Origin: Sulfurovum sp.
GTDB lineage: Bacteria > Campylobacterota > Campylobacteria > Campylobacterales > Sulfurovaceae
Direction: 5' to 3'
NCBI GenBank assembly: GCA_027082955.1
Contig: JALWTA010000045.1
Coordinates: forward strand, 1 to 64,000
DNA length: 64,000 bases
Below the pieces are notes generated by a model. That model was not told the DNA's origin. It worked only from the letters and a program-made list of their open reading frames with translations, and did not search any database. Of the stretch, positions 1 through 64,000 are shown piece after piece. The translations under genes were made by a program, and so were the position numbers. The first letter of the stretch is position 1. The number at the start of each line of letters is the position of its first letter.

Positions 1-63
1 ATAGATCTCTGCATGGGGCAGTGTATTGATAAGATATGCTTTTAACTCTTTGATTGTTTTCAT
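1..63 (-). CDS. partial CDS, N-terminus only (unknown)
   Basis: An ATG at 63 on the minus strand opens a frame that runs off the left edge with no stop. The 21 visible residues begin MKTIKELKAYLINTLPHAE. They are not enough to name a family. There is no Shine-Dalgarno sequence, but an extended -10 box lies just upstream, which supports a real gene start and suggests a leaderless transcript. The gene is divergent from the malate:quinone oxidoreductase gene. Confidence 0.5.
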   Translation of the reverse strand, partial: MKTIKELKAYLINTLPHAEIY

Positions 64-70
64 AAAACAG

Positions 71-79
71 ATTATAGCA
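71..79 (-). promoter_or_regulatory. extended -10 promoter (TGCTATAAT)
   Basis: On the minus strand the sequence reads TGCTATAAT, a perfect extended -10 element. It ends 7 bases before the ATG at 63, so the predicted transcription start falls at or next to the start codon. Campylobacterota vegetative promoters commonly rely on the -10 element alone. Confidence 0.5.
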
Positions 80-148
80 TAACTGCTTTGGCTTCATAGT
101 TTTATGACAAATAAGATAATATCTAATATCAAAAGATAGGATAGATGA

Positions 149-1477
149 ATGCAGATAAACAAACTGTTCGATACGGCGATCATTGGCGGGGGAGTGGCCG
201 GTACGTCGCTGCTCTATACACTGGCGGAGTTTACCGACATGAAGAGTGTTGTGCTTTTTGAAAAGTATGAAGAACTTGCCATGCTCAACTCCAACCCCAA
301 AGCCAACTCTCAGACCCTGCATGTGGGGGACATTGAGACAAACTATACTTATGAGAAGGCGCAGAAAGTCAAGCGTAATGCATCTTATGTGAGCAACTAC
401 ATCTACAACCGTGACGGACTGGAAGATCTGGGATATGTCAGAGACAAGATGGTGCTGGCAGTGGGAGAAGAGGAAGTATTAAAGCTTCGGGAGCGCTATG
501 AGACATTTAAGACGCTCTATCCTTACCTTGAACTGTGGGACGGTGACTTTTTGCGGGAGCATGAACCCAAACTGATGGAGGAGCGTACCGAACCGGTGCT
601 TGCGATGGGCGCCAGAGAGCAGATCACGACGGTGGACTATAAACGGCTGAGCGAATCTTTTGCCGAAGATGCGCTCGCTACAGACAAGAATATTCAACTG
701 CACTACAATGAAGAGGTGACAGAAATACGGAAAGAGAAGAACGGGAACTATGTGATTTGTACCCAAAACGGGGAGTTTCATGCCAGAACCGTGGTGGTCA
801 ATGCCGGTGCCTACTCGCTGCTGTTTGCGCAGGAGATGGGCTTTGGGCATGAGTATGCCATTTTGCCGATAGGGGGCAGTTTCTTCTTCACCAAAGAGAA
901 GCTGCTGAATGCAAAAGTCTATACCATGCAAAATCCCAAACTCCCTTTTGCTGCCATTCACGGTGATCCAGACTGCACACAGGAGTGGCATACCCGTTTT
1001 GGTCCTACTGCGTTTGCATTGCCAAAACTGGAGCGGTACCACTCGCTGCATGTCAAAGATCTGCTGCATGCACTCAATATAGATGCAGATGTAACAAGGG
1101 TCTATATGGATCTGTTTGCCGACAGTACCATTAGGGGATACATCCTAAAGAACTTTATTGAAGAGATACCGCTTGTAGGAAAAGAGGTTTTTATTGAGGA
1201 TGCACGCAAGGTCATTCCCAGCCTCTGTGTGGATGATTTGACATTTGCCGAAGGGTATGGAGGGATGCGGCCGCAGATCATTGACAAACAGAAACATGAA
1301 CTGCTGCTGGGGGAAGCCAAGATTGCAGAGAATGGTATCATCTTCAACATGACACCAAGCCCCGGTGCAACCAGCTCACTGGCGATCGCGATGCAGGATG
1401 CCATAGCCCTGTGTGAACATCTTGGCTGTACATTTGACCATGCAAAGCATGCCCAAAAGATTCAGAACAGATTATAG
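149..1477 (+). CDS. mqo: malate:quinone oxidoreductase (Mqo-like flavoprotein)
   Basis: This 442-residue FAD-dependent enzyme is expected to oxidise malate to oxaloacetate and pass electrons to menaquinone at the inner face of the membrane. The dinucleotide motif IIGGGVAGTS is at residues 12-21. Blocks typical of the Helicobacter-type Mqo family follow: KANSQT, NPKLPFAAIHGDPD, and FNMTPSPGATSS near the C-terminus. Length matches the Helicobacter enzyme (about 450). An AGGA ribosome binding site 7 bases upstream fixes the ATG at 149 over the out-of-frame ATG at 145. It converges on htpX with only 5 bases between. A related dicarboxylate-linked FAD oxidoreductase is possible, but Mqo is the best reading. 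Confidence 0.85.
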   Translation: MQINKLFDTAIIGGGVAGTSLLYTLAEFTDMKSVVLFEKYEELAMLNSNPKANSQTLHVGDIETNYTYEKAQKVKRNASYVSNYIYNRDGLEDLGYVRDKMVLAVGEEEVLKLRERYETFKTLYPYLELWDGDFLREHEPKLMEERTEPVLAMGAREQITTVDYKRLSESFAEDALATDKNIQLHYNEEVTEIRKEKNGNYVICTQNGEFHARTVVVNAGAYSLLFAQEMGFGHEYAILPIGGSFFFTKEKLLNAKVYTMQNPKLPFAAIHGDPDCTQEWHTRFGPTAFALPKLERYHSLHVKDLLHALNIDADVTRVYMDLFADSTIRGYILKNFIEEIPLVGKEVFIEDARKVIPSLCVDDLTFAEGYGGMRPQIIDKQKHELLLGEAKIAENGIIFNMTPSPGATSSLAIAMQDAIALCEHLGCTFDHAKHAQKIQNRL

Positions 1478-1482
1478 GTGTT

Positions 1483-2319
1483 CTATAGCTGTTTCAGCTC
1501 CTCCAGACGGGCAATACGTGCTTCGGTGCTTGGATGGGTGCTAAACAGCTCTCTCATTGAAAAATCCTTCCCCGTAAAGGGGTTGATAATAAACATGTGT
1601 GCTGTTTGCGGGTCGGCTTCTGGCAGTGTCATCTGTCTGGCATAGTTGTCGAGTTTGGCAAGTGCAGACTGCAGCCACTCAGGATGTCCTGTCATGCGTG
1701 CGGCACCTTCGTCTGCCAGAAATTCACGGTTTCGGCTCACTGTCATTTGGATGATGGTGGCTACCATCGGCATGAGGATCATCATCGCGATCATCACAAT
1801 GGGGTTGGGTCTGTCCCTGTCCCCGCCGCCAAAGAACATACCGAAGTTGGCAAGCATGGCAATGGCACCGGCAAGGGTCGCAGCAACTGTACCGATGAGG
1901 ATGTCATAGTGTTTGACATGACTGAGTTCATGGGCAATGACTCCCTCTATCTCCTTCTCATCAAGTAACTGTAGCAATCCTTCCGTGACCGCTACCGCAG
2001 CATGTTCATGGTTTCGTCCCGTGGCAAAGGCATTGGGCTGCTGCTCGGGGATGATGTAAAGCTTTGGCATTGGCAGTCCGGCACGCTGTGTCAGACGCTC
2101 CACGATCTCATAGAGCCCGCTGGCATGTGCCCGGTCTACGGGAATGGCATTGTAGTGGCTCAGTACCGCTTTGTCACTGTAGTAATAGGCGTAAAAGTTC
2201 ATCCCCGCTGCAATCAGAAAGGCGATCACCATACCACTTTGCCCGGCGATCATCCCGCCAAACCAGATGAAAAGCAGGGTCATTCCGACCATGAGTGCAT
2301 AGGTTTTGAAATGTTCCAT
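1483..2319 (-). CDS. htpX: M48 zinc metalloprotease HtpX-like
   Basis: This 278-residue inner-membrane protease probably takes part in quality control of misfolded membrane proteins. Two hydrophobic segments lie within residues 5-47. The zinc motif HELSH is at 130-134, and a downstream [10 protein letters not shown] block supplies the third ligand. Another hydrophobic pair follows the zinc motif. Length is close to the usual 280-290. An in-frame upstream extension exists, but the ATG at 2319 with AAGGAAT 6 to 7 bases upstream is the likely start. It is divergent from the M15 peptidase gene. Confidence 0.9.
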
Positions 2320-2422
2320 AATCTGTATTCCTTTTTTGATATATTTTATCGTCAATAGTTTTACTGAAAGTAAATATAGCAAAGAGAAGGTTAGAGATAT
2401 TGCAACACAGGTAGCATTAGGA

Positions 2423-2428
2423 TATAAT
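2423..2428 (+). promoter_or_regulatory. -10 promoter box next to start codon
   Basis: TATAAT ends 6 bases before the ATG at 2435. The arrangement TATAATCT-Tn-ATG nearly repeats the one at the left edge of the window. The predicted transcript would start at or beside the start codon, so it may be leaderless. Confidence 0.45.
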
Positions 2429-2434
2429 CTTTTT

Positions 2435-3064
2435 ATGAAAATAGTTCTTCTCTTTGTACTTTCCGTCACGCTCTATGCCAAATATTTTGCCTCGATCTAT
2501 CCCATATCGCCAACCGTCAAACAGCGTATGCTCGCAGGAAAGAGCTGGCACAAAGGCTGTCCTGTTGATACGGAAGACCTTAGATATGTCAAAATGAGCT
2601 ATATCGATTTTAGTGGAAAAGAGCGTACCGGAGAGATGATCGTGCACAAGTCGGTAGCCAAAGAGGTAACTGCTATTTTTGAAAAGCTGTACAAAGCGAA
2701 GTGCCCCATACGCCAAATGCATCTTGTCAGTGACTTTGGCGGCAGCGACTGGAAGAGCATCGATGCAGACAATACCTCTGCCTTCAACTGCCGCAATGCT
2801 ACAGGCAGCCACAAGTGGTCAAAACACAGCTACGGCAGGGCGATTGACCTCAATCCGCTTGAAAATCCCTACATTTCCCACAGCGGACATATTGCACATA
2901 AAGCATCACAAAAGTTTCGAAAGCGACAGCATCAGCATCACAGTGTAGCCGACAGAGCCGTACTGCTTCAAGATGACCCTGCGGTACAGATATTTAAAGC
3001 ACACGGATGGAAGTGGGGTGGGGATTGGAAAGGTGTGAAAGATTATCAACACTTTTCCAAGTAG
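2435..3064 (+). CDS. M15 family peptidoglycan peptidase (secreted)
   Basis: This 209-residue protein has a signal peptide ([15 protein letters not shown]), placing it in the periplasm. The M15 zinc-peptidase pattern is clear: [13 protein letters not shown] holds the first His and Asp ligands, and KDYQHF near the C-terminus supplies the last His. GGDWK precedes it, as in VanY and CwlK-type carboxypeptidases and endopeptidases. It probably trims cell-wall peptides; whether it acts as a D,D-carboxypeptidase or an L-Ala-D-Glu endopeptidase cannot be told. An upstream in-frame extension overlaps htpX and is rejected because the signal peptide begins at 2435. Confidence 0.8.
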
Positions 3065-3070
3065 TTTGGA

Positions 3071-3931
3071 TTACTTCTTAAAAGCACTCCCAAGCATTCC
3101 TTTGATGGCACTTTGAATGTCAGCCGGGTAGATGACAAACTTGGAGTTGTCACTCTTGCTGATCTGTTCGAGTGAGTTGATGTAGCGGTCACCCAGCAGG
3201 AACATGGCAGGCAGCTCCTTGTCCTGAATGTTGTCGGAGATGAGTTTGATCGCTTCGGCTGAAGCGTTGGCAAGGGCAACTTGTGCTTCGGCTTCTCTTT
3301 TTGCCGCTTCGAGTTTTCCGTCTGCTTCGAGGATGGCAGCGTTTTTGTTCCCTTCTGCGGTGGTTTCGATGGCGCGGCGTTCACGTTCGGCAGCCGCTTG
3401 TCGCTCCATGGACTCCTGCATGGAAGCACTTGGGGAGATGTCTTGTATCTCAACACTTTTGACGGTCACTCCCCAGTCGGCGACATCGTCGATGATGGCA
3501 TCTTTGAGTTTGGTTTTGATGTGCTCACGGTTGCTGAGCGCTTCATCGAGTGTCATCTCCCCCAGAATCGAACGCAGTGTGGTCATGACAAGCTGCTGGA
3601 TGGCAAGCTGAAAGTCCTCAATGCCGTAGATGGCATCACGCGGATTGGTGACGCGGGCAAATGTGACTGCATTGGTGGTGATAACAGCGTTATCGCGGGT
3701 AATGACCTCCTGCTGAGGGATGTCAAGGATGATATCACGTGTTGAAACTTTGGTTCTAACTGATTCGATGTATGGGAGAATGATGTTAAGCCCCGGTTTG
3801 AGTGTACGGGCGAATTTTCCCAGCCGCTCTACGACCCACTCCTCTCCCTGCGGGACGATGTTGACCCCTTTGTAAAGTGTATAGACGATGCCTGCGGCGA
3901 TGATGATCAAGATGGTTAATGATGTTTCCAT
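3071..3931 (-). CDS. SPFH/band 7 membrane protein (stomatin/paraslipin type)
   Basis: This 286-residue protein has one N-terminal membrane segment (residues 4-20), then the SPFH core beginning VPQGEEWVVERLGKF. A charged, Ala/Glu-rich helical region (about 190-240, ERERRAIETTAEGNK and on) is predicted to oligomerise as a coiled coil. Such proteins scaffold membrane microdomains or work with membrane proteases. The ATG at 3931 follows AGGAG with ideal spacing, so the longer frame overlapping nfeD is unlikely. It sits 10 bases after the NfeD gene, the usual partner of this family. Confidence 0.85.
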   Translation of the reverse strand: METSLTILIIIAAGIVYTLYKGVNIVPQGEEWVVERLGKFARTLKPGLNIILPYIESVRTKVSTRDIILDIPQQEVITRDNAVITTNAVTFARVTNPRDAIYGIEDFQLAIQQLVMTTLRSILGEMTLDEALSNREHIKTKLKDAIIDDVADWGVTVKSVEIQDISPSASMQESMERQAAAERERRAIETTAEGNKNAAILEADGKLEAAKREAEAQVALANASAEAIKLISDNIQDKELPAMFLLGDRYINSLEQISKSDNSKFVIYPADIQSAIKGMLGSAFKK

Positions 3932-3941
3932 GTGTACTCCT

Positions 3942-4406
3942 TTATGATTGTGATGTAGGAAGCGGGGCAACTTCGATGAGTTGACCGTTCACTTCGATGA
4001 TCTTTACCCGTGTTCCTTTTGGGATGTCTGTTTTGGCTGTAGCATGCCACTGTGTGTTGCCAAGTACCGGGGTGTCAAAAGTCACTTTGCCTCTGCCGTG
4101 TGTGTGAATGTCACTGGTGACGGTGCCGAGTGTCTCAAGGCGGTAGTCTGACTGACCACTGTTGGAGACGGTCTTGTCTCTGTACCACTTCATCCATACA
4201 ATAATAGCGGTGATGGAAAAGAGCAGCCAGAGCAATATTTCCATCTGCAAAGAGAGATCGAAAAGAATATCGAGTATCCCCACAAGTATGGCAGAGAGCC
4301 CCAGTGTCAGCATAAAAAAGGTACCTGTACTCATCTCGACGACGATCAGCACGACACCAAACACGATCCAGTGCCACCATGTGATTTCGTTCAGCAGTGC
4401 AATCAC
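3942..4406 (-). CDS. NfeD-like membrane protein
   Basis: This short NfeD-family protein of about 154 residues has membrane segments around residues 10-70 (WWHWIVFGVVLIVVEMSTGTF, then two more) and a C-terminal OB-fold domain (LETLGTVTSDI ... GTRVKIIEVNGQLIEV). NfeD proteins pair with stomatin-like SPFH proteins, and the adjacent gene is exactly that. Two in-frame GTG codons compete as start, at 4412 and 4406. AGGAG lies five bases before the 4406 GTG and overlaps the other one, so 4406 is chosen. Confidence 0.8.
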   Translation of the reverse strand: MIALLNEITWWHWIVFGVVLIVVEMSTGTFFMLTLGLSAILVGILDILFDLSLQMEILLWLLFSITAIIVWMKWYRDKTVSNSGQSDYRLETLGTVTSDIHTHGRGKVTFDTPVLGNTQWHATAKTDIPKGTRVKIIEVNGQLIEVAPLPTSQS

Positions 4407-4501
4407 CCTCACTCCTCTATTTATTTATTAAAAATTATATCATAAAATAATAGATGAAATATCACATCATCTAAAAATTACAAGCATAAGCAAGATTTGG
4501 G

Positions 4502-4507
4502 TATAAT
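4502..4507 (+). promoter_or_regulatory. -10 promoter box for ilvC
   Basis: TATAAT sits 31 bases before the ilvC start, inside the block TTTGGGTATAATCGCGA. Almost the same block recurs upstream of the rhodanese gene (TATAAT at 51446). No clear -35 element is visible. Confidence 0.6.
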
Positions 4508-4535
4508 CGCGAAAATTTTTACACATCAAGGATAA

Positions 4536-5567
<1,032 letters not shown>

Positions 5568-5591
5568 TCTTTTTGATAATTTGCACTCATC

Positions 5592-5650
5592 TTTTCAGGA
5601 TGGGTGCAGTCAGCTACTATTTCGTAGCCTCCTTTACCCAAACCCAAAAA
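5592..5650 (+). ncRNA. candidate structured RNA, copy 1 (anti-Shine-Dalgarno hairpin)
   Basis: The DNA folds as nested stems. The outer arms are TTTTCAGG (5592-5599) and CCCAAAAA (5643-5650), with two mismatches. The middle arms are TGGGT (5601-5605) and ACCCA (5636-5640). The apical hairpin is GCTAC (5613-5617) and GTAGC (5624-5628). CCTCCTTT (5628-5635), the exact complement of the strong ribosome binding site AAAGGAGG, lies almost wholly in the unpaired 3' internal strand. Copy 2 lies 122 bases downstream with the same architecture. It may be a small RNA or part of the ilvC 3' untranslated region. No family is recognised. Confidence 0.45.
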
Positions 5651-5713
5651 TCTGAGCACAATTTACCAAAAATCTTCAATTAGTTTACATTCTTTTTGCG
5701 ATTTTACTGCATC

Positions 5714-5770
5714 TTTGAGGGATGGGGTCGGTCAGCTACTGTGTGTAGCCTCCTCTCCCAAACCCTCAAA
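5714..5770 (+). ncRNA. candidate structured RNA, copy 2
   Basis: This is the same fold as the copy at 5592. The outer stem TTTGAGGG (5714-5721) with CCCTCAAA (5763-5770) is perfect. The middle stem is TGGGG (5723-5727) with TCCCA (5756-5760), where the T-A pair of copy 1 becomes G-U. The apical stem GCTAC (5735-5739) with GTAGC (5745-5749) is invariant while its loop differs. The unpaired strand reads CTCCTC. Similarity continues about 40 bases past each hairpin (AAATCTTCA near the end). Changes fall mostly in loops or keep pairing. Confidence 0.45.
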
Positions 5771-5868
5771 TCTACAGCAAACTCACAAAAAATCTTCAGT
5801 TTGTTCATCTTACTATTTTCCCCTTTTCCTTTTTAACTTTTAACTTTTTCGGGTAATGGTAATTTGGC

Positions 5869-5874
5869 TATAAT
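5869..5874 (+). promoter_or_regulatory. -10 promoter box
   Basis: TATAAT lies 27 bases before the deacetylase-like gene, preceded by TTTGGC. A short inverted repeat, CCACT (5880-5884) with AGTGG (5891-5895), lies between it and the start codon and could be an operator or a leader hairpin. Confidence 0.5.
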
Positions 5875-5901
5875 TGCACCACTATACCAAAGTGGAAAAT
5901 C

Positions 5902-6963
5902 ATGGCACCTGCTTCACGTAAAAAAAGACCATCTTCACCCCAAAGTAAAAAAAGTTCCGAACGTAAACGCAGTGGGCAGAAAAAAAGTTCTGTCAAGCGT
6001 AAAAAAAAGAAGAAAAACAACCGTTCAAAACAGTCGTTGAAAATAGTACTGCTTCTTTTTGCTGCCGTGTTGCTTGTCGGCATAGGCTACTGTCTTGGTA
6101 TATGCTGGCATTCCAAAACAGAGCATAAACATGTAGTACACAAGCAGCACATTCAAAAACATGCCAAGCAGACACCGGTGAAAAAATCTGTACACAAAAC
6201 AGAACACAAACAGGCTGTCAAAAAAGAAGTGCAACGGTATCCGGCACCGTCAGTGCATGAGACAAGGCAAAAGGTCTACCCCAAAGTAAGGCTTGCATAC
6301 AGAGGGGAAAAGCCAAAACTGGCGATCATCATCGATGATGTACATACCAAAGCCCAGCTTGATGAGATCAATGCGTTTGGTATCCCTGTTACCCCCTCCA
6401 TATTCCCTCCCTATAGCATGGCACCGCATACGGAGAAGCTTGCAACCCATGCGGTACACTATATGATTCACCTTCCGCTTGAGTCGGGCAATGCCAAATT
6501 CAACACCCAAAGCAAGACATTGATGACAACGGCAAGCCGCCAAGCCATAGAGGCGCGTGTACGGGAGTTGCGCAGGCTTTTCCCCAGAGCACACTACATC
6601 AACAACCACACCGGCTCGGTCTTTACACGAAACTACCATGCGATGTATCTGCTGTATGAGGCGATGAAAAAGGAGGGGTTTACCTTTATCGACAGCCGTA
6701 CGATCGCAGATAGCAAGGTGGCGAAGATCGCTCATGCGTTTGGAGATGCCTATGTGGCACGTGATACCTTTATAGACAATGTGCAGTCTGTGCCTTACAT
6801 TCACAATCAGCTGAAAAAAGCGGTTGCCTTGGCAAAACGAAACGGGTATGCCATCGCCATCGGGCATCCCCATAAAGCGACTATGGAAGCGCTGCGAACA
6901 GCTAAGCCGCTTTTAAAGGGGGTTGAGGCAGTCTATATTGATAGTATATTCAGGGAGGAATAG
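5902..6963 (+). CDS. divergent polysaccharide deacetylase family protein (YibQ-like)
   Basis: The protein has 353 residues. The first 45 are extremely Lys/Arg/Ser-rich (a cytosolic tail), followed by one membrane anchor (about 48-70, LKIVLLLFAAVLLVGIGYCLG). A His/Lys-rich linker with repeated KTEHK and KHV units leads into the catalytic-type domain. That domain shows the divergent polysaccharide deacetylase signatures LAIIIDDV, MIHLPLE, NNHTGS, FIDSRT and IGHP. It is probably a periplasmic wall or polysaccharide hydrolase of unknown substrate. It abuts the permease gene without a gap. Confidence 0.8.
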   Translation: MAPASRKKRPSSPQSKKSSERKRSGQKKSSVKRKKKKKNNRSKQSLKIVLLLFAAVLLVGIGYCLGICWHSKTEHKHVVHKQHIQKHAKQTPVKKSVHKTEHKQAVKKEVQRYPAPSVHETRQKVYPKVRLAYRGEKPKLAIIIDDVHTKAQLDEINAFGIPVTPSIFPPYSMAPHTEKLATHAVHYMIHLPLESGNAKFNTQSKTLMTTASRQAIEARVRELRRLFPRAHYINNHTGSVFTRNYHAMYLLYEAMKKEGFTFIDSRTIADSKVAKIAHAFGDAYVARDTFIDNVQSVPYIHNQLKKAVALAKRNGYAIAIGHPHKATMEALRTAKPLLKGVEAVYIDSIFREE

Positions 6964-8298
6964 ATGAAAAAAATAGCCATAGCCATAGGTATAGGGCTGC
7001 TCTTTTTTATAGCAGCACAACCGTTTTTTGTCATGTCACATGCCGTGACCATTGCGATTATCGCATTTTTGGTGACACTCTGGACCAATGAAGGGCTGCC
7101 GCTTGGTGTAGTGTCGATGCTGCCTATTTTGCTCTTTCCTATATTTGGCATTCTCTCAACGCCGGAAGTGACTGCCAACTACTCAAAGTCGATCATCTTC
7201 CTCTTTCTTGGCGGGTTCATGCTTGCCATAGCCATTGAAAAGACACAGCTTCACAAATACTTTTCTGCAAAGCTGTTGAGTTTTTTCCCGAAAACAGCAA
7301 CAGGGATCATCTACGCTTTGGCTGTCACTTCGGCACTTTTAAGTTCCATCCTCTCCAACACGACCATTACCCTGATGCTCATGCCTGTAGCTCTGTTTCT
7401 TAGCGAAAATGTACGGCTGAAAGTCCGTTTTCTGCTTGCTACAGCATACGGTGCGAGTATCGGTGGTATTTTGACCCCTATCGGTACGCCGCCAAACCTG
7501 ATTTTGATGGGATTTCTTGAAGACCATCACCTGCCGCTTATGACCTTTGGCGGATGGATGGTGATGATGCTTCCGGTTGTCGGACTGATGCTGCTGGTCA
7601 TGCCCTATCTACTTTCACGCGGTGTATCGGGTGAAAGCGTAGCAGATGTAACACAAGAAGTTCCGACACTGACATCGGAACAGAGACGTCTTTACGGTAT
7701 TATCGGTATATTGGCGGCCGTACTTGTCTCCAACACTTTTCTCAAACAGTTTGCAGGTTTTGCGCTTGATGAAAAGCTAATACTGCTTGGCTTTGGGCTT
7801 TTGATGTTCCTGCCAAAGATCGGTTTTTTAAGCTGGGAGGATACACGCAATATTCCCTACGAGATCATCTTTCTGTTCGGTGCAGGGTTTAGCATTGCCG
7901 CTGCGGTGTCACATACGGGATTGGCATCCGATATCGCCTCCAAACTCTCGTTCGTTTCCCATTTGCCGCTTTTGGGTATGTTCCTTGTGGTGGCACTCTT
8001 TGTGACCTTCTCAACGGAAGTGACCAGCAACACAGCACTGACCTCTATAGCCATTCCTATCTTTTACGAATTTGCCCAGAAGATGCCGCAGGATCAGGGT
8101 ACCATGCTGCTGATGGTTGCTACAGTTGCAGCCTCCTATGCCTTTATGCTACCGATTGCAACGCCACCAAACGCTATTGTGATGAGTTCACGTATTATCC
8201 GCATCAGAGAGATGGCAACCGTGGGACTGAAGCTGAATTTCATCGGCGTAGCGGTGTTGACCCTTACAGCCTATTTTCTCTGGGGTTTTATGATTTAA
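6964..8298 (+). CDS. SLC13/DASS-type anion permease
   Basis: This inner-membrane transporter of 444 residues has about 11-12 hydrophobic segments. Two family signatures are visible: SNTTITLMLMP with GTPPNLILMG in the first half, and TSNTALTSIAIP with ATPPNAIVM in the second. This is the inverted-repeat pattern of divalent-anion:sodium symporters (dicarboxylate, sulfate). Substrate cannot be fixed; a dicarboxylate would fit the nearby malate enzymes. The ATG directly follows the upstream stop, with GGGAGGAA in the end of the upstream gene, so the two are probably co-transcribed. Confidence 0.85.
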   Translation: MKKIAIAIGIGLLFFIAAQPFFVMSHAVTIAIIAFLVTLWTNEGLPLGVVSMLPILLFPIFGILSTPEVTANYSKSIIFLFLGGFMLAIAIEKTQLHKYFSAKLLSFFPKTATGIIYALAVTSALLSSILSNTTITLMLMPVALFLSENVRLKVRFLLATAYGASIGGILTPIGTPPNLILMGFLEDHHLPLMTFGGWMVMMLPVVGLMLLVMPYLLSRGVSGESVADVTQEVPTLTSEQRRLYGIIGILAAVLVSNTFLKQFAGFALDEKLILLGFGLLMFLPKIGFLSWEDTRNIPYEIIFLFGAGFSIAAAVSHTGLASDIASKLSFVSHLPLLGMFLVVALFVTFSTEVTSNTALTSIAIPIFYEFAQKMPQDQGTMLLMVATVAASYAFMLPIATPPNAIVMSSRIIRIREMATVGLKLNFIGVAVLTLTAYFLWGFMI

Positions 8299-8301
8299 AA
8301 A

Positions 8302-8570
8302 TGGGCACATCTAAAAACCCCAGATGCTCATAACATTGTCAGCTTTGTTCTAGGCAAGGTACACTTTTGAAGTCCTAGCCGTAGCTAAGTCGAAAAAGTG
8401 TAACGCTGCATAGGGCAAAGCTGGCATTGCCCAAGAGGGTGGGCTTTGCAGACGCGATCTTTCACAAGATGCTTCCTTCATCTTAGCTTTGGCTAGGACT
8501 TGAAAGCCTCTTGCAAAATCTCACATCTGCAAAACCCATTATGAGCGTCTGGGGTTTTTAGAGGTGCCCA
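8302..8570. mobile_element. MITE-like palindromic element
   Basis: This 269-base non-coding element is bounded by 32-base terminal inverted repeats (8302-8333 and 8539-8570) that match at 30 of 32 positions and begin TGGGCAC. An inner inverted pair lies at 8370-8389 and 8482-8501 (18 of 20), and ACACTTTT at 8362-8369 pairs with AAAAGTGT at 8394-8401. No transposase is present. It fills nearly the whole gap between the permease and dprA; its right end lies 68 bases before the dprA start. No clear target duplication is seen beyond a flanking AA. Confidence 0.6.
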
Positions 8571-8638
8571 AATGTCAATCTGACATATTTTTTCTGTATG
8601 CTGTTGCGATATGCTATGATTGGCAAAAAAGGAATGCC

Positions 8639-9415
8639 ATGACCTCTTTGGTACCGCAGCATATTGCTGCCCTTGAGAGTATGAAAAAATATCCGCAGGA
8701 ACTTTTTTACCGTGGTGATCTTTCTTTGCTGGAACGTCCAAAAGTTTCGATCGTCGGCACACGTACACCGTCACTCTATACACAGGAGATGACCAGACAG
8801 ATCGCCAAAGCGCTTGCAGCACGCGGAGTTTGTGTGGTAAGTGGTGCAGCCATGGGAGTAGACGCGCTGGCACATGAAGGTGCAGGGGTGGACAATACCA
8901 TTGCAGTCCTTGGCTGCGGACTTGATATCCGCTATCCTGCCATCAATGCACCGCTTATTGGGGCAATTGAATCAAACGGTCTGCTCTTAAGCCCGTTTAA
9001 CGACGGTTTTCGGGCGACCAACTGGAGTTTTGTGGTCAGAAATGAGATTGTCGTAGCACTTGGAGAGATATTGGTTGTGATGGAAGCTGACCTTAACAGC
9101 GGTTCACTCCGCTCGGTAGAATTTGCGCAAAAAATGGGAAAAAAGATCTATGTCCTGCCGCACCGCATCGGAGAGAGCAGGGGGACTTATGCGCTGATCC
9201 AAAATGGTGAGGCAGAGGTGATCTGGGATGTTGAAGCGTTCGTATCGCAGTTTGGGATCGCTGTCGAAGCAGATGTGCCCAAAGATGCTTTTTTCTATTT
9301 TTGCCAGACCATGCCCACACTCGATGAAGCATTGGCAAAATTTGGAGAGCGGGTCTATATGGCTGAACTTGAAGGTACCGTTACGATCCGCAACGGTATT
9401 GTCTCTTTGGCGTAG
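8639..9415 (+). CDS. dprA: DNA-processing protein DprA
   Basis: The 258-residue DprA loads RecA on incoming single-stranded DNA during natural transformation. Rossmann-like signatures are clear: SIVGTRTPSLY, VVSGAAMGVDALAHEGA, TIAVLGCGLD, and SLRSVEFAQKMGKKIYVLP. The length matches the short Helicobacter form, which lacks the N-terminal SAM domain of longer homologues. The start at 8639 has AAGGA upstream; a longer frame would begin inside the palindromic element and is rejected. A winged-helix-like tail follows the core. Confidence 0.92.
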   Translation: MTSLVPQHIAALESMKKYPQELFYRGDLSLLERPKVSIVGTRTPSLYTQEMTRQIAKALAARGVCVVSGAAMGVDALAHEGAGVDNTIAVLGCGLDIRYPAINAPLIGAIESNGLLLSPFNDGFRATNWSFVVRNEIVVALGEILVVMEADLNSGSLRSVEFAQKMGKKIYVLPHRIGESRGTYALIQNGEAEVIWDVEAFVSQFGIAVEADVPKDAFFYFCQTMPTLDEALAKFGERVYMAELEGTVTIRNGIVSLA

Positions 9416-9417
9416 AA

Positions 9418-9960
9418 CTATTTTTTCTGTGGAGTTGATTTTTTGTTGTCAAGCTGCGTAAAGAGCTCTTCGAGAGCAGATTCAGGGAGCAAACCGGCTT
9501 GAATGAACTGAACATTTCCTTGTTTGTCCAGTGCCAGGAAGAATGGGATACTGCCCTGCCATTGTGCTCTTTGGGCAATGTAGCTGACAAAAAGGTGTTC
9601 CTGTGATCCTGAAACGACTGTATAGTTGATGCCTTTTTGTTTGACGAATGCTTTCAACTGTGCGGTGCCAAGTCCTTGTACTTCTACAGAGAGCACTGCG
9701 AGTTTGTCCTTATGTTTGTTCTGCATGTCGATAAGATGTGGGATGGAGGCAAGACAAGGGGGACATCGGTGCCCGAAGAACTCAAGAAAGACCACTTTCC
9801 CTTCCATGCCGGATATTTTCAGTCCTTCCGGCGTACCTTGTATTGTATAGCTTTTACCATTGATGTCTTGGATGGAGAGCGCATCTTTTTTAGCGTTATC
9901 TGCATGAAGCGTGCCCAAAAGCGAAAAAATCATGAAAGCTGCTGTGATAAGTTTTTTCAT
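9418..9960 (-). CDS. TlpA-family thiol:disulfide oxidoreductase
   Basis: This secreted 180-residue thioredoxin-fold protein has a signal peptide (MKKLITAAFMIFSLLGTLHA). The active site CPPC lies in GHRCPPCLASIP around residue 68, with the TlpA/ResA-like FLEFFGHRCPPC context. It likely reduces periplasmic disulfides, for example in cytochrome c maturation, which suits a genome rich in CxxCH proteins. It converges on dprA with two bases between, so the neighbours do not inform its role. Confidence 0.85.
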   Translation of the reverse strand: MKKLITAAFMIFSLLGTLHADNAKKDALSIQDINGKSYTIQGTPEGLKISGMEGKVVFLEFFGHRCPPCLASIPHLIDMQNKHKDKLAVLSVEVQGLGTAQLKAFVKQKGINYTVVSGSQEHLFVSYIAQRAQWQGSIPFFLALDKQGNVQFIQAGLLPESALEELFTQLDNKKSTPQKK

Positions 9961-10065
9961 AGTAGTATTTACCCTTTATGTTTGATATGATGTATTATAG
10001 GCATTTTACATTAACGATTATGTAAAAATCGTGAAATAGAGGATAAAAATTGGGTTTAGGATATA

Positions 10066-10172
10066 AAGAGCATCGAAAAGTTAGATTAAAAGGAGGAGAA
10101 AAATCTATGAAAAAGGAGACCAAAATGAAAAATCAAAGGGGGAGAGATTTTTTAGGTCCTTCCGATGCTCTT
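10066..10172. repeat. nested inverted repeats around a small ORF
   Basis: AAGAGCATCG (10066-10075) pairs perfectly with CGATGCTCTT (10163-10172). Inside it, AAAAATCT (10099-10106) pairs with AGATTTTT (10145-10152). The arms enclose the ribosome binding site and most of a 26-codon ORF. If transcribed, the fold could hide the ribosome binding site. The surrounding 337-base gap (9961-10297) holds no other gene that I can see. Confidence 0.5.
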
Positions 10173-10187
10173 ATGCTGAAAGTATAA
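10107..10187 (+). CDS. candidate 26-residue small protein
   Basis: The ATG at 10107 follows a very strong ribosome binding site (AAAAGGAGGAG) with a spacing of about 10 bases. The predicted peptide is basic at the N-terminus (KKETKMKNQRGR) and ends DFLGPSDALMLKV. There is no hydrophobic membrane segment, so it does not look like a type I toxin. I do not recognise it. The ribosome binding site is better than those of most genes nearby, which is the main support. The inverted repeats that overlap it argue for RNA-level control or for a non-coding element instead. Confidence 0.35.
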   Translation: MKKETKMKNQRGRDFLGPSDALMLKV

Positions 10188-10220
10188 AAGAGTAAGTTTA
10201 ACCGAATACTAACCTGATAT

Positions 10221-10250
10221 AGTGAAGCGTTAATAGTGAACAGTGAATAG
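10221..10250 (+). repeat. heptanucleotide repeat tract (AGTGAAN)
   Basis: Four consecutive 7-base units read AGTGAAG, CGTTAAT, AGTGAAC and AGTGAAT. The tract lies 48 bases before the nagZ-like start. Tracts with the same period but other sequences occur at 27592, 32874 and 37597. Confidence 0.5.
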
Positions 10251-10297
10251 TTTTGGTATGCTTTTCTTACGAAAAGCTTTTATTGAATGGAGAAAGT

Positions 10298-11386
10298 ATG
10301 ATGAGACGAATTGTTGTAGGGGCTGTTTTTGCCATCTCTATACTAAGTGCCGGGATGCCGTTGGAGCAGAAAATTGGGCAGATGCTGATGGTAGGGTTTC
10401 ATGGTACAAGTGCCAAGCCCGGTTCACAGATATGCAAGGATATCAGACAGTATAATCTCGGTGCTGTGATTTTGTTTGATTACAATCCTGTTGATAAAAC
10501 AAAACCTAAGAATATTTCTTCTAAAGCACAGGTAGCCAGACTTACCAAGGAGCTTCAGGCATGCAGCCGTGACGGGAAGCTGCTTATCGCAGTCGATCAG
10601 GAGGGCGGCAGAGTACAGCGCCTCAAAAGCAGATACGGGTTTTACGGCAAATTTCCCAAAGCTGCCGATGTAGCCAAAAACGGAACGGGGCAGATGCGCC
10701 AAACGTATGAGATGATGGCGAAAGAGTTAAGAAGTGTCGGTATCAATTATGACCTTGCACCAGTGGTCGATTTGGACATTAATCCCAAAAACCATGTCAT
10801 TCACGGACTTGGACGTTCTTTTGGACGTGACCCTCAAACGGTGCAAAAATATGCCTCTGTATTTATGGATGCAATGCACCGCTACGGGGTACTTACGGCA
10901 CTCAAGCACTTTCCGGGTCACGGTTCGTCTGTAGGTGATACCCACAAGGGATTTGTCGATGTGACCAATTTGTGGAAGCCTGTAGAACTGGAGCCTTACA
11001 AACTGCTCAAAACAAAGGCAGATACAGTGATGGTCGCTCATGTCTTTAACAGGCATCTGGATGCAGTATATCCTGCGACCCTGTCTCAAAAGACAGTCAG
11101 CGGTTTGTTGCGAAAAAAACTGGGATATCGTGGGGTTGTCATTACCGACGACCTGCAAATGGGAGCTATCAGCCAAAAATATTCACTTAGACAGACATTG
11201 GCACTTGCTATCAATGCAGGTGATGATCTACTGCTCTTTGGTAATCAGCTTGACCCCAAGAAAGTGGTAACAACCGAAAAGCTTGTAAAGACCGTTGCCC
11301 TGCTCGTTAAAGAGGGAACAGTACCGATGAAGAGAATCGACCAAGCTTATATGCGTATACAAAAACTCAAGTCAAAACTGCCTTAG
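10298..11386 (+). CDS. nagZ: glycoside hydrolase family 3, beta-N-acetylhexosaminidase (NagZ-like)
   Basis: The 362-residue GH3 enzyme is expected to remove N-acetylglucosamine from muropeptides. Motifs are IGQMLMVGFHG at the N-terminus of the barrel, AVDQEGGRVQRL, the KHFPGHGSS...DTHKG block carrying the catalytic His/Asp dyad typical of NagZ, and VITDDLQMGA with the nucleophile Asp. An N-terminal hydrophobic segment (MMRRIVVGAVFAISILSAG) suggests export, unlike the cytosolic E. coli NagZ. GGAG five bases upstream selects the ATG at 10298; the ATG at 10301 is also possible. It overlaps ruvX tail to tail by 4 bases. Confidence 0.88.
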   Translation: MMRRIVVGAVFAISILSAGMPLEQKIGQMLMVGFHGTSAKPGSQICKDIRQYNLGAVILFDYNPVDKTKPKNISSKAQVARLTKELQACSRDGKLLIAVDQEGGRVQRLKSRYGFYGKFPKAADVAKNGTGQMRQTYEMMAKELRSVGINYDLAPVVDLDINPKNHVIHGLGRSFGRDPQTVQKYASVFMDAMHRYGVLTALKHFPGHGSSVGDTHKGFVDVTNLWKPVELEPYKLLKTKADTVMVAHVFNRHLDAVYPATLSQKTVSGLLRKKLGYRGVVITDDLQMGAISQKYSLRQTLALAINAGDDLLLFGNQLDPKKVVTTEKLVKTVALLVKEGTVPMKRIDQAYMRIQKLKSKLP

Positions 11387-11781
11387 CAAGTGGTATTGCC
11401 TTCGAGGAAGCGCTCGAGTATGATCTTGGCGGCAACAGAGTCAAGTCGTCCGTCACGCTTGTGTCGGAACTCACCTTTTGTCATTTCAGCCGCTTCATAG
11501 CTGCTGCCCTGTTCATCCTGATAATAGACGGGAATATCCAACTCCAGCAAAGAGACAAAGTGTTTGATGCGCCGTTCCATCTCCTCTTCACTGCTTCCGC
11601 CACGGGGCAATCCGACTATTAGCATATCGATTTCCCATTGGTCTAAAAATGCACGTACATCGTGTGCTGCCTGCTTTCTGTTCTTTCTTAAAACAGCATT
11701 TTGCGGCAGGACGATACTGCCGTCCAGACTGATAGCGGTTCCGATGCGTTTGAGTCCAACGTCAATACTGGCATATTTCAT
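11383..11781 (-). CDS. ruvX: RuvX/YqgF-family putative pre-16S rRNA nuclease
   Basis: The 132-residue RNase H-fold protein has SIDVGLKRIGTAIS at the N-terminus carrying the first catalytic Asp. VGLPRGGS follows mid-protein, and the LDSVAAKIIL block near the C-terminus has the last Asp. The family is tied to 16S rRNA 5' end processing and was once called a Holliday junction resolvase. Length (about 130-140) is normal. Confidence 0.88.
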   Translation of the reverse strand: MKYASIDVGLKRIGTAISLDGSIVLPQNAVLRKNRKQAAHDVRAFLDQWEIDMLIVGLPRGGSSEEEMERRIKHFVSLLELDIPVYYQDEQGSSYEAAEMTKGEFRHKRDGRLDSVAAKIILERFLEGNTTC

Positions 11782-11894
11782 AACAGAAGTATAGCCAAAT
11801 TTGCTACAAAGTCGGGTAGTGTATAACTTTTTTCAATGTTACTGTAGCAGTTTTTATATTGATTGTGTACAATAGTGTTTTGGAGGTGATGGAG

Positions 11895-14036
11895 ATGAAA
11901 AGTGTTCTGATATTGATATCGGTATGTGTGGTGACACTGCTGTATGCAGGCAGCTATGGTGAGGAGAAGATCGAGGTCTTCTGGGTATGGATTGCAATTA
12001 TATCGGCGGTGCTGTTTAGCATGCTTGTGCTCTTCCTCTCTTCCAGACGTATGAAGAGACTGGCGGCACTACATGAAGAGATGATGAAAAAACAGCAGGA
12101 GATAGAAGCGTCTCAGGCGCTTTTTCTTGCCAATATGAGTGAAAATATCCATGAAATTATAGAGGAGACGTATAAGCAGAAAGAGAGTAGTGTGCCTGTA
12201 AATGAAAAAGCGCCAGAACATGCTGAAGGCAAGAAACTGATAGATGTGACCAATGATCTTATTGAATTTTTACGGCTTAAATCCAAAAAGATCAAAATCA
12301 GTCACGAGAAGTTCAATTTAAACAATGTTCTCAATGAAGTATCAGGGGCAGTCTGTTCACAGTTCAAAGGCAGTGCAGTGGAGTTGATCTTTGATATCGA
12401 TAACAATATTCCACGATATCTCATCGGTGATCCGCTCAATCTTGAAAAAACGCTGCATAATTTGCTGGAGTATGTGCTTAGTACGGTTGAAAGCGGTGAA
12501 GTCTCCCTCGAAATTGCGATGTTCGGGAACTATGAGGAGAAAATAGAGCTTCAATTCAGACTGATAGATATGGGTGATGGTCTGGAAGAAAATGCGATAG
12601 AAACGCTCTTTACCCCTGTGTATGATGAAAAGAGTAAAGAATATAGCCGTTTGGGTATGTTCGTTGCGAAGGAACTGATAGGGATGATGGGCGGCGAGTT
12701 GGTTGTTCACAGCATTCCCCAAAAAGGTACGACCTTTACTGTTACGCTGCCATTTGAGATGCTTGATCCTGCCAATAGACGCAACTACCGCCTGCCGGAA
12801 AAGGTGTTGACGGCGAAAAAAGTCTTTATTGCAGACCGTAACTACAATTCGGCACTTGCGATCAAAAAGATGTTCGCCTACTTCCGGCATGATGTCAAAG
12901 TGGTATCAAAAGAGTCTTTTGAAAACAATATGCACAACCTTAAACCCTATGATATTGTTGTCCTTGACGAGTCGCTCTTCTATGCCAGAACGGTGGAGTA
13001 TCTCTCCAAGCTCAAACAGGAACATGATATCAAGGTCATTGCGCTCAATGCGCTTCTGGAAAAGGATGAAAACAGCAAAATAGATGAGGTGGTTGACCGT
13101 ACCTTGACCAAACCTGTCAATCAGGAGCGTATCTTTGAGTTGATCGTCAATCTCTATACCATTGATCGTTTGAGGGGTTCTGTTCCTGAAGAGGAGAATG
13201 AAGAGCAGCGTGCATTGACCCACAGAGGCGAAATTATGGAGACGGCACATGTTTCCCAAAAGAGTTTCAGTGACTTTAAAGGCATGCGGCTTTTGATTGT
13301 TGAAGATGATGTGATCAACCAAAAGGTGCTCTCCAATATTCTCAGTATCTCCGGCATTAAAATTACGATCGCCAATAACGGACGGGAGGCGGTCAATCTT
13401 GTCAAAGAGAATGAAGATGATGCTTTCGATCTTGTACTGATGGATATTAACATGCCGATCATGGATGGGTATGTCGCTACGCAGATGATACGTCTGGACA
13501 GTGCGTATGACCGACTGCCCATAGTGGCGTTTACCGCTCTGGCTCTTGAGAGTGAACGTGAAAAGATCTTTAACAGCGGTATGAATGCCTATTTGACCAA
13601 GCCGCTCAATATCGGAAAACTCTATACCGTCTTTCAAATGTACCATCATGTCTCCAGACAGAGTACCATTGAAGAGAGAAAAACGCGGTATGCAGGGAAC
13701 GATACGCTAGATATAGGCAAAGGGATACAGTACGCAAACAATAATGAAGGTTTTTACATGGAGATTCTCAAAGAGTTTCTCGATGCCTATGGCAACAGTG
13801 CGGCACTTTTTGCCAAACTGGTACGTGAACACCGGTATGAACAGGTGAAAATGCTCTGTTTGGATATGAAGGGGCTGACTGCAACCATTGGTGCGAAGGA
13901 GATGTACGGTCTGATTATCAAGATTCACCAAAAAGTGCTCTACCATCAGGAAGAGATGCTGGTGAACTACATTGAAGCATACGAGCGTGAGCTCAACAGA
14001 CTGCGCAAGGAGATAGAGATCTACCTGAAAGGGTAG
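11895..14036 (+). CDS. hybrid sensor-kinase-like protein with degenerate phosphorelay sites
   Basis: The protein has 713 residues. Two membrane helices (4-18 and 28-50) are followed by a HisKA-like helix FLANMSENIHEII (77-89). Position 83, where the phospho-accepting His should be, is Glu. A HATPase-like domain (about 140-290) keeps DMGDGL but has a weak N box. A pseudo-receiver (308-425) has Asp358, a canonical receiver (464-585) has Asp517 in LMDINMP, and a C-terminal Hpt-like bundle reads LDMKGLTATIGA (656-667), with Leu or Asp where His is expected. GGAGG eight bases upstream selects the ATG at 11895. No partner regulator is adjacent. It may be a phosphorelay scaffold or a signalling protein working through the receiver alone. 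Confidence 0.75.
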   Translation: MKSVLILISVCVVTLLYAGSYGEEKIEVFWVWIAIISAVLFSMLVLFLSSRRMKRLAALHEEMMKKQQEIEASQALFLANMSENIHEIIEETYKQKESSVPVNEKAPEHAEGKKLIDVTNDLIEFLRLKSKKIKISHEKFNLNNVLNEVSGAVCSQFKGSAVELIFDIDNNIPRYLIGDPLNLEKTLHNLLEYVLSTVESGEVSLEIAMFGNYEEKIELQFRLIDMGDGLEENAIETLFTPVYDEKSKEYSRLGMFVAKELIGMMGGELVVHSIPQKGTTFTVTLPFEMLDPANRRNYRLPEKVLTAKKVFIADRNYNSALAIKKMFAYFRHDVKVVSKESFENNMHNLKPYDIVVLDESLFYARTVEYLSKLKQEHDIKVIALNALLEKDENSKIDEVVDRTLTKPVNQERIFELIVNLYTIDRLRGSVPEEENEEQRALTHRGEIMETAHVSQKSFSDFKGMRLLIVEDDVINQKVLSNILSISGIKITIANNGREAVNLVKENEDDAFDLVLMDINMPIMDGYVATQMIRLDSAYDRLPIVAFTALALESEREKIFNSGMNAYLTKPLNIGKLYTVFQMYHHVSRQSTIEERKTRYAGNDTLDIGKGIQYANNNEGFYMEILKEFLDAYGNSAALFAKLVREHRYEQVKMLCLDMKGLTATIGAKEMYGLIIKIHQKVLYHQEEMLVNYIEAYERELNRLRKEIEIYLKG

Positions 14037-14045
14037 ATGGCAATG

Positions 14046-14453
14046 TCAAGTTGTTTCAAAAGTGCCATCCGCATAGAGCCAGCGTCCCCCGGTTTTTAAA
14101 AAACGGCTCTTCTCTGTCAGGCGTCCTGAGGAGAGACTGGCGGAAAATGTAACGAATGCTTCCTCTTCCCCCTCTTCATGTGAGATGATCTGCAGACCAA
14201 GAAATGCTGTATTGTCGCAAAAGTGCTGTATATCCTCTTCCCACTGCTCTCTGTTGTCTGTATAATCAGGGTTGCACGGGTGTGTTGTTGCGATGATATA
14301 TCCGGCATTCCCGACAGCATAGGCGCAATAGCGTGAACGCATCAATGTCAGGGCATTGGGTGCCCATGCCCCTTTATGATATTTTTGGCAGCATTTTTTG
14401 TATTTGAATCCGCTTTGGCAGGGACAGGGGATGTTGGGAGATACCTTTTTCAT
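14046..14453 (-). CDS. YchJ-like SEC-C motif protein
   Basis: This 135-residue protein starts with a SEC-C zinc-binding motif (CPCQSGFKYKKCC, residues 11-23), followed by the YchJ-type region LMRSRYCAYAVGN. The rest is an NTF2-like fold by family. Function is unknown; SEC-C motifs bind zinc and often contact proteins or ribosomes. Its start codon overlaps the stop of the upstream NlpC/P60 gene, implying translational coupling. Confidence 0.85.
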   Translation of the reverse strand: MKKVSPNIPCPCQSGFKYKKCCQKYHKGAWAPNALTLMRSRYCAYAVGNAGYIIATTHPCNPDYTDNREQWEEDIQHFCDNTAFLGLQIISHEEGEEEAFVTFSASLSSGRLTEKSRFLKTGGRWLYADGTFETT

Positions 14454-15328
14454 TACCGTATCTCCGCGATGAAGGCTTTGGGGTTGATCTTTTTGCGCAC
14501 TGTTGTACGGACAGACAGTGCTGCGTTACGTGTTGGATAGGGACCGATAAGCAATTTGGTGAAACGTTTGCCGTTGTGGTGAAAGAGTATGGTTCTGTGA
14601 GGCAGTCCCAGATGGGTAATATGCTTGATGAGAGTATTTTTGGGTTTGCCTGTAAACGATCCAACCTGAACATAGTAAGCACCTTCATGCGGTGCGGACT
14701 GTTCTATCTGGTGCATTGGTGCTTTAATGATAATGGCTTTTCCTTTATGCATTTTGGGAGTTGCAGGGGAAACTGCAGCTTGATGTGCAGATTTCCATAC
14801 CGGAGCGCGTAATGCAGTACGGGAAGGTTCTTTTTCCGGCAGATAGCGCCGGCATGCTCTCAACCGCTTTTTGTAATAGGGCGATGCGAAAAGATTGGAG
14901 TAGACCACCTCGTTTTTGACCGTACTGGCATGGGTGAACCATCCGTCACCAAGGTACATCCCGACATGGGTGATCTTTCTGGGGTGGTGCCGGTCAGTTG
15001 CAAAGAAGATGAGGTCGCCGTACTGAAGCTCTTTTGGCGAGATGCGTTTGCCGCACTTTGCCTGTTCCCGTGCTGTTCTGGGTATCTCGATGCCCATGGA
15101 GCCGTAAAGGTAGTAGGTAAATCCGGAACAGTCAAAATAGTTGGGTCCCTCTTCCGCCCAGACATAGGGGCTGCCCTGCAGCTGTTTGACCATCTTTGCA
15201 AGGTTTTTCTTATCTGGTGCATAGCGTACTTCCGGTTTTCTGACCGCATAGTCCGGATGTGCGGGGTGTGGTGAGGGTTTGCAGCCCCAAAGCAGTAGCA
15301 GAACCGATAATATGGGCAGATATCTCAT
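14453..15328 (-). CDS. NlpC/P60 endopeptidase lipoprotein with SPOR domain
   Basis: This 291-residue protein has a lipoprotein signal (lipobox LLWGC, Cys about residue 16). The NlpC/P60 domain spans roughly 40-160: catalytic Cys in FDCSGFTYYLYG, His in ITHVGMYLG, and WFTHAST after it. A SPOR-type domain (YYVQVGSF ... LLIGPYP) closes the C-terminus and would bind denuded glycan at division sites. It probably cleaves peptidoglycan stem peptides at the inner face of the outer membrane. The ATG at 15328 is preferred over an upstream TTG. A paralogue without SPOR lies just upstream. Confidence 0.88.
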   Translation of the reverse strand: MRYLPILSVLLLLWGCKPSPHPAHPDYAVRKPEVRYAPDKKNLAKMVKQLQGSPYVWAEEGPNYFDCSGFTYYLYGSMGIEIPRTAREQAKCGKRISPKELQYGDLIFFATDRHHPRKITHVGMYLGDGWFTHASTVKNEVVYSNLFASPYYKKRLRACRRYLPEKEPSRTALRAPVWKSAHQAAVSPATPKMHKGKAIIIKAPMHQIEQSAPHEGAYYVQVGSFTGKPKNTLIKHITHLGLPHRTILFHHNGKRFTKLLIGPYPTRNAALSVRTTVRKKINPKAFIAEIR

Positions 15329-15385
15329 AGCCAAATTATAGGTAAAAGCGTTTTAAAGCAGGGTTATTGATATATCGGAAAAGTA

Positions 15386-16006
15386 TTAGTGCGGTACCGC
15401 CCGTTTGGGCAGTCCTTTGTCGGGTGTCCATGGGGTAGTGTAGCGCATGTCGGTAACCGCCATCTTTTTCAGCGGTGCATCGCACTGCATATATTTGGTA
15501 CGCTCGTCTTTGCTTAAGTAACGTTTGCACACTTTGATGCGCCGCATATACTTTGGTTCTTTGGCAAAGTTAGTCAGTACCACTTTGCGCTTTTTGCTGC
15601 TTGCCTCGGCAAACCACCCGTTGCCAAGATAGATGCCGACATGGCTGATGCGTCTGCTGCGCTTGTTGGTGGAGCCAAAAAAGATCAAGTCACCGTAGGC
15701 AAGCTCTTTGAAGCTTATCTTTTTGCCTACTTTCGCCTGCTCTGAAGCGGTGCGGGGGATGTTAACCCCCATCTTGCCGTAAATATTATACACCAGTCCG
15801 GAGCAGTCGAAGGCGTAGGGACCCTCTTCTGCCCAGACATAGGGTTTCCCAAGGTAGGAGTCCAGAAGCTTCTGGATGTTCTTTCTGTTAGGTGTACACA
15901 CGGGCTTTGGTTTGATAATGTCGTAGTTTGGATAGTGGTAGGGTTTTTTCTGGGCACAGCCGTCAAGCAGCCATACTGCTGCAAGCAAGAGAAAGAGTGT
16001 GCGCAT
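15386..16006 (-). CDS. NlpC/P60 endopeptidase lipoprotein
   Basis: The 206-residue lipoprotein (signal MRTLFLLLAAVWLLDGC) has a P60 domain: FDCSGLVYNIYG with the catalytic Cys, then ISHVGIYLGNGWF with the His. It shares blocks such as YVWAEEGP, IPRTA-EQAK-GK-IS and YGDLIFF with the downstream gene, so the two are tandem paralogues from a local duplication. This copy lacks the SPOR domain. Both likely trim peptidoglycan; the SPOR domain may target the other one to the septum. Confidence 0.88.
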   Translation of the reverse strand: MRTLFLLLAAVWLLDGCAQKKPYHYPNYDIIKPKPVCTPNRKNIQKLLDSYLGKPYVWAEEGPYAFDCSGLVYNIYGKMGVNIPRTASEQAKVGKKISFKELAYGDLIFFGSTNKRSRRISHVGIYLGNGWFAEASSKKRKVVLTNFAKEPKYMRRIKVCKRYLSKDERTKYMQCDAPLKKMAVTDMRYTTPWTPDKGLPKRAVPH

Positions 16007-16039
16007 CAGAAAAAAACTCCTTTCGTATGGGCTGTAGGC

Positions 16040-17059
16040 TCACAGGATGAGCATGGCATCACCGTAAGAGAAAAAGCGGTAGTTGTTTGCAATCGCCTCT
16101 TTGTACAATTCTAACGTTTTTTCCCTTCCGATAAATGCACTCACCAGCATAATGAGTGTACTTTTGGGCAAATGGAAATTGGTGAGCAGATGGGTAACGC
16201 GTTTTGGGGGATTGTGCGGATTGAGAAAGAGGTCGCACTCCCCCTCTGTTTTGCCTGTACGCACATAATACTCGATGGTACGTGTGACAGTGGTACCGAT
16301 GGCAAGCAGGGGTGTGTCACTATCCAGTACAGTAGCGGCAGAGGGTGGGATGTGGAAGTATTCTGAGTGCATTGGGTGGTCGAGGATGTGCTCGGCTTCA
16401 ACCGGCTTGAAAGTGCCGGCACCAACATGCAGCGTCAGTGTGTGGGTAGGGTGGGTTGCCTTGAGCTTTTCAAAGAGCTCCGGCGTAAAGTGCAAAGAAG
16501 CAGTAGGTGCCGCAACGGCTCCTGCCTCACGGGCAAACAGGGTCTGGTAGTCACGTTCGTCTGTCTCCTTGTCCTCTCTTTGCATGTAGGGAGGCAGGGG
16601 AATGTGTCCTATCTCATCGAGCAACTGTACCAGTGTCTCGAAGCGTACCGGTTCTTCTTCTTTTGAGAAGGTAACGATGCGTGAACCGTCTGCATTGAGT
16701 GTTTCGACAGTAGCTACCAGTGATTTGTCAAAAAAGAGTCGGGTACCTTCACGTACTTTGCCGCGTATCATCACCAGTGCACGGTGTGCATCGAGGCTTT
16801 TGTTAAAGAGCAGTTCCACTTTTCCACCGCTCTCTTTTTTCCCAAAGATGCGTGCCTTGATGACCCGTGTATCGTTGAGGAAGACATCACACTCTGGCAG
16901 AAACTCCAGCAGGTGGGAAAATGTGGTATGGGTTACGGTACCGCCTTTACGGTCGTAAACGAGCAGTTTGGCGTGGTCTCTGGGGTAGACCGGTTCTGTG
17001 GCGATCAGAGTTTCAGGAAGCGCATAGTCGTAACTTTGGGTAAGCAGTTCGGCAGACAT
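16040..17059 (-). CDS. queA: tRNA preQ1(34) S-adenosylmethionine ribosyltransferase-isomerase
   Basis: QueA transfers and isomerises the ribosyl part of SAM onto preQ1 at tRNA position 34, making epoxyqueuosine. Signatures include YDYALPETLIATEP at the N-terminus, RDHAKLLV, VFLNDTRVIKAR, HVGAGTFKPV, LTNFHLPKSTLIMLVSAF near the C-terminus, and YRFFSYGDAMLI at the end. Length (339) is typical. It starts directly after tatC ends, so it likely belongs to the tatB-tatC-queA leftward run. Confidence 0.96.
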   Translation of the reverse strand: MSAELLTQSYDYALPETLIATEPVYPRDHAKLLVYDRKGGTVTHTTFSHLLEFLPECDVFLNDTRVIKARIFGKKESGGKVELLFNKSLDAHRALVMIRGKVREGTRLFFDKSLVATVETLNADGSRIVTFSKEEEPVRFETLVQLLDEIGHIPLPPYMQREDKETDERDYQTLFAREAGAVAAPTASLHFTPELFEKLKATHPTHTLTLHVGAGTFKPVEAEHILDHPMHSEYFHIPPSAATVLDSDTPLLAIGTTVTRTIEYYVRTGKTEGECDLFLNPHNPPKRVTHLLTNFHLPKSTLIMLVSAFIGREKTLELYKEAIANNYRFFSYGDAMLIL

Positions 17060-18073
17060 CTACGCCTTCTGTGACGCATCGCTGTCACGCTCCTCTTCTT
17101 CATCCTCTTCGGGCTTTTCAGGATTGACGGCGGCAACGATGAGGATGGAGACACCGTAGAGGATGACTAGCGGTGCAGCCATCAGCAGCTGTGTCAAGAC
17201 ATCCGGCGGTGTAAGGATGGCAGCAAGAATAAAGATAATGACAATGGCATACTTGAAGAAGTCTTTGAGCGTACGGTCAGTGACCAGTCCAAGCAGGGCG
17301 AGGAAGTAGGCAAAGACAGGCAGCTCGAATGCGATTCCAAATCCCATCATGATCTTGGTGAAGAATCCGACATAGTCCTCAATGTTGATCAATGGTGTAT
17401 AGAGGAAGGAACCAAACGTGATAAGGAACTGGAACCCAAACGGTGTAACGATGTAGTAGGCAAAGAGCACGCCTACAAGAAACATCACTGATCCACCGAT
17501 GACAAAGGGCAGCACCATCTTCTTCTCATGGCTGTAGAGCCCCGGTGCGACAAAGAGCCACAGCTGCCACAAAATAAACGGCATCGCCAGCAGCAAGGCA
17601 GCAAAGAAAGAGACCTTCAGTGCGACAAAGAATGCCCCGCCTACCTGATGGGTCGTGATCTGACCGTTAAATGTTTTGTTGGGTGAGAGCGTATCGGTCA
17701 TCTTTTGTTCTTCTGCTTGAAGCAGGGTAGCAAGTTCTTTGGCAGATGTGGCTGCATCACGCAGTAAAGAAGCAAGTTTGGTATCGGCTTCTTTAGATGC
17801 TTTGTCAAGTGTCTCCCCCAGTGTTTTGGCAACCGAAGATGCAGATTTGCTCGAACTGTTGTGTTCAGGAGTGTACATTTTCCATGTAGATTTCCCTTGC
17901 GATTCGATGATGCGTCCCACTTTGACAAGTGCATCGTTTAACGGTTGAGTGATCCAGCTTAGGATGTAGTTATGGAAAGTGAAAGTGACAATAAATGCAA
18001 TAAACACAGAGAGCACAGAGAGCCCGAGACGTTTTCTCAGCTCTGCAAGATGGGGGCGGAGTTCGTCAAACAT
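17060..18073 (-). CDS. tatC: Sec-independent translocase TatC with enlarged first periplasmic loop
   Basis: TatC is the receptor of the twin-arginine export pathway. The N-terminal HLAELRKRLG precedes TM1 (about 15-38), and family blocks FILWQLWLFVAPGLYSHEK, FGIAFELPVFAYFLALLG and LTPPDVLTQLLMAAPL mark the other helices. At 337 residues it is about 80 longer than common TatC. The excess lies between TM1 and TM2 (about residues 50-140), a Ser/Ala/Lys/Glu-rich predicted helical stretch. The tail is acidic (PEEDEEEERDSD). It overlaps tatB by one base. The Tat substrate at 56411 is a likely client. Confidence 0.92.
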   Translation of the reverse strand: MFDELRPHLAELRKRLGLSVLSVFIAFIVTFTFHNYILSWITQPLNDALVKVGRIIESQGKSTWKMYTPEHNSSSKSASSVAKTLGETLDKASKEADTKLASLLRDAATSAKELATLLQAEEQKMTDTLSPNKTFNGQITTHQVGGAFFVALKVSFFAALLLAMPFILWQLWLFVAPGLYSHEKKMVLPFVIGGSVMFLVGVLFAYYIVTPFGFQFLITFGSFLYTPLINIEDYVGFFTKIMMGFGIAFELPVFAYFLALLGLVTDRTLKDFFKYAIVIIFILAAILTPPDVLTQLLMAAPLVILYGVSILIVAAVNPEKPEEDEEEERDSDASQKA

Positions 18074-18534
18074 CAGGCTTTGTCCTCGCTTTTGTCATCG
18101 GGTGTTGCCTCTTTGTCTGTGGTAAGGAAGGTTCTCTCTTTTTTCTTAAGCGTTACGCTCTCCATTTTTGGTTCTACCTGTGTTGCTGTCTGGTTTTCGT
18201 CAGCGTAGGGGCTTTTTTGTTTGAAGGTGCCTGATGCCGGTTTCTCTTCAATGACAGCGGGTTCATTGAGAATGTCATCCATCGAGATGTTCTTAAAGCC
18301 TTGCAGTTCGCTGGTGGCACTGTCAAGCTGCTGTTTGTAGTTGAGTGCTTCCTCTTTCAAATCGGCAATGCGCATCTCCTCTTCCAGAGAGCTTTTTGCG
18401 TCATTGACAGTTCTTTTGACACTTTTGAAAAATTTGGCAATCTGTACCATCGCTTCGGGAAGTTTGTCCGGTCCCAAAAACAAAATGGCTATGATCGCAA
18501 TGAGCAGTAATTCGGTAAATCCGATGCCAAACAT
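18073..18534 (-). CDS. tatB: Sec-independent translocase TatB
   Basis: The 153-residue protein has the TatA/B pattern: a short N-terminal membrane helix (FGIGFTELLLIAIIAILFLGPDKLPEA), a hinge with Gly-Pro, then an amphipathic helix (QIAKFFKSVKRTVNDAK) and a long charged tail. Linkage to tatC and the long tail favour TatB over TatA. No TatA gene is in the window. Confidence 0.9.
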   Translation of the reverse strand: MFGIGFTELLLIAIIAILFLGPDKLPEAMVQIAKFFKSVKRTVNDAKSSLEEEMRIADLKEEALNYKQQLDSATSELQGFKNISMDDILNEPAVIEEKPASGTFKQKSPYADENQTATQVEPKMESVTLKKKERTFLTTDKEATPDDKSEDKA

Positions 18535-18571
18535 AGACAGCCTTCAAAATTTTTATGTGTATTTTATCACT

Positions 18572-19627
18572 TTATTCTAAAATGTAGAGTGCAAGGGCAT
18601 CGGCCAGAAAAAAGTTCGGATTGAAAAACCGGGTGCCCTGCTGTGTTAGTTTGCCCTCTTTGACGAGACTTAGAGCCTTCTCTTGCATGGGCTTTGTCAG
18701 TCTGCTGCTTTCGATGCCAAGTGTGCTTCGCAGACCAAGAAAGATCGTTTCTGTCAGCAGATTTTCCGAACTGAGTGATTCTGTCTGCATGGTAAGCGGA
18801 TCAGTGATATAGGCTTCTATGTCCGTGTGGGGGTAGAAGCGCCTGTTTTTCAGAAAGCCGACCGCACCCGCACCTGCGCCGATGTAGTCTTTGAGTGCCC
18901 AGTAGCCTTTGTTGTGGCTGCACTGGTAGGTACCGAAATTTGAGATTTCGTAGTGTGCAAAACCGCGTGATGTAATCTGTTCGGCAACATAAAACGCCAA
19001 TGCATCATTTTCCTGTCTGACTTCGGGTGTCTGTGCAAAGGCTGTCTTCTTCTCAATGGTCAGTTCATAGGCAGAGATGTGATCGATGGGCAGAGAGAAT
19101 GCAGTGTCGATGTCGTGTTGTAGCAGTGTGGTCGTGTCGCCCCTGTAGTTGTAGATCAGGTCTATCGAGAGGTGTTCAATACCGAGACTATGTGCTCTCT
19201 CGACTGCCTCTATCGCCTGTCTTGGTGAATGTGCGCGACCCAGTGCTTTGAGTCTGTCGGCATGGAAGCTCTGTACACCGAAACTGATGCGGTTGACTCC
19301 CAGTGCCTGCATCCCTGCAAGCCAGTTCTTGGATGCAGAGTTTGGGTTGGCTTCGGTGGTGATCTCTGCATCTTTTTGAAGGTAGGGTGCAAGCAGTGCA
19401 AAGATGGGCTCAAAGAGCAGAGGATCGACAGTAGAGGGTGTGCCGCCGCCGATAAAGAGGGTTTCGATGCTTCCGGGGGTTGCTTCAAAACGCTCCAGTT
19501 CAAAGGCAAGCTGCCGTACAAGTGCTTCCATGTAGGCTTTGCGTGTATCGAAGCGGTCGACGTAGGAGTTGAAGCTGCAGTAGTGGCACTTGGAGTCACA
19601 GTAGGGGATATGGATATAGGCTAACAA
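18572..19627 (-). CDS. hemW: HemW-like radical SAM protein
   Basis: The 351-residue radical SAM enzyme has an N-terminal CxxxCxxC cluster (CDSKCHYCSF), the SAM-binding FIGGGTPS block, and RISFGVQSF, all typical of HemW (formerly called HemN-like coproporphyrinogen oxidase). HemW is thought to deliver heme into respiratory enzymes; it lacks the HemN-specific N-terminal residues. The start appears to be TTG at 19627, with a weak purine-rich site upstream and no better codon before the motif. Confidence 0.88.
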   Translation of the reverse strand: MLAYIHIPYCDSKCHYCSFNSYVDRFDTRKAYMEALVRQLAFELERFEATPGSIETLFIGGGTPSTVDPLLFEPIFALLAPYLQKDAEITTEANPNSASKNWLAGMQALGVNRISFGVQSFHADRLKALGRAHSPRQAIEAVERAHSLGIEHLSIDLIYNYRGDTTTLLQHDIDTAFSLPIDHISAYELTIEKKTAFAQTPEVRQENDALAFYVAEQITSRGFAHYEISNFGTYQCSHNKGYWALKDYIGAGAGAVGFLKNRRFYPHTDIEAYITDPLTMQTESLSSENLLTETIFLGLRSTLGIESSRLTKPMQEKALSLVKEGKLTQQGTRFFNPNFFLADALALYILE

Positions 19628-19739
19628 AATTTCTCTTTTTCAAATGGCTGTAATGGTATTTTAGATAGAATCATATCAGAAATTTAAGAGGATGTCTCTA
19701 AATATTATTTTGAAATTTTACCGAAGATGAGTATTGAAT

Positions 19740-20213
19740 ATGCAGAAAAAAAAGCGTTATCGCCCAAATGTCGCTGCGGTCATACTCTCTTCAAAATATC
19801 CGGAAAAGTGTGAATTCTTTGTCGCACACAGAAGTGATATCAAAAACGCATGGCAGTTCCCACAGGGAGGGATTGACAAGGGTGAAACCCCAGAAGAGGC
19901 GCTTAAACGGGAACTTCTCGAAGAGATCGGATGCAACAATGTTGAGATACTAGGTGAATATCCCGAGTGGATCACCTACGATTTCCCGAAAGTGGCACGC
20001 GGCAAGTGCTATCCTTTTGACGGACAGACACAGAAATATTTTCTGGTACGTCTTAAGGAGGATGCCAAAATAGACCTCAATGCGTACGAGATACCGGAAT
20101 TTGAAGAGTATGAGTTCGTAGCGTATGATGAACTGTTTAAGAAGGTGACCTACTTCAAACGGAAGGTTTACCGTAAAGTGATTGACTATTTTATACAGCA
20201 AGGATTGATCTAG
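19740..20213 (+). CDS. rppH: RNA pyrophosphohydrolase (Nudix)
   Basis: The 157-residue Nudix hydrolase removes pyrophosphate from mRNA 5' ends or hydrolyses dinucleoside polyphosphates. The Nudix box [22 protein letters not shown] is complete, preceded by AWQFPQ, as in RppH and Helicobacter NudA (about 155 residues). Start ATG at 19740 is chosen by that length; a TTG two codons upstream is possible. It begins the rppH-lysC-hobA-holB run that mirrors the Helicobacter order, one base before lysC. Confidence 0.92.
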
Positions 20214-20214
20214 G

Positions 20215-21420
20215 ATGTTAGTAGTACAGAAATACGGCGGTACGAGCGTTGGAGATCTCGACCGTATCGAAAATGTTGCCAATCGTGTGGCAAAAGCAAG
20301 GGATGAAGGAAAAGATCTTGTGGTAGTGGTTTCCGCAATGAGCGGAGAGACCAACAAACTCATCTCCTATGCAGAACACTTCAGCAACAACCCTGCCAAA
20401 AAAGAGATGGATATGCTGCTCAGCTCAGGTGAGCGTGTAACAGCAGCACTGCTTTCCATTGCGCTACAGGCAAAAGGGTATGATGCTGTGGCGATGACAG
20501 GACGTCAGGCGGGTATTGTCACCGATGATCTGCATACCTATGCCCGTATAGAAAAGATCGATCCTACTGCGATGCAAAAGGCCATTGGTGAAGGTAAGAT
20601 CGTGATCGTTGCAGGGTTCCAGGGCGTGAACAAAGACGGTTCGGTGACTACGCTTGGACGTGGCGGTTCTGACCTTTCTGCCGTGGCACTTGCCGGTGCG
20701 CTCCACGCAGACCAGTGTGAGATCTACTCTGATGTAGACGGTATCTATACGACCGATCCCCGCATCGAGCCCAAAGCGAAAAAGCTCGATACGATCAGCT
20801 ACGATGAGATGCTTGAACTTTCAAGTCTTGGTGCAAAAGTGTTGCAGAACCGTTCGGTTGAACTAGCGAAAAAGCTTGGTGTGAAACTCTACGCAAAGAG
20901 CAGTTTTACAGAGAATGAAGGGACATTAATTACAGAGGAGAGCGACAATATGGAAGAGGTTTTGGTAAGCGGTGTGGTACTGGACAAAAATCAGGCGCGT
21001 GTAACACTCAGAGGGGTTTCGGACAGACCGGGCATTGCAGCGGAGATCTTTACAAAACTTGCTGACGAGAACATCAATGTCGATATGATCATCCAAAACG
21101 TCGGTACAGACGGTAAAACCAATCTTGGCTTTACCGTGCCGCAAAGTGAATTGGAAAATGCCAAAAAAGTGGTCGAGTCATTTGATCACGATATCGAAGG
21201 TGTTGACTATGATGAGAATGTCTGCAAGGTTTCTGTTGTCGGCGTAGGAATGAAGTCTCACTCCGGTGTAGCAGCCAAGGCTTTTGATGCACTGGCAGGA
21301 AACAACATCAATATCCAGATGATCTCCACCTCCGAGATCAAAGTTTCCATGATCATCGATGAAAAGTACGGTGAACTTGCCATCCGCACGCTGCATGATG
21401 CATACGAGTTAGACAAGTAG
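20215..21420 (+). CDS. lysC: aspartate kinase
   Basis: LysC phosphorylates aspartate, the first step to lysine, diaminopimelate, threonine and methionine. The N-terminal VQKYGGTSVGD, LSSGERVTAALL and TLGRGGSDLSAVALA blocks mark the kinase domain. Two ACT domains (about 260-400, including RVTLRGVSDRPGIAAEIF) should bind the feedback inhibitor. Length (401) is typical. It follows rppH by one base and precedes hobA by two. Confidence 0.97.
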   Translation: MLVVQKYGGTSVGDLDRIENVANRVAKARDEGKDLVVVVSAMSGETNKLISYAEHFSNNPAKKEMDMLLSSGERVTAALLSIALQAKGYDAVAMTGRQAGIVTDDLHTYARIEKIDPTAMQKAIGEGKIVIVAGFQGVNKDGSVTTLGRGGSDLSAVALAGALHADQCEIYSDVDGIYTTDPRIEPKAKKLDTISYDEMLELSSLGAKVLQNRSVELAKKLGVKLYAKSSFTENEGTLITEESDNMEEVLVSGVVLDKNQARVTLRGVSDRPGIAAEIFTKLADENINVDMIIQNVGTDGKTNLGFTVPQSELENAKKVVESFDHDIEGVDYDENVCKVSVVGVGMKSHSGVAAKAFDALAGNNINIQMISTSEIKVSMIIDEKYGELAIRTLHDAYELDK

Positions 21421-21422
21421 CC

Positions 21423-21968
21423 ATGCAGCAACTTCTTTCCTGGACACTCCAAAGCATTCGAGACGAAGACTGTTTCTCATGGATGGAAGAGTACCGGTAT
21501 GAGTGGGCACCGTTAGTCAAAAGTGCTGTCAGCCAGATGATTGAAGGCAAAACAGTTTTAGTAGTGACCGATGCTCCGCGAAAGTGGTTTGGAAAATATG
21601 TGCTTGAACAGATCAACGATCTCTCAAAAAATCGGCCGCTTATGCCGGTCTTTCCACTTATTGAGATGTTCCCGAATATCACCTCTCTCTCTTCAACACA
21701 AGAGCTTCAGTTACTTGAAGATATGCTGGATATCTCTTTCCCTCAAGGTTATTTTATTTGGTATATTGGAAAAGGAGATCATCCGTTGACAAAGTTTGCC
21801 TACCGCTGTGATGAGAGTTTTCTGTGGATTATGGATGAGGAGGTGGAGAACAGCTTCTCTCTCCGCAGCAGTGATGAACTGCTCGATATCAAACTGCTGC
21901 AGCTTTATAAACTATTTGACATGACGCTCTCTGAAACACTTTTTGGAGAACTCGATCTTGAACACTGA
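21423..21968 (+). CDS. hobA: DnaA initiator-associating protein HobA
   Basis: HobA is a Campylobacterota-specific factor that binds DnaA domain I and promotes oligomer assembly at oriC, structurally like DiaA. The 181-residue protein begins MQQLLSWTLQSIRDE and has the family region VLVVTDAPRKWFGKYVLEQIN and RPLMPVFPL. Position between lysC and holB is the conserved context in Helicobacter. It is the strongest single taxonomic marker in the window. Confidence 0.9.
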   Translation: MQQLLSWTLQSIRDEDCFSWMEEYRYEWAPLVKSAVSQMIEGKTVLVVTDAPRKWFGKYVLEQINDLSKNRPLMPVFPLIEMFPNITSLSSTQELQLLEDMLDISFPQGYFIWYIGKGDHPLTKFAYRCDESFLWIMDEEVENSFSLRSSDELLDIKLLQLYKLFDMTLSETLFGELDLEH

Positions 21969-22596
21969 AATGACACTGCACAGCCAAGTGCTTATCAGCA
22001 GTGATATCCCCCATACTATAGAAGTGCTCAAATCACTGCGAACGACAGAACGCTTTGTAGAGATTGTCAAACTCGATCCCAAAGATGACAGTTTCAAAGT
22101 AGAAGATGCCAAACTGGCGATCGAAAAAGCCTATATCGCCAGCGAAGAGACCACGGTGATCATTCTTGCAGCTAAAAGCTTTTCGCCCATTGTCCAAAAC
22201 AAACTGCTCAAGGTCATAGAGGAACCGCCTGCCAAAACAGAGTTCATTCTCATCACTCCTGCCAAATCGACCATCCTTGCTACCATACGCTCCCGTCTTC
22301 CTGTCAAGATTCTTTCTGAACATACAGAAGAAGAGGCACTTGAACTGGATATGGCGCAGTTGAATCTTGCCAATGTGTATGACTTTGTACAGACCCATAA
22401 ACGTACTGATGCCAAAAGTATGAAGTCTATTGTAGAACGTATTGCCAAAGAGGCGATGCAGTCACAGAAGTTCGATCTGGACGAAAAGACACTGATACTC
22501 TTCTCCAATGCCTACACTGCACTCGATGTCGGCTCTCCGCCGCAGTTTATACTCAATACGCTTTTGTTGAAACTGTTGGCAAGAAAACGCAAATAA
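21958..22596 (+). CDS. holB: DNA polymerase III delta-prime subunit-like
   Basis: This short clamp-loader subunit of about 212 residues has blocks KLAIEKAYIASEETTVIILAAKSFSPIVQNKLLKVIEEPP and FILITPAKSTILATIRSR, close to the delta-prime consensus (NALLKTLEEPP, ATIRSRC). Like its Helicobacter counterpart it is much shorter than the E. coli protein and lacks most of the AAA+ lid and collar. The start is uncertain: TTG 21958 has GGAG nine bases upstream, while ATG 21970 has no such site. It overlaps hobA by 11 bases. Confidence 0.82.
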   Translation: MNTEMTLHSQVLISSDIPHTIEVLKSLRTTERFVEIVKLDPKDDSFKVEDAKLAIEKAYIASEETTVIILAAKSFSPIVQNKLLKVIEEPPAKTEFILITPAKSTILATIRSRLPVKILSEHTEEEALELDMAQLNLANVYDFVQTHKRTDAKSMKSIVERIAKEAMQSQKFDLDEKTLILFSNAYTALDVGSPPQFILNTLLLKLLARKRK

Positions 22597-22654
22597 TCTC
22601 TCCAAAGTCCAAATTTTATACTATAATAATCCTATGATTTCAAAAGGAGCGGAT

Positions 22655-23173
22655 ATGTGGCAGGTCTATTTTGGTGAGTGGCAAAGCGGACGGCTTAAAA
22701 GGCTTCCCTATTTGGGGTATGATGTACTGCTGATGGTGCTTGGATTTATGATAATTATGGGGATGCTTCTATTGGCTGGAGGCAGTATGGAAAGCATCCT
22801 CAGTATGGGACTGGCTGCAGTGTTAGAGAGTATGGGACTGGTTTTGATACTGGGTATATTTGTTGTATCCATTGCACTTGGCATTGCCAATCTGAACATT
22901 ATGGCAAAACGTATTCGTGATATGGGACTGCCTGCATGGGGAACGGTTTCGGGGATCATCCTCATATCGATCGTGCTCAATCTGCTTTTCCCCTCCCAGC
23001 AGATGGCAGTCGGTGCGGCTGTGACTGACATCAATGGTGCACTCTCCACAACGGGCAGTATGCATGCCTCTACAGGAAGTATCGTGACAGAAGGTTTTAA
23101 TCTGTTTGTTTTTTTATGTCTGGTACTGATTCCAAGTGATACATTTGGCAATAAGAGCAGTACAGTGGAGTAG
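22655..23173 (+). CDS. DUF805-like membrane protein
   Basis: The 172-residue protein has four hydrophobic segments. The N-terminal QVYFGEWQSGRLKRLPYLGY and the central RIRDMGLPAW match the DUF805 pattern (normally RLHDxGxSGW). Function is unknown. AAGGAG before the ATG at 22655 excludes an earlier in-frame ATG at 22634. TATAAT at 22622 may be its promoter. It lies between holB and folP and ends two bases before folP. Confidence 0.65.
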   Translation: MWQVYFGEWQSGRLKRLPYLGYDVLLMVLGFMIIMGMLLLAGGSMESILSMGLAAVLESMGLVLILGIFVVSIALGIANLNIMAKRIRDMGLPAWGTVSGIILISIVLNLLFPSQQMAVGAAVTDINGALSTTGSMHASTGSIVTEGFNLFVFLCLVLIPSDTFGNKSSTVE

Positions 23174-23175
23174 TT

Positions 23176-24315
23176 ATGCAGATTTATAGACTTGGGGAGA
23201 TTGCCGATAAAAAAGCAGCACTGAAAGCGCTTGGGGTAGAGAGCGGCGGTGTTGCCATTATGGCAAAGAAGATGGAACTGCTCTACTTCTACATTAAAGA
23301 TCTCAAGACCCCTGCGGCAAATATTCTCAAGCAAGATGCCCTGAGCATCGGAGCGGAGCTTGCCGTGCCCGGCGGGGTGATAATGTGTGAAAAACCTCTT
23401 TACGACTGCATTCTCATCGGTACGCGCAAACATATGGAGATACTCTCACGCAAAGAGCTGGCACAGCCTTTTGGGCTCAAAGAGGTAGCCAAAGCGCTTC
23501 AGTCATTTTTGGCTCCTCAAACCTATCCACTTCAGATCATGGGTGTGCTCAACGCCAATGAGGACAGTTTTTACAGCGGCAGCAGGTTTCAAGGAAGCGA
23601 AGCGGTAGCACATATTGAACGGATGATCGAAGAGGGTGCCGACATCATCGACATCGGCGCGGTCTCCTCCCGTCCGGGTGCCCAGCCTGTTAGCTCAGAA
23701 GAGGAGCTTGCGCGTATCCGTCCAATCTGCGATGCGATCAAAGATGCCAGATTGTATGAAAAAGCACTCTTTTCAGTTGACAGCTATACCCCTGAAGTGG
23801 TTGCCTATGCACTTGAGAGTGGTTTTGGACTGGTCAATGACATCACCGGTGCAGCCAATGTCGAGTTGGTCAAATTAGCAGCTTCTTATGGGGTGAAATA
23901 CTGCATCATGCACATGCAAGGCACCCCGCAGACGATGCAGCAAAACCCGCACTATGAAGATGTCATGGTCGAGGTAGATCACTTTTTTGAAGAGCGTGTT
24001 GCCAAGTGTGAAGCACTAGGGATGGAGAGAGAAAAGATCATCTTGGATGTCGGCATAGGCTTTGGCAAAACCCTTGAGCATAATTTGACCCTCCTTAAAA
24101 ACCTGCGACACTTCACCCGCTTTGGGTGTGAAGTGCTCATCGGGGCGAGCCGAAAGTCAATGATAGACAAGATCATCCCTACCCCTACGCAGCAGAGACT
24201 CCCCGGTACCCTTGCCATTCATCTCAAGGCAGTAGCAAACGGAGCAAACATTGTACGCTGCCATGATGTCGCTGAACACAAACAGGCATTGGCAGTGTGG
24301 GAAGCGATGCAGTAG
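23176..24315 (+). CDS. folP: dihydropteroate synthase
   Basis: FolP condenses p-aminobenzoate with dihydropterin pyrophosphate in folate synthesis. The synthase core starts near residue 117 (PLQIMGVLNANEDSFYSG). DIIDIGAVSSRPGA, FSVDSYTPEVV, YCIMHMQGTPQTMQ, ILDVGIGFGKT and LIGASRKSMI follow. The roughly 115-residue N-terminal extension is a known feature of the Campylobacterota enzyme, giving 379 residues instead of about 280. Confidence 0.95.
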   Translation: MQIYRLGEIADKKAALKALGVESGGVAIMAKKMELLYFYIKDLKTPAANILKQDALSIGAELAVPGGVIMCEKPLYDCILIGTRKHMEILSRKELAQPFGLKEVAKALQSFLAPQTYPLQIMGVLNANEDSFYSGSRFQGSEAVAHIERMIEEGADIIDIGAVSSRPGAQPVSSEEELARIRPICDAIKDARLYEKALFSVDSYTPEVVAYALESGFGLVNDITGAANVELVKLAASYGVKYCIMHMQGTPQTMQQNPHYEDVMVEVDHFFEERVAKCEALGMEREKIILDVGIGFGKTLEHNLTLLKNLRHFTRFGCEVLIGASRKSMIDKIIPTPTQQRLPGTLAIHLKAVANGANIVRCHDVAEHKQALAVWEAMQ

Positions 24316-24320
24316 CTACA

Positions 24321-24350
24321 TTGACATTTGTAGCACAATAATGCTACAAT
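24321..24350 (+). promoter_or_regulatory. toxin-antitoxin promoter with overlapping operator
   Basis: TTGACA (24321-24326) and TACAAT (24345-24350) are spaced by 18 bases. A perfect 8-base inverted repeat, TTGTAGCA (24328-24335) and TGCTACAA (24342-24349), covers the spacer and the -10 box. Further TAGCTAC-type half sites flank it (24313-24319 and 24352-24357). This is the expected layout for autorepression by the antitoxin. Confidence 0.7.
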
Positions 24351-24378
24351 AAGCTACTATAGTTACAAAGGAGATACT

Positions 24379-24640
24379 ATGGCGCTTACAGAAACTGTCC
24401 GTGCACGTATCGATGCAGAATTGAAACACAATGTTGAACAGATCCTTTCCCAACTTGGTATGACTACCTCGCAAGCGATCAATCTCTTTATGAAAAAAAT
24501 AGAGCGTGAACGGGGTATTCCATTTGAACTGAAGCTTCCCAATGATGAAACCGTTAAAGCTATAGAAGAGGCGGAAGCTGGAATCAACATGGAAGAGATC
24601 ACCCTTGAAGAAATGGTAGCCGAACACAAGAGGGAGTACG

Positions 24641-24654
<14 letters not shown>
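24379..24654 (+). CDS. RelB/DinJ-family antitoxin
   Basis: The 91-residue protein starts with a ribbon-helix-helix region (TVRARIDAELKHNVEQILSQLG, then TTSQAINLFMKKI), the RelB/DinJ DNA-binding dimer. A C-terminal acidic tail is expected to wrap the toxin. An AAGGAG site precedes the ATG. The operator at 24321 and the overlapping downstream toxin gene support a complete type II toxin-antitoxin module, embedded between folP and ligA. Confidence 0.88.
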
Positions 24655-27591
<2,937 letters not shown>

Positions 27592-27605
<14 letters not shown>

Positions 27606-27633
27606 AAATTAGAAATTAGAAAGTTGAAAGTGA
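27592..27633 (+). repeat. heptanucleotide repeat tract (AAATTAG)
   Basis: Four perfect AAATTAG units (27592-27619) are followed by two degenerate units, AAAGTTG and AAAGTGA. The first two units encode the end of TlyA including its stop codon. The degenerate units supply the candidate TTG (27624) and GTG (27630) start codons of ribF. Confidence 0.8.
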
Positions 27634-28451
27634 AATATAATAATACTGTAAAATCGGTTGCCATTGGTTCATTTGATGGAATTCATATTGCCCATCAGGC
27701 ATTGATCGAAAAGGCAGAGGCTGTTGTGATCATTGAACGCAACGGCGGTTATTTAACACCCGGATACAAACGTTCGCTCTATACGAAAAAGCCTTGTTAT
27801 TTTTACCATTTTGACAAGATACGCCATCTTTCTCCCGAAGCATTCGTTGCCAGACTAGAACAGGATTTTCCCATGCTGGAGAAAATTGTGGTAGGGTATG
27901 ACTTTGCATTCGGGAAAGGCAAATCAGGCAATGCAGGGCATCTTAAGCAGTATTTTAGCGGTGAAGTCGAAGTGGTTGAGGAGATTGTGCTTCAGGGTAT
28001 CTCTGTTCATTCACGTATCATCAAGACATTTTTGACAGAAGGAAAGATTAACCTGGCTAACCGTTTGTTAGGGCGAAGCTATCAAATTGACGGTAGTGTT
28101 ATCAAAGGGCAGGGGCTTGGAAAATCACGGCTTGTACCAACTGTCAATCTTCATACAATACAGTATCAGCTTCCAAAAGAAGGGGTCTATGCGACACATA
28201 CCCGTATAGATAAAAGGTGGTACCCAAGTGTCAGTTTTCTTGGACATAGAGTCACCACTGACGGTTCTTTCGCTGTAGAGACACATATCATCGGTGAAGA
28301 GATTGCAGTTTCTGTACATCAATCTGTATGGATTGCATTTCAATCAATGATTCGACAGAACAGGAAGTTTGAAACAATCGATGCATTAAAATGCCAGATA
28401 GATGCCGATATTGCAGCAGCGTCAAAGATTATAGAAAGTGTATATTCCTAG
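27624..28451 (+). CDS. ribF: bifunctional riboflavin kinase/FAD synthetase
   Basis: RibF makes FMN and FAD from riboflavin. The adenylyltransferase domain starts VKSVAIGSFDGIHIAHQALI and has VVGYDFAFGKGKSG. The kinase domain follows RLLGRSYQIDGSVIKGQGLGKSRLVPTVNL, which is shortened but recognisable. At about 275 residues it is short like other Campylobacterota RibF. The start is doubtful: TTG 27624 and GTG 27630 both lie in the repeat tract and neither has a normal ribosome binding site. Confidence 0.88.
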   Translation: MKVKYNNTVKSVAIGSFDGIHIAHQALIEKAEAVVIIERNGGYLTPGYKRSLYTKKPCYFYHFDKIRHLSPEAFVARLEQDFPMLEKIVVGYDFAFGKGKSGNAGHLKQYFSGEVEVVEEIVLQGISVHSRIIKTFLTEGKINLANRLLGRSYQIDGSVIKGQGLGKSRLVPTVNLHTIQYQLPKEGVYATHTRIDKRWYPSVSFLGHRVTTDGSFAVETHIIGEEIAVSVHQSVWIAFQSMIRQNRKFETIDALKCQIDADIAAASKIIESVYS

Positions 28452-28455
28452 GTTC

Positions 28456-30276
28456 TTAGATAACATAGGTATTAGCACAATAGATTTGAGGGTCTTGCTG
28501 AAAGTAGGCAATCTGGTTCTTACCGCCTGTCTTGGCGCGATACATGGCTTCATCGGCACACTTGAGCAGTCCGCTTGGTGTATCTGCATCGTTGGGGTAG
28601 ATAGATGCACCGATGCTCATGCCTACTGAAAGCGTATAGCCGTCAATGTAAAATGTACTTCCGGAGATTGCGCGTATCTTTTCGAGGATCTTCTCAAGGT
28701 AGTCAAAACTGCGAAGCTCTTCAATGAGAATGACAAATTCATCTCCCCCAAAACGGCAAATTGTATCTTCTTTTCGCAAGATCTCTTTCATGGAGAGTGC
28801 TACCTCTTTTAAAATAGCATCTCCTGCAGAGTGCCCGTAGGTATCGTTAATGGGTTTAAAGTTGTCCAGATCGCAGAAAATAACGGCAATGCATTTTCCA
28901 AAACGTTTGGCATGATTGATAGCATGGTCCAGACGGTCATTCAGCAGCAGTCTGTTGGATAGCCCTGTCAATGGGTCATGTGTTGCCAAATAGGCATTGT
29001 CATGCGCATCTTTGCGTTGATGTGTTACATCGGAAAAGATACCGATAAAATGTTCAATCTCTCCCCGTTCATTGCGTATAGCATTGACGCTGAGCCATTC
29101 AATATAGACCTCCCCATTCTTTTTACGGTTGGTAATCTCTCCCTGCCAGTATCCGTCATCTCTAAGCTGTTCCCACATTTGCGCATAGAAATGCTTGTCA
29201 TGTGTACCTGATTTCAGGAGTTTTGGATCTTTCCCAATGACCTCTTCCTGTGTGTATCCTGTAATATCTACAAAAGAGTCATTGACATGGATAATCTTGT
29301 TTTTGGCATTGGTAATAAGCACTCCGTCCATAGTGTGTTTAAAGACAGCAGATGACATTTCAAGTGATTGAAGATTCTGTTTATTATTGATTGCAGAACC
29401 GATGATAGATGAAACAGTGCTGAGCATCTCGACATCTGTTGCAGTAAGTTCCTGACGATTGCTGTTGCCTATGCCCAGAAATCCCCACCACACATCGTTA
29501 ACGAAAATAGGCAAAATAAGCAGCGAATCAATCTGGTATGCTTTGAGGATCTTCTGTTTGGACCGATCGTAGTCACGCATACACCCATTGACAAGCTCAC
29601 CGCGCTGGAGACGTTTTTTCCAGCGCATAAGATAGTGTTTCTTATAGTGAATGCGTTTTTTCCCTCGGATATTCGGTGTGTCGGTAATGGTGATCATCTG
29701 GGTTGCGCTCTGTGCATTTTCATCATTTTCAAAGAGGAATACGGCAGAGGTCTCTGAAGCATGTTTGAGTAGGAAAAGCTGTTTGTAAAGGGATGCTTTC
29801 CAGTCACTTTGCTGCAAAAAGCTGTGTGCCATTTCATTAATGGCATGGAGGATATTCTGCTGTCTTGACAATTCGGCACGAATACGTTTTTTTTCTATAG
29901 CATCATCACACAGCGGCTGGATCACCTGGGCAAAGACTTTCGCCTCAAAGGGCTTGGAAAAAAACTGGTTTACACCGTATTGGATGGCTTTGAGCAAAAC
30001 GTCACGGTTTTCGAAGTTGGTAAAGATCGCGATCTTTACATTCTCGTCAAGCTCTCTGATGCGCTTGACCATCTCCAGTCCACCCATCTTTGGCATATTG
30101 ATATCGGATAGGACAATCTCGGGATGGTAGCGTTTGAACTGTGCAAGTCCCTCTTCTCCATTGGATGCAACAATTACCTTGTCAGCATATTTGTCAAGCA
30201 TATTGGTAAGAATCGCTGTAGTGATTCTGTCATCATCCACTACGAGTACGGTAAGTTGCTGCACATCCCTGTCCAT
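28456..30276 (-). CDS. response regulator with GAF, PAS and GGDEF domains (diguanylate cyclase)
   Basis: This 606-residue cytosolic protein probably makes cyclic di-GMP on a phosphorylation signal. The receiver domain (8-125) has DDD at the N-terminus and phospho-accepting Asp58 in LSDINMP. A GAF-like domain (about 160-300) and a PAS/PAC domain (about 305-425, GVLITNAKNKIIHVNDSF) follow. The GGDEF domain (about 430-590) keeps the active site RFGGDEF and the inhibitory RxxD site (RKED) five residues before it. No EAL domain is present, so it is a cyclase. It converges on ribF with 4 bases between. Confidence 0.92.
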   Translation of the reverse strand: MDRDVQQLTVLVVDDDRITTAILTNMLDKYADKVIVASNGEEGLAQFKRYHPEIVLSDINMPKMGGLEMVKRIRELDENVKIAIFTNFENRDVLLKAIQYGVNQFFSKPFEAKVFAQVIQPLCDDAIEKKRIRAELSRQQNILHAINEMAHSFLQQSDWKASLYKQLFLLKHASETSAVFLFENDENAQSATQMITITDTPNIRGKKRIHYKKHYLMRWKKRLQRGELVNGCMRDYDRSKQKILKAYQIDSLLILPIFVNDVWWGFLGIGNSNRQELTATDVEMLSTVSSIIGSAINNKQNLQSLEMSSAVFKHTMDGVLITNAKNKIIHVNDSFVDITGYTQEEVIGKDPKLLKSGTHDKHFYAQMWEQLRDDGYWQGEITNRKKNGEVYIEWLSVNAIRNERGEIEHFIGIFSDVTHQRKDAHDNAYLATHDPLTGLSNRLLLNDRLDHAINHAKRFGKCIAVIFCDLDNFKPINDTYGHSAGDAILKEVALSMKEILRKEDTICRFGGDEFVILIEELRSFDYLEKILEKIRAISGSTFYIDGYTLSVGMSIGASIYPNDADTPSGLLKCADEAMYRAKTGGKNQIAYFQQDPQIYCANTYVI

Positions 30277-30533
30277 TTGATTTATTTATAGCATAGCTTT
30301 GACTATTATAATACTTTTTGCAATATTCCTCTCTTATATGTTGAAAAATTGTGAGATTTTTAAGATTTTTAGTCCAAATTTCATGACAGCAGCAATTTAA
30401 TATCAATTAAATCTATCGAAATTGTATATTTATTGAAAAATACTGTTTTTAGAGCGATGTTGATTTAGGCATATACCTATTCAGATATGTTACAATGCTG
30501 CAACGATTACAGTGCAATGTGGGGTGGTGATTT

Positions 30534-31244
30534 ATGCATGAGGACAAACTGTTTACAGAGAAGATCAGGAAGAAATTTTCATTCGATCAGGCGGTCGCTT
30601 CTGTATTTGACGATATGCTGAGCCGATCCGTACCGTTTTACGATGAGGTGAGGAAATTGATCATTTCGCTGATCCTTATGGAAGCGAAACCAGGCATGAA
30701 AGTACTTGATCTTGGTGCCTCTACAGCACAGTTTCTCATAGATTTGCATGGCAAATCTCAGATACCGCTCTCTTTGAAAGGCATAGACAATTCAGAGGCA
30801 ATGCTGGAACGTGCCAGACAAAAATGCCGTGCTTTTGGTGCCGATATTGAGCTTGAACTGGCAGATATGCTCGCGTACGATTACAACGAAGAGGACTACA
30901 TCATTGCAAATTATACGCTGCAGTTTATTCGTCCTATGCAGCGTCTTGAGTTGGTTAAACAGCTCTATGAAGGGTTGAATGCACATGGTATCTTTATCTT
31001 TTCGGAAAAAGTGGTCTTTGAGGACAAGGTGCTTGACAAAGAGATGATCGACATCTATTATGACTACAAGAAGGCACAGGGATACAGTGAATATGAGATC
31101 GCACAGAAGCGTGAAGCGCTTGAAAATGTTTTGATCCCTTTTACAATAGATGAGAATGTACGCATGTGTAAAGAGGCAGGATTTTCCAAGATCGATACCA
31201 TTTTTCAGTGGGCGAATTTTGTGACTTTTGTGGCAAAAAAGTAA
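30534..31244 (+). CDS. cmoA: carboxy-S-adenosyl-L-methionine synthase
   Basis: CmoA converts SAM and prephenate to carboxy-SAM for cmo5U modification of tRNA wobble uridines. The 236-residue protein has the family start [25 protein letters not shown], the SAM site [12 protein letters not shown], and [16 protein letters not shown] ribosome binding site (GGTGGTGA) and TACAAT at about 30491 lie upstream. The 257-base gap before it is AT-rich and otherwise empty. Confidence 0.93.
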
Positions 31245-31288
31245 CACTTTTTCGCTATGTACGGTAAAAGCGTATTGCATTATTTAAT

Positions 31289-31421
31289 ATGAGTTATTCA
31301 CGACTTATTCACCATGTGAAAAGATAAAAAATTTCCTCTTTGTTTTTCATGCCCATCCAGACGGATTTCATTAAAAAATATGAGTTGTTCACCTCTTATT
31401 CACTGTGTGAATAGTGAATAA
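31289..31421 (+). repeat. repeated TTATTCAC boxes upstream of DAHP synthase
   Basis: Two related blocks start at about 31289 and 31380 (ATATGAGTT-TTCAC). Each has two TTNTTCAC boxes spaced by 11 bases and then an opposing GTGAAA/GTGAATA half site. In the second block TATTCAC-tgt-GTGAATA is a perfect 7-base palindrome. The arrangement suggests an operator for the downstream aroG, or DnaA-like boxes (TTATNCACA), although the last base differs. Confidence 0.45.
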
Positions 31422-31492
31422 AACTGCCAAAATTTTTAACATATTTTCAGGAAACTTTGATAACGAGTAGGTTTATTTCATCAATTTTCAGC

Positions 31493-31498
31493 TATAAT
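31493..31498 (+). promoter_or_regulatory. -10 promoter box for class II DAHP synthase
   Basis: TATAAT lies 29 bases before the ATG at 31528 and 72 bases after the last TTATTCAC-type box, giving a short leader. No -35 element is obvious. Confidence 0.55.
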
Positions 31499-31527
31499 CT
31501 TTGCAATTTATTTTGAAGGAAGTACTT

Positions 31528-32874
31528 ATGAGTTGGACACCAGGAAGCTGGAGAACATTCCCTATCAAGCAACAACCGACCTATCCGGATACAAAGGCAC
31601 TTGAAGCGGTAGAAAATGAATTAAGTTCATACCCCCCGCTTATCTTTGCCGGTGAAGCGAGAAGACTGAAGGAAAAACTTGCCGCAGCAGGACGCGGTGA
31701 GGCATTTCTGCTTCAGGGCGGTGACTGTGCGGAGAGTTTTGCCGATTTTAGTGCACAAACGATCAAAAACCTCTTCAAGCTGATGCTGCAGATGAATATG
31801 GTCTTAATGTACTCGACAGGAAAACCTGTGGTGAAGGTAGGACGAATTGCAGGACAGTTCGCCAAACCGAGATCTTCAGACTTTGAAGAGAAAGATGGTG
31901 TCAAACTGCCAAGCTACCGTGGAGATATTATCAACTCCACAGAGTTTAGCCAAGAGGCACGTATTCCAAAGCCGGAAAATATGCTCAGAGCCTACAACCA
32001 GTCAGCTGCTACACTCAATCTGCTGCGTGCCTTTTCACGCGGCGGTCTTGCAGACCTGAACAAAGTACACCAGTGGAACCTTGACTTCATCAAAGACAAT
32101 CCGCTAGGCCAGCGCTACGACGAACTCAGTGACAAGATCGACCATGCTATGAAGTTTATGGCGGCATGCGGATTGACCAGTGACATCATGCCGCAGTTGC
32201 ACCAGACTACGCTCTATACCTCACATGAAGCGCTGCTGCTCAACTATGAAGAGGCACTGACCCGAAAAGATACGGAGAGCGGAGAGTGGTACGACTGTTC
32301 GGCACATATGCTCTGGATAGGGGATAGAACACGTGACCTGAACGAAGCACATATTGAGTATTTCAGAGGTATCCAGAACCCTATTGGGTGTAAAGTGGGA
32401 CCAACCATGCAGCCGGATGAACTGCTTGCACTGATCGATGCGCTGAATCCTGAGAATGAAGAAGGTAGATTAAATTTGATCGTGCGTATGGGTGCTTCCA
32501 AGATCAGCGAACTCTATCCGCCGCTACTAAAAGCAGTACGAGATGCCGGGAAAAATGTTGTTTGGACAATTGACCCGATGCACGGAAACGTTGAAAAATC
32601 ATCTACAGGTTTCAAGACGAGAGATTTTGACAATATCCTTTCCGAGGTCAAACAGTTCTTTACGATCCATAAGGAGATGGGTACGATCGCAGCAGGAATA
32701 CACCTTGAAATGACAGGAAACGATGTGACAGAGTGTACCGGAAGTACTTCTTGTGCCATTACCGACGAAGGGCTTGCAAGCCGTTATCACACACAGTGTG
32801 ACCCACGTTTGAATGCTTCTCAGGCGCTTGAGCTTGCCTTTATGATCTCTGATACTATCGGATTTAAGGGCTAA
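31528..32874 (+). CDS. aroG: class II 3-deoxy-7-phosphoheptulonate synthase
   Basis: This enzyme condenses phosphoenolpyruvate and erythrose 4-phosphate, the first step of the shikimate pathway. The protein is the plant-like class II type (448 residues): [19 protein letters not shown] at the start, [11 protein letters not shown] with the metal-binding Cys, [40 protein letters not shown], and the final [21 protein letters not shown] precedes the ATG at 31528, so an earlier in-frame start is rejected. aroE and trpE are encoded 4-6 kb away on the other strand. Confidence 0.95.
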
Positions 32875-32902
32875 TTGGTGTATTGGTCATTGGTTATTGG
32901 GA
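32874..32902 (+). repeat. heptanucleotide repeat tract (ATTGGTN)
   Basis: Units ATTGGTG, ATTGGTC, ATTGGTT and ATTGGGA follow the aroG stop codon with 7-base spacing, apart from one extra base after the first unit. Same period as the tracts at 10221, 27592 and 37597 but a different sequence. Confidence 0.5.
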
Positions 32903-32937
32903 TGACTTCCAAATGAAAAAAACCTTACTCCCTTTGG

Positions 32938-33028
32938 GTAGGGTGCGTAACCATGCTTCTTCAAAACGTTTATAAAATAACCGTTGCTGTCACCATGCCT
33001 TTCAAAGGCGCGAAGTATCGCACCCTAC
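32938..33028. repeat. intergenic inverted repeat (GTAGGGTGCG)
   Basis: GTAGGGTGCG (32938-32947) is the perfect reverse complement of CGCACCCTAC (33019-33028), 71 bases apart. GTAGGGTGCG-type inverted repeats are widespread non-coding elements in many bacterial genomes. The 236-base gap holds this element and the -10 box for the next gene (TATAAT at 33078). Confidence 0.5.
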
Positions 33029-33110
33029 ACGCGACATCATTACGAAATATCAAACAGAAGCATGCAGCTATTGGCGGTATAATGGCTTTTAAAATCCAAA
33101 AAGGTTTTCA

Positions 33111-33506
33111 ATGACTTACAACGTTTTGACTTTCCCAAAAATCTCTTTAGGATTATTTTTTACATTCATGCTTATCGGCTCGTTTCATTTCTCACATCAC
33201 ACTATAGTATATCTTTTGATGAAACATTGGCTTATCTATCTTATTTTGGTCGGATCAATTTACTATCTTTTCAGTACCTCTTTCAAACCGTCAAAATTTA
33301 CAGATGAGCACCCCACCACATCATATGTGGCACTTTTTTTATCTGTTGTTATATCTCTAGTGGACTTATTGCTTATAAGCGTTATCATCAATTCTGATAG
33401 AGATACTTACGAAACGATCTATTTTATCGGTCTTATACTCCTGTTTTTTTGGATTCCTCTTGGTTTGTTCGTTTTGAATTTTTTAGATCGTTTATTAAAA
33501 AAATAA
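33111..33506 (+). CDS. small hypothetical membrane protein
   Basis: The 131-residue protein is predicted to cross the membrane four times (about 10-28, 37-54, 69-92 and 100-122) with a short basic C-terminus (RLLKK). AAGG seven bases upstream and TATAAT at 33078 support the start. Codon use is more A/T-rich than the neighbours, which may mean recent acquisition. I do not recognise the family. Confidence 0.6.
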   Translation: MTYNVLTFPKISLGLFFTFMLIGSFHFSHHTIVYLLMKHWLIYLILVGSIYYLFSTSFKPSKFTDEHPTTSYVALFLSVVISLVDLLLISVIINSDRDTYETIYFIGLILLFFWIPLGLFVLNFLDRLLKK

Positions 33507-33567
33507 TTGTCTTCATCCGATTCGTCTCTATATCATCACAAAATATAAAAAAGAAGCATCTTGCTTA

Positions 33568-34770
33568 TTAATGACTGGTGATTACAAAGATATTCTCTCT
33601 CTTTTCATAGTGGTATGTCAATTTCATATGGTGAATATCGAGAATGCTCTTAACGATATAGAGTCCTAGACCTAGACCTCCTTTTGAGGTGTGGAAGGGC
33701 TTGAAATAGTGTTCCAGCGGTTCACTGAGTGCCTCACCGGTATTGATGATGTCAACATGATTTGTATCGATACGGACAGTGACATGTTTATCGATGGAAT
33801 ACTTGATGGCATTGTCCAACAAGTTCTTGAGCACCAGTGTAAAGAGTTCAAAGTCTGCTTTGACAATATAATCGTGTACACGTTCCACAGTTACAAGACG
33901 GGCAGGGTGCTCGACCATCAGTAAGTCGATACTTCCCTCAATAAGATCGCTCATTTTGTAAGGCTTGAGGTGCAGTTCAAAGTTTTTTGAGGTAATTTGT
34001 TCAATTTTGGCAAACTCATCTATAAGAAGGTTGAGACGTTCGAAGATACTGTGGAGTCGCTGTTTGCTCTTCTCATCGGGAAGCATTTCACTCATAAGCC
34101 TCCCTTTTGCAATAGGTGTTTTGAGCTCATGCATAATCGCACGCAAAAAGAGCTGTCTGGCATGGAGCAGCTCACGTATCATTGTGACTGCATGGTCAAA
34201 TTCGTTGGCAACCTCGGCAATCTCATCCTGTTTGTCGCTGGCACATTGGATATTGAGATTACCCTCCGAAAAACTTTTGATCTTCTCTTTCAGCTCAGAA
34301 AGCGGTTTTAATGAACGTACCACCCAAAAATAGAGTAAAATGATCAATATGAACACAGTTGTGAAAACGAGCATTCTCTTCAGTGGATATTTTGGTTTGT
34401 TCTTGTTTTTTAGAAAAAGTTTGAAGCGGTCATTGTTAATAAGAATAACACGCTGAAGCCGATATGTATCAACGGCATAGCGTTTGTATTTCCCTTTTTC
34501 TTTAAAGTATCGTTCAATCTGAATCACCTTTGCCTTGTCGGTAATCAATGAAAAATTTTGTGATTCAAGATAAGCTTCGTCTATTTTCCCTGTCTTAAGA
34601 TAATAGCTGTAAAGATAATGTGCGATAGCGCGTTCCCGTGCTTCATTGAGCTCATCGTATTTGGCATGGTCATATTTGATCGACCCAATAAAGAGTATTG
34701 CAAGCAGCAAAAGTGTGATTGAAAAGACCAGTCGTATTTTGCTGCGTAGAGAGCTAAATTGGTTAAACAA
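33568..34770 (-). CDS. ArsS-like sensor histidine kinase
   Basis: This 400-residue inner-membrane kinase has TM1 at 13-30, a periplasmic sensor domain of about 100 residues, TM2 at 133-151 and a HAMP region. The HisKA has the phospho-acceptor in AIMHELKTPIAKGRL, followed by the ATPase domain (NLLDNAIKY, GGLGLGLYIVKSI). The layout matches the Helicobacter acid-response kinase ArsS family. It overlaps the response regulator by 8 bases, so the two form one unit. The signal cannot be read from sequence. Confidence 0.85.
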   Translation of the reverse strand: MFNQFSSLRSKIRLVFSITLLLLAILFIGSIKYDHAKYDELNEARERAIAHYLYSYYLKTGKIDEAYLESQNFSLITDKAKVIQIERYFKEKGKYKRYAVDTYRLQRVILINNDRFKLFLKNKNKPKYPLKRMLVFTTVFILIILLYFWVVRSLKPLSELKEKIKSFSEGNLNIQCASDKQDEIAEVANEFDHAVTMIRELLHARQLFLRAIMHELKTPIAKGRLMSEMLPDEKSKQRLHSIFERLNLLIDEFAKIEQITSKNFELHLKPYKMSDLIEGSIDLLMVEHPARLVTVERVHDYIVKADFELFTLVLKNLLDNAIKYSIDKHVTVRIDTNHVDIINTGEALSEPLEHYFKPFHTSKGGLGLGLYIVKSILDIHHMKLTYHYEKRENIFVITSH

Positions 34771-35419
34771 GCTTGTACCCTACACCCCGTACTGCCTGAA
34801 TACGTTTGTTATCTCCGATTTTGGAACGTATTTTGGAGATAATGACATCAAGGCTTTTCCCCTGGGAATCAATGCTCATAGTTGCAGAGGAGTTGATGAT
34901 CTGCTCCCGTGACTGCGTGATACCCTGATTTTTGACAAGCAGAGAGAGTACCTCAAATTCTGCGGGTGTCAGGTTGAGTGCTTCGCCTTTGTAGTAAATG
35001 GTATCACCCTTGATCTCAAAGTCACTTTTTGGGCTGCTTTTAGTGCCTTTTCCCTCCTCTTTCCCAACACGGTTCAAAATTGCCATAATACGGGCATACA
35101 TCTCTTTGGGATCATAGGGTTTTGGAAGATAATCATATGCACCAAGCTCAAAGCTCTGCACCTTATCGTTAATATCACTTCGGGCAGAGGAGATAATGAC
35201 GGGAATGTCATATTTACGCACCAGCTCTTCACACACCTCCAACCCGTCCATGCCTGGGAGCGTAAGGTCGAGAATGACGAGGTCGTATTTTCTGACACCG
35301 GCACTCAATCCTAGAAAAGGGTCTTCATAATTGGTCACCTTAATGTCGAATTGTGCAAGATACTCTGCGAGAAGTTCTGCAAATTCCGGATCGTCTTCGA
35401 TCATCAGTACATTTATCAT
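34763..35419 (-). CDS. OmpR-family response regulator (ArsR-like)
   Basis: The 218-residue regulator has a receiver domain with acidic pocket EDD near residue 8, phospho-acceptor Asp in LVILDLTLPGMDG and Lys in PKPYDPKE. A winged-helix DNA-binding domain follows (LTPAEFEVLSLLVKNQG, then DVIISKIRSKIG ... IQAVRGVGYKLV). It resembles the Helicobacter ArsR regulator. It is encoded just before its kinase; targets are unknown. Confidence 0.88.
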   Translation of the reverse strand: MINVLMIEDDPEFAELLAEYLAQFDIKVTNYEDPFLGLSAGVRKYDLVILDLTLPGMDGLEVCEELVRKYDIPVIISSARSDINDKVQSFELGAYDYLPKPYDPKEMYARIMAILNRVGKEEGKGTKSSPKSDFEIKGDTIYYKGEALNLTPAEFEVLSLLVKNQGITQSREQIINSSATMSIDSQGKSLDVIISKIRSKIGDNKRIQAVRGVGYKLV

Positions 35420-35478
35420 ATCGCTGTCCTTGCCTTCTTTTTAACAATTATAGTCATTCAAGGTTAATTGAAATCAAA

Positions 35479-36810
35479 TCACTTGACATGTGGCGTTTCA
35501 AGCTTTTCCCACTCAAGCTGTCCCCACGCTTTCAAGTCATCTTGAAGGCTGTCAAGTGTTTTGTCTTTGTGGCATGCAAAACAGGCATTGGTCTCAGGCG
35601 GCATCCCAAAGGCTTTGGTCTCTGCCGGATAGGTAAAGGCAAAGCGGTGGGAACGGACCGTAAGCGGTGATTTTCCTGTATGTCTTCCTGTCTTTGGCAT
35701 ATGACACTCGATGCAAAGTGATCCTTTAGAGTCAGCTTTGTGGTGTGTGTGCTGTTCAAGGGTATCCTGATGTGGACCGATCACAGAGCCGAAAGAGTGA
35801 CACTTCATACAGGCATCGTTACCCTGTGGTTTTTGTGCAGTATTGGTCAGTTTGTGCGGATCGTGGCAGTTGATACAGGTGATACCGTGTTTATACATTG
35901 CATCATGGATATATTCATTCCCCTGCGTACGGTTTTTCTTGGCTGCACCGTTTGGCCAGAACTCTTTGGTGCCTTGACCTAGAGCGAATGGCGCAGGGAG
36001 TTTATAGCTGATCAGCGGTTTACCCGGTTCATACCCTTTGGGGTAGTCTGTAGCGTTCATCCACAGGTCTTTTGCTGTTGCTCCTTGGGTTTCTATGCGT
36101 TTGTCACGGTTGCGCATATGGCATTGCAGACAAACTTCATTGGTACGGATGGGGTCAAACATGCTTGCCTTGAAGACGGGTGAATCTGGGTCTTTGACAT
36201 GTTCACTTCCCGGTCCATGGCAGTTTTCACAGGCAATGGCAGGTTCGACACGTTTGCCTGTCGCCATATAGCCGGTGAAGTGGCATCCGTCACAGGTGGT
36301 AGAGGTAGGGAACTGTTTATTGTCGTGCGGGTAGGAGTTATGGTACCAGTATTTGTAGGGTTTGAAATGTTGCCACTTGCCTGTTTGTGTGTTCCATTGG
36401 TAGTTGCCCAGACGGTAGTCGTCCTTGCCGTTGATCTTTGCCGGGATCATATAGCGCTGCTTGAATTTGCTTCCGATGGTATAGACGGCATCTTTGAGTG
36501 TAAAGTCGGCATCTTTTGGAAGCTTGCTGAAGTCGGCAACTACCACACTGCTGTTTTTGCGAATATCTTGTATCATCTTCGAGTGCATAGAGGCTTTCCA
36601 GTCATGGTACTTCGCTTTATGACACTCTTTGCACTTTTGTGAACCGACAAAATGTGCAGATCTTTGTTCTTTTGGCTGCAGGTCGATATTCATCCCAACA
36701 CGCGGCTTGGTCAGCTGTTTGTAGTAGGGAGCGATCTTGGGCATGTTTCCCCAGATGAATGCTGCAATCAGCAAAAGGACAAGCGTAAGCCAAAAGAGTA
36801 GTTTTTTCAT
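35479..36810 (-). CDS. octaheme c-type cytochrome
   Basis: The 443-residue protein has an uncleaved-looking N-terminal membrane helix (3-20) and eight CxxCH heme sites: CKECH (60-64), CDGCH, CENCH, CLQCH, CINCH, CMKCH, CIECH and CFACH. Spacing and the cytochrome c554-like start (QKCKECHKAKYHDWK) place it with periplasmic multiheme electron-transfer proteins or reductases; the substrate is unknown. It is a neighbour of the ArsRS-like genes, but its ATG overlaps the aroE stop by 4 bases, so it is translationally coupled to an amino-acid gene. This is odd and possibly accidental. Confidence 0.85.
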   Translation of the reverse strand: MKKLLFWLTLVLLLIAAFIWGNMPKIAPYYKQLTKPRVGMNIDLQPKEQRSAHFVGSQKCKECHKAKYHDWKASMHSKMIQDIRKNSSVVVADFSKLPKDADFTLKDAVYTIGSKFKQRYMIPAKINGKDDYRLGNYQWNTQTGKWQHFKPYKYWYHNSYPHDNKQFPTSTTCDGCHFTGYMATGKRVEPAIACENCHGPGSEHVKDPDSPVFKASMFDPIRTNEVCLQCHMRNRDKRIETQGATAKDLWMNATDYPKGYEPGKPLISYKLPAPFALGQGTKEFWPNGAAKKNRTQGNEYIHDAMYKHGITCINCHDPHKLTNTAQKPQGNDACMKCHSFGSVIGPHQDTLEQHTHHKADSKGSLCIECHMPKTGRHTGKSPLTVRSHRFAFTYPAETKAFGMPPETNACFACHKDKTLDSLQDDLKAWGQLEWEKLETPHVK

Positions 36811-37634
36811 AATATAAATGCCTTTTTCATATGGTGTTTGATCTGTTCGAAATCATATTGGTATGCAGTAAAGTGCTCAAACGCAATGATTCCCTGATAG
36901 AGCAGCATATCAGAGCCGTCTTTGGTCGGTTTTCCCAATGCTTTTGCCAGACGCAAAAAGGGTGTTTCTTTGCCGTATATCACATCAACACATGCTTTTG
37001 CATGTGGGATAAGTGTTTCAAGGATCTCTCTTGGGGCAGGCAGGCTCTCATCTTCAAGTCCGGCTGAGGTCATATTGACCACTAAATCATACGTTTTCGG
37101 GGTGAAAGTGTCAAAAGTTGCCGTCGTAAACCCTTCTTTTGCAAATTTTTCAAGGCGAGGGGCACTCCGGTTAAGAATGGTTACCTGATAGCCGGCTTCT
37201 TTTAGAATGACAGCAGTGGACTGTGCCGTACCGCCTGCACCAAGAAAAAGGACGGTTTTGACATCGTCAAACTCCGAGATCGCTTTGAGAAATCCGGGTG
37301 CATCGGTATTGTAGCCGTAGAGCTTTCCTTCTCTCTCAACAATAGTATTGACTGCCCCCACTTTTTGGGCAAAATCATCCAATACATCACAGGCATTGTA
37401 GGCATGCTCTTTGTGCGGCACGGTGATGTTGATGCCCTTGAGCCCAAGTGTAAAAAAGGTTTCGCGGAGCTTTTTGCCATCCTCCAGACGGTAACGTCCG
37501 TAACATCCGCTGTATCCAAGTCCTTTGAATGCAAGGTTGTGCATGAGTGGTGATTTGGAGTGTGAGACGGGGTTGCCGAAGATGGCAAAATAAAGTGGGT
37601 AGCGGGTAGTGGGTAGCGGGTAGGTGTTTTCCAC
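36807..37634 (-). CDS. aroE: shikimate dehydrogenase
   Basis: AroE reduces dehydroshikimate to shikimate with NADPH. FAIFGNPVSHSKSPLMHN, NITVPHKE with the catalytic Lys, GAVNTIV, and the nucleotide motif FLGAGGTAQS are intact, and length is normal (275). The start is GTG 37634, 2 bases after trpE. Residues 4-13 (TYPLPTTRYP) are encoded by a heptanucleotide repeat, and there is no alternative start after it, so the repeat is part of the coding sequence. Confidence 0.95.
   Translation of the reverse strand: MENTYPLPTTRYPLYFAIFGNPVSHSKSPLMHNLAFKGLGYSGCYGRYRLEDGKKLRETFFTLGLKGINITVPHKEHAYNACDVLDDFAQKVGAVNTIVEREGKLYGYNTDAPGFLKAISEFDDVKTVLFLGAGGTAQSTAVILKEAGYQVTILNRSAPRLEKFAKEGFTTATFDTFTPKTYDLVVNMTSAGLEDESLPAPREILETLIPHAKACVDVIYGKETPFLRLAKALGKPTKDGSDMLLYQGIIAFEHFTAYQYDFEQIKHHMKKAFIL
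37597..37624 (-). repeat. heptanucleotide repeat tract inside the aroE N-terminus
   Basis: On the plus strand the units are GGGTAGC, GGGTAGT, GGGTAGC and GGGTAGG, four in a row. The tract lies inside the first 13 codons of aroE, just before the conserved FAIFGNP. Confidence 0.8.
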
Positions 37635-37636
37635 TG

Positions 37637-39043
37637 TTAGAGTGTCTCCATCTCTTTCAGTGTTGCGAGCAGGGCACCTAGTTTGTTCCTGACTTCCAAA
37701 TATTCCAGTTCCGGCACGGAATCTGCCACCACACCTGCACCTGCCTGAAGGGTGATGCCTTCATCATTGATAAGTGAAGTTCTGATGGCAATGGCGGAGT
37801 CCATGTTGCCATTGAAGGAGAAGTAGCCAACGCTGCCAGAGTAGAAACCGCGTTTGAGACCTTCGTATTGTGCGATGAGCTCCATGGCTTTGATCTTGGG
37901 TGCTCCTGTCATGGTACCGGCGGTAAAGGTAGCGGCAAAGAGGTCGAACATATCTTTGCCATCCTCTATGACCGCTTCAACATCGGAGACCATGTGCATG
38001 ACGTGGCTGTAGCGCTCCACACGCATCATGTCTGTCACTTCAACCGTACCTGTCTTTGCCACACGCCCTACATCATTGCGTCCAAGGTCAATGAGCATCA
38101 GGTGTTCTGCACACTCTTTGGGGTCGTTCAGCATCTCAACTTCGAGCTCTTTATCTCTTGCCAGAGTCTTTCCGCGTTTTCTGGTACCGGCAATAGGACG
38201 CAACAATATATCCCCATCTGTTAGACGTACCATCACTTCAGGGCTGGAACCGCATATGGAGAAGTCTTCATAGTCAAGCAAAAAGAGGTAAGGAGAGGGG
38301 TTTTTAGAACGCAAAATGCGGTAGAAACTCAGCGGGTCTATCTTTCCTTTCTGGGTATAACGGTTGGAGAGGAGTATCTGGAAAATGTCACCGGAACGAA
38401 TATTCTCTTTGGATTCGACCACCAGCTGTTTAAAACGCTCCTCATCGATGCTGAATGTCCCTTCCCCATCGAGTTCAACCGGTTTGAGTGGCATAGGGGT
38501 AAAGTCTTCATGTACTAGATTCTCTATTTCCTCAAGTGCATCTGCCATGCTTTCATCATTTAAAATGAAAGTGAGTTTGGCACTCTTGTGTGAGTAGGCT
38601 ATGATAATTTTTGGGCGTACCAGATCAAGGTCGGGAGTGTTGAGGGGATCAAGAAGCTGATCCATACTCTCTTCAAGTACCGGCTCGAAGACCTTGACCA
38701 TATCATATGCAATAAAACCTATGAAGCCATCAACAAAGGAGAAACCGACTTCATCGGCTTTTTGCTTATACGCCTCTTTGTCAATATTGGCATAATAGTC
38801 CTTGAGGAAAGTGAACGGATCCTCTTCCAGAATACGTCCGTGCCCCTCGGCATCATGATAATTGGTGATCTTGTTCTTGTAAACGATCCGCTCTTTGGCA
38901 CCGATGGTAATGAAGGAAAAATTGCCGTCACTGGTGTTGACAACACTTTCAAAGAGCATGGTCACTTCGTCAGGGAAACGTGCTTTGATCTCCCCATAGA
39001 GTGCAACAGGTGTAAGTTGGTCGAAAAGTAGAGTTTTATGCAT
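37637..39043 (-). CDS. trpE: anthranilate synthase component I
   Basis: TrpE makes anthranilate from chorismate with glutamine-derived ammonia. The 468-residue protein has the chorismate-binding blocks RSGDIFQILLSNRY, SPSPYLFLL-type (NPSPYLFLLDYEDFSICGSSPE), LRPIAGTRKRG, HLMLIDLGRNDVGRV and FTAGTMTGAPKIKAMELI. No fused glutaminase domain is present, and no trpG is adjacent. It sits between the SPOR gene and aroE with gaps of 11 and 2 bases, suggesting one leftward operon. Confidence 0.93.
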   Translation of the reverse strand: MHKTLLFDQLTPVALYGEIKARFPDEVTMLFESVVNTSDGNFSFITIGAKERIVYKNKITNYHDAEGHGRILEEDPFTFLKDYYANIDKEAYKQKADEVGFSFVDGFIGFIAYDMVKVFEPVLEESMDQLLDPLNTPDLDLVRPKIIIAYSHKSAKLTFILNDESMADALEEIENLVHEDFTPMPLKPVELDGEGTFSIDEERFKQLVVESKENIRSGDIFQILLSNRYTQKGKIDPLSFYRILRSKNPSPYLFLLDYEDFSICGSSPEVMVRLTDGDILLRPIAGTRKRGKTLARDKELEVEMLNDPKECAEHLMLIDLGRNDVGRVAKTGTVEVTDMMRVERYSHVMHMVSDVEAVIEDGKDMFDLFAATFTAGTMTGAPKIKAMELIAQYEGLKRGFYSGSVGYFSFNGNMDSAIAIRTSLINDEGITLQAGAGVVADSVPELEYLEVRNKLGALLATLKEMETL

Positions 39044-39054
39044 TTGCGGCAGCC

Positions 39055-39819
39055 TTATTTGGTAAAGACAAATGCACTTTTGTTAATGCGGCTCTTGATC
39101 GGAACGATCGCTTTATCTGCTGCTGCTCTGTTTTTGTAAGGACCAATAAGCACTTTCTTCATACCATTTGGGGCATTGAAGACTACATAGTGGTATCCGC
39201 TGCTTCGAATTGCATGGATGAGCCTGGAGTCAGCGCTGGGTGTTTTGCTGAATGAACCAACCTGTACATAGTATGCGGAAGGAAGTCTAGAAGCTGGTTG
39301 AGTGATCTTTGGCTTGTGTGCTTTAGGTGCAGCAGTTGTTTTGTGCTCAACCGGTGCAGGTTCTCTTGTAGGTATGGCTACAACCTCAGATGTTTTTGGT
39401 TGTGTTGATGCTGTTGAAGCAGTTTTGGTCTCTGTTTTGTTTTCGGATGGGACAGTTGTCTGTGTCTGTGACGCATTAACTGTGACGGTCTCCTCTTTTA
39501 CGGTCTCTTGCTGTGTATCAGAAGATGAATCTGAAGAGTCCAGTTCGCTTTTGATCATTTTAGAAAGGTCATCTTCCTCTTCTGAAGCTTCGGATGGTGT
39601 ATCTGGTTTGAGGGTCAGTTCCGGGCTGATCACTTCACTGTTGGTGTCAGCGAGTTCCGGATTTTGTACTTCTGGGGTTTTGAGGATGATCTTCGTAAGA
39701 ATAATGGCAACGATCAGGACAACAATCAAGAGGGCAATGATCGTCAAAAAACCCTTGGCTTTGCTTTGCTTGTGTGTATCGGTATCGATAATAAGGTCGT
39801 CTAAATTGTGATCGTTCAT
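39055..39819 (-). CDS. SPOR-domain membrane protein
   Basis: The 254-residue protein is bitopic: a short cytosolic tail, one membrane helix (about 24-46), a long Ser/Thr/Glu/Pro-rich periplasmic linker (50-175), and a C-terminal SPOR domain (YYVQVGSFSKTPSADSRL ... VLIGPYKNRAAAD). SPOR domains bind denuded peptidoglycan at the septum, so a role in division or wall maintenance is likely. A SPOR gene also precedes aroE in Campylobacter jejuni, by recollection. GGAGA lies about 10 bases before the ATG. Confidence 0.85.
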   Translation of the reverse strand: MNDHNLDDLIIDTDTHKQSKAKGFLTIIALLIVVLIVAIILTKIILKTPEVQNPELADTNSEVISPELTLKPDTPSEASEEEDDLSKMIKSELDSSDSSSDTQQETVKEETVTVNASQTQTTVPSENKTETKTASTASTQPKTSEVVAIPTREPAPVEHKTTAAPKAHKPKITQPASRLPSAYYVQVGSFSKTPSADSRLIHAIRSSGYHYVVFNAPNGMKKVLIGPYKNRAAADKAIVPIKSRINKSAFVFTK

Positions 39820-39978
39820 AATGGAAAGCGTCTCCGGCTATTTTTGGATTATTATACCCTATGCAAAGTTATAGAAACGTTTATGCAGATTGCTTGACGG
39901 AAAACGGTTTTGAAAGTATGTCTGAAGTTCTGTATTTGGAGTATGGGATTTGTAAACGGGCAGTATAAAAGACAGAAC

Positions 39979-40003
39979 GCCATCCCGCAAGTGCGGGAGT
40001 GGC
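39979..40003 (-). terminator. stem-loop terminator of the heptaheme cytochrome gene
   Basis: On the minus strand GCCACTCCCGC pairs with GCGGGATGGC across a 4-base loop, with one bulged base, followed by a T-rich stretch (GTTCTGTCTTTTATA). It begins 16 bases after the stop codon at 40020. Confidence 0.6.
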
Positions 40004-40019
40004 ATAGTGAAGAAAGCTG

Positions 40020-42383
40020 TTATTTCCAGCTGTTCTTAACAACTTTTGCAGAAGCGCTGTAAGGATACTTCTGTACAAGTTTTTTGACAGAAAGTTTTTG
40101 ATCACCTTCTCTCATGAAGTGAGCCAGTGTGACTGCTGCCCAGTAGTCGTTAGCATATTTGGTGCCTTCAAGCTGTACAGGTACACCGTTTTTGTTGACA
40201 GTGTGACATGCCGCACAGGTAACCGGTCCAGCATACTTGCCGTCTGGTGAATACTGAAGTGCCTGCTCATGCGTTGTTACGTCCACTGTTCTCTCTTTAC
40301 CGTCAAATCTGGTAGAGTAGAGTCCGTGAGTCGATTCGTGACATGTTTGACAAGCAATACTTCCGTGTGCCTTTGAGTATCTGTAGAGAGAGTACTTGTT
40401 AGGCTGGTCGATTGGGAAGTATTTTCCACCTGTATTTTGCTCAACGAATGGTGCTGCGTGACAGTCTGCACAGTGAGGTTCAGATGCTGCAAGCCACCAG
40501 TCATTTCCACCTGACGCTGCTTTGTAAGGTACTGCTCCGCCTTTTGGATGGTTCCAAGGTTTAAGGTCGAGTTTACCGTTTTTGCCGACATTTTTGACCA
40601 GTGTTGCTGACTTATGCTCAGTGTAGTACTTAAGTACTTCGTTTTTGCCTGTTGTTTTAGGATCAGCAATCGCTGCGAATTTCTTCATGCTTCCGCCCGC
40701 AACCACTTTTACGATCTCTTTGAGAGATTTGTTTCTGATCGTCTTACCTGTCTGCTTAGAGTCGTTTTTAATATCATCATACGCATACATAGCTTGTGCC
40801 ACTTTGGTGTGACAGTTTGTACAGTAGAGACCTCTCATCTCTTTTACAGGTTTTCCGTGCTCGTCTTTCATAGAGACATTCTTAAGCTGCCATTTACCAT
40901 AGGCATTCAGGAAGAATGGTGGTTTAGCGCTTGGGTTGGAGTGCGCATCACGTCTAACATAACATCCGCCACCTGATTTTCTGATATCCCCTTTGGAGAA
41001 TCTTCCTTCACCGTATCTGTCTGTAACACGGAATGGGTTGGTGTCGTCGTTCATGTTAGGATTCTGGAAGTGTGTTGGGTGACAAGACTGACATGCCTGT
41101 GTTCTTCCCGCACCATCTGGCATAGGTACCATACCAAGGTGGAATCCGTGAATTGCTTCTGTAAGTGTTTTTGCTTTGACCGCTTTGTAGCCTGTCGCAA
41201 CCGGTCTTGGCTCCTGGAGGTTACCCGATACGTTGTCACCATGACAGTCAGCACAGTTGACTTCACCGACTTTTCCGAGACGGTTTCCTGGAGCATCTGG
41301 TCTGTAGTCGCTCAGGAAGTGTGTACCATGGTGCTTGTCGTGGAGTGAGAGAATGTTGATGGAAGCTTCTGAAAGTCTTGCCATATATTCACTCTCATCC
41401 GGATAGCTCTTCCAGTATTTGTATTCCTGATCAGAGTACTTGAGTCCCTCATCTCTTGCCATTTGTGCCGCTTTACCATTTCTGGAGTGACATGCATAAC
41501 AGTTAGGGATATCAACAGGGTTGGTACCGAAATATCTGTACGGTTTACCGTGGATATCTGTGATTTCATCACCGGCAGTATTGTGCAGTTCAACCTGAGA
41601 GTACTGGAACGGCTGGAAATCTTTTTGGGTAATAGAACGGATCGTACCTTTTCTGGTTGTGTCGTTGAACGCTGTAAGCGGCAGACCCAGAGCATCCCAG
41701 ATATGTGATGCAGTCAGAATAAGTTTAACGTTCTTCACAGGTGGGACAAGTGTATCTGTCATGACCACGTTACCACCATCTTTACCGGCATAGTCAAGAT
41801 AACCGCCAGATACTGGTTTCCCGGATGGTCCCGCATCGATTTTGACTTTGATCTGATGTCCAATGCGCAGTCTGTCTTTATCTTTGGCACCCTGAGGGAT
41901 TGTACCTTCGAGATCTTTGTAGATGAAGAGGTGTCCCCAGACATAGTTGGCAACGTTGTCACCAGGACTGTCAAAGTGTCCGTCTCCGTCAACATCTTTT
42001 GGAACAGACCAGTACTTCATCTTGTTCCCTTCGGAGTAGGAGTTGTCTCTAACATTGTAGTAGAGCTTCACTTTGTCCTCAGGTGAGAGCAGTTTTGGCA
42101 GCTTTCCGTTTCTTCCAGACTGCACGGCTTGTGCCTGAATGGAGTTGTAAGGCGGGATCACACAACAGTAGCTCATCTCAAAACCGACACAGTGCATGCC
42201 GAGTTCATAGTTGATGAAAATGTTGTAATCGTTCTTTGGCTGGTAAGCTGTCTTACCGTGGACTTTTACTTTCTGCAGACCGTCAAGAGAAAACGGAGGT
42301 TTCTTGTCGTAACCCGAAGAGGCAAAAGTGACTGAAGCGATCATAGATGCAGCAACAGTACTTTTCAGGATTGTTGAAATCAT
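40020..42383 (-). CDS. large secreted heptaheme c-type cytochrome
   Basis: The protein has 787 residues and a signal peptide (residues 1-22). The N-terminal third has no heme sites but carries a Cys cluster, MHCVGFEMSYCCV (Cys65, 73, 74). Seven CxxCH sites follow from mid-protein: CYACH, CADCH, CQSCH, CTNCH, CADCH, CQTCH and CAACH. Many His residues could be distal ligands. It is probably a periplasmic or surface redox enzyme or electron carrier; I cannot name the substrate. A strong AAGGAG site precedes the ATG, a terminator follows, and flanking gaps show it is transcribed alone. Confidence 0.8.
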   Translation of the reverse strand: MISTILKSTVAASMIASVTFASSGYDKKPPFSLDGLQKVKVHGKTAYQPKNDYNIFINYELGMHCVGFEMSYCCVIPPYNSIQAQAVQSGRNGKLPKLLSPEDKVKLYYNVRDNSYSEGNKMKYWSVPKDVDGDGHFDSPGDNVANYVWGHLFIYKDLEGTIPQGAKDKDRLRIGHQIKVKIDAGPSGKPVSGGYLDYAGKDGGNVVMTDTLVPPVKNVKLILTASHIWDALGLPLTAFNDTTRKGTIRSITQKDFQPFQYSQVELHNTAGDEITDIHGKPYRYFGTNPVDIPNCYACHSRNGKAAQMARDEGLKYSDQEYKYWKSYPDESEYMARLSEASINILSLHDKHHGTHFLSDYRPDAPGNRLGKVGEVNCADCHGDNVSGNLQEPRPVATGYKAVKAKTLTEAIHGFHLGMVPMPDGAGRTQACQSCHPTHFQNPNMNDDTNPFRVTDRYGEGRFSKGDIRKSGGGCYVRRDAHSNPSAKPPFFLNAYGKWQLKNVSMKDEHGKPVKEMRGLYCTNCHTKVAQAMYAYDDIKNDSKQTGKTIRNKSLKEIVKVVAGGSMKKFAAIADPKTTGKNEVLKYYTEHKSATLVKNVGKNGKLDLKPWNHPKGGAVPYKAASGGNDWWLAASEPHCADCHAAPFVEQNTGGKYFPIDQPNKYSLYRYSKAHGSIACQTCHESTHGLYSTRFDGKERTVDVTTHEQALQYSPDGKYAGPVTCAACHTVNKNGVPVQLEGTKYANDYWAAVTLAHFMREGDQKLSVKKLVQKYPYSASAKVVKNSWK

Positions 42384-42674
42384 TTTTTAGTCTCCTTTTA
42401 AATTTGATTACAGACAATTTTCACATCAAAAAGGTTAAGAACGCTTTAAAAATGATGGAAAATATACATTTTTTTTTATTTTGACCCATAAGAGAAAGTG
42501 ATTTATATTCTAGCCTAATGTTTAAAATAATGGTAGAAAATAATAAGCTCAGAATAGCTGTAATGCCCATAATATCGGTCGATTTAAAGGGTATTAAGAT
42601 TGGAATGATTTTATTGGAGGAATTCAGAGAAGATTCAGGGTAATACATTTTTTATCGTTGCGAGAGCAAAAGCT

Positions 42675-43349
42675 CTATTTCGCAATATGGTGTTTGGGGT
42701 TAAAGTCCAGCCCCTTTAAAAGTGCTTCGGTTGCATCCGGCTCTTTCTTCTGCAATTCTTTCATGACTTCCACTGGTCTGTCCATTTTAAAGGTCTCTGT
42801 ACGTACCAGTGTTCCGTTCTCATCATAATATTTTTTCTTACCCTCTTTGTAGCCATGAACATAGCGAACTTCGGAAGCGAGTTTCCCGTCAGGATAATAC
42901 TCTTTTTCAATTCCTTCTTTTCTACCGTTTTTATAGGGTACTTCAAGGGCAAGCGCCCCTGTGTCAAAATAGGCCTTATATGGACCTTCTTTTTTATCAA
43001 ACAGATAGTTCACTTCCGAACGCAGTTTACCGTTGCTGTAGAAGAGCTGGTTGCGTCCATGACGCTTTCCATGCTGATAATAAAGAATTTCCAGAAGATG
43101 TCCCTGACGGTCAAACCAGCGCATCTCTCCTTCACGTTTGCCTTCAACATAACGGACACTGTAGGCAAGTTCTCCGGTATTGTAGTAGATCTTTTCCCAT
43201 CCGTCTTTAATGCCTTCTGTGGTTTTGGTGCGTGTACCATCTTTATATTCGATGCGTGACTTGACCACGCCGTTTTTAAAATATTCGGTAAACAGTTCTG
43301 CCTGCAGCAGTGATAGACTGCATAGACCTGCCAAGACTATTCGTTTCAT
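42675..43349 (-). CDS. secreted YwqK/MORN-type repeat protein
   Basis: The 224-residue protein has a signal peptide (MKRIVLAGLCSLSLLQA). It then shows about seven repeats of 20-24 residues with the pattern YxxGxLxxEVxYxxGxKEG, typical of the YwqK/MORN-variant family. Such repeats form extended beta-hairpin sheets and bind protein or membrane partners; some are labelled antitoxins, without support here. The 291-base gap upstream of it toward 42384 has no gene I can support. A bulged hairpin overlaps its stop codon (42657-42686). Confidence 0.78.
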   Translation of the reverse strand: MKRIVLAGLCSLSLLQAELFTEYFKNGVVKSRIEYKDGTRTKTTEGIKDGWEKIYYNTGELAYSVRYVEGKREGEMRWFDRQGHLLEILYYQHGKRHGRNQLFYSNGKLRSEVNYLFDKKEGPYKAYFDTGALALEVPYKNGRKEGIEKEYYPDGKLASEVRYVHGYKEGKKKYYDENGTLVRTETFKMDRPVEVMKELQKKEPDATEALLKGLDFNPKHHIAK

Positions 43350-43460
43350 GTTGTATGCTCCCTTGCAAATATGTGAGTTTTATGTCGCTAATCTTACTAG
43401 GTAAAGGTTAACATCAAACTTATTTTACTGTATAAAACTACATTATTAATATCGTTGGGC

Positions 43461-43466
43461 TATAAT
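43461..43466 (+). promoter_or_regulatory. -10 promoter box
   Basis: TATAAT, preceded by TTGGGC, lies 34 bases before the ATG at 43501. It drives the secreted NrfJ-like gene, which is divergent from the YwqK-type gene. Confidence 0.5.
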
Positions 43467-43500
43467 ACGTGGACACAAACAATATATAGTGGAGATAGAT

Positions 43501-44223
43501 ATGAAAAAAATCGTAATAGTTGCACTGTTGGGGTATGGCATGCTTAACGCCAAACCGCAGATGACAAACGCTACGGATGCTGACAGCGCAGGCAAAGGTA
43601 TTGTGTATGGGAAAGTACTGGAAAAAAAAGAGGTAATGGGATACGACTATCTCAAGGTCGACCAGAACGGTACACAACGGTGGGTAGCGATTGCCAAAGC
43701 GCCTGTGAATGTAGGAGACCGGATCGGTTTCGATACGAAAACGGTTATGAAAAATTTTAAAAGCAGAGGACTGGGGCGTACCTTTAAGGAGATCGTTTTT
43801 GCTAATGAGGTTTATCTCCCCGGAAAACCTGCTGTTGCGGGAAGCATGAAAGCGGTGTTGTCCAATGATATCGCTTCGGTATCGGAAAGTGAAACTTCGG
43901 CAAAAGATTTTAAACCAAAGCCTTTCTATACGGTAGAGGAAGTACATCGTTTTCGGAAAATGCTCAACGGAAAAACCATTAGCGTTAAAGCAACTGTCTA
44001 TAAAGTTGCACGGCAGATCATGAAACGGGACTGGGTACATTTGGGTGACGGAACAGGCAATGAGCAGAAACTGACAGACGATCTTGTCTTTACTGCACAG
44101 CATGCAGGCGTACAGGCAGGAGATCATGTCATTGCAACAGGTAAAATCATAGTGGATAAAGATTTTGGGTATGGCTATTTCTACAGAGTAATGGGAGAGA
44201 ATGCAGTATTCAAAAAGCAGTAG
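43501..44223 (+). CDS. secreted NrfJ-like/OB-fold protein
   Basis: The 240-residue protein has a signal peptide (MKKIVIVALLGYGMLNA). Two related halves follow. The first has GKVLEKKEVMGYDYLKVDQNGTQRWVAI, GDRIGF and MKNFKSRGLGRTFKEIVFA, a pattern seen in NrfJ-like proteins. The second half resembles an OB-fold unit (GKTISVKATVYKVA ... WVHLGDGTG). Function is unknown, though NrfJ proteins occur with nitrite-reductase cytochromes in this phylum. GGAGA five bases upstream chooses the ATG at 43501. It stands alone between YwqK-type and small secreted genes. Confidence 0.65.
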   Translation: MKKIVIVALLGYGMLNAKPQMTNATDADSAGKGIVYGKVLEKKEVMGYDYLKVDQNGTQRWVAIAKAPVNVGDRIGFDTKTVMKNFKSRGLGRTFKEIVFANEVYLPGKPAVAGSMKAVLSNDIASVSESETSAKDFKPKPFYTVEEVHRFRKMLNGKTISVKATVYKVARQIMKRDWVHLGDGTGNEQKLTDDLVFTAQHAGVQAGDHVIATGKIIVDKDFGYGYFYRVMGENAVFKKQ

Positions 44224-44320
44224 AATTGATGAAGATTATCAAATTTAAATATTATAACAGGTTATTTATTATATAATTTCGTCAAATTTTATAGAACAGT
44301 CATGTTCAAAGGATATCTCT

Positions 44321-44578
44321 ATGAAATGGTTAGTATTGCATATAGCGCTGCTCAGTATTGTGAGCGCAGGGTTCTTTAATGAAGAAGCAAAGTCTGAGAA
44401 AGCTAAAATGCTTGAAAATAAGCGGCTATGTAAACTCTTTACACAAAAAGCTGAAACATATAAGAAAACAATGAGACATGACATACTTGCCAAAACAACA
44501 CTGGCATCATATGAAGAGCGTGCTCAAATGTTCTGCGGAAAAGCCAAAAAGATCGAAAAAGAGCTTGAAAAAGAGTGA
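44321..44578 (+). CDS. small secreted protein of unknown function
   Basis: The 85-residue protein has a signal peptide (MKWLVLHIALLSIVSAG), leaving a mature, highly charged, probably helical chain of about 68 residues with two Cys (CKLF and FCGKAK) that could form a disulfide linking two helices. AAGGA precedes the ATG, and TATAAT at 44272 may be the promoter. No family is recognised. Confidence 0.6.
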   Translation: MKWLVLHIALLSIVSAGFFNEEAKSEKAKMLENKRLCKLFTQKAETYKKTMRHDILAKTTLASYEERAQMFCGKAKKIEKELEKE

Positions 44579-44590
44579 AATAGGTTTCCT

Positions 44591-45097
44591 TCAACCTATT
44601 TGCCGATAAGGAAGTGTGACAATATTGTATGCTTCCGGGAGCATGCTGGAAGGGAGTGTTTTCCAGTGTTTGTTTACCCGTGTTTTAAGTTTGTCTGAGA
44701 GCATTGCAAGGTAACTTTCTGCTTCATCAAGCGGCATACCATGAACACGGATAAACGCCTGTACCTTCTCTTCATCCTTTCCTTTAAACAGTGTGAAGTC
44801 CTCTATACCTTCTGTCCGAAAAAGATGTTTGACAAGTGGTATGAAGCGCTGATACTCCTCACCCTTATACTCGATGATCAGATAGTCTGTCAATCCCTCT
44901 TTGAGCAGTGGAACGGCAATGGTGTAGTCTCTATTGAGGTGTTGCTCTACAAGCAGGGGGGTCAATGGCTCGTCGATACGCTCGAACTTGGCGTAGAAGG
45001 TGCGGTTGTCAAACTGTATCTGTTCGACAACGCGGGGTCGCTTGATGTAGTAGTGGTCGCTCTCAAATTCCAGATCGAAGAGTTTGATGCGCGACAC
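44591..45097 (-). CDS. DUF1882-family protein
   Basis: This protein of about 168 residues follows glyA, in the position of the DUF1882 gene in Helicobacter and Campylobacter (recollected synteny). It starts SRIKLFDLEFESDHYYIKRPRVV and has no signal peptide or membrane segment. Function is unknown. The GTG at 45097 lies 4 bases past the glyA stop; an alternative TTG at 45142 would overlap glyA by 41 bases and is rejected. Confidence 0.7.
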   Translation of the reverse strand: MSRIKLFDLEFESDHYYIKRPRVVEQIQFDNRTFYAKFERIDEPLTPLLVEQHLNRDYTIAVPLLKEGLTDYLIIEYKGEEYQRFIPLVKHLFRTEGIEDFTLFKGKDEEKVQAFIRVHGMPLDEAESYLAMLSDKLKTRVNKHWKTLPSSMLPEAYNIVTLPYRQIG

Positions 45098-45101
45098 CTT
45101 G

Positions 45102-46352
45102 TTAGTAGATAGGCTTGTCGTAGATGACGAAGTTGGAAGCAAGCGCTTTCATCTCCTCTTTGATCTTCGCATGCAGCTCGCTGTCGTTGATGTTGTCCAG
45201 TACATCGGCGATCTTGTTGGCGATGATCTCAAACTCCGCTTCTTTCATACCGCGGCTGGTAAGCGCAGGTGAACCGATACGGATACCAGAGGTAACAAAC
45301 GGACTGCGTGTTTCACCCGGAACAGTGTTTTTGTTGACGGTAATACCCGCAGCTCCGAGTGCTGCATCGGCATCTTTTCCTGAGAAGTCTTTGTCAAGGA
45401 AGCTGACAAGTACAAGGTGGTTGTCAGTCCCGCCTGAGACGACATTGTATCCGCGTTTCATCAGTACTTCTGCCAGTACTGAAGCGTTTTTCTTGACCTG
45501 CTTGGCATAGGTTTTCCATGCATCTGAGAGGTTGTGCTTGAAGCCTACCGCTTTTGCTGCTACCACATGTACCAGCGGACCACCCTGAAGTCCCGGGAAG
45601 ATTGCTGAGTTGATCTTCTTGGCGATATCTTCATCGTTGGTCATGATCATCCCGCCTCTTGGTCCTGCGAGTGTTTTGTGTGTGGTGGTAGTAACCACAT
45701 CGGCATAAGGGAACGGGCTTGGGTGTTCACCGGCACAGACAAGACCTGCAATGTGTGCAATGTCTGCAAAGAGGATAGCACCCACTTCATCGGCAATCTC
45801 TCTAAACTTCTTGAAGTCGATCTCTCTGGCATAGGCAGAGGCACCGCAGACGATGATGTTTGGCTGTACAGTCTTGGCGATCTCCATGACTTTGTCGTAG
45901 TTGATACGTCCGTCAAGCTCTACACCGTAGGTAAAGCTCTGATAGTTTTTGCCTGAGAAGCTTGGCTTTGAGCCGTGAGTGAGGTGTCCGCCGTGGCTGA
46001 GATCCATACCGAGGATCTTGTCATAAGGCTTAAGCAGTGCCGCATAGACCGCGCCGTTTGCCTGAGAGCCTGAGTGTGGCTGTACGTTGGCATATTCGCA
46101 TCCAAAGAGTTCACAGGCTCTGTCAATCGCAAGCTGCTCGACCTTGTCGGCAAACTTACATCCGCCGTAGTAGCGTTTGCCCGGATACCCTTCGGCATAT
46201 TTGTTGGTAAATACTGATCCCATTGCCTCCATGACCGCAGGGATGGTGAAGTTCTCAGATGCGATCATCTCAAGATGGTTTGTCTGTCTCTCAAGCTCGT
46301 TTTCGATCGCTTCAAAAATCTCCGGATCGAATGTTTCCATTGCGTAACTCAT
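45102..46352 (-). CDS. glyA: serine hydroxymethyltransferase
   Basis: GlyA interconverts serine and glycine with tetrahydrofolate, using PLP. The 416-residue protein has [47 protein letters not shown], and the PLP-lysine motif [36 protein letters not shown] supplies the C-terminal substrate site. It lies between lysS and the DUF1882 gene in a leftward operon. Confidence 0.97.
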
Positions 46353-46393
46353 AGATATCCTTTATGCTTTATTGTTGGATTTATATCCAATTT

Positions 46394-48034
46394 TTACTTT
46401 TTATTTTCTTTGGCACGCTTGGCGCACGCCGCCGCATCGATACAGAAGAAGCCTTTGCCCTTTTTGGCAGGCTTGAGATCCTCTTCATTGGTGTTGCCGC
46501 ACTTTTTGCAGGCATTTTTGGGTCTCTCTTCAAGGGCTGATTCGGGTTTCATGGCAGGGAAGAGGATGACATCACGGATGGAGTGGTTGTTGGTCAGCAT
46601 CATCACCAGACGATCAATACCGATCCCCTCTCCGGCTGTGGGCGTCATACCGTGTCCGAGTGCACGCACAAAGTCAAGATCCATATGCATCGCCTCTTCA
46701 TCGCCTGTTGCCTCTTTTGCCTCTGCCTGTGCTTTGAAACGCTCGAACTGATCGAGAGGGTCGTTGAGCTCGTTAAATCCGTTGGCGATCTCCTTACCTG
46801 CCATAAAGAGCTCGAAACGCTCGGCAATCTGGGGGTTCTCGTCACTTCTTCTTGAAAGCGGCGAGATGTCGATAGGGTAGTCGGTGATGAAGGTCGGGTT
46901 GATCAGCTTGCCTTCGACAAACTCATCAAAGAGCTCTGCTTGTACATACCCCAGTGTGAGATTGTCATTGACCTCGACACCGTGCTCCTTGAGATAGGCA
47001 AGCCCTTTTTCACGATCGGTGGCAACGTCAGCAGGTACTTCACCAATGGTGGTAAGCGCCTCGACAAACGGTACTTTGGCAAAGGGTGTGGTAAAGTCGA
47101 TCTGCATCTCACCATAGGTAAGTGTTTTTGGCAGTTGCAGCTCGGCAAAGATGTAATCAAAGAGATCTTCGGTCAGTTTCATCAGATCATGGTAGTTGTG
47201 GTACGCCCAGTAGAACTCGATGGAGGTAAACTCCGGATTGTGGGTCTGATCCATCCCTTCGTTACGGAAGTTTCGGTTGATCTCAAAGACTGCCTCCATA
47301 CCGCCGACAGTCAGACGCTTGAGGTAAAGCTCCGGAGCGATACGCAAATAGCGATCCACACCGAGAGCATTGTGATGGGTGATGAAAGGCTTGGCATTGG
47401 CACCGCCGGGGATAGGGTGCATCATCGGTGTTTCGACTTCGAGGAAACCGTGGTCTTCAAAGAAACGACGGATGAGTGAGACGATCTTGGAGCGCATCAC
47501 AAAGGTCTCTTTGACCTCAGGGTTCATGATCATATCCAAATAGCGCTGGCGGTAGCGGATCTCCTGATCGGTCAGTCCATGGAACTTCTCCGGAAGCGGC
47601 ATGATCGCTTTGGAGACGATCTTGAGATCTTTACAGTGGAGCGTGAGCTCGCCTGTTTGTGTGACAAAAGGGTAGCCAGTTGCTTCAATGATGTCACCCA
47701 CTTCAAAGAGCCTCTTGGCGATGTTGTTGTAGTATCCTTCCGGCAGATCATCACGGTTGTAGTAGATTTGTACAAGCCCGTCATTGTCTTCTATCTTGGC
47801 AAAGGCAGCTTTCCCCATAATACGAACAAATTTGATGCGTCCGGTCAGTGTAACAGTCTGGTTCTCATCTTTTTTCTCATCGGCATCGAGCTCTTTGATG
47901 TAGGCAAAGTGTTCAAAAAACTCCGAAGATGGCATCCCTTTGGTGATGTTGGCGGGGTAGGGGTTAATCCCTTCTTCTCTTAGCTTTTGTGCTTTGTTGA
48001 TACGTTCTTGAATGTACTGGTTGTCAAATATCAA
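46394..48034 (-). CDS. lysS: lysyl-tRNA synthetase (class II) with C-terminal Cys-rich extension
   Basis: The class II synthetase charges tRNA-Lys. The OB-fold anticodon domain ([23 protein letters not shown]) is followed by motif 1, motif 2 ([20 protein letters not shown]) and motif 3 ([13 protein letters not shown]). At 546 residues it is about 40 longer than usual. The extra C-terminus holds CKKC (509-512) and CIDAAAC (531-537), a four-Cys zinc-ribbon-like arrangement ending in a Lys-rich tail. The rest of the protein is normal. Confidence 0.95.
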
Positions 48035-48128
48035 GGTTTCTCCTGTTTATCATGGTGTTTGCTGAAATTGGCACAAGACCCGTTTGAGAGTGGAAGAGGA
48101 TCCTGGGACAAGCTCAGTAGAATATCTG

Positions 48129-48575
48129 TTATGTGTGTTGCTGGCATGCCTGACACAGACCAATGATCTTCATGGTATGATCCTGCATCTTAAAATCAAA
48201 CGCTTTTGCAATCTCTTCTTGACGTTGCTCAATCGTTTCGTCAAAAAACTCAATAATGGTGCCGCATCTGCTGCAGATGAGATGGTCATGATGTTTTTTG
48301 AGTCCCAATTCATATTTTTTGCCTTGGGTGCCAAAAGAGATGGAGCTGGCAATCCCGGAATCTTCCAGCAGTGTCAGGGTGCGGTACACTGTAGCAATAC
48401 CGAGATTGATATCCGGATAGGTCTGTTTGAGCATCATATAAATCTCTTCAGGGGTGAAGTGCCCCTCATTCTCATACAGAAACTTCAATATAAGCTCACG
48501 CTGCTTTGTAAATTTGAGCTGATTTGTTTTGAGCAGTGTTTTGAACTGTTCGAGCAGTACAGAGTAAGTTACCAT
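48129..48575 (-). CDS. fur: Fur-family metal-responsive regulator
   Basis: The 148-residue regulator has the winged-helix region (KFTKQRELILKFLYENEGHFTPEEIYMML), INLGIATVYRTLTLLEDSGI, and the metal-binding HHDHLICSRCG with a second Cys pair (CQAC) near the C-terminus. The order cvpA-fur-lysS-glyA is the Campylobacter fur context, so Fur rather than PerR or Zur is favoured. It ends one base from the cvpA-like gene and lies upstream of lysS. Confidence 0.9.
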   Translation of the reverse strand: MVTYSVLLEQFKTLLKTNQLKFTKQRELILKFLYENEGHFTPEEIYMMLKQTYPDINLGIATVYRTLTLLEDSGIASSISFGTQGKKYELGLKKHHDHLICSRCGTIIEFFDETIEQRQEEIAKAFDFKMQDHTMKIIGLCQACQQHT

Positions 48576-48576
48576 A

Positions 48577-49182
48577 TCACTGTACCGCTTTCGTTGTGGA
48601 TGCAGGAGAAGTACTGCTTTTATTCATATCGTGTGCGTTTGCAGAAGTATTGGTGTCTGGCAGATGTATCCCCAGCGCTTGAGGGTCGATCTTGATAATC
48701 GCTGAACCGGCTTTATAAAGCAAAGGGTAGAGAAGTGAATCTTTGACATAGCGCTGGGCATTTTCCCGAATCAATGTTACATTGGAGAGTGCAGTGACGA
48801 TAAGGGCAAATATTACAAAATACTTACCTCCGCCTGCAACAAAGCCAAGCAATCTGTCAATAAAACCCAGTCCGCTGGCACTGGTCAGTTTGGAGATGAT
48901 GGCACCCAAAATGGTCGCACTCAGCCAAATGATGATAAGTACTGACATAAATCCAATCAGCTTGGCAAGAGAGGCATTATCGATATGGGTAAAGTTCTTG
49001 TCTATGAAGGCTGCGGCATCTCCGGCAAGACGTGAGGCAAAATAGACTCCGCCAATGAGCCCGGCAAGTCCAAAGAGCTCTTTGACTACCCCGTTCATAA
49101 ACCCTTTAACTGCCAACAGCAGGATAACGGCACCAACCGTGACGTCGAAATAGTTAAAATTGACCATGGTAAAGTGTTCCAT
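48577..49182 (-). CDS. cvpA: CvpA-family membrane protein
   Basis: The 201-residue protein has four predicted membrane helices (about 10-25, 32-50, 70-92 and 108-130) and a soluble C-terminal tail rich in Ser/Asn/Thr. The N-terminal FDVTVGAVILLLAVKGFMNGVVKELFGLAG is the CvpA pattern. The family is tied to colicin V production and to envelope stress; the exact role is unknown. Start at 49182 or the ATG at 49167 are both possible. Confidence 0.82.
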   Translation of the reverse strand: MEHFTMVNFNYFDVTVGAVILLLAVKGFMNGVVKELFGLAGLIGGVYFASRLAGDAAAFIDKNFTHIDNASLAKLIGFMSVLIIIWLSATILGAIISKLTSASGLGFIDRLLGFVAGGGKYFVIFALIVTALSNVTLIRENAQRYVKDSLLYPLLYKAGSAIIKIDPQALGIHLPDTNTSANAHDMNKSSTSPASTTKAVQ

Positions 49183-49241
49183 TGAAACTCACTTCCCTGT
49201 AGATTTTTCGTAATTGTATCGATATATCATGATAATCGGCT

Positions 49242-50306
49242 TTAGTGCCCCATAGATTTAGAAAGCTCATCGGGTTTGTTGGCATACTGCATCGCCACAT
49301 CTCTGCTGATTTTGCCGTCTTTGAGATATTTGAGCAGTGCCTGCGTCTGCGTCTGCATTCCTGTATCTCCCTGACCAAGCTGCATCTGTGAGTAGATCTG
49401 ATGTACCTTGTCTTCACGGATCAGGTTGGAGATGGCATGGTTAGTGACCATGATTTCATGGGTTGCAATACGCCCGCCGCCAAGTTTAGGAAGCAGCGAC
49501 TGGGCAATAACAGCAACGAGTGATGAAGAGATCATGGCACGGATCTGGGGCTGCTCGTCACCGGAGAATACATCGATGATACGGTTGATGGTTCCGGGAG
49601 CCGATGAGGTGTGGAGGGTACCAAAGACAAGGTGACCGGTCTCTGCTGCGGTCAGGGCCGCTTCGATTGTCTCTTTATCCCTCATCTCCCCGATCAGGAT
49701 GATGTCGGGGTCTTGACGCATCGCAAATTTGAGTGCTGTTGCAAAGCTTCTGGTATCTTCTCCTACTTCTCGGTGGGAGAAGACCGCTTTTTTATTCTCA
49801 TGGATGAATTCCACCGGATCTTCAACGGTGACGATGTGTTTTTGTTCATACATGTTGATCTCATTCAGCAGAGCGGCGAGTGTGGTCGATTTACCTGAAC
49901 CGGTAGGACCTGTTACGAGAATAAGTCCTTTTTCTCGTTTTACCAGCTTTTTAAATACGGCAGGTGCTCCAAGATCATCAAGAGAAGGGATCTCTATCGG
50001 AATAATACGAAATGCAGCAGCCGTATCGCCGAGCGTACGATAGTAGTTGGCTCTGAAGCGGCCGATGCCGGGAAGCAGCAGAGCAAAATCGAGTTCATTG
50101 TACTCTTCAAAGTGCTGTTTTTGCTTCTCTGTGATCAGAGAGTAGCACATCTCTTCGATGTCTTCGCCCGTAAGTTTAGGAAGATTGACCGGTTTGAGTT
50201 TTCCGTCAAGTCTGATCTGTGGTTCTGAACGGCTCACGAGGTGAAGGTCAGATGCGCCGTGGGCGACAACACTTTGGAGCAGTTTTTTAATGTCAAATGT
50301 AGCCAT
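49242..50306 (-). CDS. pilT: type IV pilus retraction ATPase PilT-like
   Basis: The 354-residue hexameric secretion ATPase has Walker A GPTGSGKSTT, an Asp box (IVTVEDPVEF), Walker B DPDIILIGEMRDKETI, and the His box TAAETGHLVFGTLHTSSA. AIRNLIRE-type ISNLIREDKVHQIYSQMQ near the C-terminus matches the PilT retraction motif. The whole pilus operon is not in the window. Retraction supports twitching and DNA uptake, which fits dprA elsewhere in this window. Confidence 0.93.
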   Translation of the reverse strand: MATFDIKKLLQSVVAHGASDLHLVSRSEPQIRLDGKLKPVNLPKLTGEDIEEMCYSLITEKQKQHFEEYNELDFALLLPGIGRFRANYYRTLGDTAAAFRIIPIEIPSLDDLGAPAVFKKLVKREKGLILVTGPTGSGKSTTLAALLNEINMYEQKHIVTVEDPVEFIHENKKAVFSHREVGEDTRSFATALKFAMRQDPDIILIGEMRDKETIEAALTAAETGHLVFGTLHTSSAPGTINRIIDVFSGDEQPQIRAMISSSLVAVIAQSLLPKLGGGRIATHEIMVTNHAISNLIREDKVHQIYSQMQLGQGDTGMQTQTQALLKYLKDGKISRDVAMQYANKPDELSKSMGH

Positions 50307-50316
50307 GGATATCCTT

Positions 50317-50661
50317 TTAGAGGGGTAGTTTTTCTAAATATTCAGATTCATTATAGCCAATTATTACTTTTTCATCAAAGCACATTACGGGACGTTTGAT
50401 AAGCATATTCTCTTTGGCAAGCCATGTGATCTTCTCATCGTCATTGAGATTGAGCGCTTTGAGTTTTAGGGTGCGGTAGGTAGTGCCGCGTGTATTGAAA
50501 AGCGTTTTAAGATCACTCATTTCAAGCCATTTACGTATTTCAGGCTCACCGACAGGTGATGATTTAAAATCGATAAATTCGAATGGAATATTATGGTTTT
50601 TTAGAAATTTAAGTGCCTTTCGGACACTGTCGCAGTTTTTGATGCCATAAACCTTCAACAT
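50317..50661 (-). CDS. ArsC/Spx/MgsR-family thioredoxin-fold protein
   Basis: The 114-residue protein begins VYGIKNCDSVRKALKFLKNHNIPFEFIDFK, the ArsC-like pattern with a single Cys (NCDSVRK) where arsenate reductases have their first catalytic Cys. RPVMCF and GYNESEY lie near the end. It resembles the YffB/Spx-type group more than true arsenate reductases. Substrate is unknown. It lies 7 bases after gatC and just before pilT. Confidence 0.8.
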   Translation of the reverse strand: MLKVYGIKNCDSVRKALKFLKNHNIPFEFIDFKSSPVGEPEIRKWLEMSDLKTLFNTRGTTYRTLKLKALNLNDDEKITWLAKENMLIKRPVMCFDEKVIIGYNESEYLEKLPL

Positions 50662-50668
50662 CGCAGAA

Positions 50669-50959
50669 TTACTCTATGATGGCAGGTACGATGAAAAAAT
50701 CATCTTGTGCATTTGGGGCGTGTGCAAGGATCTCCTCGGCAACATCGCCTGCGTTTTTCGGCGCATCGTCTCTTAGCGGCGTGCCCCCATCCAGTGTTGA
50801 AAAAGAAGCACTGAGTGTCGCAGTGTCAAGTTCTTTTAGGTTGTCGATATATCCGAGAATCTCTGTTAGCTGTGCTTTAACCTCTTCTTTGTTCGATGCG
50901 TCAATACGGAGATGGGAAAGTGTTTCAAGTTTTGTCAAAAGTGTATCGTCAATCTGCAT
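50669..50959 (-). CDS. gatC: Asp-tRNA(Asn)/Glu-tRNA(Gln) amidotransferase subunit C
   Basis: GatC (96 residues) bridges GatA and GatB in the transamidation of misacylated tRNAs. LSHLRIDASNKEEVKAQLTEILGYIDNLKELDT and PLRDDAPK are the family signatures. GatA and GatB are not in the window, so the subunits are split across the genome. Confidence 0.93.
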   Translation of the reverse strand: MQIDDTLLTKLETLSHLRIDASNKEEVKAQLTEILGYIDNLKELDTATLSASFSTLDGGTPLRDDAPKNAGDVAEEILAHAPNAQDDFFIVPAIIE

Positions 50960-51075
50960 AGTTCGGTGCCTAATTGTAAGATTTTATGGTTTTTCTTATT
51001 ATATATTAATTTGGTTTAAGATATAACTATCTACAATCACTTAGCCGTTTATCAATGACATAAAGGATATAAAAG

Positions 51076-51420
51076 ATGATGCAGCAACTGGATATGAGCT
51101 CACCGGAATTTCTCGAAGAGCTTGAAAAGACCAAAAAATTTACCGATAAAGTCTGTGCCCAGTTCGGGTTTGAGTACCACCCGATGGAAGATGTCAATGA
51201 AGGTGTCATTATGGGACTTGCCCGGAACAAACTGCTTTACGGTAAACGATTCTGTCCCTGTTTCATGGTAGAAGAAGATCCTAACAAACCTGGAAAATAC
51301 AAAAGTGTAGATGACCGTGTATGTCCATGTACTCCGGCACTTGAGAAAGAGATACCTGAAGAGGGCAAGTGTCATTGCGGTATTTTCTGTACACCCGAAT
51401 TTGTAGCGCAGAACAGTTAG
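51076..51420 (+). CDS. ferredoxin:thioredoxin reductase catalytic (beta)-like protein
   Basis: The 114-residue protein has the FTR beta signature: CPC (60-62), CPC (83-85) and CHC (99-101), plus Cys105. These Cys hold a [4Fe-4S] cluster next to the redox disulfide. No FTR alpha subunit is visible. Many anaerobes carry such lone beta-like proteins, which pass electrons from ferredoxin to thioredoxin-like partners. AAAGGA eight bases upstream fits the ATG at 51076. A rhodanese gene follows on the same strand. Confidence 0.85.
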   Translation: MMQQLDMSSPEFLEELEKTKKFTDKVCAQFGFEYHPMEDVNEGVIMGLARNKLLYGKRFCPCFMVEEDPNKPGKYKSVDDRVCPCTPALEKEIPEEGKCHCGIFCTPEFVAQNS

Positions 51421-51445
51421 GCAGGCATTTCAAAAATAATTTGGG

Positions 51446-51451
51446 TATAAT
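51446..51451 (+). promoter_or_regulatory. -10 promoter box for the rhodanese gene
   Basis: TATAAT in TTTGGGTATAATTCGCGA, nearly identical to the ilvC promoter block around 4502. It lies 30 bases before the ATG at 51482. Confidence 0.55.
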
Positions 51452-51481
51452 TCGCGATTATTTTTAAATAAAGGAATGCAA

Positions 51482-51826
51482 ATGCATGAATTATTGGCAC
51501 GTGACAATATAAACTCTGAAGATCTACAGGCACTGCTGGCTGCCAGAGAAAAAGGCGAAGCCGATTTTCTGCTGGTAGATGTACGTGAAGATATGGAGTA
51601 TGAGATGGGACACATTAAAGGGGTCGATATGTTGAAACCGACCTCTATGTTCCAGCAGTGGGCACAGGCTTTCTTTGATGAATATCAGGGCAAGACAGTA
51701 ATCTTTACATGCCGTACCGGGAGCAGAAGTGCGCAGGTACAGCATGTATTTAAAAGCAACGGATTTGATCGTGCAATCAACCATTATGGCGGTATCGTCA
51801 GTTACGGCGGAGAGATCGAGCGCTGA
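51482..51826 (+). CDS. single-domain rhodanese
   Basis: This sulfurtransferase-like protein of about 114 residues has LLVDVREDMEYEMGHIKG at the N-terminal half and the active-site loop FTCRTGSRS, whose Cys would carry the persulfide. Sulfur transfer or thiol chemistry is likely in a sulfur-metabolising bacterium. AAGGA six bases upstream favours the ATG at 51482 over that at 51476. It is one base from dapE and shares its strand with the FTR-like gene. Confidence 0.88.
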   Translation: MHELLARDNINSEDLQALLAAREKGEADFLLVDVREDMEYEMGHIKGVDMLKPTSMFQQWAQAFFDEYQGKTVIFTCRTGSRSAQVQHVFKSNGFDRAINHYGGIVSYGGEIER

Positions 51827-51827
51827 T

Positions 51828-52961
51828 ATGCATACCGAGATGAACGTGACAGACCTCTTTCTGAAATTGCTCAGTTTCCCGTCGATCACTCCGGATGATG
51901 CCGGCAGTTTGGCATTTATCGAACAATACCTTGACGGTTTTGAGGCTCTCTATTTAAATAAAGAAGGGGTAAAAAACCTCTTCCTTTACAAAAAGTTTGG
52001 AGAAGGAGAGCATCTCTGTTTCGCAGGACATGTTGATGTCGTGCCTCCCGGAGACAAATGGGAGAGCAACCCGTTTGTCCCGTTGGTAAAAGATGGAAAG
52101 ATCTATGCGCGCGGTGCTCAGGATATGAAGAGCGGTGTTGCAGCATTTGTACAGGTTTTGAAAGAGACCAAAACATTTTCAGGTACACTCTCTTTGCTGT
52201 TAACTTCCGATGAAGAGGGTGATGCCAAATACGGTACAGTACTAATGCTGGAACACCTCAAGAACATTGGGATGCTGCCTGATAGCTGTATCGTCGCAGA
52301 ACCGACCTGTGAAGAGGTCTTTGGTGATGCCATCAAGATAGGGCGTCGCGGATCTATCAACGGCTATTTGACAATTGACGGGAAACAGGGACATGCCGCC
52401 TATCCTGAAAAAGCAGTGAATCCTGTGCATCTTGTCGCACCGCGACTAGGTGCGCTTGCCGGTATCAATTTGGATGAGGGCGATGCAGATTTCGCACCCA
52501 GCAAAATGGTCATTACCGATATAAGAGGCGGGATGGAAGTGACAAATGTAACACCGGGTGAACTTAAGATCATGTTTAATGTGCGTAATTCCACGAATAC
52601 TACACAAGAAAGCGTTAGACTACATGTAGAGAAGGTACTTGAAGGCATACCCCACACACTGGAACTAAAACAGGGATCATTCCCTTTTGTAACACGTAGA
52701 GATGCAAAAATCGTGAAAGTGATGGAAAAAAGTATCGATGCTGTGACCGGTGCAAGACCCAAACTTTCGACGGCGGGAGGTACCAGTGATGCACGTTTTA
52801 TGGGAGCATACGGTATCGATGTGGTTGAATTTGGTGTTGTGAACGATACTATCCATGCTCCCAATGAACGTACTTCTATTGAAGAGGTTGAAGGGCTTTA
52901 TCGCGTTTTTGGCGAAGTGGTACGCCGCTTCAGTGCCGATGCAGAGAAAGCAAATCCATAA
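51828..52961 (+). CDS. dapE: succinyl-diaminopimelate desuccinylase
   Basis: DapE frees diaminopimelate for peptidoglycan and lysine synthesis. The 377-residue M20 metalloenzyme has FAGHVDVVPPGDKWESNPF, RGAQDMKSGVAAFV, LLLTSDEEGDAKYG, and the C-terminal GGTSDARFMG, which together supply the zinc ligands. The start at 51828 is chosen over a long upstream extension that overlaps the rhodanese gene. The ATG at 51840 is another option. Confidence 0.94.
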   Translation: MHTEMNVTDLFLKLLSFPSITPDDAGSLAFIEQYLDGFEALYLNKEGVKNLFLYKKFGEGEHLCFAGHVDVVPPGDKWESNPFVPLVKDGKIYARGAQDMKSGVAAFVQVLKETKTFSGTLSLLLTSDEEGDAKYGTVLMLEHLKNIGMLPDSCIVAEPTCEEVFGDAIKIGRRGSINGYLTIDGKQGHAAYPEKAVNPVHLVAPRLGALAGINLDEGDADFAPSKMVITDIRGGMEVTNVTPGELKIMFNVRNSTNTTQESVRLHVEKVLEGIPHTLELKQGSFPFVTRRDAKIVKVMEKSIDAVTGARPKLSTAGGTSDARFMGAYGIDVVEFGVVNDTIHAPNERTSIEEVEGLYRVFGEVVRRFSADAEKANP

Positions 52962-52971
52962 GGAGAACGCT

Positions 52972-53388
52972 ATGAGATATGCTGTAGCAGTTATACTGCT
53001 GATGTTCAGTACGCTTTTTGGTGCTGACATTGTGTGGCAGAAAAACCTGAAGACAGCATTGGAAAGTGCCGGGAAGACCCATAAGCTTGTGATGGTAATG
53101 GTAGAGGGAAAGCACTGCCGATGGTGTAAAAAGATGCGCTACCGTACACTCAGTGACAGTCGTGTAGTAGAGGCACTGCAAAAAGGGTATGTCAGTGTAA
53201 GGGTAGATGAAGAAGACAGTGCAACCATGGCAGAATTACCCGCTGTAAACGGTGTGCCGACCATATTTTTCATGACACCTGACAAAACCCTTCTTGATAC
53301 GTCTATAGGATATTATGGCGTTGAAGATTTTTTAAGTTTTTTCCCTGAAGTAGAACGTGCCAGAAAAGCACTGAAACATCGGTCGTAA
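52972..53388 (+). CDS. secreted thioredoxin-fold protein
   Basis: The 138-residue protein has a signal peptide (MRYAVAVILLMFSTLFGA) and a thioredoxin-fold domain with the active-site-like CRWC in EGKHCRWCKKM, followed by the cis-Pro NGVPTIFF. It resembles the DUF255/SoxW-like group of periplasmic thiol-disulfide proteins. GGAGA lies six bases before the ATG at 52972. It shares its strand with dapE and the kinase gene; a role in periplasmic redox is likely, partner unknown. Confidence 0.8.
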   Translation: MRYAVAVILLMFSTLFGADIVWQKNLKTALESAGKTHKLVMVMVEGKHCRWCKKMRYRTLSDSRVVEALQKGYVSVRVDEEDSATMAELPAVNGVPTIFFMTPDKTLLDTSIGYYGVEDFLSFFPEVERARKALKHRS

Positions 53389-53409
53389 TCCAATCTTAAT
53401 GGTAAAGAT

Positions 53410-54462
53410 ATGAGCGGCATCTTCCCCGATAAACCCCGTTTTAGCGAATATGTACTTGCGAGGCTGATAGCAGTTGCAGTAGGATTGTCTGTTCTGTTTG
53501 TAGCAGCGTTGATACTGCTGGATACGGACAGCCACACAGCCACAGTAGCCCTGTTGATGACCGGTACGGCAATGATCTTTTTCGGTATTGCAATCTACCG
53601 TGGCGCAAAACAGATAGAAAAGAAACTGGAGCGCATCAATACCTATCTGACCGATTTTGATACGCTTGAGAGCAGTTCGAACAGAACCCATTTCTTTACA
53701 AGAGAGTTCGAAACACTAAACTACAATCTGTTCAAGACCTTGAAAAAAGCTAAAAAACGTGAAGATATCAAACAGCGCTACAATGCAAAGCTGAAGCTGA
53801 AAAACCGGCAGAGAGCCGATATGATCTCTGCAATCGCACATGAGTTCAGAAATCCTGTTGCAGCGATCATGGGATATTCCCAGACACTGCATGAAGATCC
53901 CCATATTCCTCCGGCACTTCAGGAAAAGTTTCTTGAGAAAATTTACCGCAACGGCAATAAAATAGAAGCCCTTCTAGGAAGACTTGTGCTTTGGAACAAG
54001 TTTGAAAGCGGCGAAACCACGTTGCACAAAAGCCGTTTTGATCTTGTAGCGCTTGCAGAAGATGTCCGCTCGGCACTGCTGGAAAAGTATAAGGGAAGAG
54101 AAGTCTCCATAGAGGGAAGCAGATGTATTGTGGAGGCGGACAGAACGCTTATTGAAGTGGTTTTGAAAAATCTTGTCGAGAATGCTTTGAAATACTCAAA
54201 AGGTACGGTAGAAGTAACGGTTGGTACAGATAGCAGTGTTGCTGTGAAAGATTTCGGAACAGGCATTCCGGAAAAAGACCTGACCAAGATCACCAAAAAA
54301 TTCTATAGAGCAGGTACCCATACATGGGATAACTCCATGGGACTTGGACTTTCCATTGTCAAGACGATCCTGAAACTGCACGGATCCTCCTTACATATTC
54401 AGAGCAAATTACATGAAGGATCCTGCTTTAGTTTTGCGCTCCCTCCTTTAATTGACGAATAA
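53410..54462 (+). CDS. orphan membrane sensor histidine kinase
   Basis: The 350-residue kinase has two close membrane helices (about 15-34 and 41-58) with almost no periplasmic loop. HisKA contains AIAHEFRNPVAAIMGYSQTL with the phospho-His. The ATPase domain has LVENALKYSKG, VKDFGTGIPE and SMGLGLSIVKTI. The near absence of a periplasmic sensor suggests a membrane or cytosolic signal. No response regulator is adjacent. The sequence is like the CrdS group of Helicobacter, but this is uncertain. Confidence 0.85.
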   Translation: MSGIFPDKPRFSEYVLARLIAVAVGLSVLFVAALILLDTDSHTATVALLMTGTAMIFFGIAIYRGAKQIEKKLERINTYLTDFDTLESSSNRTHFFTREFETLNYNLFKTLKKAKKREDIKQRYNAKLKLKNRQRADMISAIAHEFRNPVAAIMGYSQTLHEDPHIPPALQEKFLEKIYRNGNKIEALLGRLVLWNKFESGETTLHKSRFDLVALAEDVRSALLEKYKGREVSIEGSRCIVEADRTLIEVVLKNLVENALKYSKGTVEVTVGTDSSVAVKDFGTGIPEKDLTKITKKFYRAGTHTWDNSMGLGLSIVKTILKLHGSSLHIQSKLHEGSCFSFALPPLIDE

Positions 54463-54488
54463 AATATGTTTTAAAATATTTTTTTCAT

Positions 54489-54528
54489 CAATCATTCATT
54501 TTTTTGATTACAAGAATGAGCATGATTG
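54489..54528. repeat. imperfect inverted repeat
   Basis: CAATCATTCATT (54489-54500) pairs with AATGAGCATGATTG (54515-54528), with two bulged bases. It lies 27 bases after the kinase stop codon and may be its terminator. The T-run lies in the loop and not after the stem, which weakens that view. Confidence 0.35.
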
Positions 54529-54608
54529 AATGTATCCTCTCAAGTTGTATCAAATCGTACCTTTTTACGCATTATTTCACAAAAACGACTTTTTCTATAA
54601 AAACTCAT

Positions 54609-54637
54609 TGAAAGTTAACGCTTCATGTAATACAATA
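54609..54637 (+). promoter_or_regulatory. promoter of the molybdoenzyme operon
   Basis: TTGAAA (54609-54614) and TACAAT (54632-54637) are spaced by 17 bases, the best -35/-10 pair near this operon. A leader of about 60-65 bases precedes the FeS subunit gene, whose ribosome binding site is AAGGAGGAAG. Confidence 0.55.
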
Positions 54638-54707
54638 AAAGCGTATTATATATACTTATTCTATAAAGGGTGAGTAATATAAGGATAAAAATTCTCAAGG
54701 AGGAAGT

Positions 54708-55451
54708 ATGAAACTAGGTTTCTTAGTTGACCTGAACCTGTGTATGGGTTGTAAGGGTTGTGAAGTGGCTTGTAAAGTCGAAAACGAAGTGCCGCTCGGC
54801 TCTTGGCGTCTACGCGTTAAATATATTGATATCGGGACATTCCCCGAAACGTCAAGATCGTTCACACCGCTTCGCTGTAACCACTGTGAAAGCGCACCGT
54901 GTGAGCGTATTTGTCCTGTATCGGCATTGCATTATCTGGAAAACGGTATTGTCAATGTTGACAGCTCAAGATGTATCGGTTGTGCTGGATGTATGATGGC
55001 ATGTCCATATGGTGCTATCTATATGGATCCTGAGACCAATACGGCTGACAAGTGTACCTACTGTGCGCACCGTATCGAAAGCGGTATGATGCCTGCGTGT
55101 GTGGTTATCTGTCCTGTTCAGGCGAACATCTTCGGTGACCTCGATGATGATAACAGTCATATCTCACGCTATATTATGGAACATCAGGGTGCTGTACAGG
55201 TACGTAAACCTGAAAAGAACACAACACCAAAACACTTCTATGTCGGCGGTGGTAACCAGACACTCAATCCGCTTGCACAGCAGCGTCTTGAAGGGTATAA
55301 CCTCTTTAACAACATCACACATCTCAAGCAGATAGGTGATCCGCATGAGAGCGTGATTGGAAGGTTCCTTGAGCCGTTTGAAAGTGAAGAGAAACTCGAT
55401 AACAGAAGCTTTATCGATTTTGACAACGATAATTACAAAGGAGGTCACTAA
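54708..55451 (+). CDS. molybdoenzyme FeS subunit, four [4Fe-4S] clusters (PsrB/DmsB type)
   Basis: The 247-residue subunit has four clusters' worth of Cys: CMGCKGCEVAC, CNHCESAPCERICP, CIGCAGCMMACP, and CTYCAHRI...CVVICP. It would wire electrons between the NrfD-type membrane subunit and the catalytic subunit. It has no signal peptide, so it is exported by riding with the Tat substrate at 56411. It has a strong AAGGAGG site, and overlaps the NrfD gene by one base. Confidence 0.92.
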   Translation: MKLGFLVDLNLCMGCKGCEVACKVENEVPLGSWRLRVKYIDIGTFPETSRSFTPLRCNHCESAPCERICPVSALHYLENGIVNVDSSRCIGCAGCMMACPYGAIYMDPETNTADKCTYCAHRIESGMMPACVVICPVQANIFGDLDDDNSHISRYIMEHQGAVQVRKPEKNTTPKHFYVGGGNQTLNPLAQQRLEGYNLFNNITHLKQIGDPHESVIGRFLEPFESEEKLDNRSFIDFDNDNYKGGH

Positions 55452-56398
55452 TGGTAGAACATGGCATTCATGCAACACAGGCTGTTGTAACACTGGACGT
55501 CGCACTTCCGGGTATCATCTGGGGTTGGATGATTACTCTGAATATGTGGGCAAAATCTGTCGGTACTGGGGTGATCCTTGTCGGTGCATTCCTGCTTTAC
55601 AGACATAAAAAAGATGAAATGCCCAACCTCAGATGGATGATGCCTCTAATCGCATTTATCTTCTTGAACATTTTCCTGCTCTTTACACTGGCAGACCTGC
55701 ACCATCCGTATAGAATGGTAAATATCTTCCTTCATCCGCACTGGACATCTGCTATTACGGTAGGGGCATGGATGGCATCGCTCTTTACGGCACTTGTGAC
55801 AGTAATGTTGGTGATCGGCTATTTTGATGCGCATCCAAATGTCAGAAAGAATTGTGCGCTTGCCAATGCAGCACGTGCTAACAGCAGTCTGTATGAGAAG
55901 ATCTTCCCGTTTGTTGTCTTCCTCGCTATTCCGGTAACACTTTATACTGCGATCATTATGGCAGAGTCAAGTGCGAGAGAATTGTGGCAGGCACCTTCAG
56001 AAGTGATGCAGATGATGTGGGCAGCATTGATGGCAGGTTCAGCTGGACTGATTTTGATCTCCGGCAAATGGAGCCCTGAAGCAAGACGTGACCTTGCACT
56101 GGTATTGGCAATTGCGACTTTCTTTAGTTTCCTGATGTATATGGGTGAGTACTTCTTCTCATTCAAATCTGCAGAAGGCGAGGCAACACTGGCATATGTA
56201 CATGCAGGCGGTGCTTACAATGCGGAATTCTGGTTCGGTATGGTACTTGGCTTTATCGTTCCTTTCTTCCTCGCAGTAGGCAATATGAAAAGCGACAACA
56301 AAACACTATTGAAATTCGCGGCATTGATGGCACTGATCGGACTGTACATGGCAAAAGATGTATGGCTGAAAATCCCACAAATGCTATCGTTGAGTTAA
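55451..56398 (+). CDS. NrfD/PsrC-type quinone-reactive membrane subunit
   Basis: This integral membrane protein of 315 residues has about eight predicted helices. It has the NrfD-family order with DLHHPYRMVNIFLHPHW and AYNAEFWFGMVLGF, regions that in PsrC line the quinone site. It should exchange electrons between menaquinone and the FeS subunit. Its ribosome binding site, ACAAAGGAGGTCAC, includes the full 16S complement AAAGGAGG. It ends 12 bases before the catalytic subunit. Confidence 0.92.
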   Translation: MVEHGIHATQAVVTLDVALPGIIWGWMITLNMWAKSVGTGVILVGAFLLYRHKKDEMPNLRWMMPLIAFIFLNIFLLFTLADLHHPYRMVNIFLHPHWTSAITVGAWMASLFTALVTVMLVIGYFDAHPNVRKNCALANAARANSSLYEKIFPFVVFLAIPVTLYTAIIMAESSARELWQAPSEVMQMMWAALMAGSAGLILISGKWSPEARRDLALVLAIATFFSFLMYMGEYFFSFKSAEGEATLAYVHAGGAYNAEFWFGMVLGFIVPFFLAVGNMKSDNKTLLKFAALMALIGLYMAKDVWLKIPQMLSLS

Positions 56399-56410
56399 GG
56401 AGGAATATCT

Positions 56411-59400
56411 ATGACAAAATCAATGAAACAAGACAACAACTTTATCGAGAGTAGAAGAAGCTTCCTGAAAGGAACAGCATATTCTGTAGCGGGTGCAACA
56501 CTGGCTGCAGGTGTATTCGAAACGATTGTTGAAACTCCTGCTCAGGCAGAGGACAAAAACTTTACGGCTACACCCAAAAGCCTTGCTTTCTATCCGCCGC
56601 TGGAGCAGTGGGACAGCTTTAAGGAACTTGACGGTGATGACTGGAAACGCGGTGGTGCCGGAAGAAACGGTGTAAGAAGCGAGAAAAATCCAAACGGGAT
56701 CAAAGTCAATGAGTTTATGCTCGTACCTACAGTCTGTTCAAACTGTGAAGCACAGTGTGGTCTTACCGCATGGGTTGAAGTAGGTGAATACAAGCGTACC
56801 AAGAATCCTAAAGATCTGTTTGTCAGAAAATATATGGGTAACCCGCTGCATGCAGGTTCTCGCGGACGAAACTGTGCGAAGGGGTATGCTGCCCAGACAC
56901 AAATGTACGATCCGGACAGAATTCCTTTCCCTCTGAAAAGAGCACCAGGTTCCAAACGTGGTGAGGGTAAATGGGTACGTACTACATGGGATGAAGCGAT
57001 GGCGACCATCGGTAAAAAAATGCATGATACCCTTAAAAAAGGTGATGAAGTCTCCAAAAAGATGATCATGTACCATGTTGGTCGTCCAAACGAAAACGGA
57101 TTTGGACATCGTATTCCTCACTCAATGGGAATTGACGGATACGATTCCCACACAAACATCTGTTCTGCAGGTGCACGTGAAGGTACTATCCAGTGGGCGA
57201 ACGATGACCGTAACTCTCCGGACTGGGCAAATGCGAAACTGGTATTCCTCCAGTCTTCTCACGCGGCAGATGCGGGACACTACTTCCAGCAGTCTGCAGG
57301 GTTTATCGCAGATGCGAGAAGAAAGGGTGCTAAACTGGTCGTTATGGATCCAAGACTCTCCAACTCAGCGGGTATGGCTGACCTCTGGCTGCCTATCTGG
57401 CCAGGAACGGAAGCAGCACTCTACCTGCACCTTGCGAACAGAATTCTGAACGAGAAGGACAAGCACGGTAAAGATCTGGTAAACCATGCCTTCTTCAAGA
57501 ACTGGGTCAACTGGGATCAGTTGATGAAAGACAAGAAACAACTGGCATTGATGGTCTCAAAAGGCTACATGAAGCAAGTACCTCAGGATGAGAGCTATGA
57601 AAGTTTCATTGCAATGCTTAAAGAGATCTACTCACCATACACCAAAGAGTTTGTGGTAAAAGAGTGTAAACTTGAAGGCTTTGAATACAAGCTTGACAAA
57701 CTTTTCGATATGTTCATCGATGCAGGTGACAGAATTGCTACATTTATCTGGAGAGCGGGTACGATCGGTCACAGAGGAAGCTGGATGAACGCACGTTCCG
57801 GTTTCTTCCCATTGGCACTGCGTGGCGCACTTGCAGGTAACATTGGTGGTACAGGTATGCACCACTGGCATGTTGTTTCCGTCAACGGTAAGGGTGATGC
57901 AGCAACAGTAGCAGGTGAAAGACCGCCGCGTGTTGATGTTTGGAATGAACTTGCATGGCCGCCGGAATATCCACTGAGTGCCTTTGAAATGAGTTTCATT
58001 TTGCCACATATGCTGATGGATGATGAGTGGAGAGCGAAATGGAAAGCGAAGGGACTGAAAAATATCCCTGAAAAACTTGCGGTATGGATCCCTCGTATGT
58101 ACAACCCAGTATGGATCAACCCGGATGGATTCAGATGGATCGAAGCGCTGCGCCATGAGAATAAGATTGAGCTTGCGTTCAACCTCTCACCTATGTGGTC
58201 AGAGACAAACTGGCACTGTGACTATGTTCTTCCAGTCGGTCTGGCAGGTGAGCGACATGACCAGTCATCCGAGCCTACCAAACCGGCGAAGATCATCGCA
58301 TTTAAGAACCCTGCACTGCGTGTAGCACTTGAGAAGAACGGTTGGAAGCCAAAAGATCCTGCACGTGCGACACTTGAAGCACACATGGCAGCAGGTCTTG
58401 GTGAGATTTGGGAAGAGGTAGAGTTCTGGGCAAATATCATGGTACACCATGTTGACCCTGACGGAAGCCTCGGAGTAAGAAAATACTGGGCATCCAAAGA
58501 AGATCCAACCAGACCTGTAACGATTCCAGAGTGGTATCAGGCAGCATTTGAAAAAGTACCAAATCTGAGAAAGACAGCGAAACTGAAGTATCCTAACTCA
58601 AAATATCCTAACTATGAGATGATGAGAGATATGGGTACATGGCTCGAAGAGGACAACATCTTCAGACCACAGGAAAAACCGCTGAAAAAGGTTGGAGACA
58701 AATATGTCGCTCACGGACATGAGTATGATGCCAGTGAAGTTGAAAAAGACGAATATGGCACATTGCTGGTTGAAGACCATGTCTTCGGCGGTAAAAAAGC
58801 CATTGGTGTGGAAGTAGACGGCAAGATCGTTGAAGGATGGCATACTCTTAGCCGTAAACTTGAGTTCTACTCAAAATGGCTTGCAGAGTGGAAGTGGCCA
58901 GAGTATGCGATACCAATCTATCCAAGAAACGCAAAAGAGCGTAAAGAGATGGTACACCTTGTCACACAGGTACACCACGACTTTATGCAAAAAGACAATG
59001 AGTTTGCATTGAACACAGTCTTCAGACTGCCGTACAACATTCATACACGTTCAGCAAACTCCAAACACCTGATGGAGATCTCTCAGAACCATAACCCTGT
59101 ATGGATCTCTACAGCAGATGCAAAACGTCTTGGCATCAAGCGTGGCGATGCGATCAAGGTAACCATCGAAGATACTGTTTCCGGACTTGAATCTGGTCAC
59201 TTCATCGCGATGGCAGTACCGACAGAAGGATGTCTGCCAGGCGTACTGCATATGTCACACCATGCGGGTCGTTGGAAGCTGAAAAATGCAGTTGAGATCC
59301 CTGGCTTCAAACACAAGCTTGGGGTACTGGGACTTGGTGCACCGCTCTTTGAGATGACCATGGATGGTAAAGTAGGTACTATGAAGCCAAAACAAGGCAT

Positions 59401-59764
59401 CAAAGAGGGGATGGAGCTGCGTAAAGATACATGGCAGTTCAAAGAGTACAACAAAGACCTTGACAATATTTGGTGGGATGGACTCAGTGGTGCATGGCAA
59501 AATGCCGTTGCAGCGACACATCCGGATCCTATCGGTGGTAACCATGCATGGCATCAGAAAGTCCGCATCGAAAAAGCAGGACCAAACGATACCATCGGTG
59601 ATATCTGGGTGAACTATGAGAACAACTTTAAAGTCTATCAGGCTTGGAGAGACAAATTGACACGTCCTCTCGCCCCTGGTGACAAACTCAGACGTCCAGT
59701 TCACATTAAACGTCCGGCGGTACCGTTGACACTCAAAGCATACTCAGTCGAAATTACCGGCTGA
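56411..59764 (+). CDS. Tat-exported molybdopterin oxidoreductase catalytic subunit (large Psr/SoeA-like)
   Basis: This 1117-residue periplasmic enzyme has a Tat signal with SRRSFLK at 14-20 and likely cleavage after AQA at 46. A [4Fe-4S] site uses Cys109, 112, 116 and 155. Cys251 in NICSAG is the likely molybdenum ligand, as in polysulfide, thiosulfate and sulfite-type enzymes rather than the Ser of DMSO reductase. A MoCo dinucleotide domain closes the C-terminus (RSANSKHLMEI and HMSHHAGRWKL). It is about 350 residues longer than Wolinella PsrA. Polysulfide, sulfite or another sulfur or arsenic oxyanion are possible substrates; the sequence does not decide. Confidence 0.85.
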   Translation: MTKSMKQDNNFIESRRSFLKGTAYSVAGATLAAGVFETIVETPAQAEDKNFTATPKSLAFYPPLEQWDSFKELDGDDWKRGGAGRNGVRSEKNPNGIKVNEFMLVPTVCSNCEAQCGLTAWVEVGEYKRTKNPKDLFVRKYMGNPLHAGSRGRNCAKGYAAQTQMYDPDRIPFPLKRAPGSKRGEGKWVRTTWDEAMATIGKKMHDTLKKGDEVSKKMIMYHVGRPNENGFGHRIPHSMGIDGYDSHTNICSAGAREGTIQWANDDRNSPDWANAKLVFLQSSHAADAGHYFQQSAGFIADARRKGAKLVVMDPRLSNSAGMADLWLPIWPGTEAALYLHLANRILNEKDKHGKDLVNHAFFKNWVNWDQLMKDKKQLALMVSKGYMKQVPQDESYESFIAMLKEIYSPYTKEFVVKECKLEGFEYKLDKLFDMFIDAGDRIATFIWRAGTIGHRGSWMNARSGFFPLALRGALAGNIGGTGMHHWHVVSVNGKGDAATVAGERPPRVDVWNELAWPPEYPLSAFEMSFILPHMLMDDEWRAKWKAKGLKNIPEKLAVWIPRMYNPVWINPDGFRWIEALRHENKIELAFNLSPMWSETNWHCDYVLPVGLAGERHDQSSEPTKPAKIIAFKNPALRVALEKNGWKPKDPARATLEAHMAAGLGEIWEEVEFWANIMVHHVDPDGSLGVRKYWASKEDPTRPVTIPEWYQAAFEKVPNLRKTAKLKYPNSKYPNYEMMRDMGTWLEEDNIFRPQEKPLKKVGDKYVAHGHEYDASEVEKDEYGTLLVEDHVFGGKKAIGVEVDGKIVEGWHTLSRKLEFYSKWLAEWKWPEYAIPIYPRNAKERKEMVHLVTQVHHDFMQKDNEFALNTVFRLPYNIHTRSANSKHLMEISQNHNPVWISTADAKRLGIKRGDAIKVTIEDTVSGLESGHFIAMAVPTEGCLPGVLHMSHHAGRWKLKNAVEIPGFKHKLGVLGLGAPLFEMTMDGKVGTMKPKQGIKEGMELRKDTWQFKEYNKDLDNIWWDGLSGAWQNAVAATHPDPIGGNHAWHQKVRIEKAGPNDTIGDIWVNYENNFKVYQAWRDKLTRPLAPGDKLRRPVHIKRPAVPLTLKAYSVEITG

Positions 59765-59774
59765 TGCATCGCTT

Positions 59775-59796
59775 ATGGCGGAGACCTCTCCGCCAT
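59775..59796 (+). terminator. stem-loop after the molybdoenzyme gene
   Basis: ATGGCGGAGA pairs perfectly with TCTCCGCCAT, with only two unpaired bases at the centre. It begins 10 bases past the stop codon. No T-run follows, so it may be a partial terminator or an mRNA-stabilising stem that lowers expression of the downstream accessory genes. Confidence 0.45.
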
Positions 59797-59964
59797 CTAC
59801 ACTATAAAACTTTCCAGATAAATTCATTTCTCATCAAGTTGCATTTATCTTGAAAGTGGTATAGTTCCCAAATCTCTCGATAGAAACGCTCTTGCTGGGA
59901 ACGGCATATTTTCTATTGTGTGATGCGGGTAACCTGCCAACAAAATCACCCCAAGGGACGCTAG
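59797..59964 (+). other. possible structured leader of the accessory genes
   Basis: The 168 bases before the TorD-like gene hold no ORF I can support. GTTCCC (59867-59872) and GGGAAC (59896-59901) form an inverted repeat. GCGGGT and ACCTGC face each other around 59924-59936, and AGGGACG lies 8 bases before the ATG, serving as a modest ribosome binding site. It may be a regulatory leader, but I recognise no riboswitch class. Confidence 0.25.
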
Positions 59965-60612
59965 ATGGAACAACTCAAACAGGAACTGGAGAATCGAATT
60001 GCACTTTATGCATTGATCTCCAGACTGATGATCACAGAAGTGACTGAATCATTTTTGGAAACACTTGAAAAGGATGAACATATCTATAATATGTTCCCAC
60101 ATTACAAAACATGGTCTAAACGCAAGGATTTGTCAACAAAAGAGCTGATAGAACAGTACTACAATGTAGATTTTGCCAATCTTTTCCTCATGCACCTCGT
60201 ACCTTATGAAAGCTTCTATGTCAGAGATGACCAGATGATTGACAGTGGGAAAGGCAATCCTGTGATTGAACTCTATGATGCGCTTGATTTTAGGGTTGAG
60301 CTTGAAAAAGCACGCGTGGTCAGCGGTGACCACATTGGTGTCGAGCTTGAATTTATGTATATGCTGTGTAACGCACAGCTTAAAGCGCTTGAAGCAAATG
60401 ACAAAGCAGGTATTTGCGAACTGTTCCAGATACAAAAAGGATTCCTTCGAGACCACCTCCTTGAATGGGCACCGATGTTCCTCATCAATGCAAAGCGTGA
60501 ATCGCGCACGCCGCTGTATCATGACGGGGCAGAGTTGACATTGGAATTTTTGCTGAGTGACTATGAGTATGTCAATGACAGACTTGAAGACTTCTGTGCG
60601 GATGTAGCATAA
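59965..60612 (+). CDS. TorD/DmsD-family molybdoenzyme chaperone
   Basis: The 215-residue helical protein has the TorD-like arrangement: LENRIALYALISRLM at the N-terminus, the YESFYVRDDQM block (compare the E-P-x-D-H region), and DHLLEWAPMFLINAKRES. Such chaperones bind the Tat signal and hold the apo-enzyme until cofactor insertion. Its position behind the Tat-exported catalytic subunit makes that enzyme the likely client. Confidence 0.8.
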   Translation: MEQLKQELENRIALYALISRLMITEVTESFLETLEKDEHIYNMFPHYKTWSKRKDLSTKELIEQYYNVDFANLFLMHLVPYESFYVRDDQMIDSGKGNPVIELYDALDFRVELEKARVVSGDHIGVELEFMYMLCNAQLKALEANDKAGICELFQIQKGFLRDHLLEWAPMFLINAKRESRTPLYHDGAELTLEFLLSDYEYVNDRLEDFCADVA

Positions 60613-60615
60613 GTG

Positions 60616-61740
60616 ATGAGACTGCATTTCGATACTGCGCTGTGCGTGCGTGCCGCAAGCAAATTTTCAAACTGTACAAAATGTGCGGATGCCACAGAGG
60701 GGATTGTGCGCATTGAGGAGCAACTTCCGGTCTTTGCCAAGGGTACGGGCGTGGAAGCATCTGCCTGTGTGGGTGCGTGTCCTACTGAAGCGTTTTCACT
60801 TTCAGATTTTTCAGTTACTGAGTTCTTTTTTACCTTCCTTGAGAGTAAAGTACGCCTTGTATCCAGAAAGATCAATGTTCCCTGTCTGTCTGTCTTGAGC
60901 GTAGAACACCTGATCTCTCTGGCACTTGCCAGTGACGAGCCTGTTGTACTCGATCTGAACGACTATGAACTCGGTACGCACCTGTATCAGGTGATCGCAG
61001 AACGGATCGAAGAGGCGAATTTCGTACTCTCTACCATCTCTGATAAAGCACTTGAAGTCAATACGGATATTTCTGAAACAAAGAGCAATATACCGTTAGA
61101 GAGTGATGAACAGGAAGATCTGGTACCTGACCGTCGCCAGTTTTTGAGAAATACGGCATCGATCAAAGGCGTCATGAAGCAGAAGAAAGCATTTGATGAT
61201 GCGGTAGAAGCAGATGAAATGCACCATTTTGAGATCGATGCATCGATGACAGAGAAGATTCGCAACAAACATCTCCCTGATAAGCGAAAGATTCTGTTTA
61301 CCACACTCAAACATACAAAAAAACCGGAAAACTACGAAGTTTTGGCAGAAGAGGACATCTCTTTTGTATCACAGAAGTTTGTGGAAGAGAGCTGCAACAA
61401 CTGCCAGATATGCTACCGTATCTGTCCGACCGGTGCGCTCAGCTCAGATGCAAAGTTTTCGCTTATCCATTTTGACGCGATGCTCTGTGTCAAATGCCGT
61501 TTGTGCCATGATGTCTGTGAACCAGATGCCATTAAGCTCCAACCGGGCTTTGAGACCAAAGAGTTTTTTGACCAGACGCAGCGTACACTGGCGGCATTCA
61601 ATGTAAGACGATGCGATGAGTGCGGCAACTACTTTACCTCACTTGAGGGGGAACGTACATGCCCACGATGTACGATTGAAGAGGAAGAGGCAATGTTCCT
61701 GCACGAAAATGCAAAGAAAATGAAAGGGGAGGAGTCATAG
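60616..61740 (+). CDS. polyferredoxin-like 4Fe-4S protein with C-terminal zinc ribbon
   Basis: This cytosolic protein of about 374 residues has no signal peptide. N-terminal Cys (CVRAASKFSNCTKC ... CVGACP) form one ferredoxin-type site. A central region of about 200 residues has no Cys and fewer conserved features. Two [4Fe-4S] motifs follow (CNNCQICYRICP and CVKCRLCHDVC), then a zinc-ribbon-like CDECG ... CPRC. It could feed electrons to enzyme maturation or to a soluble acceptor. GTG 60613 and ATG 60616 are both possible starts; no ribosome binding site is obvious. It is 3 bases after torD. Confidence 0.8.
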   Translation: MRLHFDTALCVRAASKFSNCTKCADATEGIVRIEEQLPVFAKGTGVEASACVGACPTEAFSLSDFSVTEFFFTFLESKVRLVSRKINVPCLSVLSVEHLISLALASDEPVVLDLNDYELGTHLYQVIAERIEEANFVLSTISDKALEVNTDISETKSNIPLESDEQEDLVPDRRQFLRNTASIKGVMKQKKAFDDAVEADEMHHFEIDASMTEKIRNKHLPDKRKILFTTLKHTKKPENYEVLAEEDISFVSQKFVEESCNNCQICYRICPTGALSSDAKFSLIHFDAMLCVKCRLCHDVCEPDAIKLQPGFETKEFFDQTQRTLAAFNVRRCDECGNYFTSLEGERTCPRCTIEEEEAMFLHENAKKMKGEES

Positions 61741-61741
61741 T

Positions 61742-62212
61742 ATGCAGCCTCACGAAATAAAACCCGATACTAAACTGTGTACCATTTTGGGCTATAATGC
61801 GCAGACAGGCTATAGCCGAAAATTTTTTAACAAAATCCTCAAAGAAGCGGGGATTAATGCTACCGGTATTGCGCTGAATATAGGAGATGAACATTTTGAG
61901 TTTACTATGGGAAGCGTAGGTGCTTCAAAAGTGGACAAAATGATTATCGAAAAAGAGTTTGCACAGAAAGCAGTTCCCTTTTGTGACCAGTTGAATGTAA
62001 CGGCGCAAAGAGAGGGACGTGTAGATTTTGTGGAGATCGAGTCAGGGAAGGTACATGGCTACTGTCTGGATGATGATGCCAGAGCATTGTTTGATGCGCC
62101 TGAATTTCTGGATGATCAGATTTTGTTTGTTGCAAAGATGATGCTGATTGCCAACCGATGGTTCGATGCACCGATCGATACAGACCGTATTCCGTTGCTG
62201 ATAGCACAATAA
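61742..62212 (+). CDS. uncharacterised protein resembling a shikimate-dehydrogenase N-domain
   Basis: The 156-residue soluble protein begins near residue 12 with CTILGYNAQTGYSRKFFNKIL, EAGINATGIALNI, which follows the AroE N-terminal pattern (viGxPxxHSxSPxxHNxxF...Gldaxxxxlxv). A later stretch (MGSVGASKVDKMI ... AVPFCDQLNVTA) falls where AroE has NVTxPHK and GAVNT, but the catalytic Lys/Asp motif is absent. No NADP domain follows. It may be a binding protein only. It lies between the polyferredoxin and another unknown gene, one base after the former. The AroE likeness is an inference from pattern, not a search. Confidence 0.55.
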   Translation: MQPHEIKPDTKLCTILGYNAQTGYSRKFFNKILKEAGINATGIALNIGDEHFEFTMGSVGASKVDKMIIEKEFAQKAVPFCDQLNVTAQREGRVDFVEIESGKVHGYCLDDDARALFDAPEFLDDQILFVAKMMLIANRWFDAPIDTDRIPLLIAQ

Positions 62213-62226
62213 AAGAGGAGAGAATG

Positions 62227-62694
62227 ATGGAAGATTTACGAAAAGAGTTTGAAAACTTTATGATGAACGAAGAGGCATGTGTGGATGGTGCCTGCTCTGC
62301 AGATGAGATTGCAGACCTGAAAGACTATCCGTCCTACACAGAAGCACTCTATGCCAAGCTGCTTGCCCCGCATGTCAGCGGTATCTATATTTCAAGATGG
62401 GATATTAAAGATATTGCAATGGAGGCTGATGAATCAATGGCGATCCATCCGAGAAAGCGTATGTTCGAAATGTTGATGAAATTTGCAGTAACGCGCAAAA
62501 ATATGGAAGCAGTTTTGGATGCTATGCGTAATCATATGGAAGAGAAGATCGCCATCTATGATGAACTGCAGCAGACCTTCCCTCGATCGGCAGAAATTTT
62601 TCAACCTAAAATAGACAAGGCAAGAAAGACCATCTCTCTTTTCCCTGCAATACTCGAGGAGTATTTCAGTGAAGATCCGTTCACAGAAGCATAA
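62227..62694 (+). CDS. uncharacterised molybdoenzyme-linked protein
   Basis: The 155-residue, mostly helical, acidic protein has an N-terminal Cys pair (ACVDGAC) and no membrane segment. I do not recognise it. The ribosome binding site GAGGAG six bases upstream favours ATG 62227; ATG 62224 is possible. It closes the molybdoenzyme accessory run (torD, polyferredoxin, AroE-like, this gene), 14 bases after the previous stop, so a role in maturation or in regulation of that enzyme is a reasonable guess. Confidence 0.6.
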   Translation: MEDLRKEFENFMMNEEACVDGACSADEIADLKDYPSYTEALYAKLLAPHVSGIYISRWDIKDIAMEADESMAIHPRKRMFEMLMKFAVTRKNMEAVLDAMRNHMEEKIAIYDELQQTFPRSAEIFQPKIDKARKTISLFPAILEEYFSEDPFTEA

Positions 62695-62783
62695 AAGCCG
62701 ATTTGTGCCTGCCTTGTTGGTTTTTGTGTATGTCAACTCCTAAGAGGATTGTGTTCCAGATGCAATCGTTAATCTATATGTAG

Positions 62784-62789
62784 TATAAT
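62784..62789 (+). promoter_or_regulatory. -10 promoter box for the malic enzyme
   Basis: TATAAT lies 30 bases before the ATG at 62820. It separates the malic enzyme gene from the molybdoenzyme cluster. Confidence 0.55.
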
Positions 62790-62819
62790 AAAAATGCAAA
62801 ATTATTATAAAGGCTACTT

Positions 62820-64000
62820 ATGTCGAATATCACCAAAGAAAAAGCACTGGCATACCACCTCGGAGGAAAGATCGGCATCGATCTGACTAAACCCTGTAAT
62901 ACACAGTTTGAACTCTCACTTGCCTATACGCCGGGTGTAGCGATCCCTTGTGAAGCAATTGCTGAAAATGATGACCGTGTATTTGACTATACCAACAAAG
63001 GCAATCTTGTCGGTGTCGTCTCTGACGGTACGGCAGTGCTTGGACTTGGTGACATAGGACCGCATGCCGGAAAACCTGTGATGGAAGGCAAATCGGTACT
63101 CTTCAAGAAGTTTGCCAATGTCGATGCGTTCGATATAGAACTTGACGTACATTCCGTTGAAGAGATCGTTGCAGCCTGCAAAGCGATTGCACCGACGTTT
63201 GGCGGGATCAATCTGGAAGACATCTCTGCTCCGCGCTGTTTTGAGATCGAGCGTATTCTCAAAGAGGAGCTTGATATTCCTGTCTTTCATGATGACCAGC
63301 ATGGTACCGCAATCATTACAACTGCAGGTTTGATCAATGTGCTTGAACTGACCGGGAAAAAGGTCGATGAGATCAAGATCGTTGTCAATGGTGCGGGTGC
63401 CGCAGGGATATCTTGTGCCAAAATGTATCAGGCACTGGGTGTCAAACATATTGTGATGTGCGATTCCAAGGGTGTCATTTCGACATCGAGAGATGATCTG
63501 AACCGCTATAAAGCAGAATTTGCCATAGAGACAGAGGCAAAGACACTCGATGATGCCATTGTTGATGCAGATATGTTCCTTGGACTCTCTGTTGCCGGTG
63601 CCCTCACAAAAGAGATGGTTGCCAAGATGGCACCAGAACCCGTTATCTTTGCATTGGCGAACCCTGTACCGGAGATTCTCCCTGAAGAGGTGAAAGAGGT
63701 CAGAGATGATGCGATCATTGCAACAGGACGTTCTGACTATCCTAACCAGACCAATAATGTACTCGGATTCCCGTTTATTTTCCGCGGTGCGCTCGATGTA
63801 CGTGCCAGAAAGATCACAGAGGGTATGAAAATGGCAGCGGCAGAGGCATTGGCGGCACTGGCAAAGGAGCCGGTACCTTACTACGTCAAAGCGGCATACC
63901 ACAATGATGATATCGCTTACGGAAAAGAGCATATCATTCCATTGCCGTTCAACAAAGAAGCACTGATATGGGTTGCTTCTGCCGTAGCGCAAAAAGCGGT
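62820..64000 (+). CDS. maeB: malic enzyme (partial, C-terminus clipped)
   Basis: The frame opens at ATG 62820 (MSNITKEKALAYHLGGKIG) and stays open to the right edge, 393 codons. LAYTPGVAIPCEAIAEN, the substrate-site LGLGDIGPHAGKPVMEGKSVLFKKFA, HDDQHGTAIITTAGL and the nucleotide site VVNGAGAAGISCAKM are those of short-form MaeB-type enzymes. It decarboxylates malate to pyruvate with NAD(P)H. No phosphotransacetylase domain can be judged because of the edge. AAGG eight bases upstream acts as ribosome binding site. Confidence 0.93.
   Translation, partial: MSNITKEKALAYHLGGKIGIDLTKPCNTQFELSLAYTPGVAIPCEAIAENDDRVFDYTNKGNLVGVVSDGTAVLGLGDIGPHAGKPVMEGKSVLFKKFANVDAFDIELDVHSVEEIVAACKAIAPTFGGINLEDISAPRCFEIERILKEELDIPVFHDDQHGTAIITTAGLINVLELTGKKVDEIKIVVNGAGAAGISCAKMYQALGVKHIVMCDSKGVISTSRDDLNRYKAEFAIETEAKTLDDAIVDADMFLGLSVAGALTKEMVAKMAPEPVIFALANPVPEILPEEVKEVRDDAIIATGRSDYPNQTNNVLGFPFIFRGALDVRARKITEGMKMAAAEALAALAKEPVPYYVKAAYHNDDIAYGKEHIIPLPFNKEALIWVASAVAQKA

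Follow-up and report, generated by a model that had tools for sequence, protein, structure and literature searches.

What are the two structured repeats that stand in tandem behind ilvC in this Sulfurovum genome, and do they act as free RNAs or as part of the message that precedes them? The original prediction, made from the letters of the window (the whole 64,000-nucleotide stretch of DNA analysed), read them as sibling trans-acting RNAs that expose an anti-Shine-Dalgarno strand, or else as a 3′ UTR-derived regulator. The features at the locus, with R2 and R3 denoting covariance models described below, are as follows.

4539–5567, + strand: ilvC, ketol-acid reductoisomerase (open reading frame; NCBIfam TIGR00465/NF004017)
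5565–5567, + strand: ilvC stop codon TAA, inside copy 1 at element positions 3–5
5563–5682, + strand: ERIC-like element copy 1, predicted rod hairpin (MFE −28.6 kcal/mol; models R2 and R3)
5609–5632, + strand: core of copy 1, GUCA / GCUAC stem / loop / GUAGC / CUCC (sequence, column conservation and pairing probabilities)
5685–5802, + strand: ERIC-like element copy 2, predicted rod hairpin (MFE −35.1 kcal/mol; models R2 and R3)
5731–5753, + strand: core of copy 2, GUCA-GCUAC-loop-GUAGC-CUCC (sequence, conservation and pairing probabilities)
5869–5874, + strand: TATAAT, possible −10 box of the next gene, seen by eye only and absent from the promoter-scan output
5902–6963, + strand: next gene, divergent polysaccharide deacetylase (open reading frame; Pfam PF04748)

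Results

Two predicted rods at the end of ilvC

Both copies are imperfect palindromes of ~119 nt (118–120 nt) between ilvC and the polysaccharide deacetylase gene, and each is predicted to form a single long rod interrupted by several internal loops. They repeat with a tandem period of 120–122 bases, in line with the spacing of 122 claimed at the outset, and both contain the three-tier stem (outer, middle and GCTAC/GTAGC apical) that the original prediction described, down to an outer stem whose pairing is complete only in copy 2, a middle-tier T-A that becomes G-U, and apical loops that differ. The extent given there, 5592–5770, was too short: the elements occupy 5563–5682 and 5685–5802, ~30 nt more on each side, and the shorter interval took in only the upper part of each rod. 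Folded as a whole, the repeat stretch reached −83.6 kcal/mol compared to −59.0 kcal/mol in shuffles (z −5.1), and the single copies with flanks gave z values of −5.1 (copy 1) and −4.1 (copy 2); no shuffle was equally stable in either comparison. The core of the window copies reads GTCAGCTAC...GTAGCCTCC, and pairing probabilities place a 3 × 3 internal loop, UCA/CUC, within the core of copy 1.

Rfam returned no match above gathering score in the window and, locally, only chance-level matches at E ≤ 10; a tRNA scan gave no match. Within 5400–6000, a promoter scan found no sigma-70-like promoter on the + strand, and no intrinsic terminator (a G+C-rich stem followed directly by a T run) was found; the TATAAT at 5869–5874 lies 3′ of both elements.

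Distribution among genomes

A search for the exact core, GTCAGCTAC-N4-8-GTAGCCTCC, was positive in 12 of 61 genomes of the genus, compared to none for the reversed control pattern. Named contigs with the core belong mostly to Sulfurovum, with two from Sulfurimonas and a few from MAGs named only at higher rank. A covariance model built from 14 exact-core sequences (R1) matched 67 of 78 genomes of the genus, 109 of 175 genomes of the family (9 of 11 genera) and 50 of 399 genomes of the order. In the present genome, R1 returned 12 copies at E < 0.01 and one weak copy, with an opposite-strand echo excluded; opposite-strand matches are the same palindrome read from its other side and not extra copies. 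The covariance models together put the number of copies in this genome at 12–14.

A broader model (R2), trained on 75 sequences that include both window copies, matched 93 of 397 genomes of the phylum, spread over 24 of 68 sampled genera. Its scores for copy 1 (111.7 bits, E = 2.7e-23) and copy 2 (109.9 bits, E = 7.4e-23) are those of training members and are high by construction. Matches in Campylobacter- and Helicobacter-like genomes were weak (~42–53 bits); these labels, like Arcobacter-like, are putative assignments from family grouping. A phage origin was considered and set aside, with only 3 pattern matches in a viral collection.

Variant forms were also seen. At the ends of porB-like and murF-like genes, several Sulfurovum-type genomes hold a subclass with ~20 extra upper-arm bases around CTTCGTT. 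In Campylobacter-like genomes, near-identical copies stand near a convergent gene for 332 aa, at ~50 nt from its 3′ end and with no recognised same-strand stop codon, a placement unlike that in Sulfurovum. A 119-nt form with the ends ATTCGTCTCTT...ACTAGAATT is seen repeatedly in Helicobacter-like genomes; it mostly lacks a recognised stop codon upstream and could be a still mobile, fixed-end variant.

Covariation of the rod

The original prediction had proposed a covariance search as its own check and had staked itself on finding homologues with compensatory changes, and such homologues were found. Among the 14 exact-core sequences, 19 pairs showed two-sided changes, in 68 cells; shuffles gave 24 such cells, and a slid partner strand 13 at most. 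With 75 sequences, two-sided compensatory changes were present in 37 of 40 base pairs (631 cells, compared to 213 in shuffles and at most 163 with a slid partner strand). In the apical stem, NNUAC/GUANN, pairs one and two covary, and GUCA, UAC, GUA and CUCC are nearly fixed. By column conservation, the unpaired loop bases UCA/CUC are conserved as strongly as any paired bases.

G-U pairs are scarce, at 80 of 2582 paired cells (3.1%). RNAs usually have more, and the shortfall is compatible with some correction of the palindrome arms at the DNA level. The scarcity hints at template-switch correction, which was considered as the chief cause of the covariation and rejected: at low divergence the changes are one-armed (20 broken pairs, 5 G-U pairs and 1 double change) and double changes appear later, which is the pattern expected of selection for pairing, and template-switch correction is thus unlikely to be the whole cause.

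In the alignments, unpaired spots recur along the rod every ~10–11 nt (near positions 6, 18, 28, 38 and 48). With this spacing they may share one face of the helix, and that face could bind a protein.

The CUCC strand is mostly paired

The idea of two trans-acting sRNAs that pair with Shine-Dalgarno sequences through CCUCC starts from a genuine match. As predicted, CCTCCTTT is present in copy 1, at 5628–5635, and is the exact complement of AAAGGAGG, which precedes the ATG at 55451 and is a standard Shine-Dalgarno sequence; CUCC, moreover, is nearly invariant. The claim that all of CCTCCTTT except its first base is unpaired proved wrong: its unpaired probabilities are.02,.98,.97, 1.0,.09,.10,.99 and.06, leaving only CUC and one U unpaired in copy 1, and in the corresponding CCUCCUCU of copy 2 the unpaired bases are CU and, two bases on, UC. 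An exposed C/U-rich anti-Shine-Dalgarno stretch is therefore absent from both copies, in which at most 3 adjacent bases are unpaired and most of CCUCC is paired, and the lack of a detectable + strand promoter in 5400–6000 also speaks against free sRNAs. Because conservation is equally strong in the opposing GUCA strand, the bases that a long anti-Shine-Dalgarno sequence would need after CUCC vary, and an identical CUCC occurs in E. coli ERICs and after many unrelated genes, a structural or protein-binding loop explains the conservation of CUCC better than an anti-Shine-Dalgarno role, and we regard the pair of trans-acting sRNAs as very improbable. Of the original interpretation, the part that described a 3′ UTR-derived regulator agrees with sense-strand 3′-end structures under compensatory evolution; the part that described sibling anti-Shine-Dalgarno RNAs is not borne out.

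Copies sit at gene ends in one orientation

Among 138 first-in-array copies, a count that includes many orthologues and only model-detectable copies, 118 carry a stop codon of the same strand by the 5′ edge (between −30 and +25 relative to the element start) and 6 have an opposite-strand stop codon at the other end; as a control for the 118, random positions gave this placement in 3.4% of cases. The stop codon falls at exactly the ilvC-type place in 53 of the first-in-array copies. Some Campylobacter- and Helicobacter-like matches lie away from any recognised stop codon.

The genes 5′ of the copies are unrelated and mostly housekeeping. They comprise ilvC, rplS, fusA, typA, tsf, guaA, purB, oorC and a murF-like gene; porB, gyrB, nrdB, an mfd/recG-like helicase gene, mnmE, metH, fabH and hemC; and cytochrome c genes, thiG, a succinyl-CoA-ligase-like gene, dxs, carA, nadC and a fabI-like gene. 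A riboswitch was rejected because these neighbours have no common pathway. The same loci (ilvC, guaA, rplS and fusA) carry copies across genera and families, and in a tree the copies cluster by gene, with 18 label changes compared to 34.9 in shuffles (minimum 30). Element ends vary by locus and fit the gene end, as at purB (AAATAGGCGGA/TCCGCCTATTT) and ilvC (AACTAATT/AATTAGTT). At some loci, purB among them (AAATAGGCGGA with TCCGCCTATTT), the final codons and the stop codon are themselves base-paired with the outer arm.

Copies directly at stop codons on the same strand would also suit a specialised terminator or 3′-end protector that defines where the ilvC transcript ends, without ribosome coupling, and T-rich runs do follow several copies, notably in Arcobacter-like genomes. 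Such a device is at odds with the absence of a terminator-like site in 5400–6000, with the A-U-rich foot of the rod, and with the tandem arrangement, which would be redundant for termination; we consider it quite unlikely.

Relationship to ERIC

By sequence comparison, the core of the elements is the centre of ERIC. An ERIC query sequence was checked against E. coli genomes, which it matched at up to 96% and more, in a median of 6 places per genome, and the published 127-nt ERIC consensus (PMC2759123) also matches. A further covariance model, R3, was built from 37 Arcobacter/Campylobacter/Sulfurimonas-type copies only. Searched with filters off against five regions with known ERICs from E. coli, Klebsiella and Vibrio, R3 matched nothing except the known ERICs, 5 of 5, at full model length and on the same strand, with E-values of 2.3e-7, 7.3e-5, 7.8e-5, 2.6e-4 and 0.0095; the window copies, which are outside its training set, gave E-values of 7.7e-7 (copy 2) and 3.8e-5 (copy 1), all E-values of the covariance search tool being rough. 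R2 matched four of the same five ERICs, at E 0.02–0.07. One further E. coli region, taken as an ERIC flank, proved to contain secretion-system effector genes and was excluded. These R3 matches to known ERICs and to the window copies point to an ERIC-like family that extends beyond the reported host range. Enterobacterial ERICs share the strand of the upstream stop codon and start at most 6 nt from it at E. coli ybhI and cusC and at Klebsiella potI; at a fourth locus, pgk-fbaA, the ERIC has the other orientation.

ERIC, also termed IRU or RU-1, is a single long imperfect hairpin of ~119–127 nt in Enterobacteriaceae and Vibrionaceae, and the likeness extends to details. At 118–120 nt per copy, the elements are close to the ERIC length of ~127 bp (shorter in Vibrio); their predicted folds are one long hairpin; the window copies contain the ERIC core AGTCAC(N)TAC...GTA(N)GCTCCT; ERIC has the shoulders CTGCGTTGG...CCGCCTTG in common with Arcobacter-like copies; and, like the ERICs, which are multi-copy, intergenic and located in transcribed regions, the 12–14 copies of this genome follow genes. 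In Yersinia, ERICs that overlap or adjoin stop codons reportedly have one orientation, according to a 2005 paper, and the 118 same-strand copies compared to 6 opposite ones follow that rule. Unlike ERIC, these elements occur in another phylum, are kept at the same loci over genera and are often tandem; they lack fixed terminal inverted repeats with 5′-TA-3′ ends (TATAC...GTATA in ERIC), their arms instead fitting each gene end, and for want of these fixed ends we call them ERIC-like. Assignment of the repeats to ERIC/IRU-type elements, as an ERIC-like family, is well supported by these sequence and model comparisons, and we favour a common origin with ERIC over convergence on a shared factor.

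The literature searched reports ERIC from Enterobacteriaceae and Vibrionaceae, with V. cholerae and Y. pestis as examples. It held no description of Campylobacterota ERIC elements, most subscription papers lying beyond the search, and a large branch of ERIC repeats in this phylum has apparently gone undescribed so far. A Helicobacter paper inferred ERICs from PCR bands, and ERIC primer sites are absent from two Arcobacter genomes (PMC3566208); diverged relatives in Arcobacteraceae-like genomes, assigned by family grouping, may bear on ERIC-PCR in Arcobacter.

Other repeat families resemble the elements less closely. REP/BIME and REPIN sequences are likewise dispersed palindromes, and PMC3733652 links REP palindromes to mRNA stabilisation; REP units, compared here by description, measure 20–40 bp, far below the length of the rods. 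Correia/NEMIS elements are transcribed palindromes of ~100–160 bp that are cleaved by RNase III (PMC10969869), with 24-bp terminal repeats and confined to Neisseria (PMC2229807); compared here by description, they share at most a possible mode of action with the elements studied here. Integron attC sites were rejected by eye because the apex of these elements, and not their ends, is conserved.

Discussion

ERIC elements have been used in strain typing for decades, and their function has been argued from a few Yersinia loci. The present elements add a second phylum, the same gene ends and near-total base-pair covariation, which would be evolutionary evidence that the fold has a function. In Yersinia, a 3′-end ERIC is reported to lower the upstream message, with an RNase E site whose exposure depends on ribosomes and orientation (PMC2229807, PMC10969869). 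The arrangement behind ilvC is the same, which suggests translation-coupled control of ilvC message stability. Given elements with a covarying predicted fold, a fixed position and strand at stop codons, and a relationship to ERIC, we favour, with some confidence, a cis-acting, translation-coupled 3′-end hairpin that sets the stability of the upstream mRNA.

Under this model, the ilvC message would carry both elements at its 3′ end. Folded into a long rod, this RNA would have the ilvC stop codon in its base and, at its tip, the conserved hairpin GUCA-NNUAC...GUANN-CUCC with its UCA/CUC internal loop. A ribosome at the stop codon would keep the 5′ foot of the rod open, and its departure would let the rod close; most probably, cutting or trimming of the ilvC 3′ end would depend on which of these two states the rod is in, so that message stability would track translation as reported for the Yersinia 3′-end ERICs. 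Unlike in ERIC hosts, RNase E was not found in this host: a search of the assembly, which is 95.6% complete, found RNase Y and no RNase E/G, so the nuclease probably differs from that in Yersinia. RNase Y, RNase III and 3′ exonucleases are candidates, and RNase E would be an unlikely one. A Campylobacterota lineage apparently without RNase E would also provide a setting for testing the ERIC mechanism. More generally, the elements probably tune the lifetime of housekeeping messages rather than act as free regulatory RNAs.

Could the repeats instead be selfish? ERIC is regarded as a MITE that has terminal repeats and duplicates its target (PMC2229807); since reviews count ERICs among mobile elements, transposition may account for some of the spread. 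A miniature mobile element of ERIC type without host function, whose insertion is tolerated after stop codons and whose palindrome is maintained by transposition or template-switch arm correction, would fit the multiple and tandem copies in this genome and the G-U share of only 3.1%. It is harder to reconcile with retention at ilvC, guaA, rplS and fusA across genera and families and the gene-wise clusters in the tree, with compensation that looks stepwise and not simultaneous, with unpaired UCA/CUC bases conserved like paired ones, with ends that vary between loci, and with the strand bias of 118 to 6. We consider a purely selfish element rather unlikely and retain the cis-acting hairpin as the preferred reading.

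A bolder extension of the cis-acting model, which we offer only tentatively, is that ERIC-type palindromes are more than an enterobacterial mobile repeat and form an ancient class of 3′-end RNA structures common to Campylobacterota and Gammaproteobacteria. Recognised through the UCA/CUC loop by a conserved cellular factor, they would link translation termination in housekeeping genes to the decay of the message.

Elsewhere in the window, an imperfect inverted repeat of ~250 bp (GGGCACATCTAAAAACCCCAGATGCTCATAA ... TTATGAGCGTCTGGGGTTTTTAGAGGTGCCC) at 8300–8563 lies between a symporter-like gene and a dprA-like gene. It contains an R3 match on the − strand (23 bits, E = 0.013) and is possibly a further mobile or ERIC-related element.
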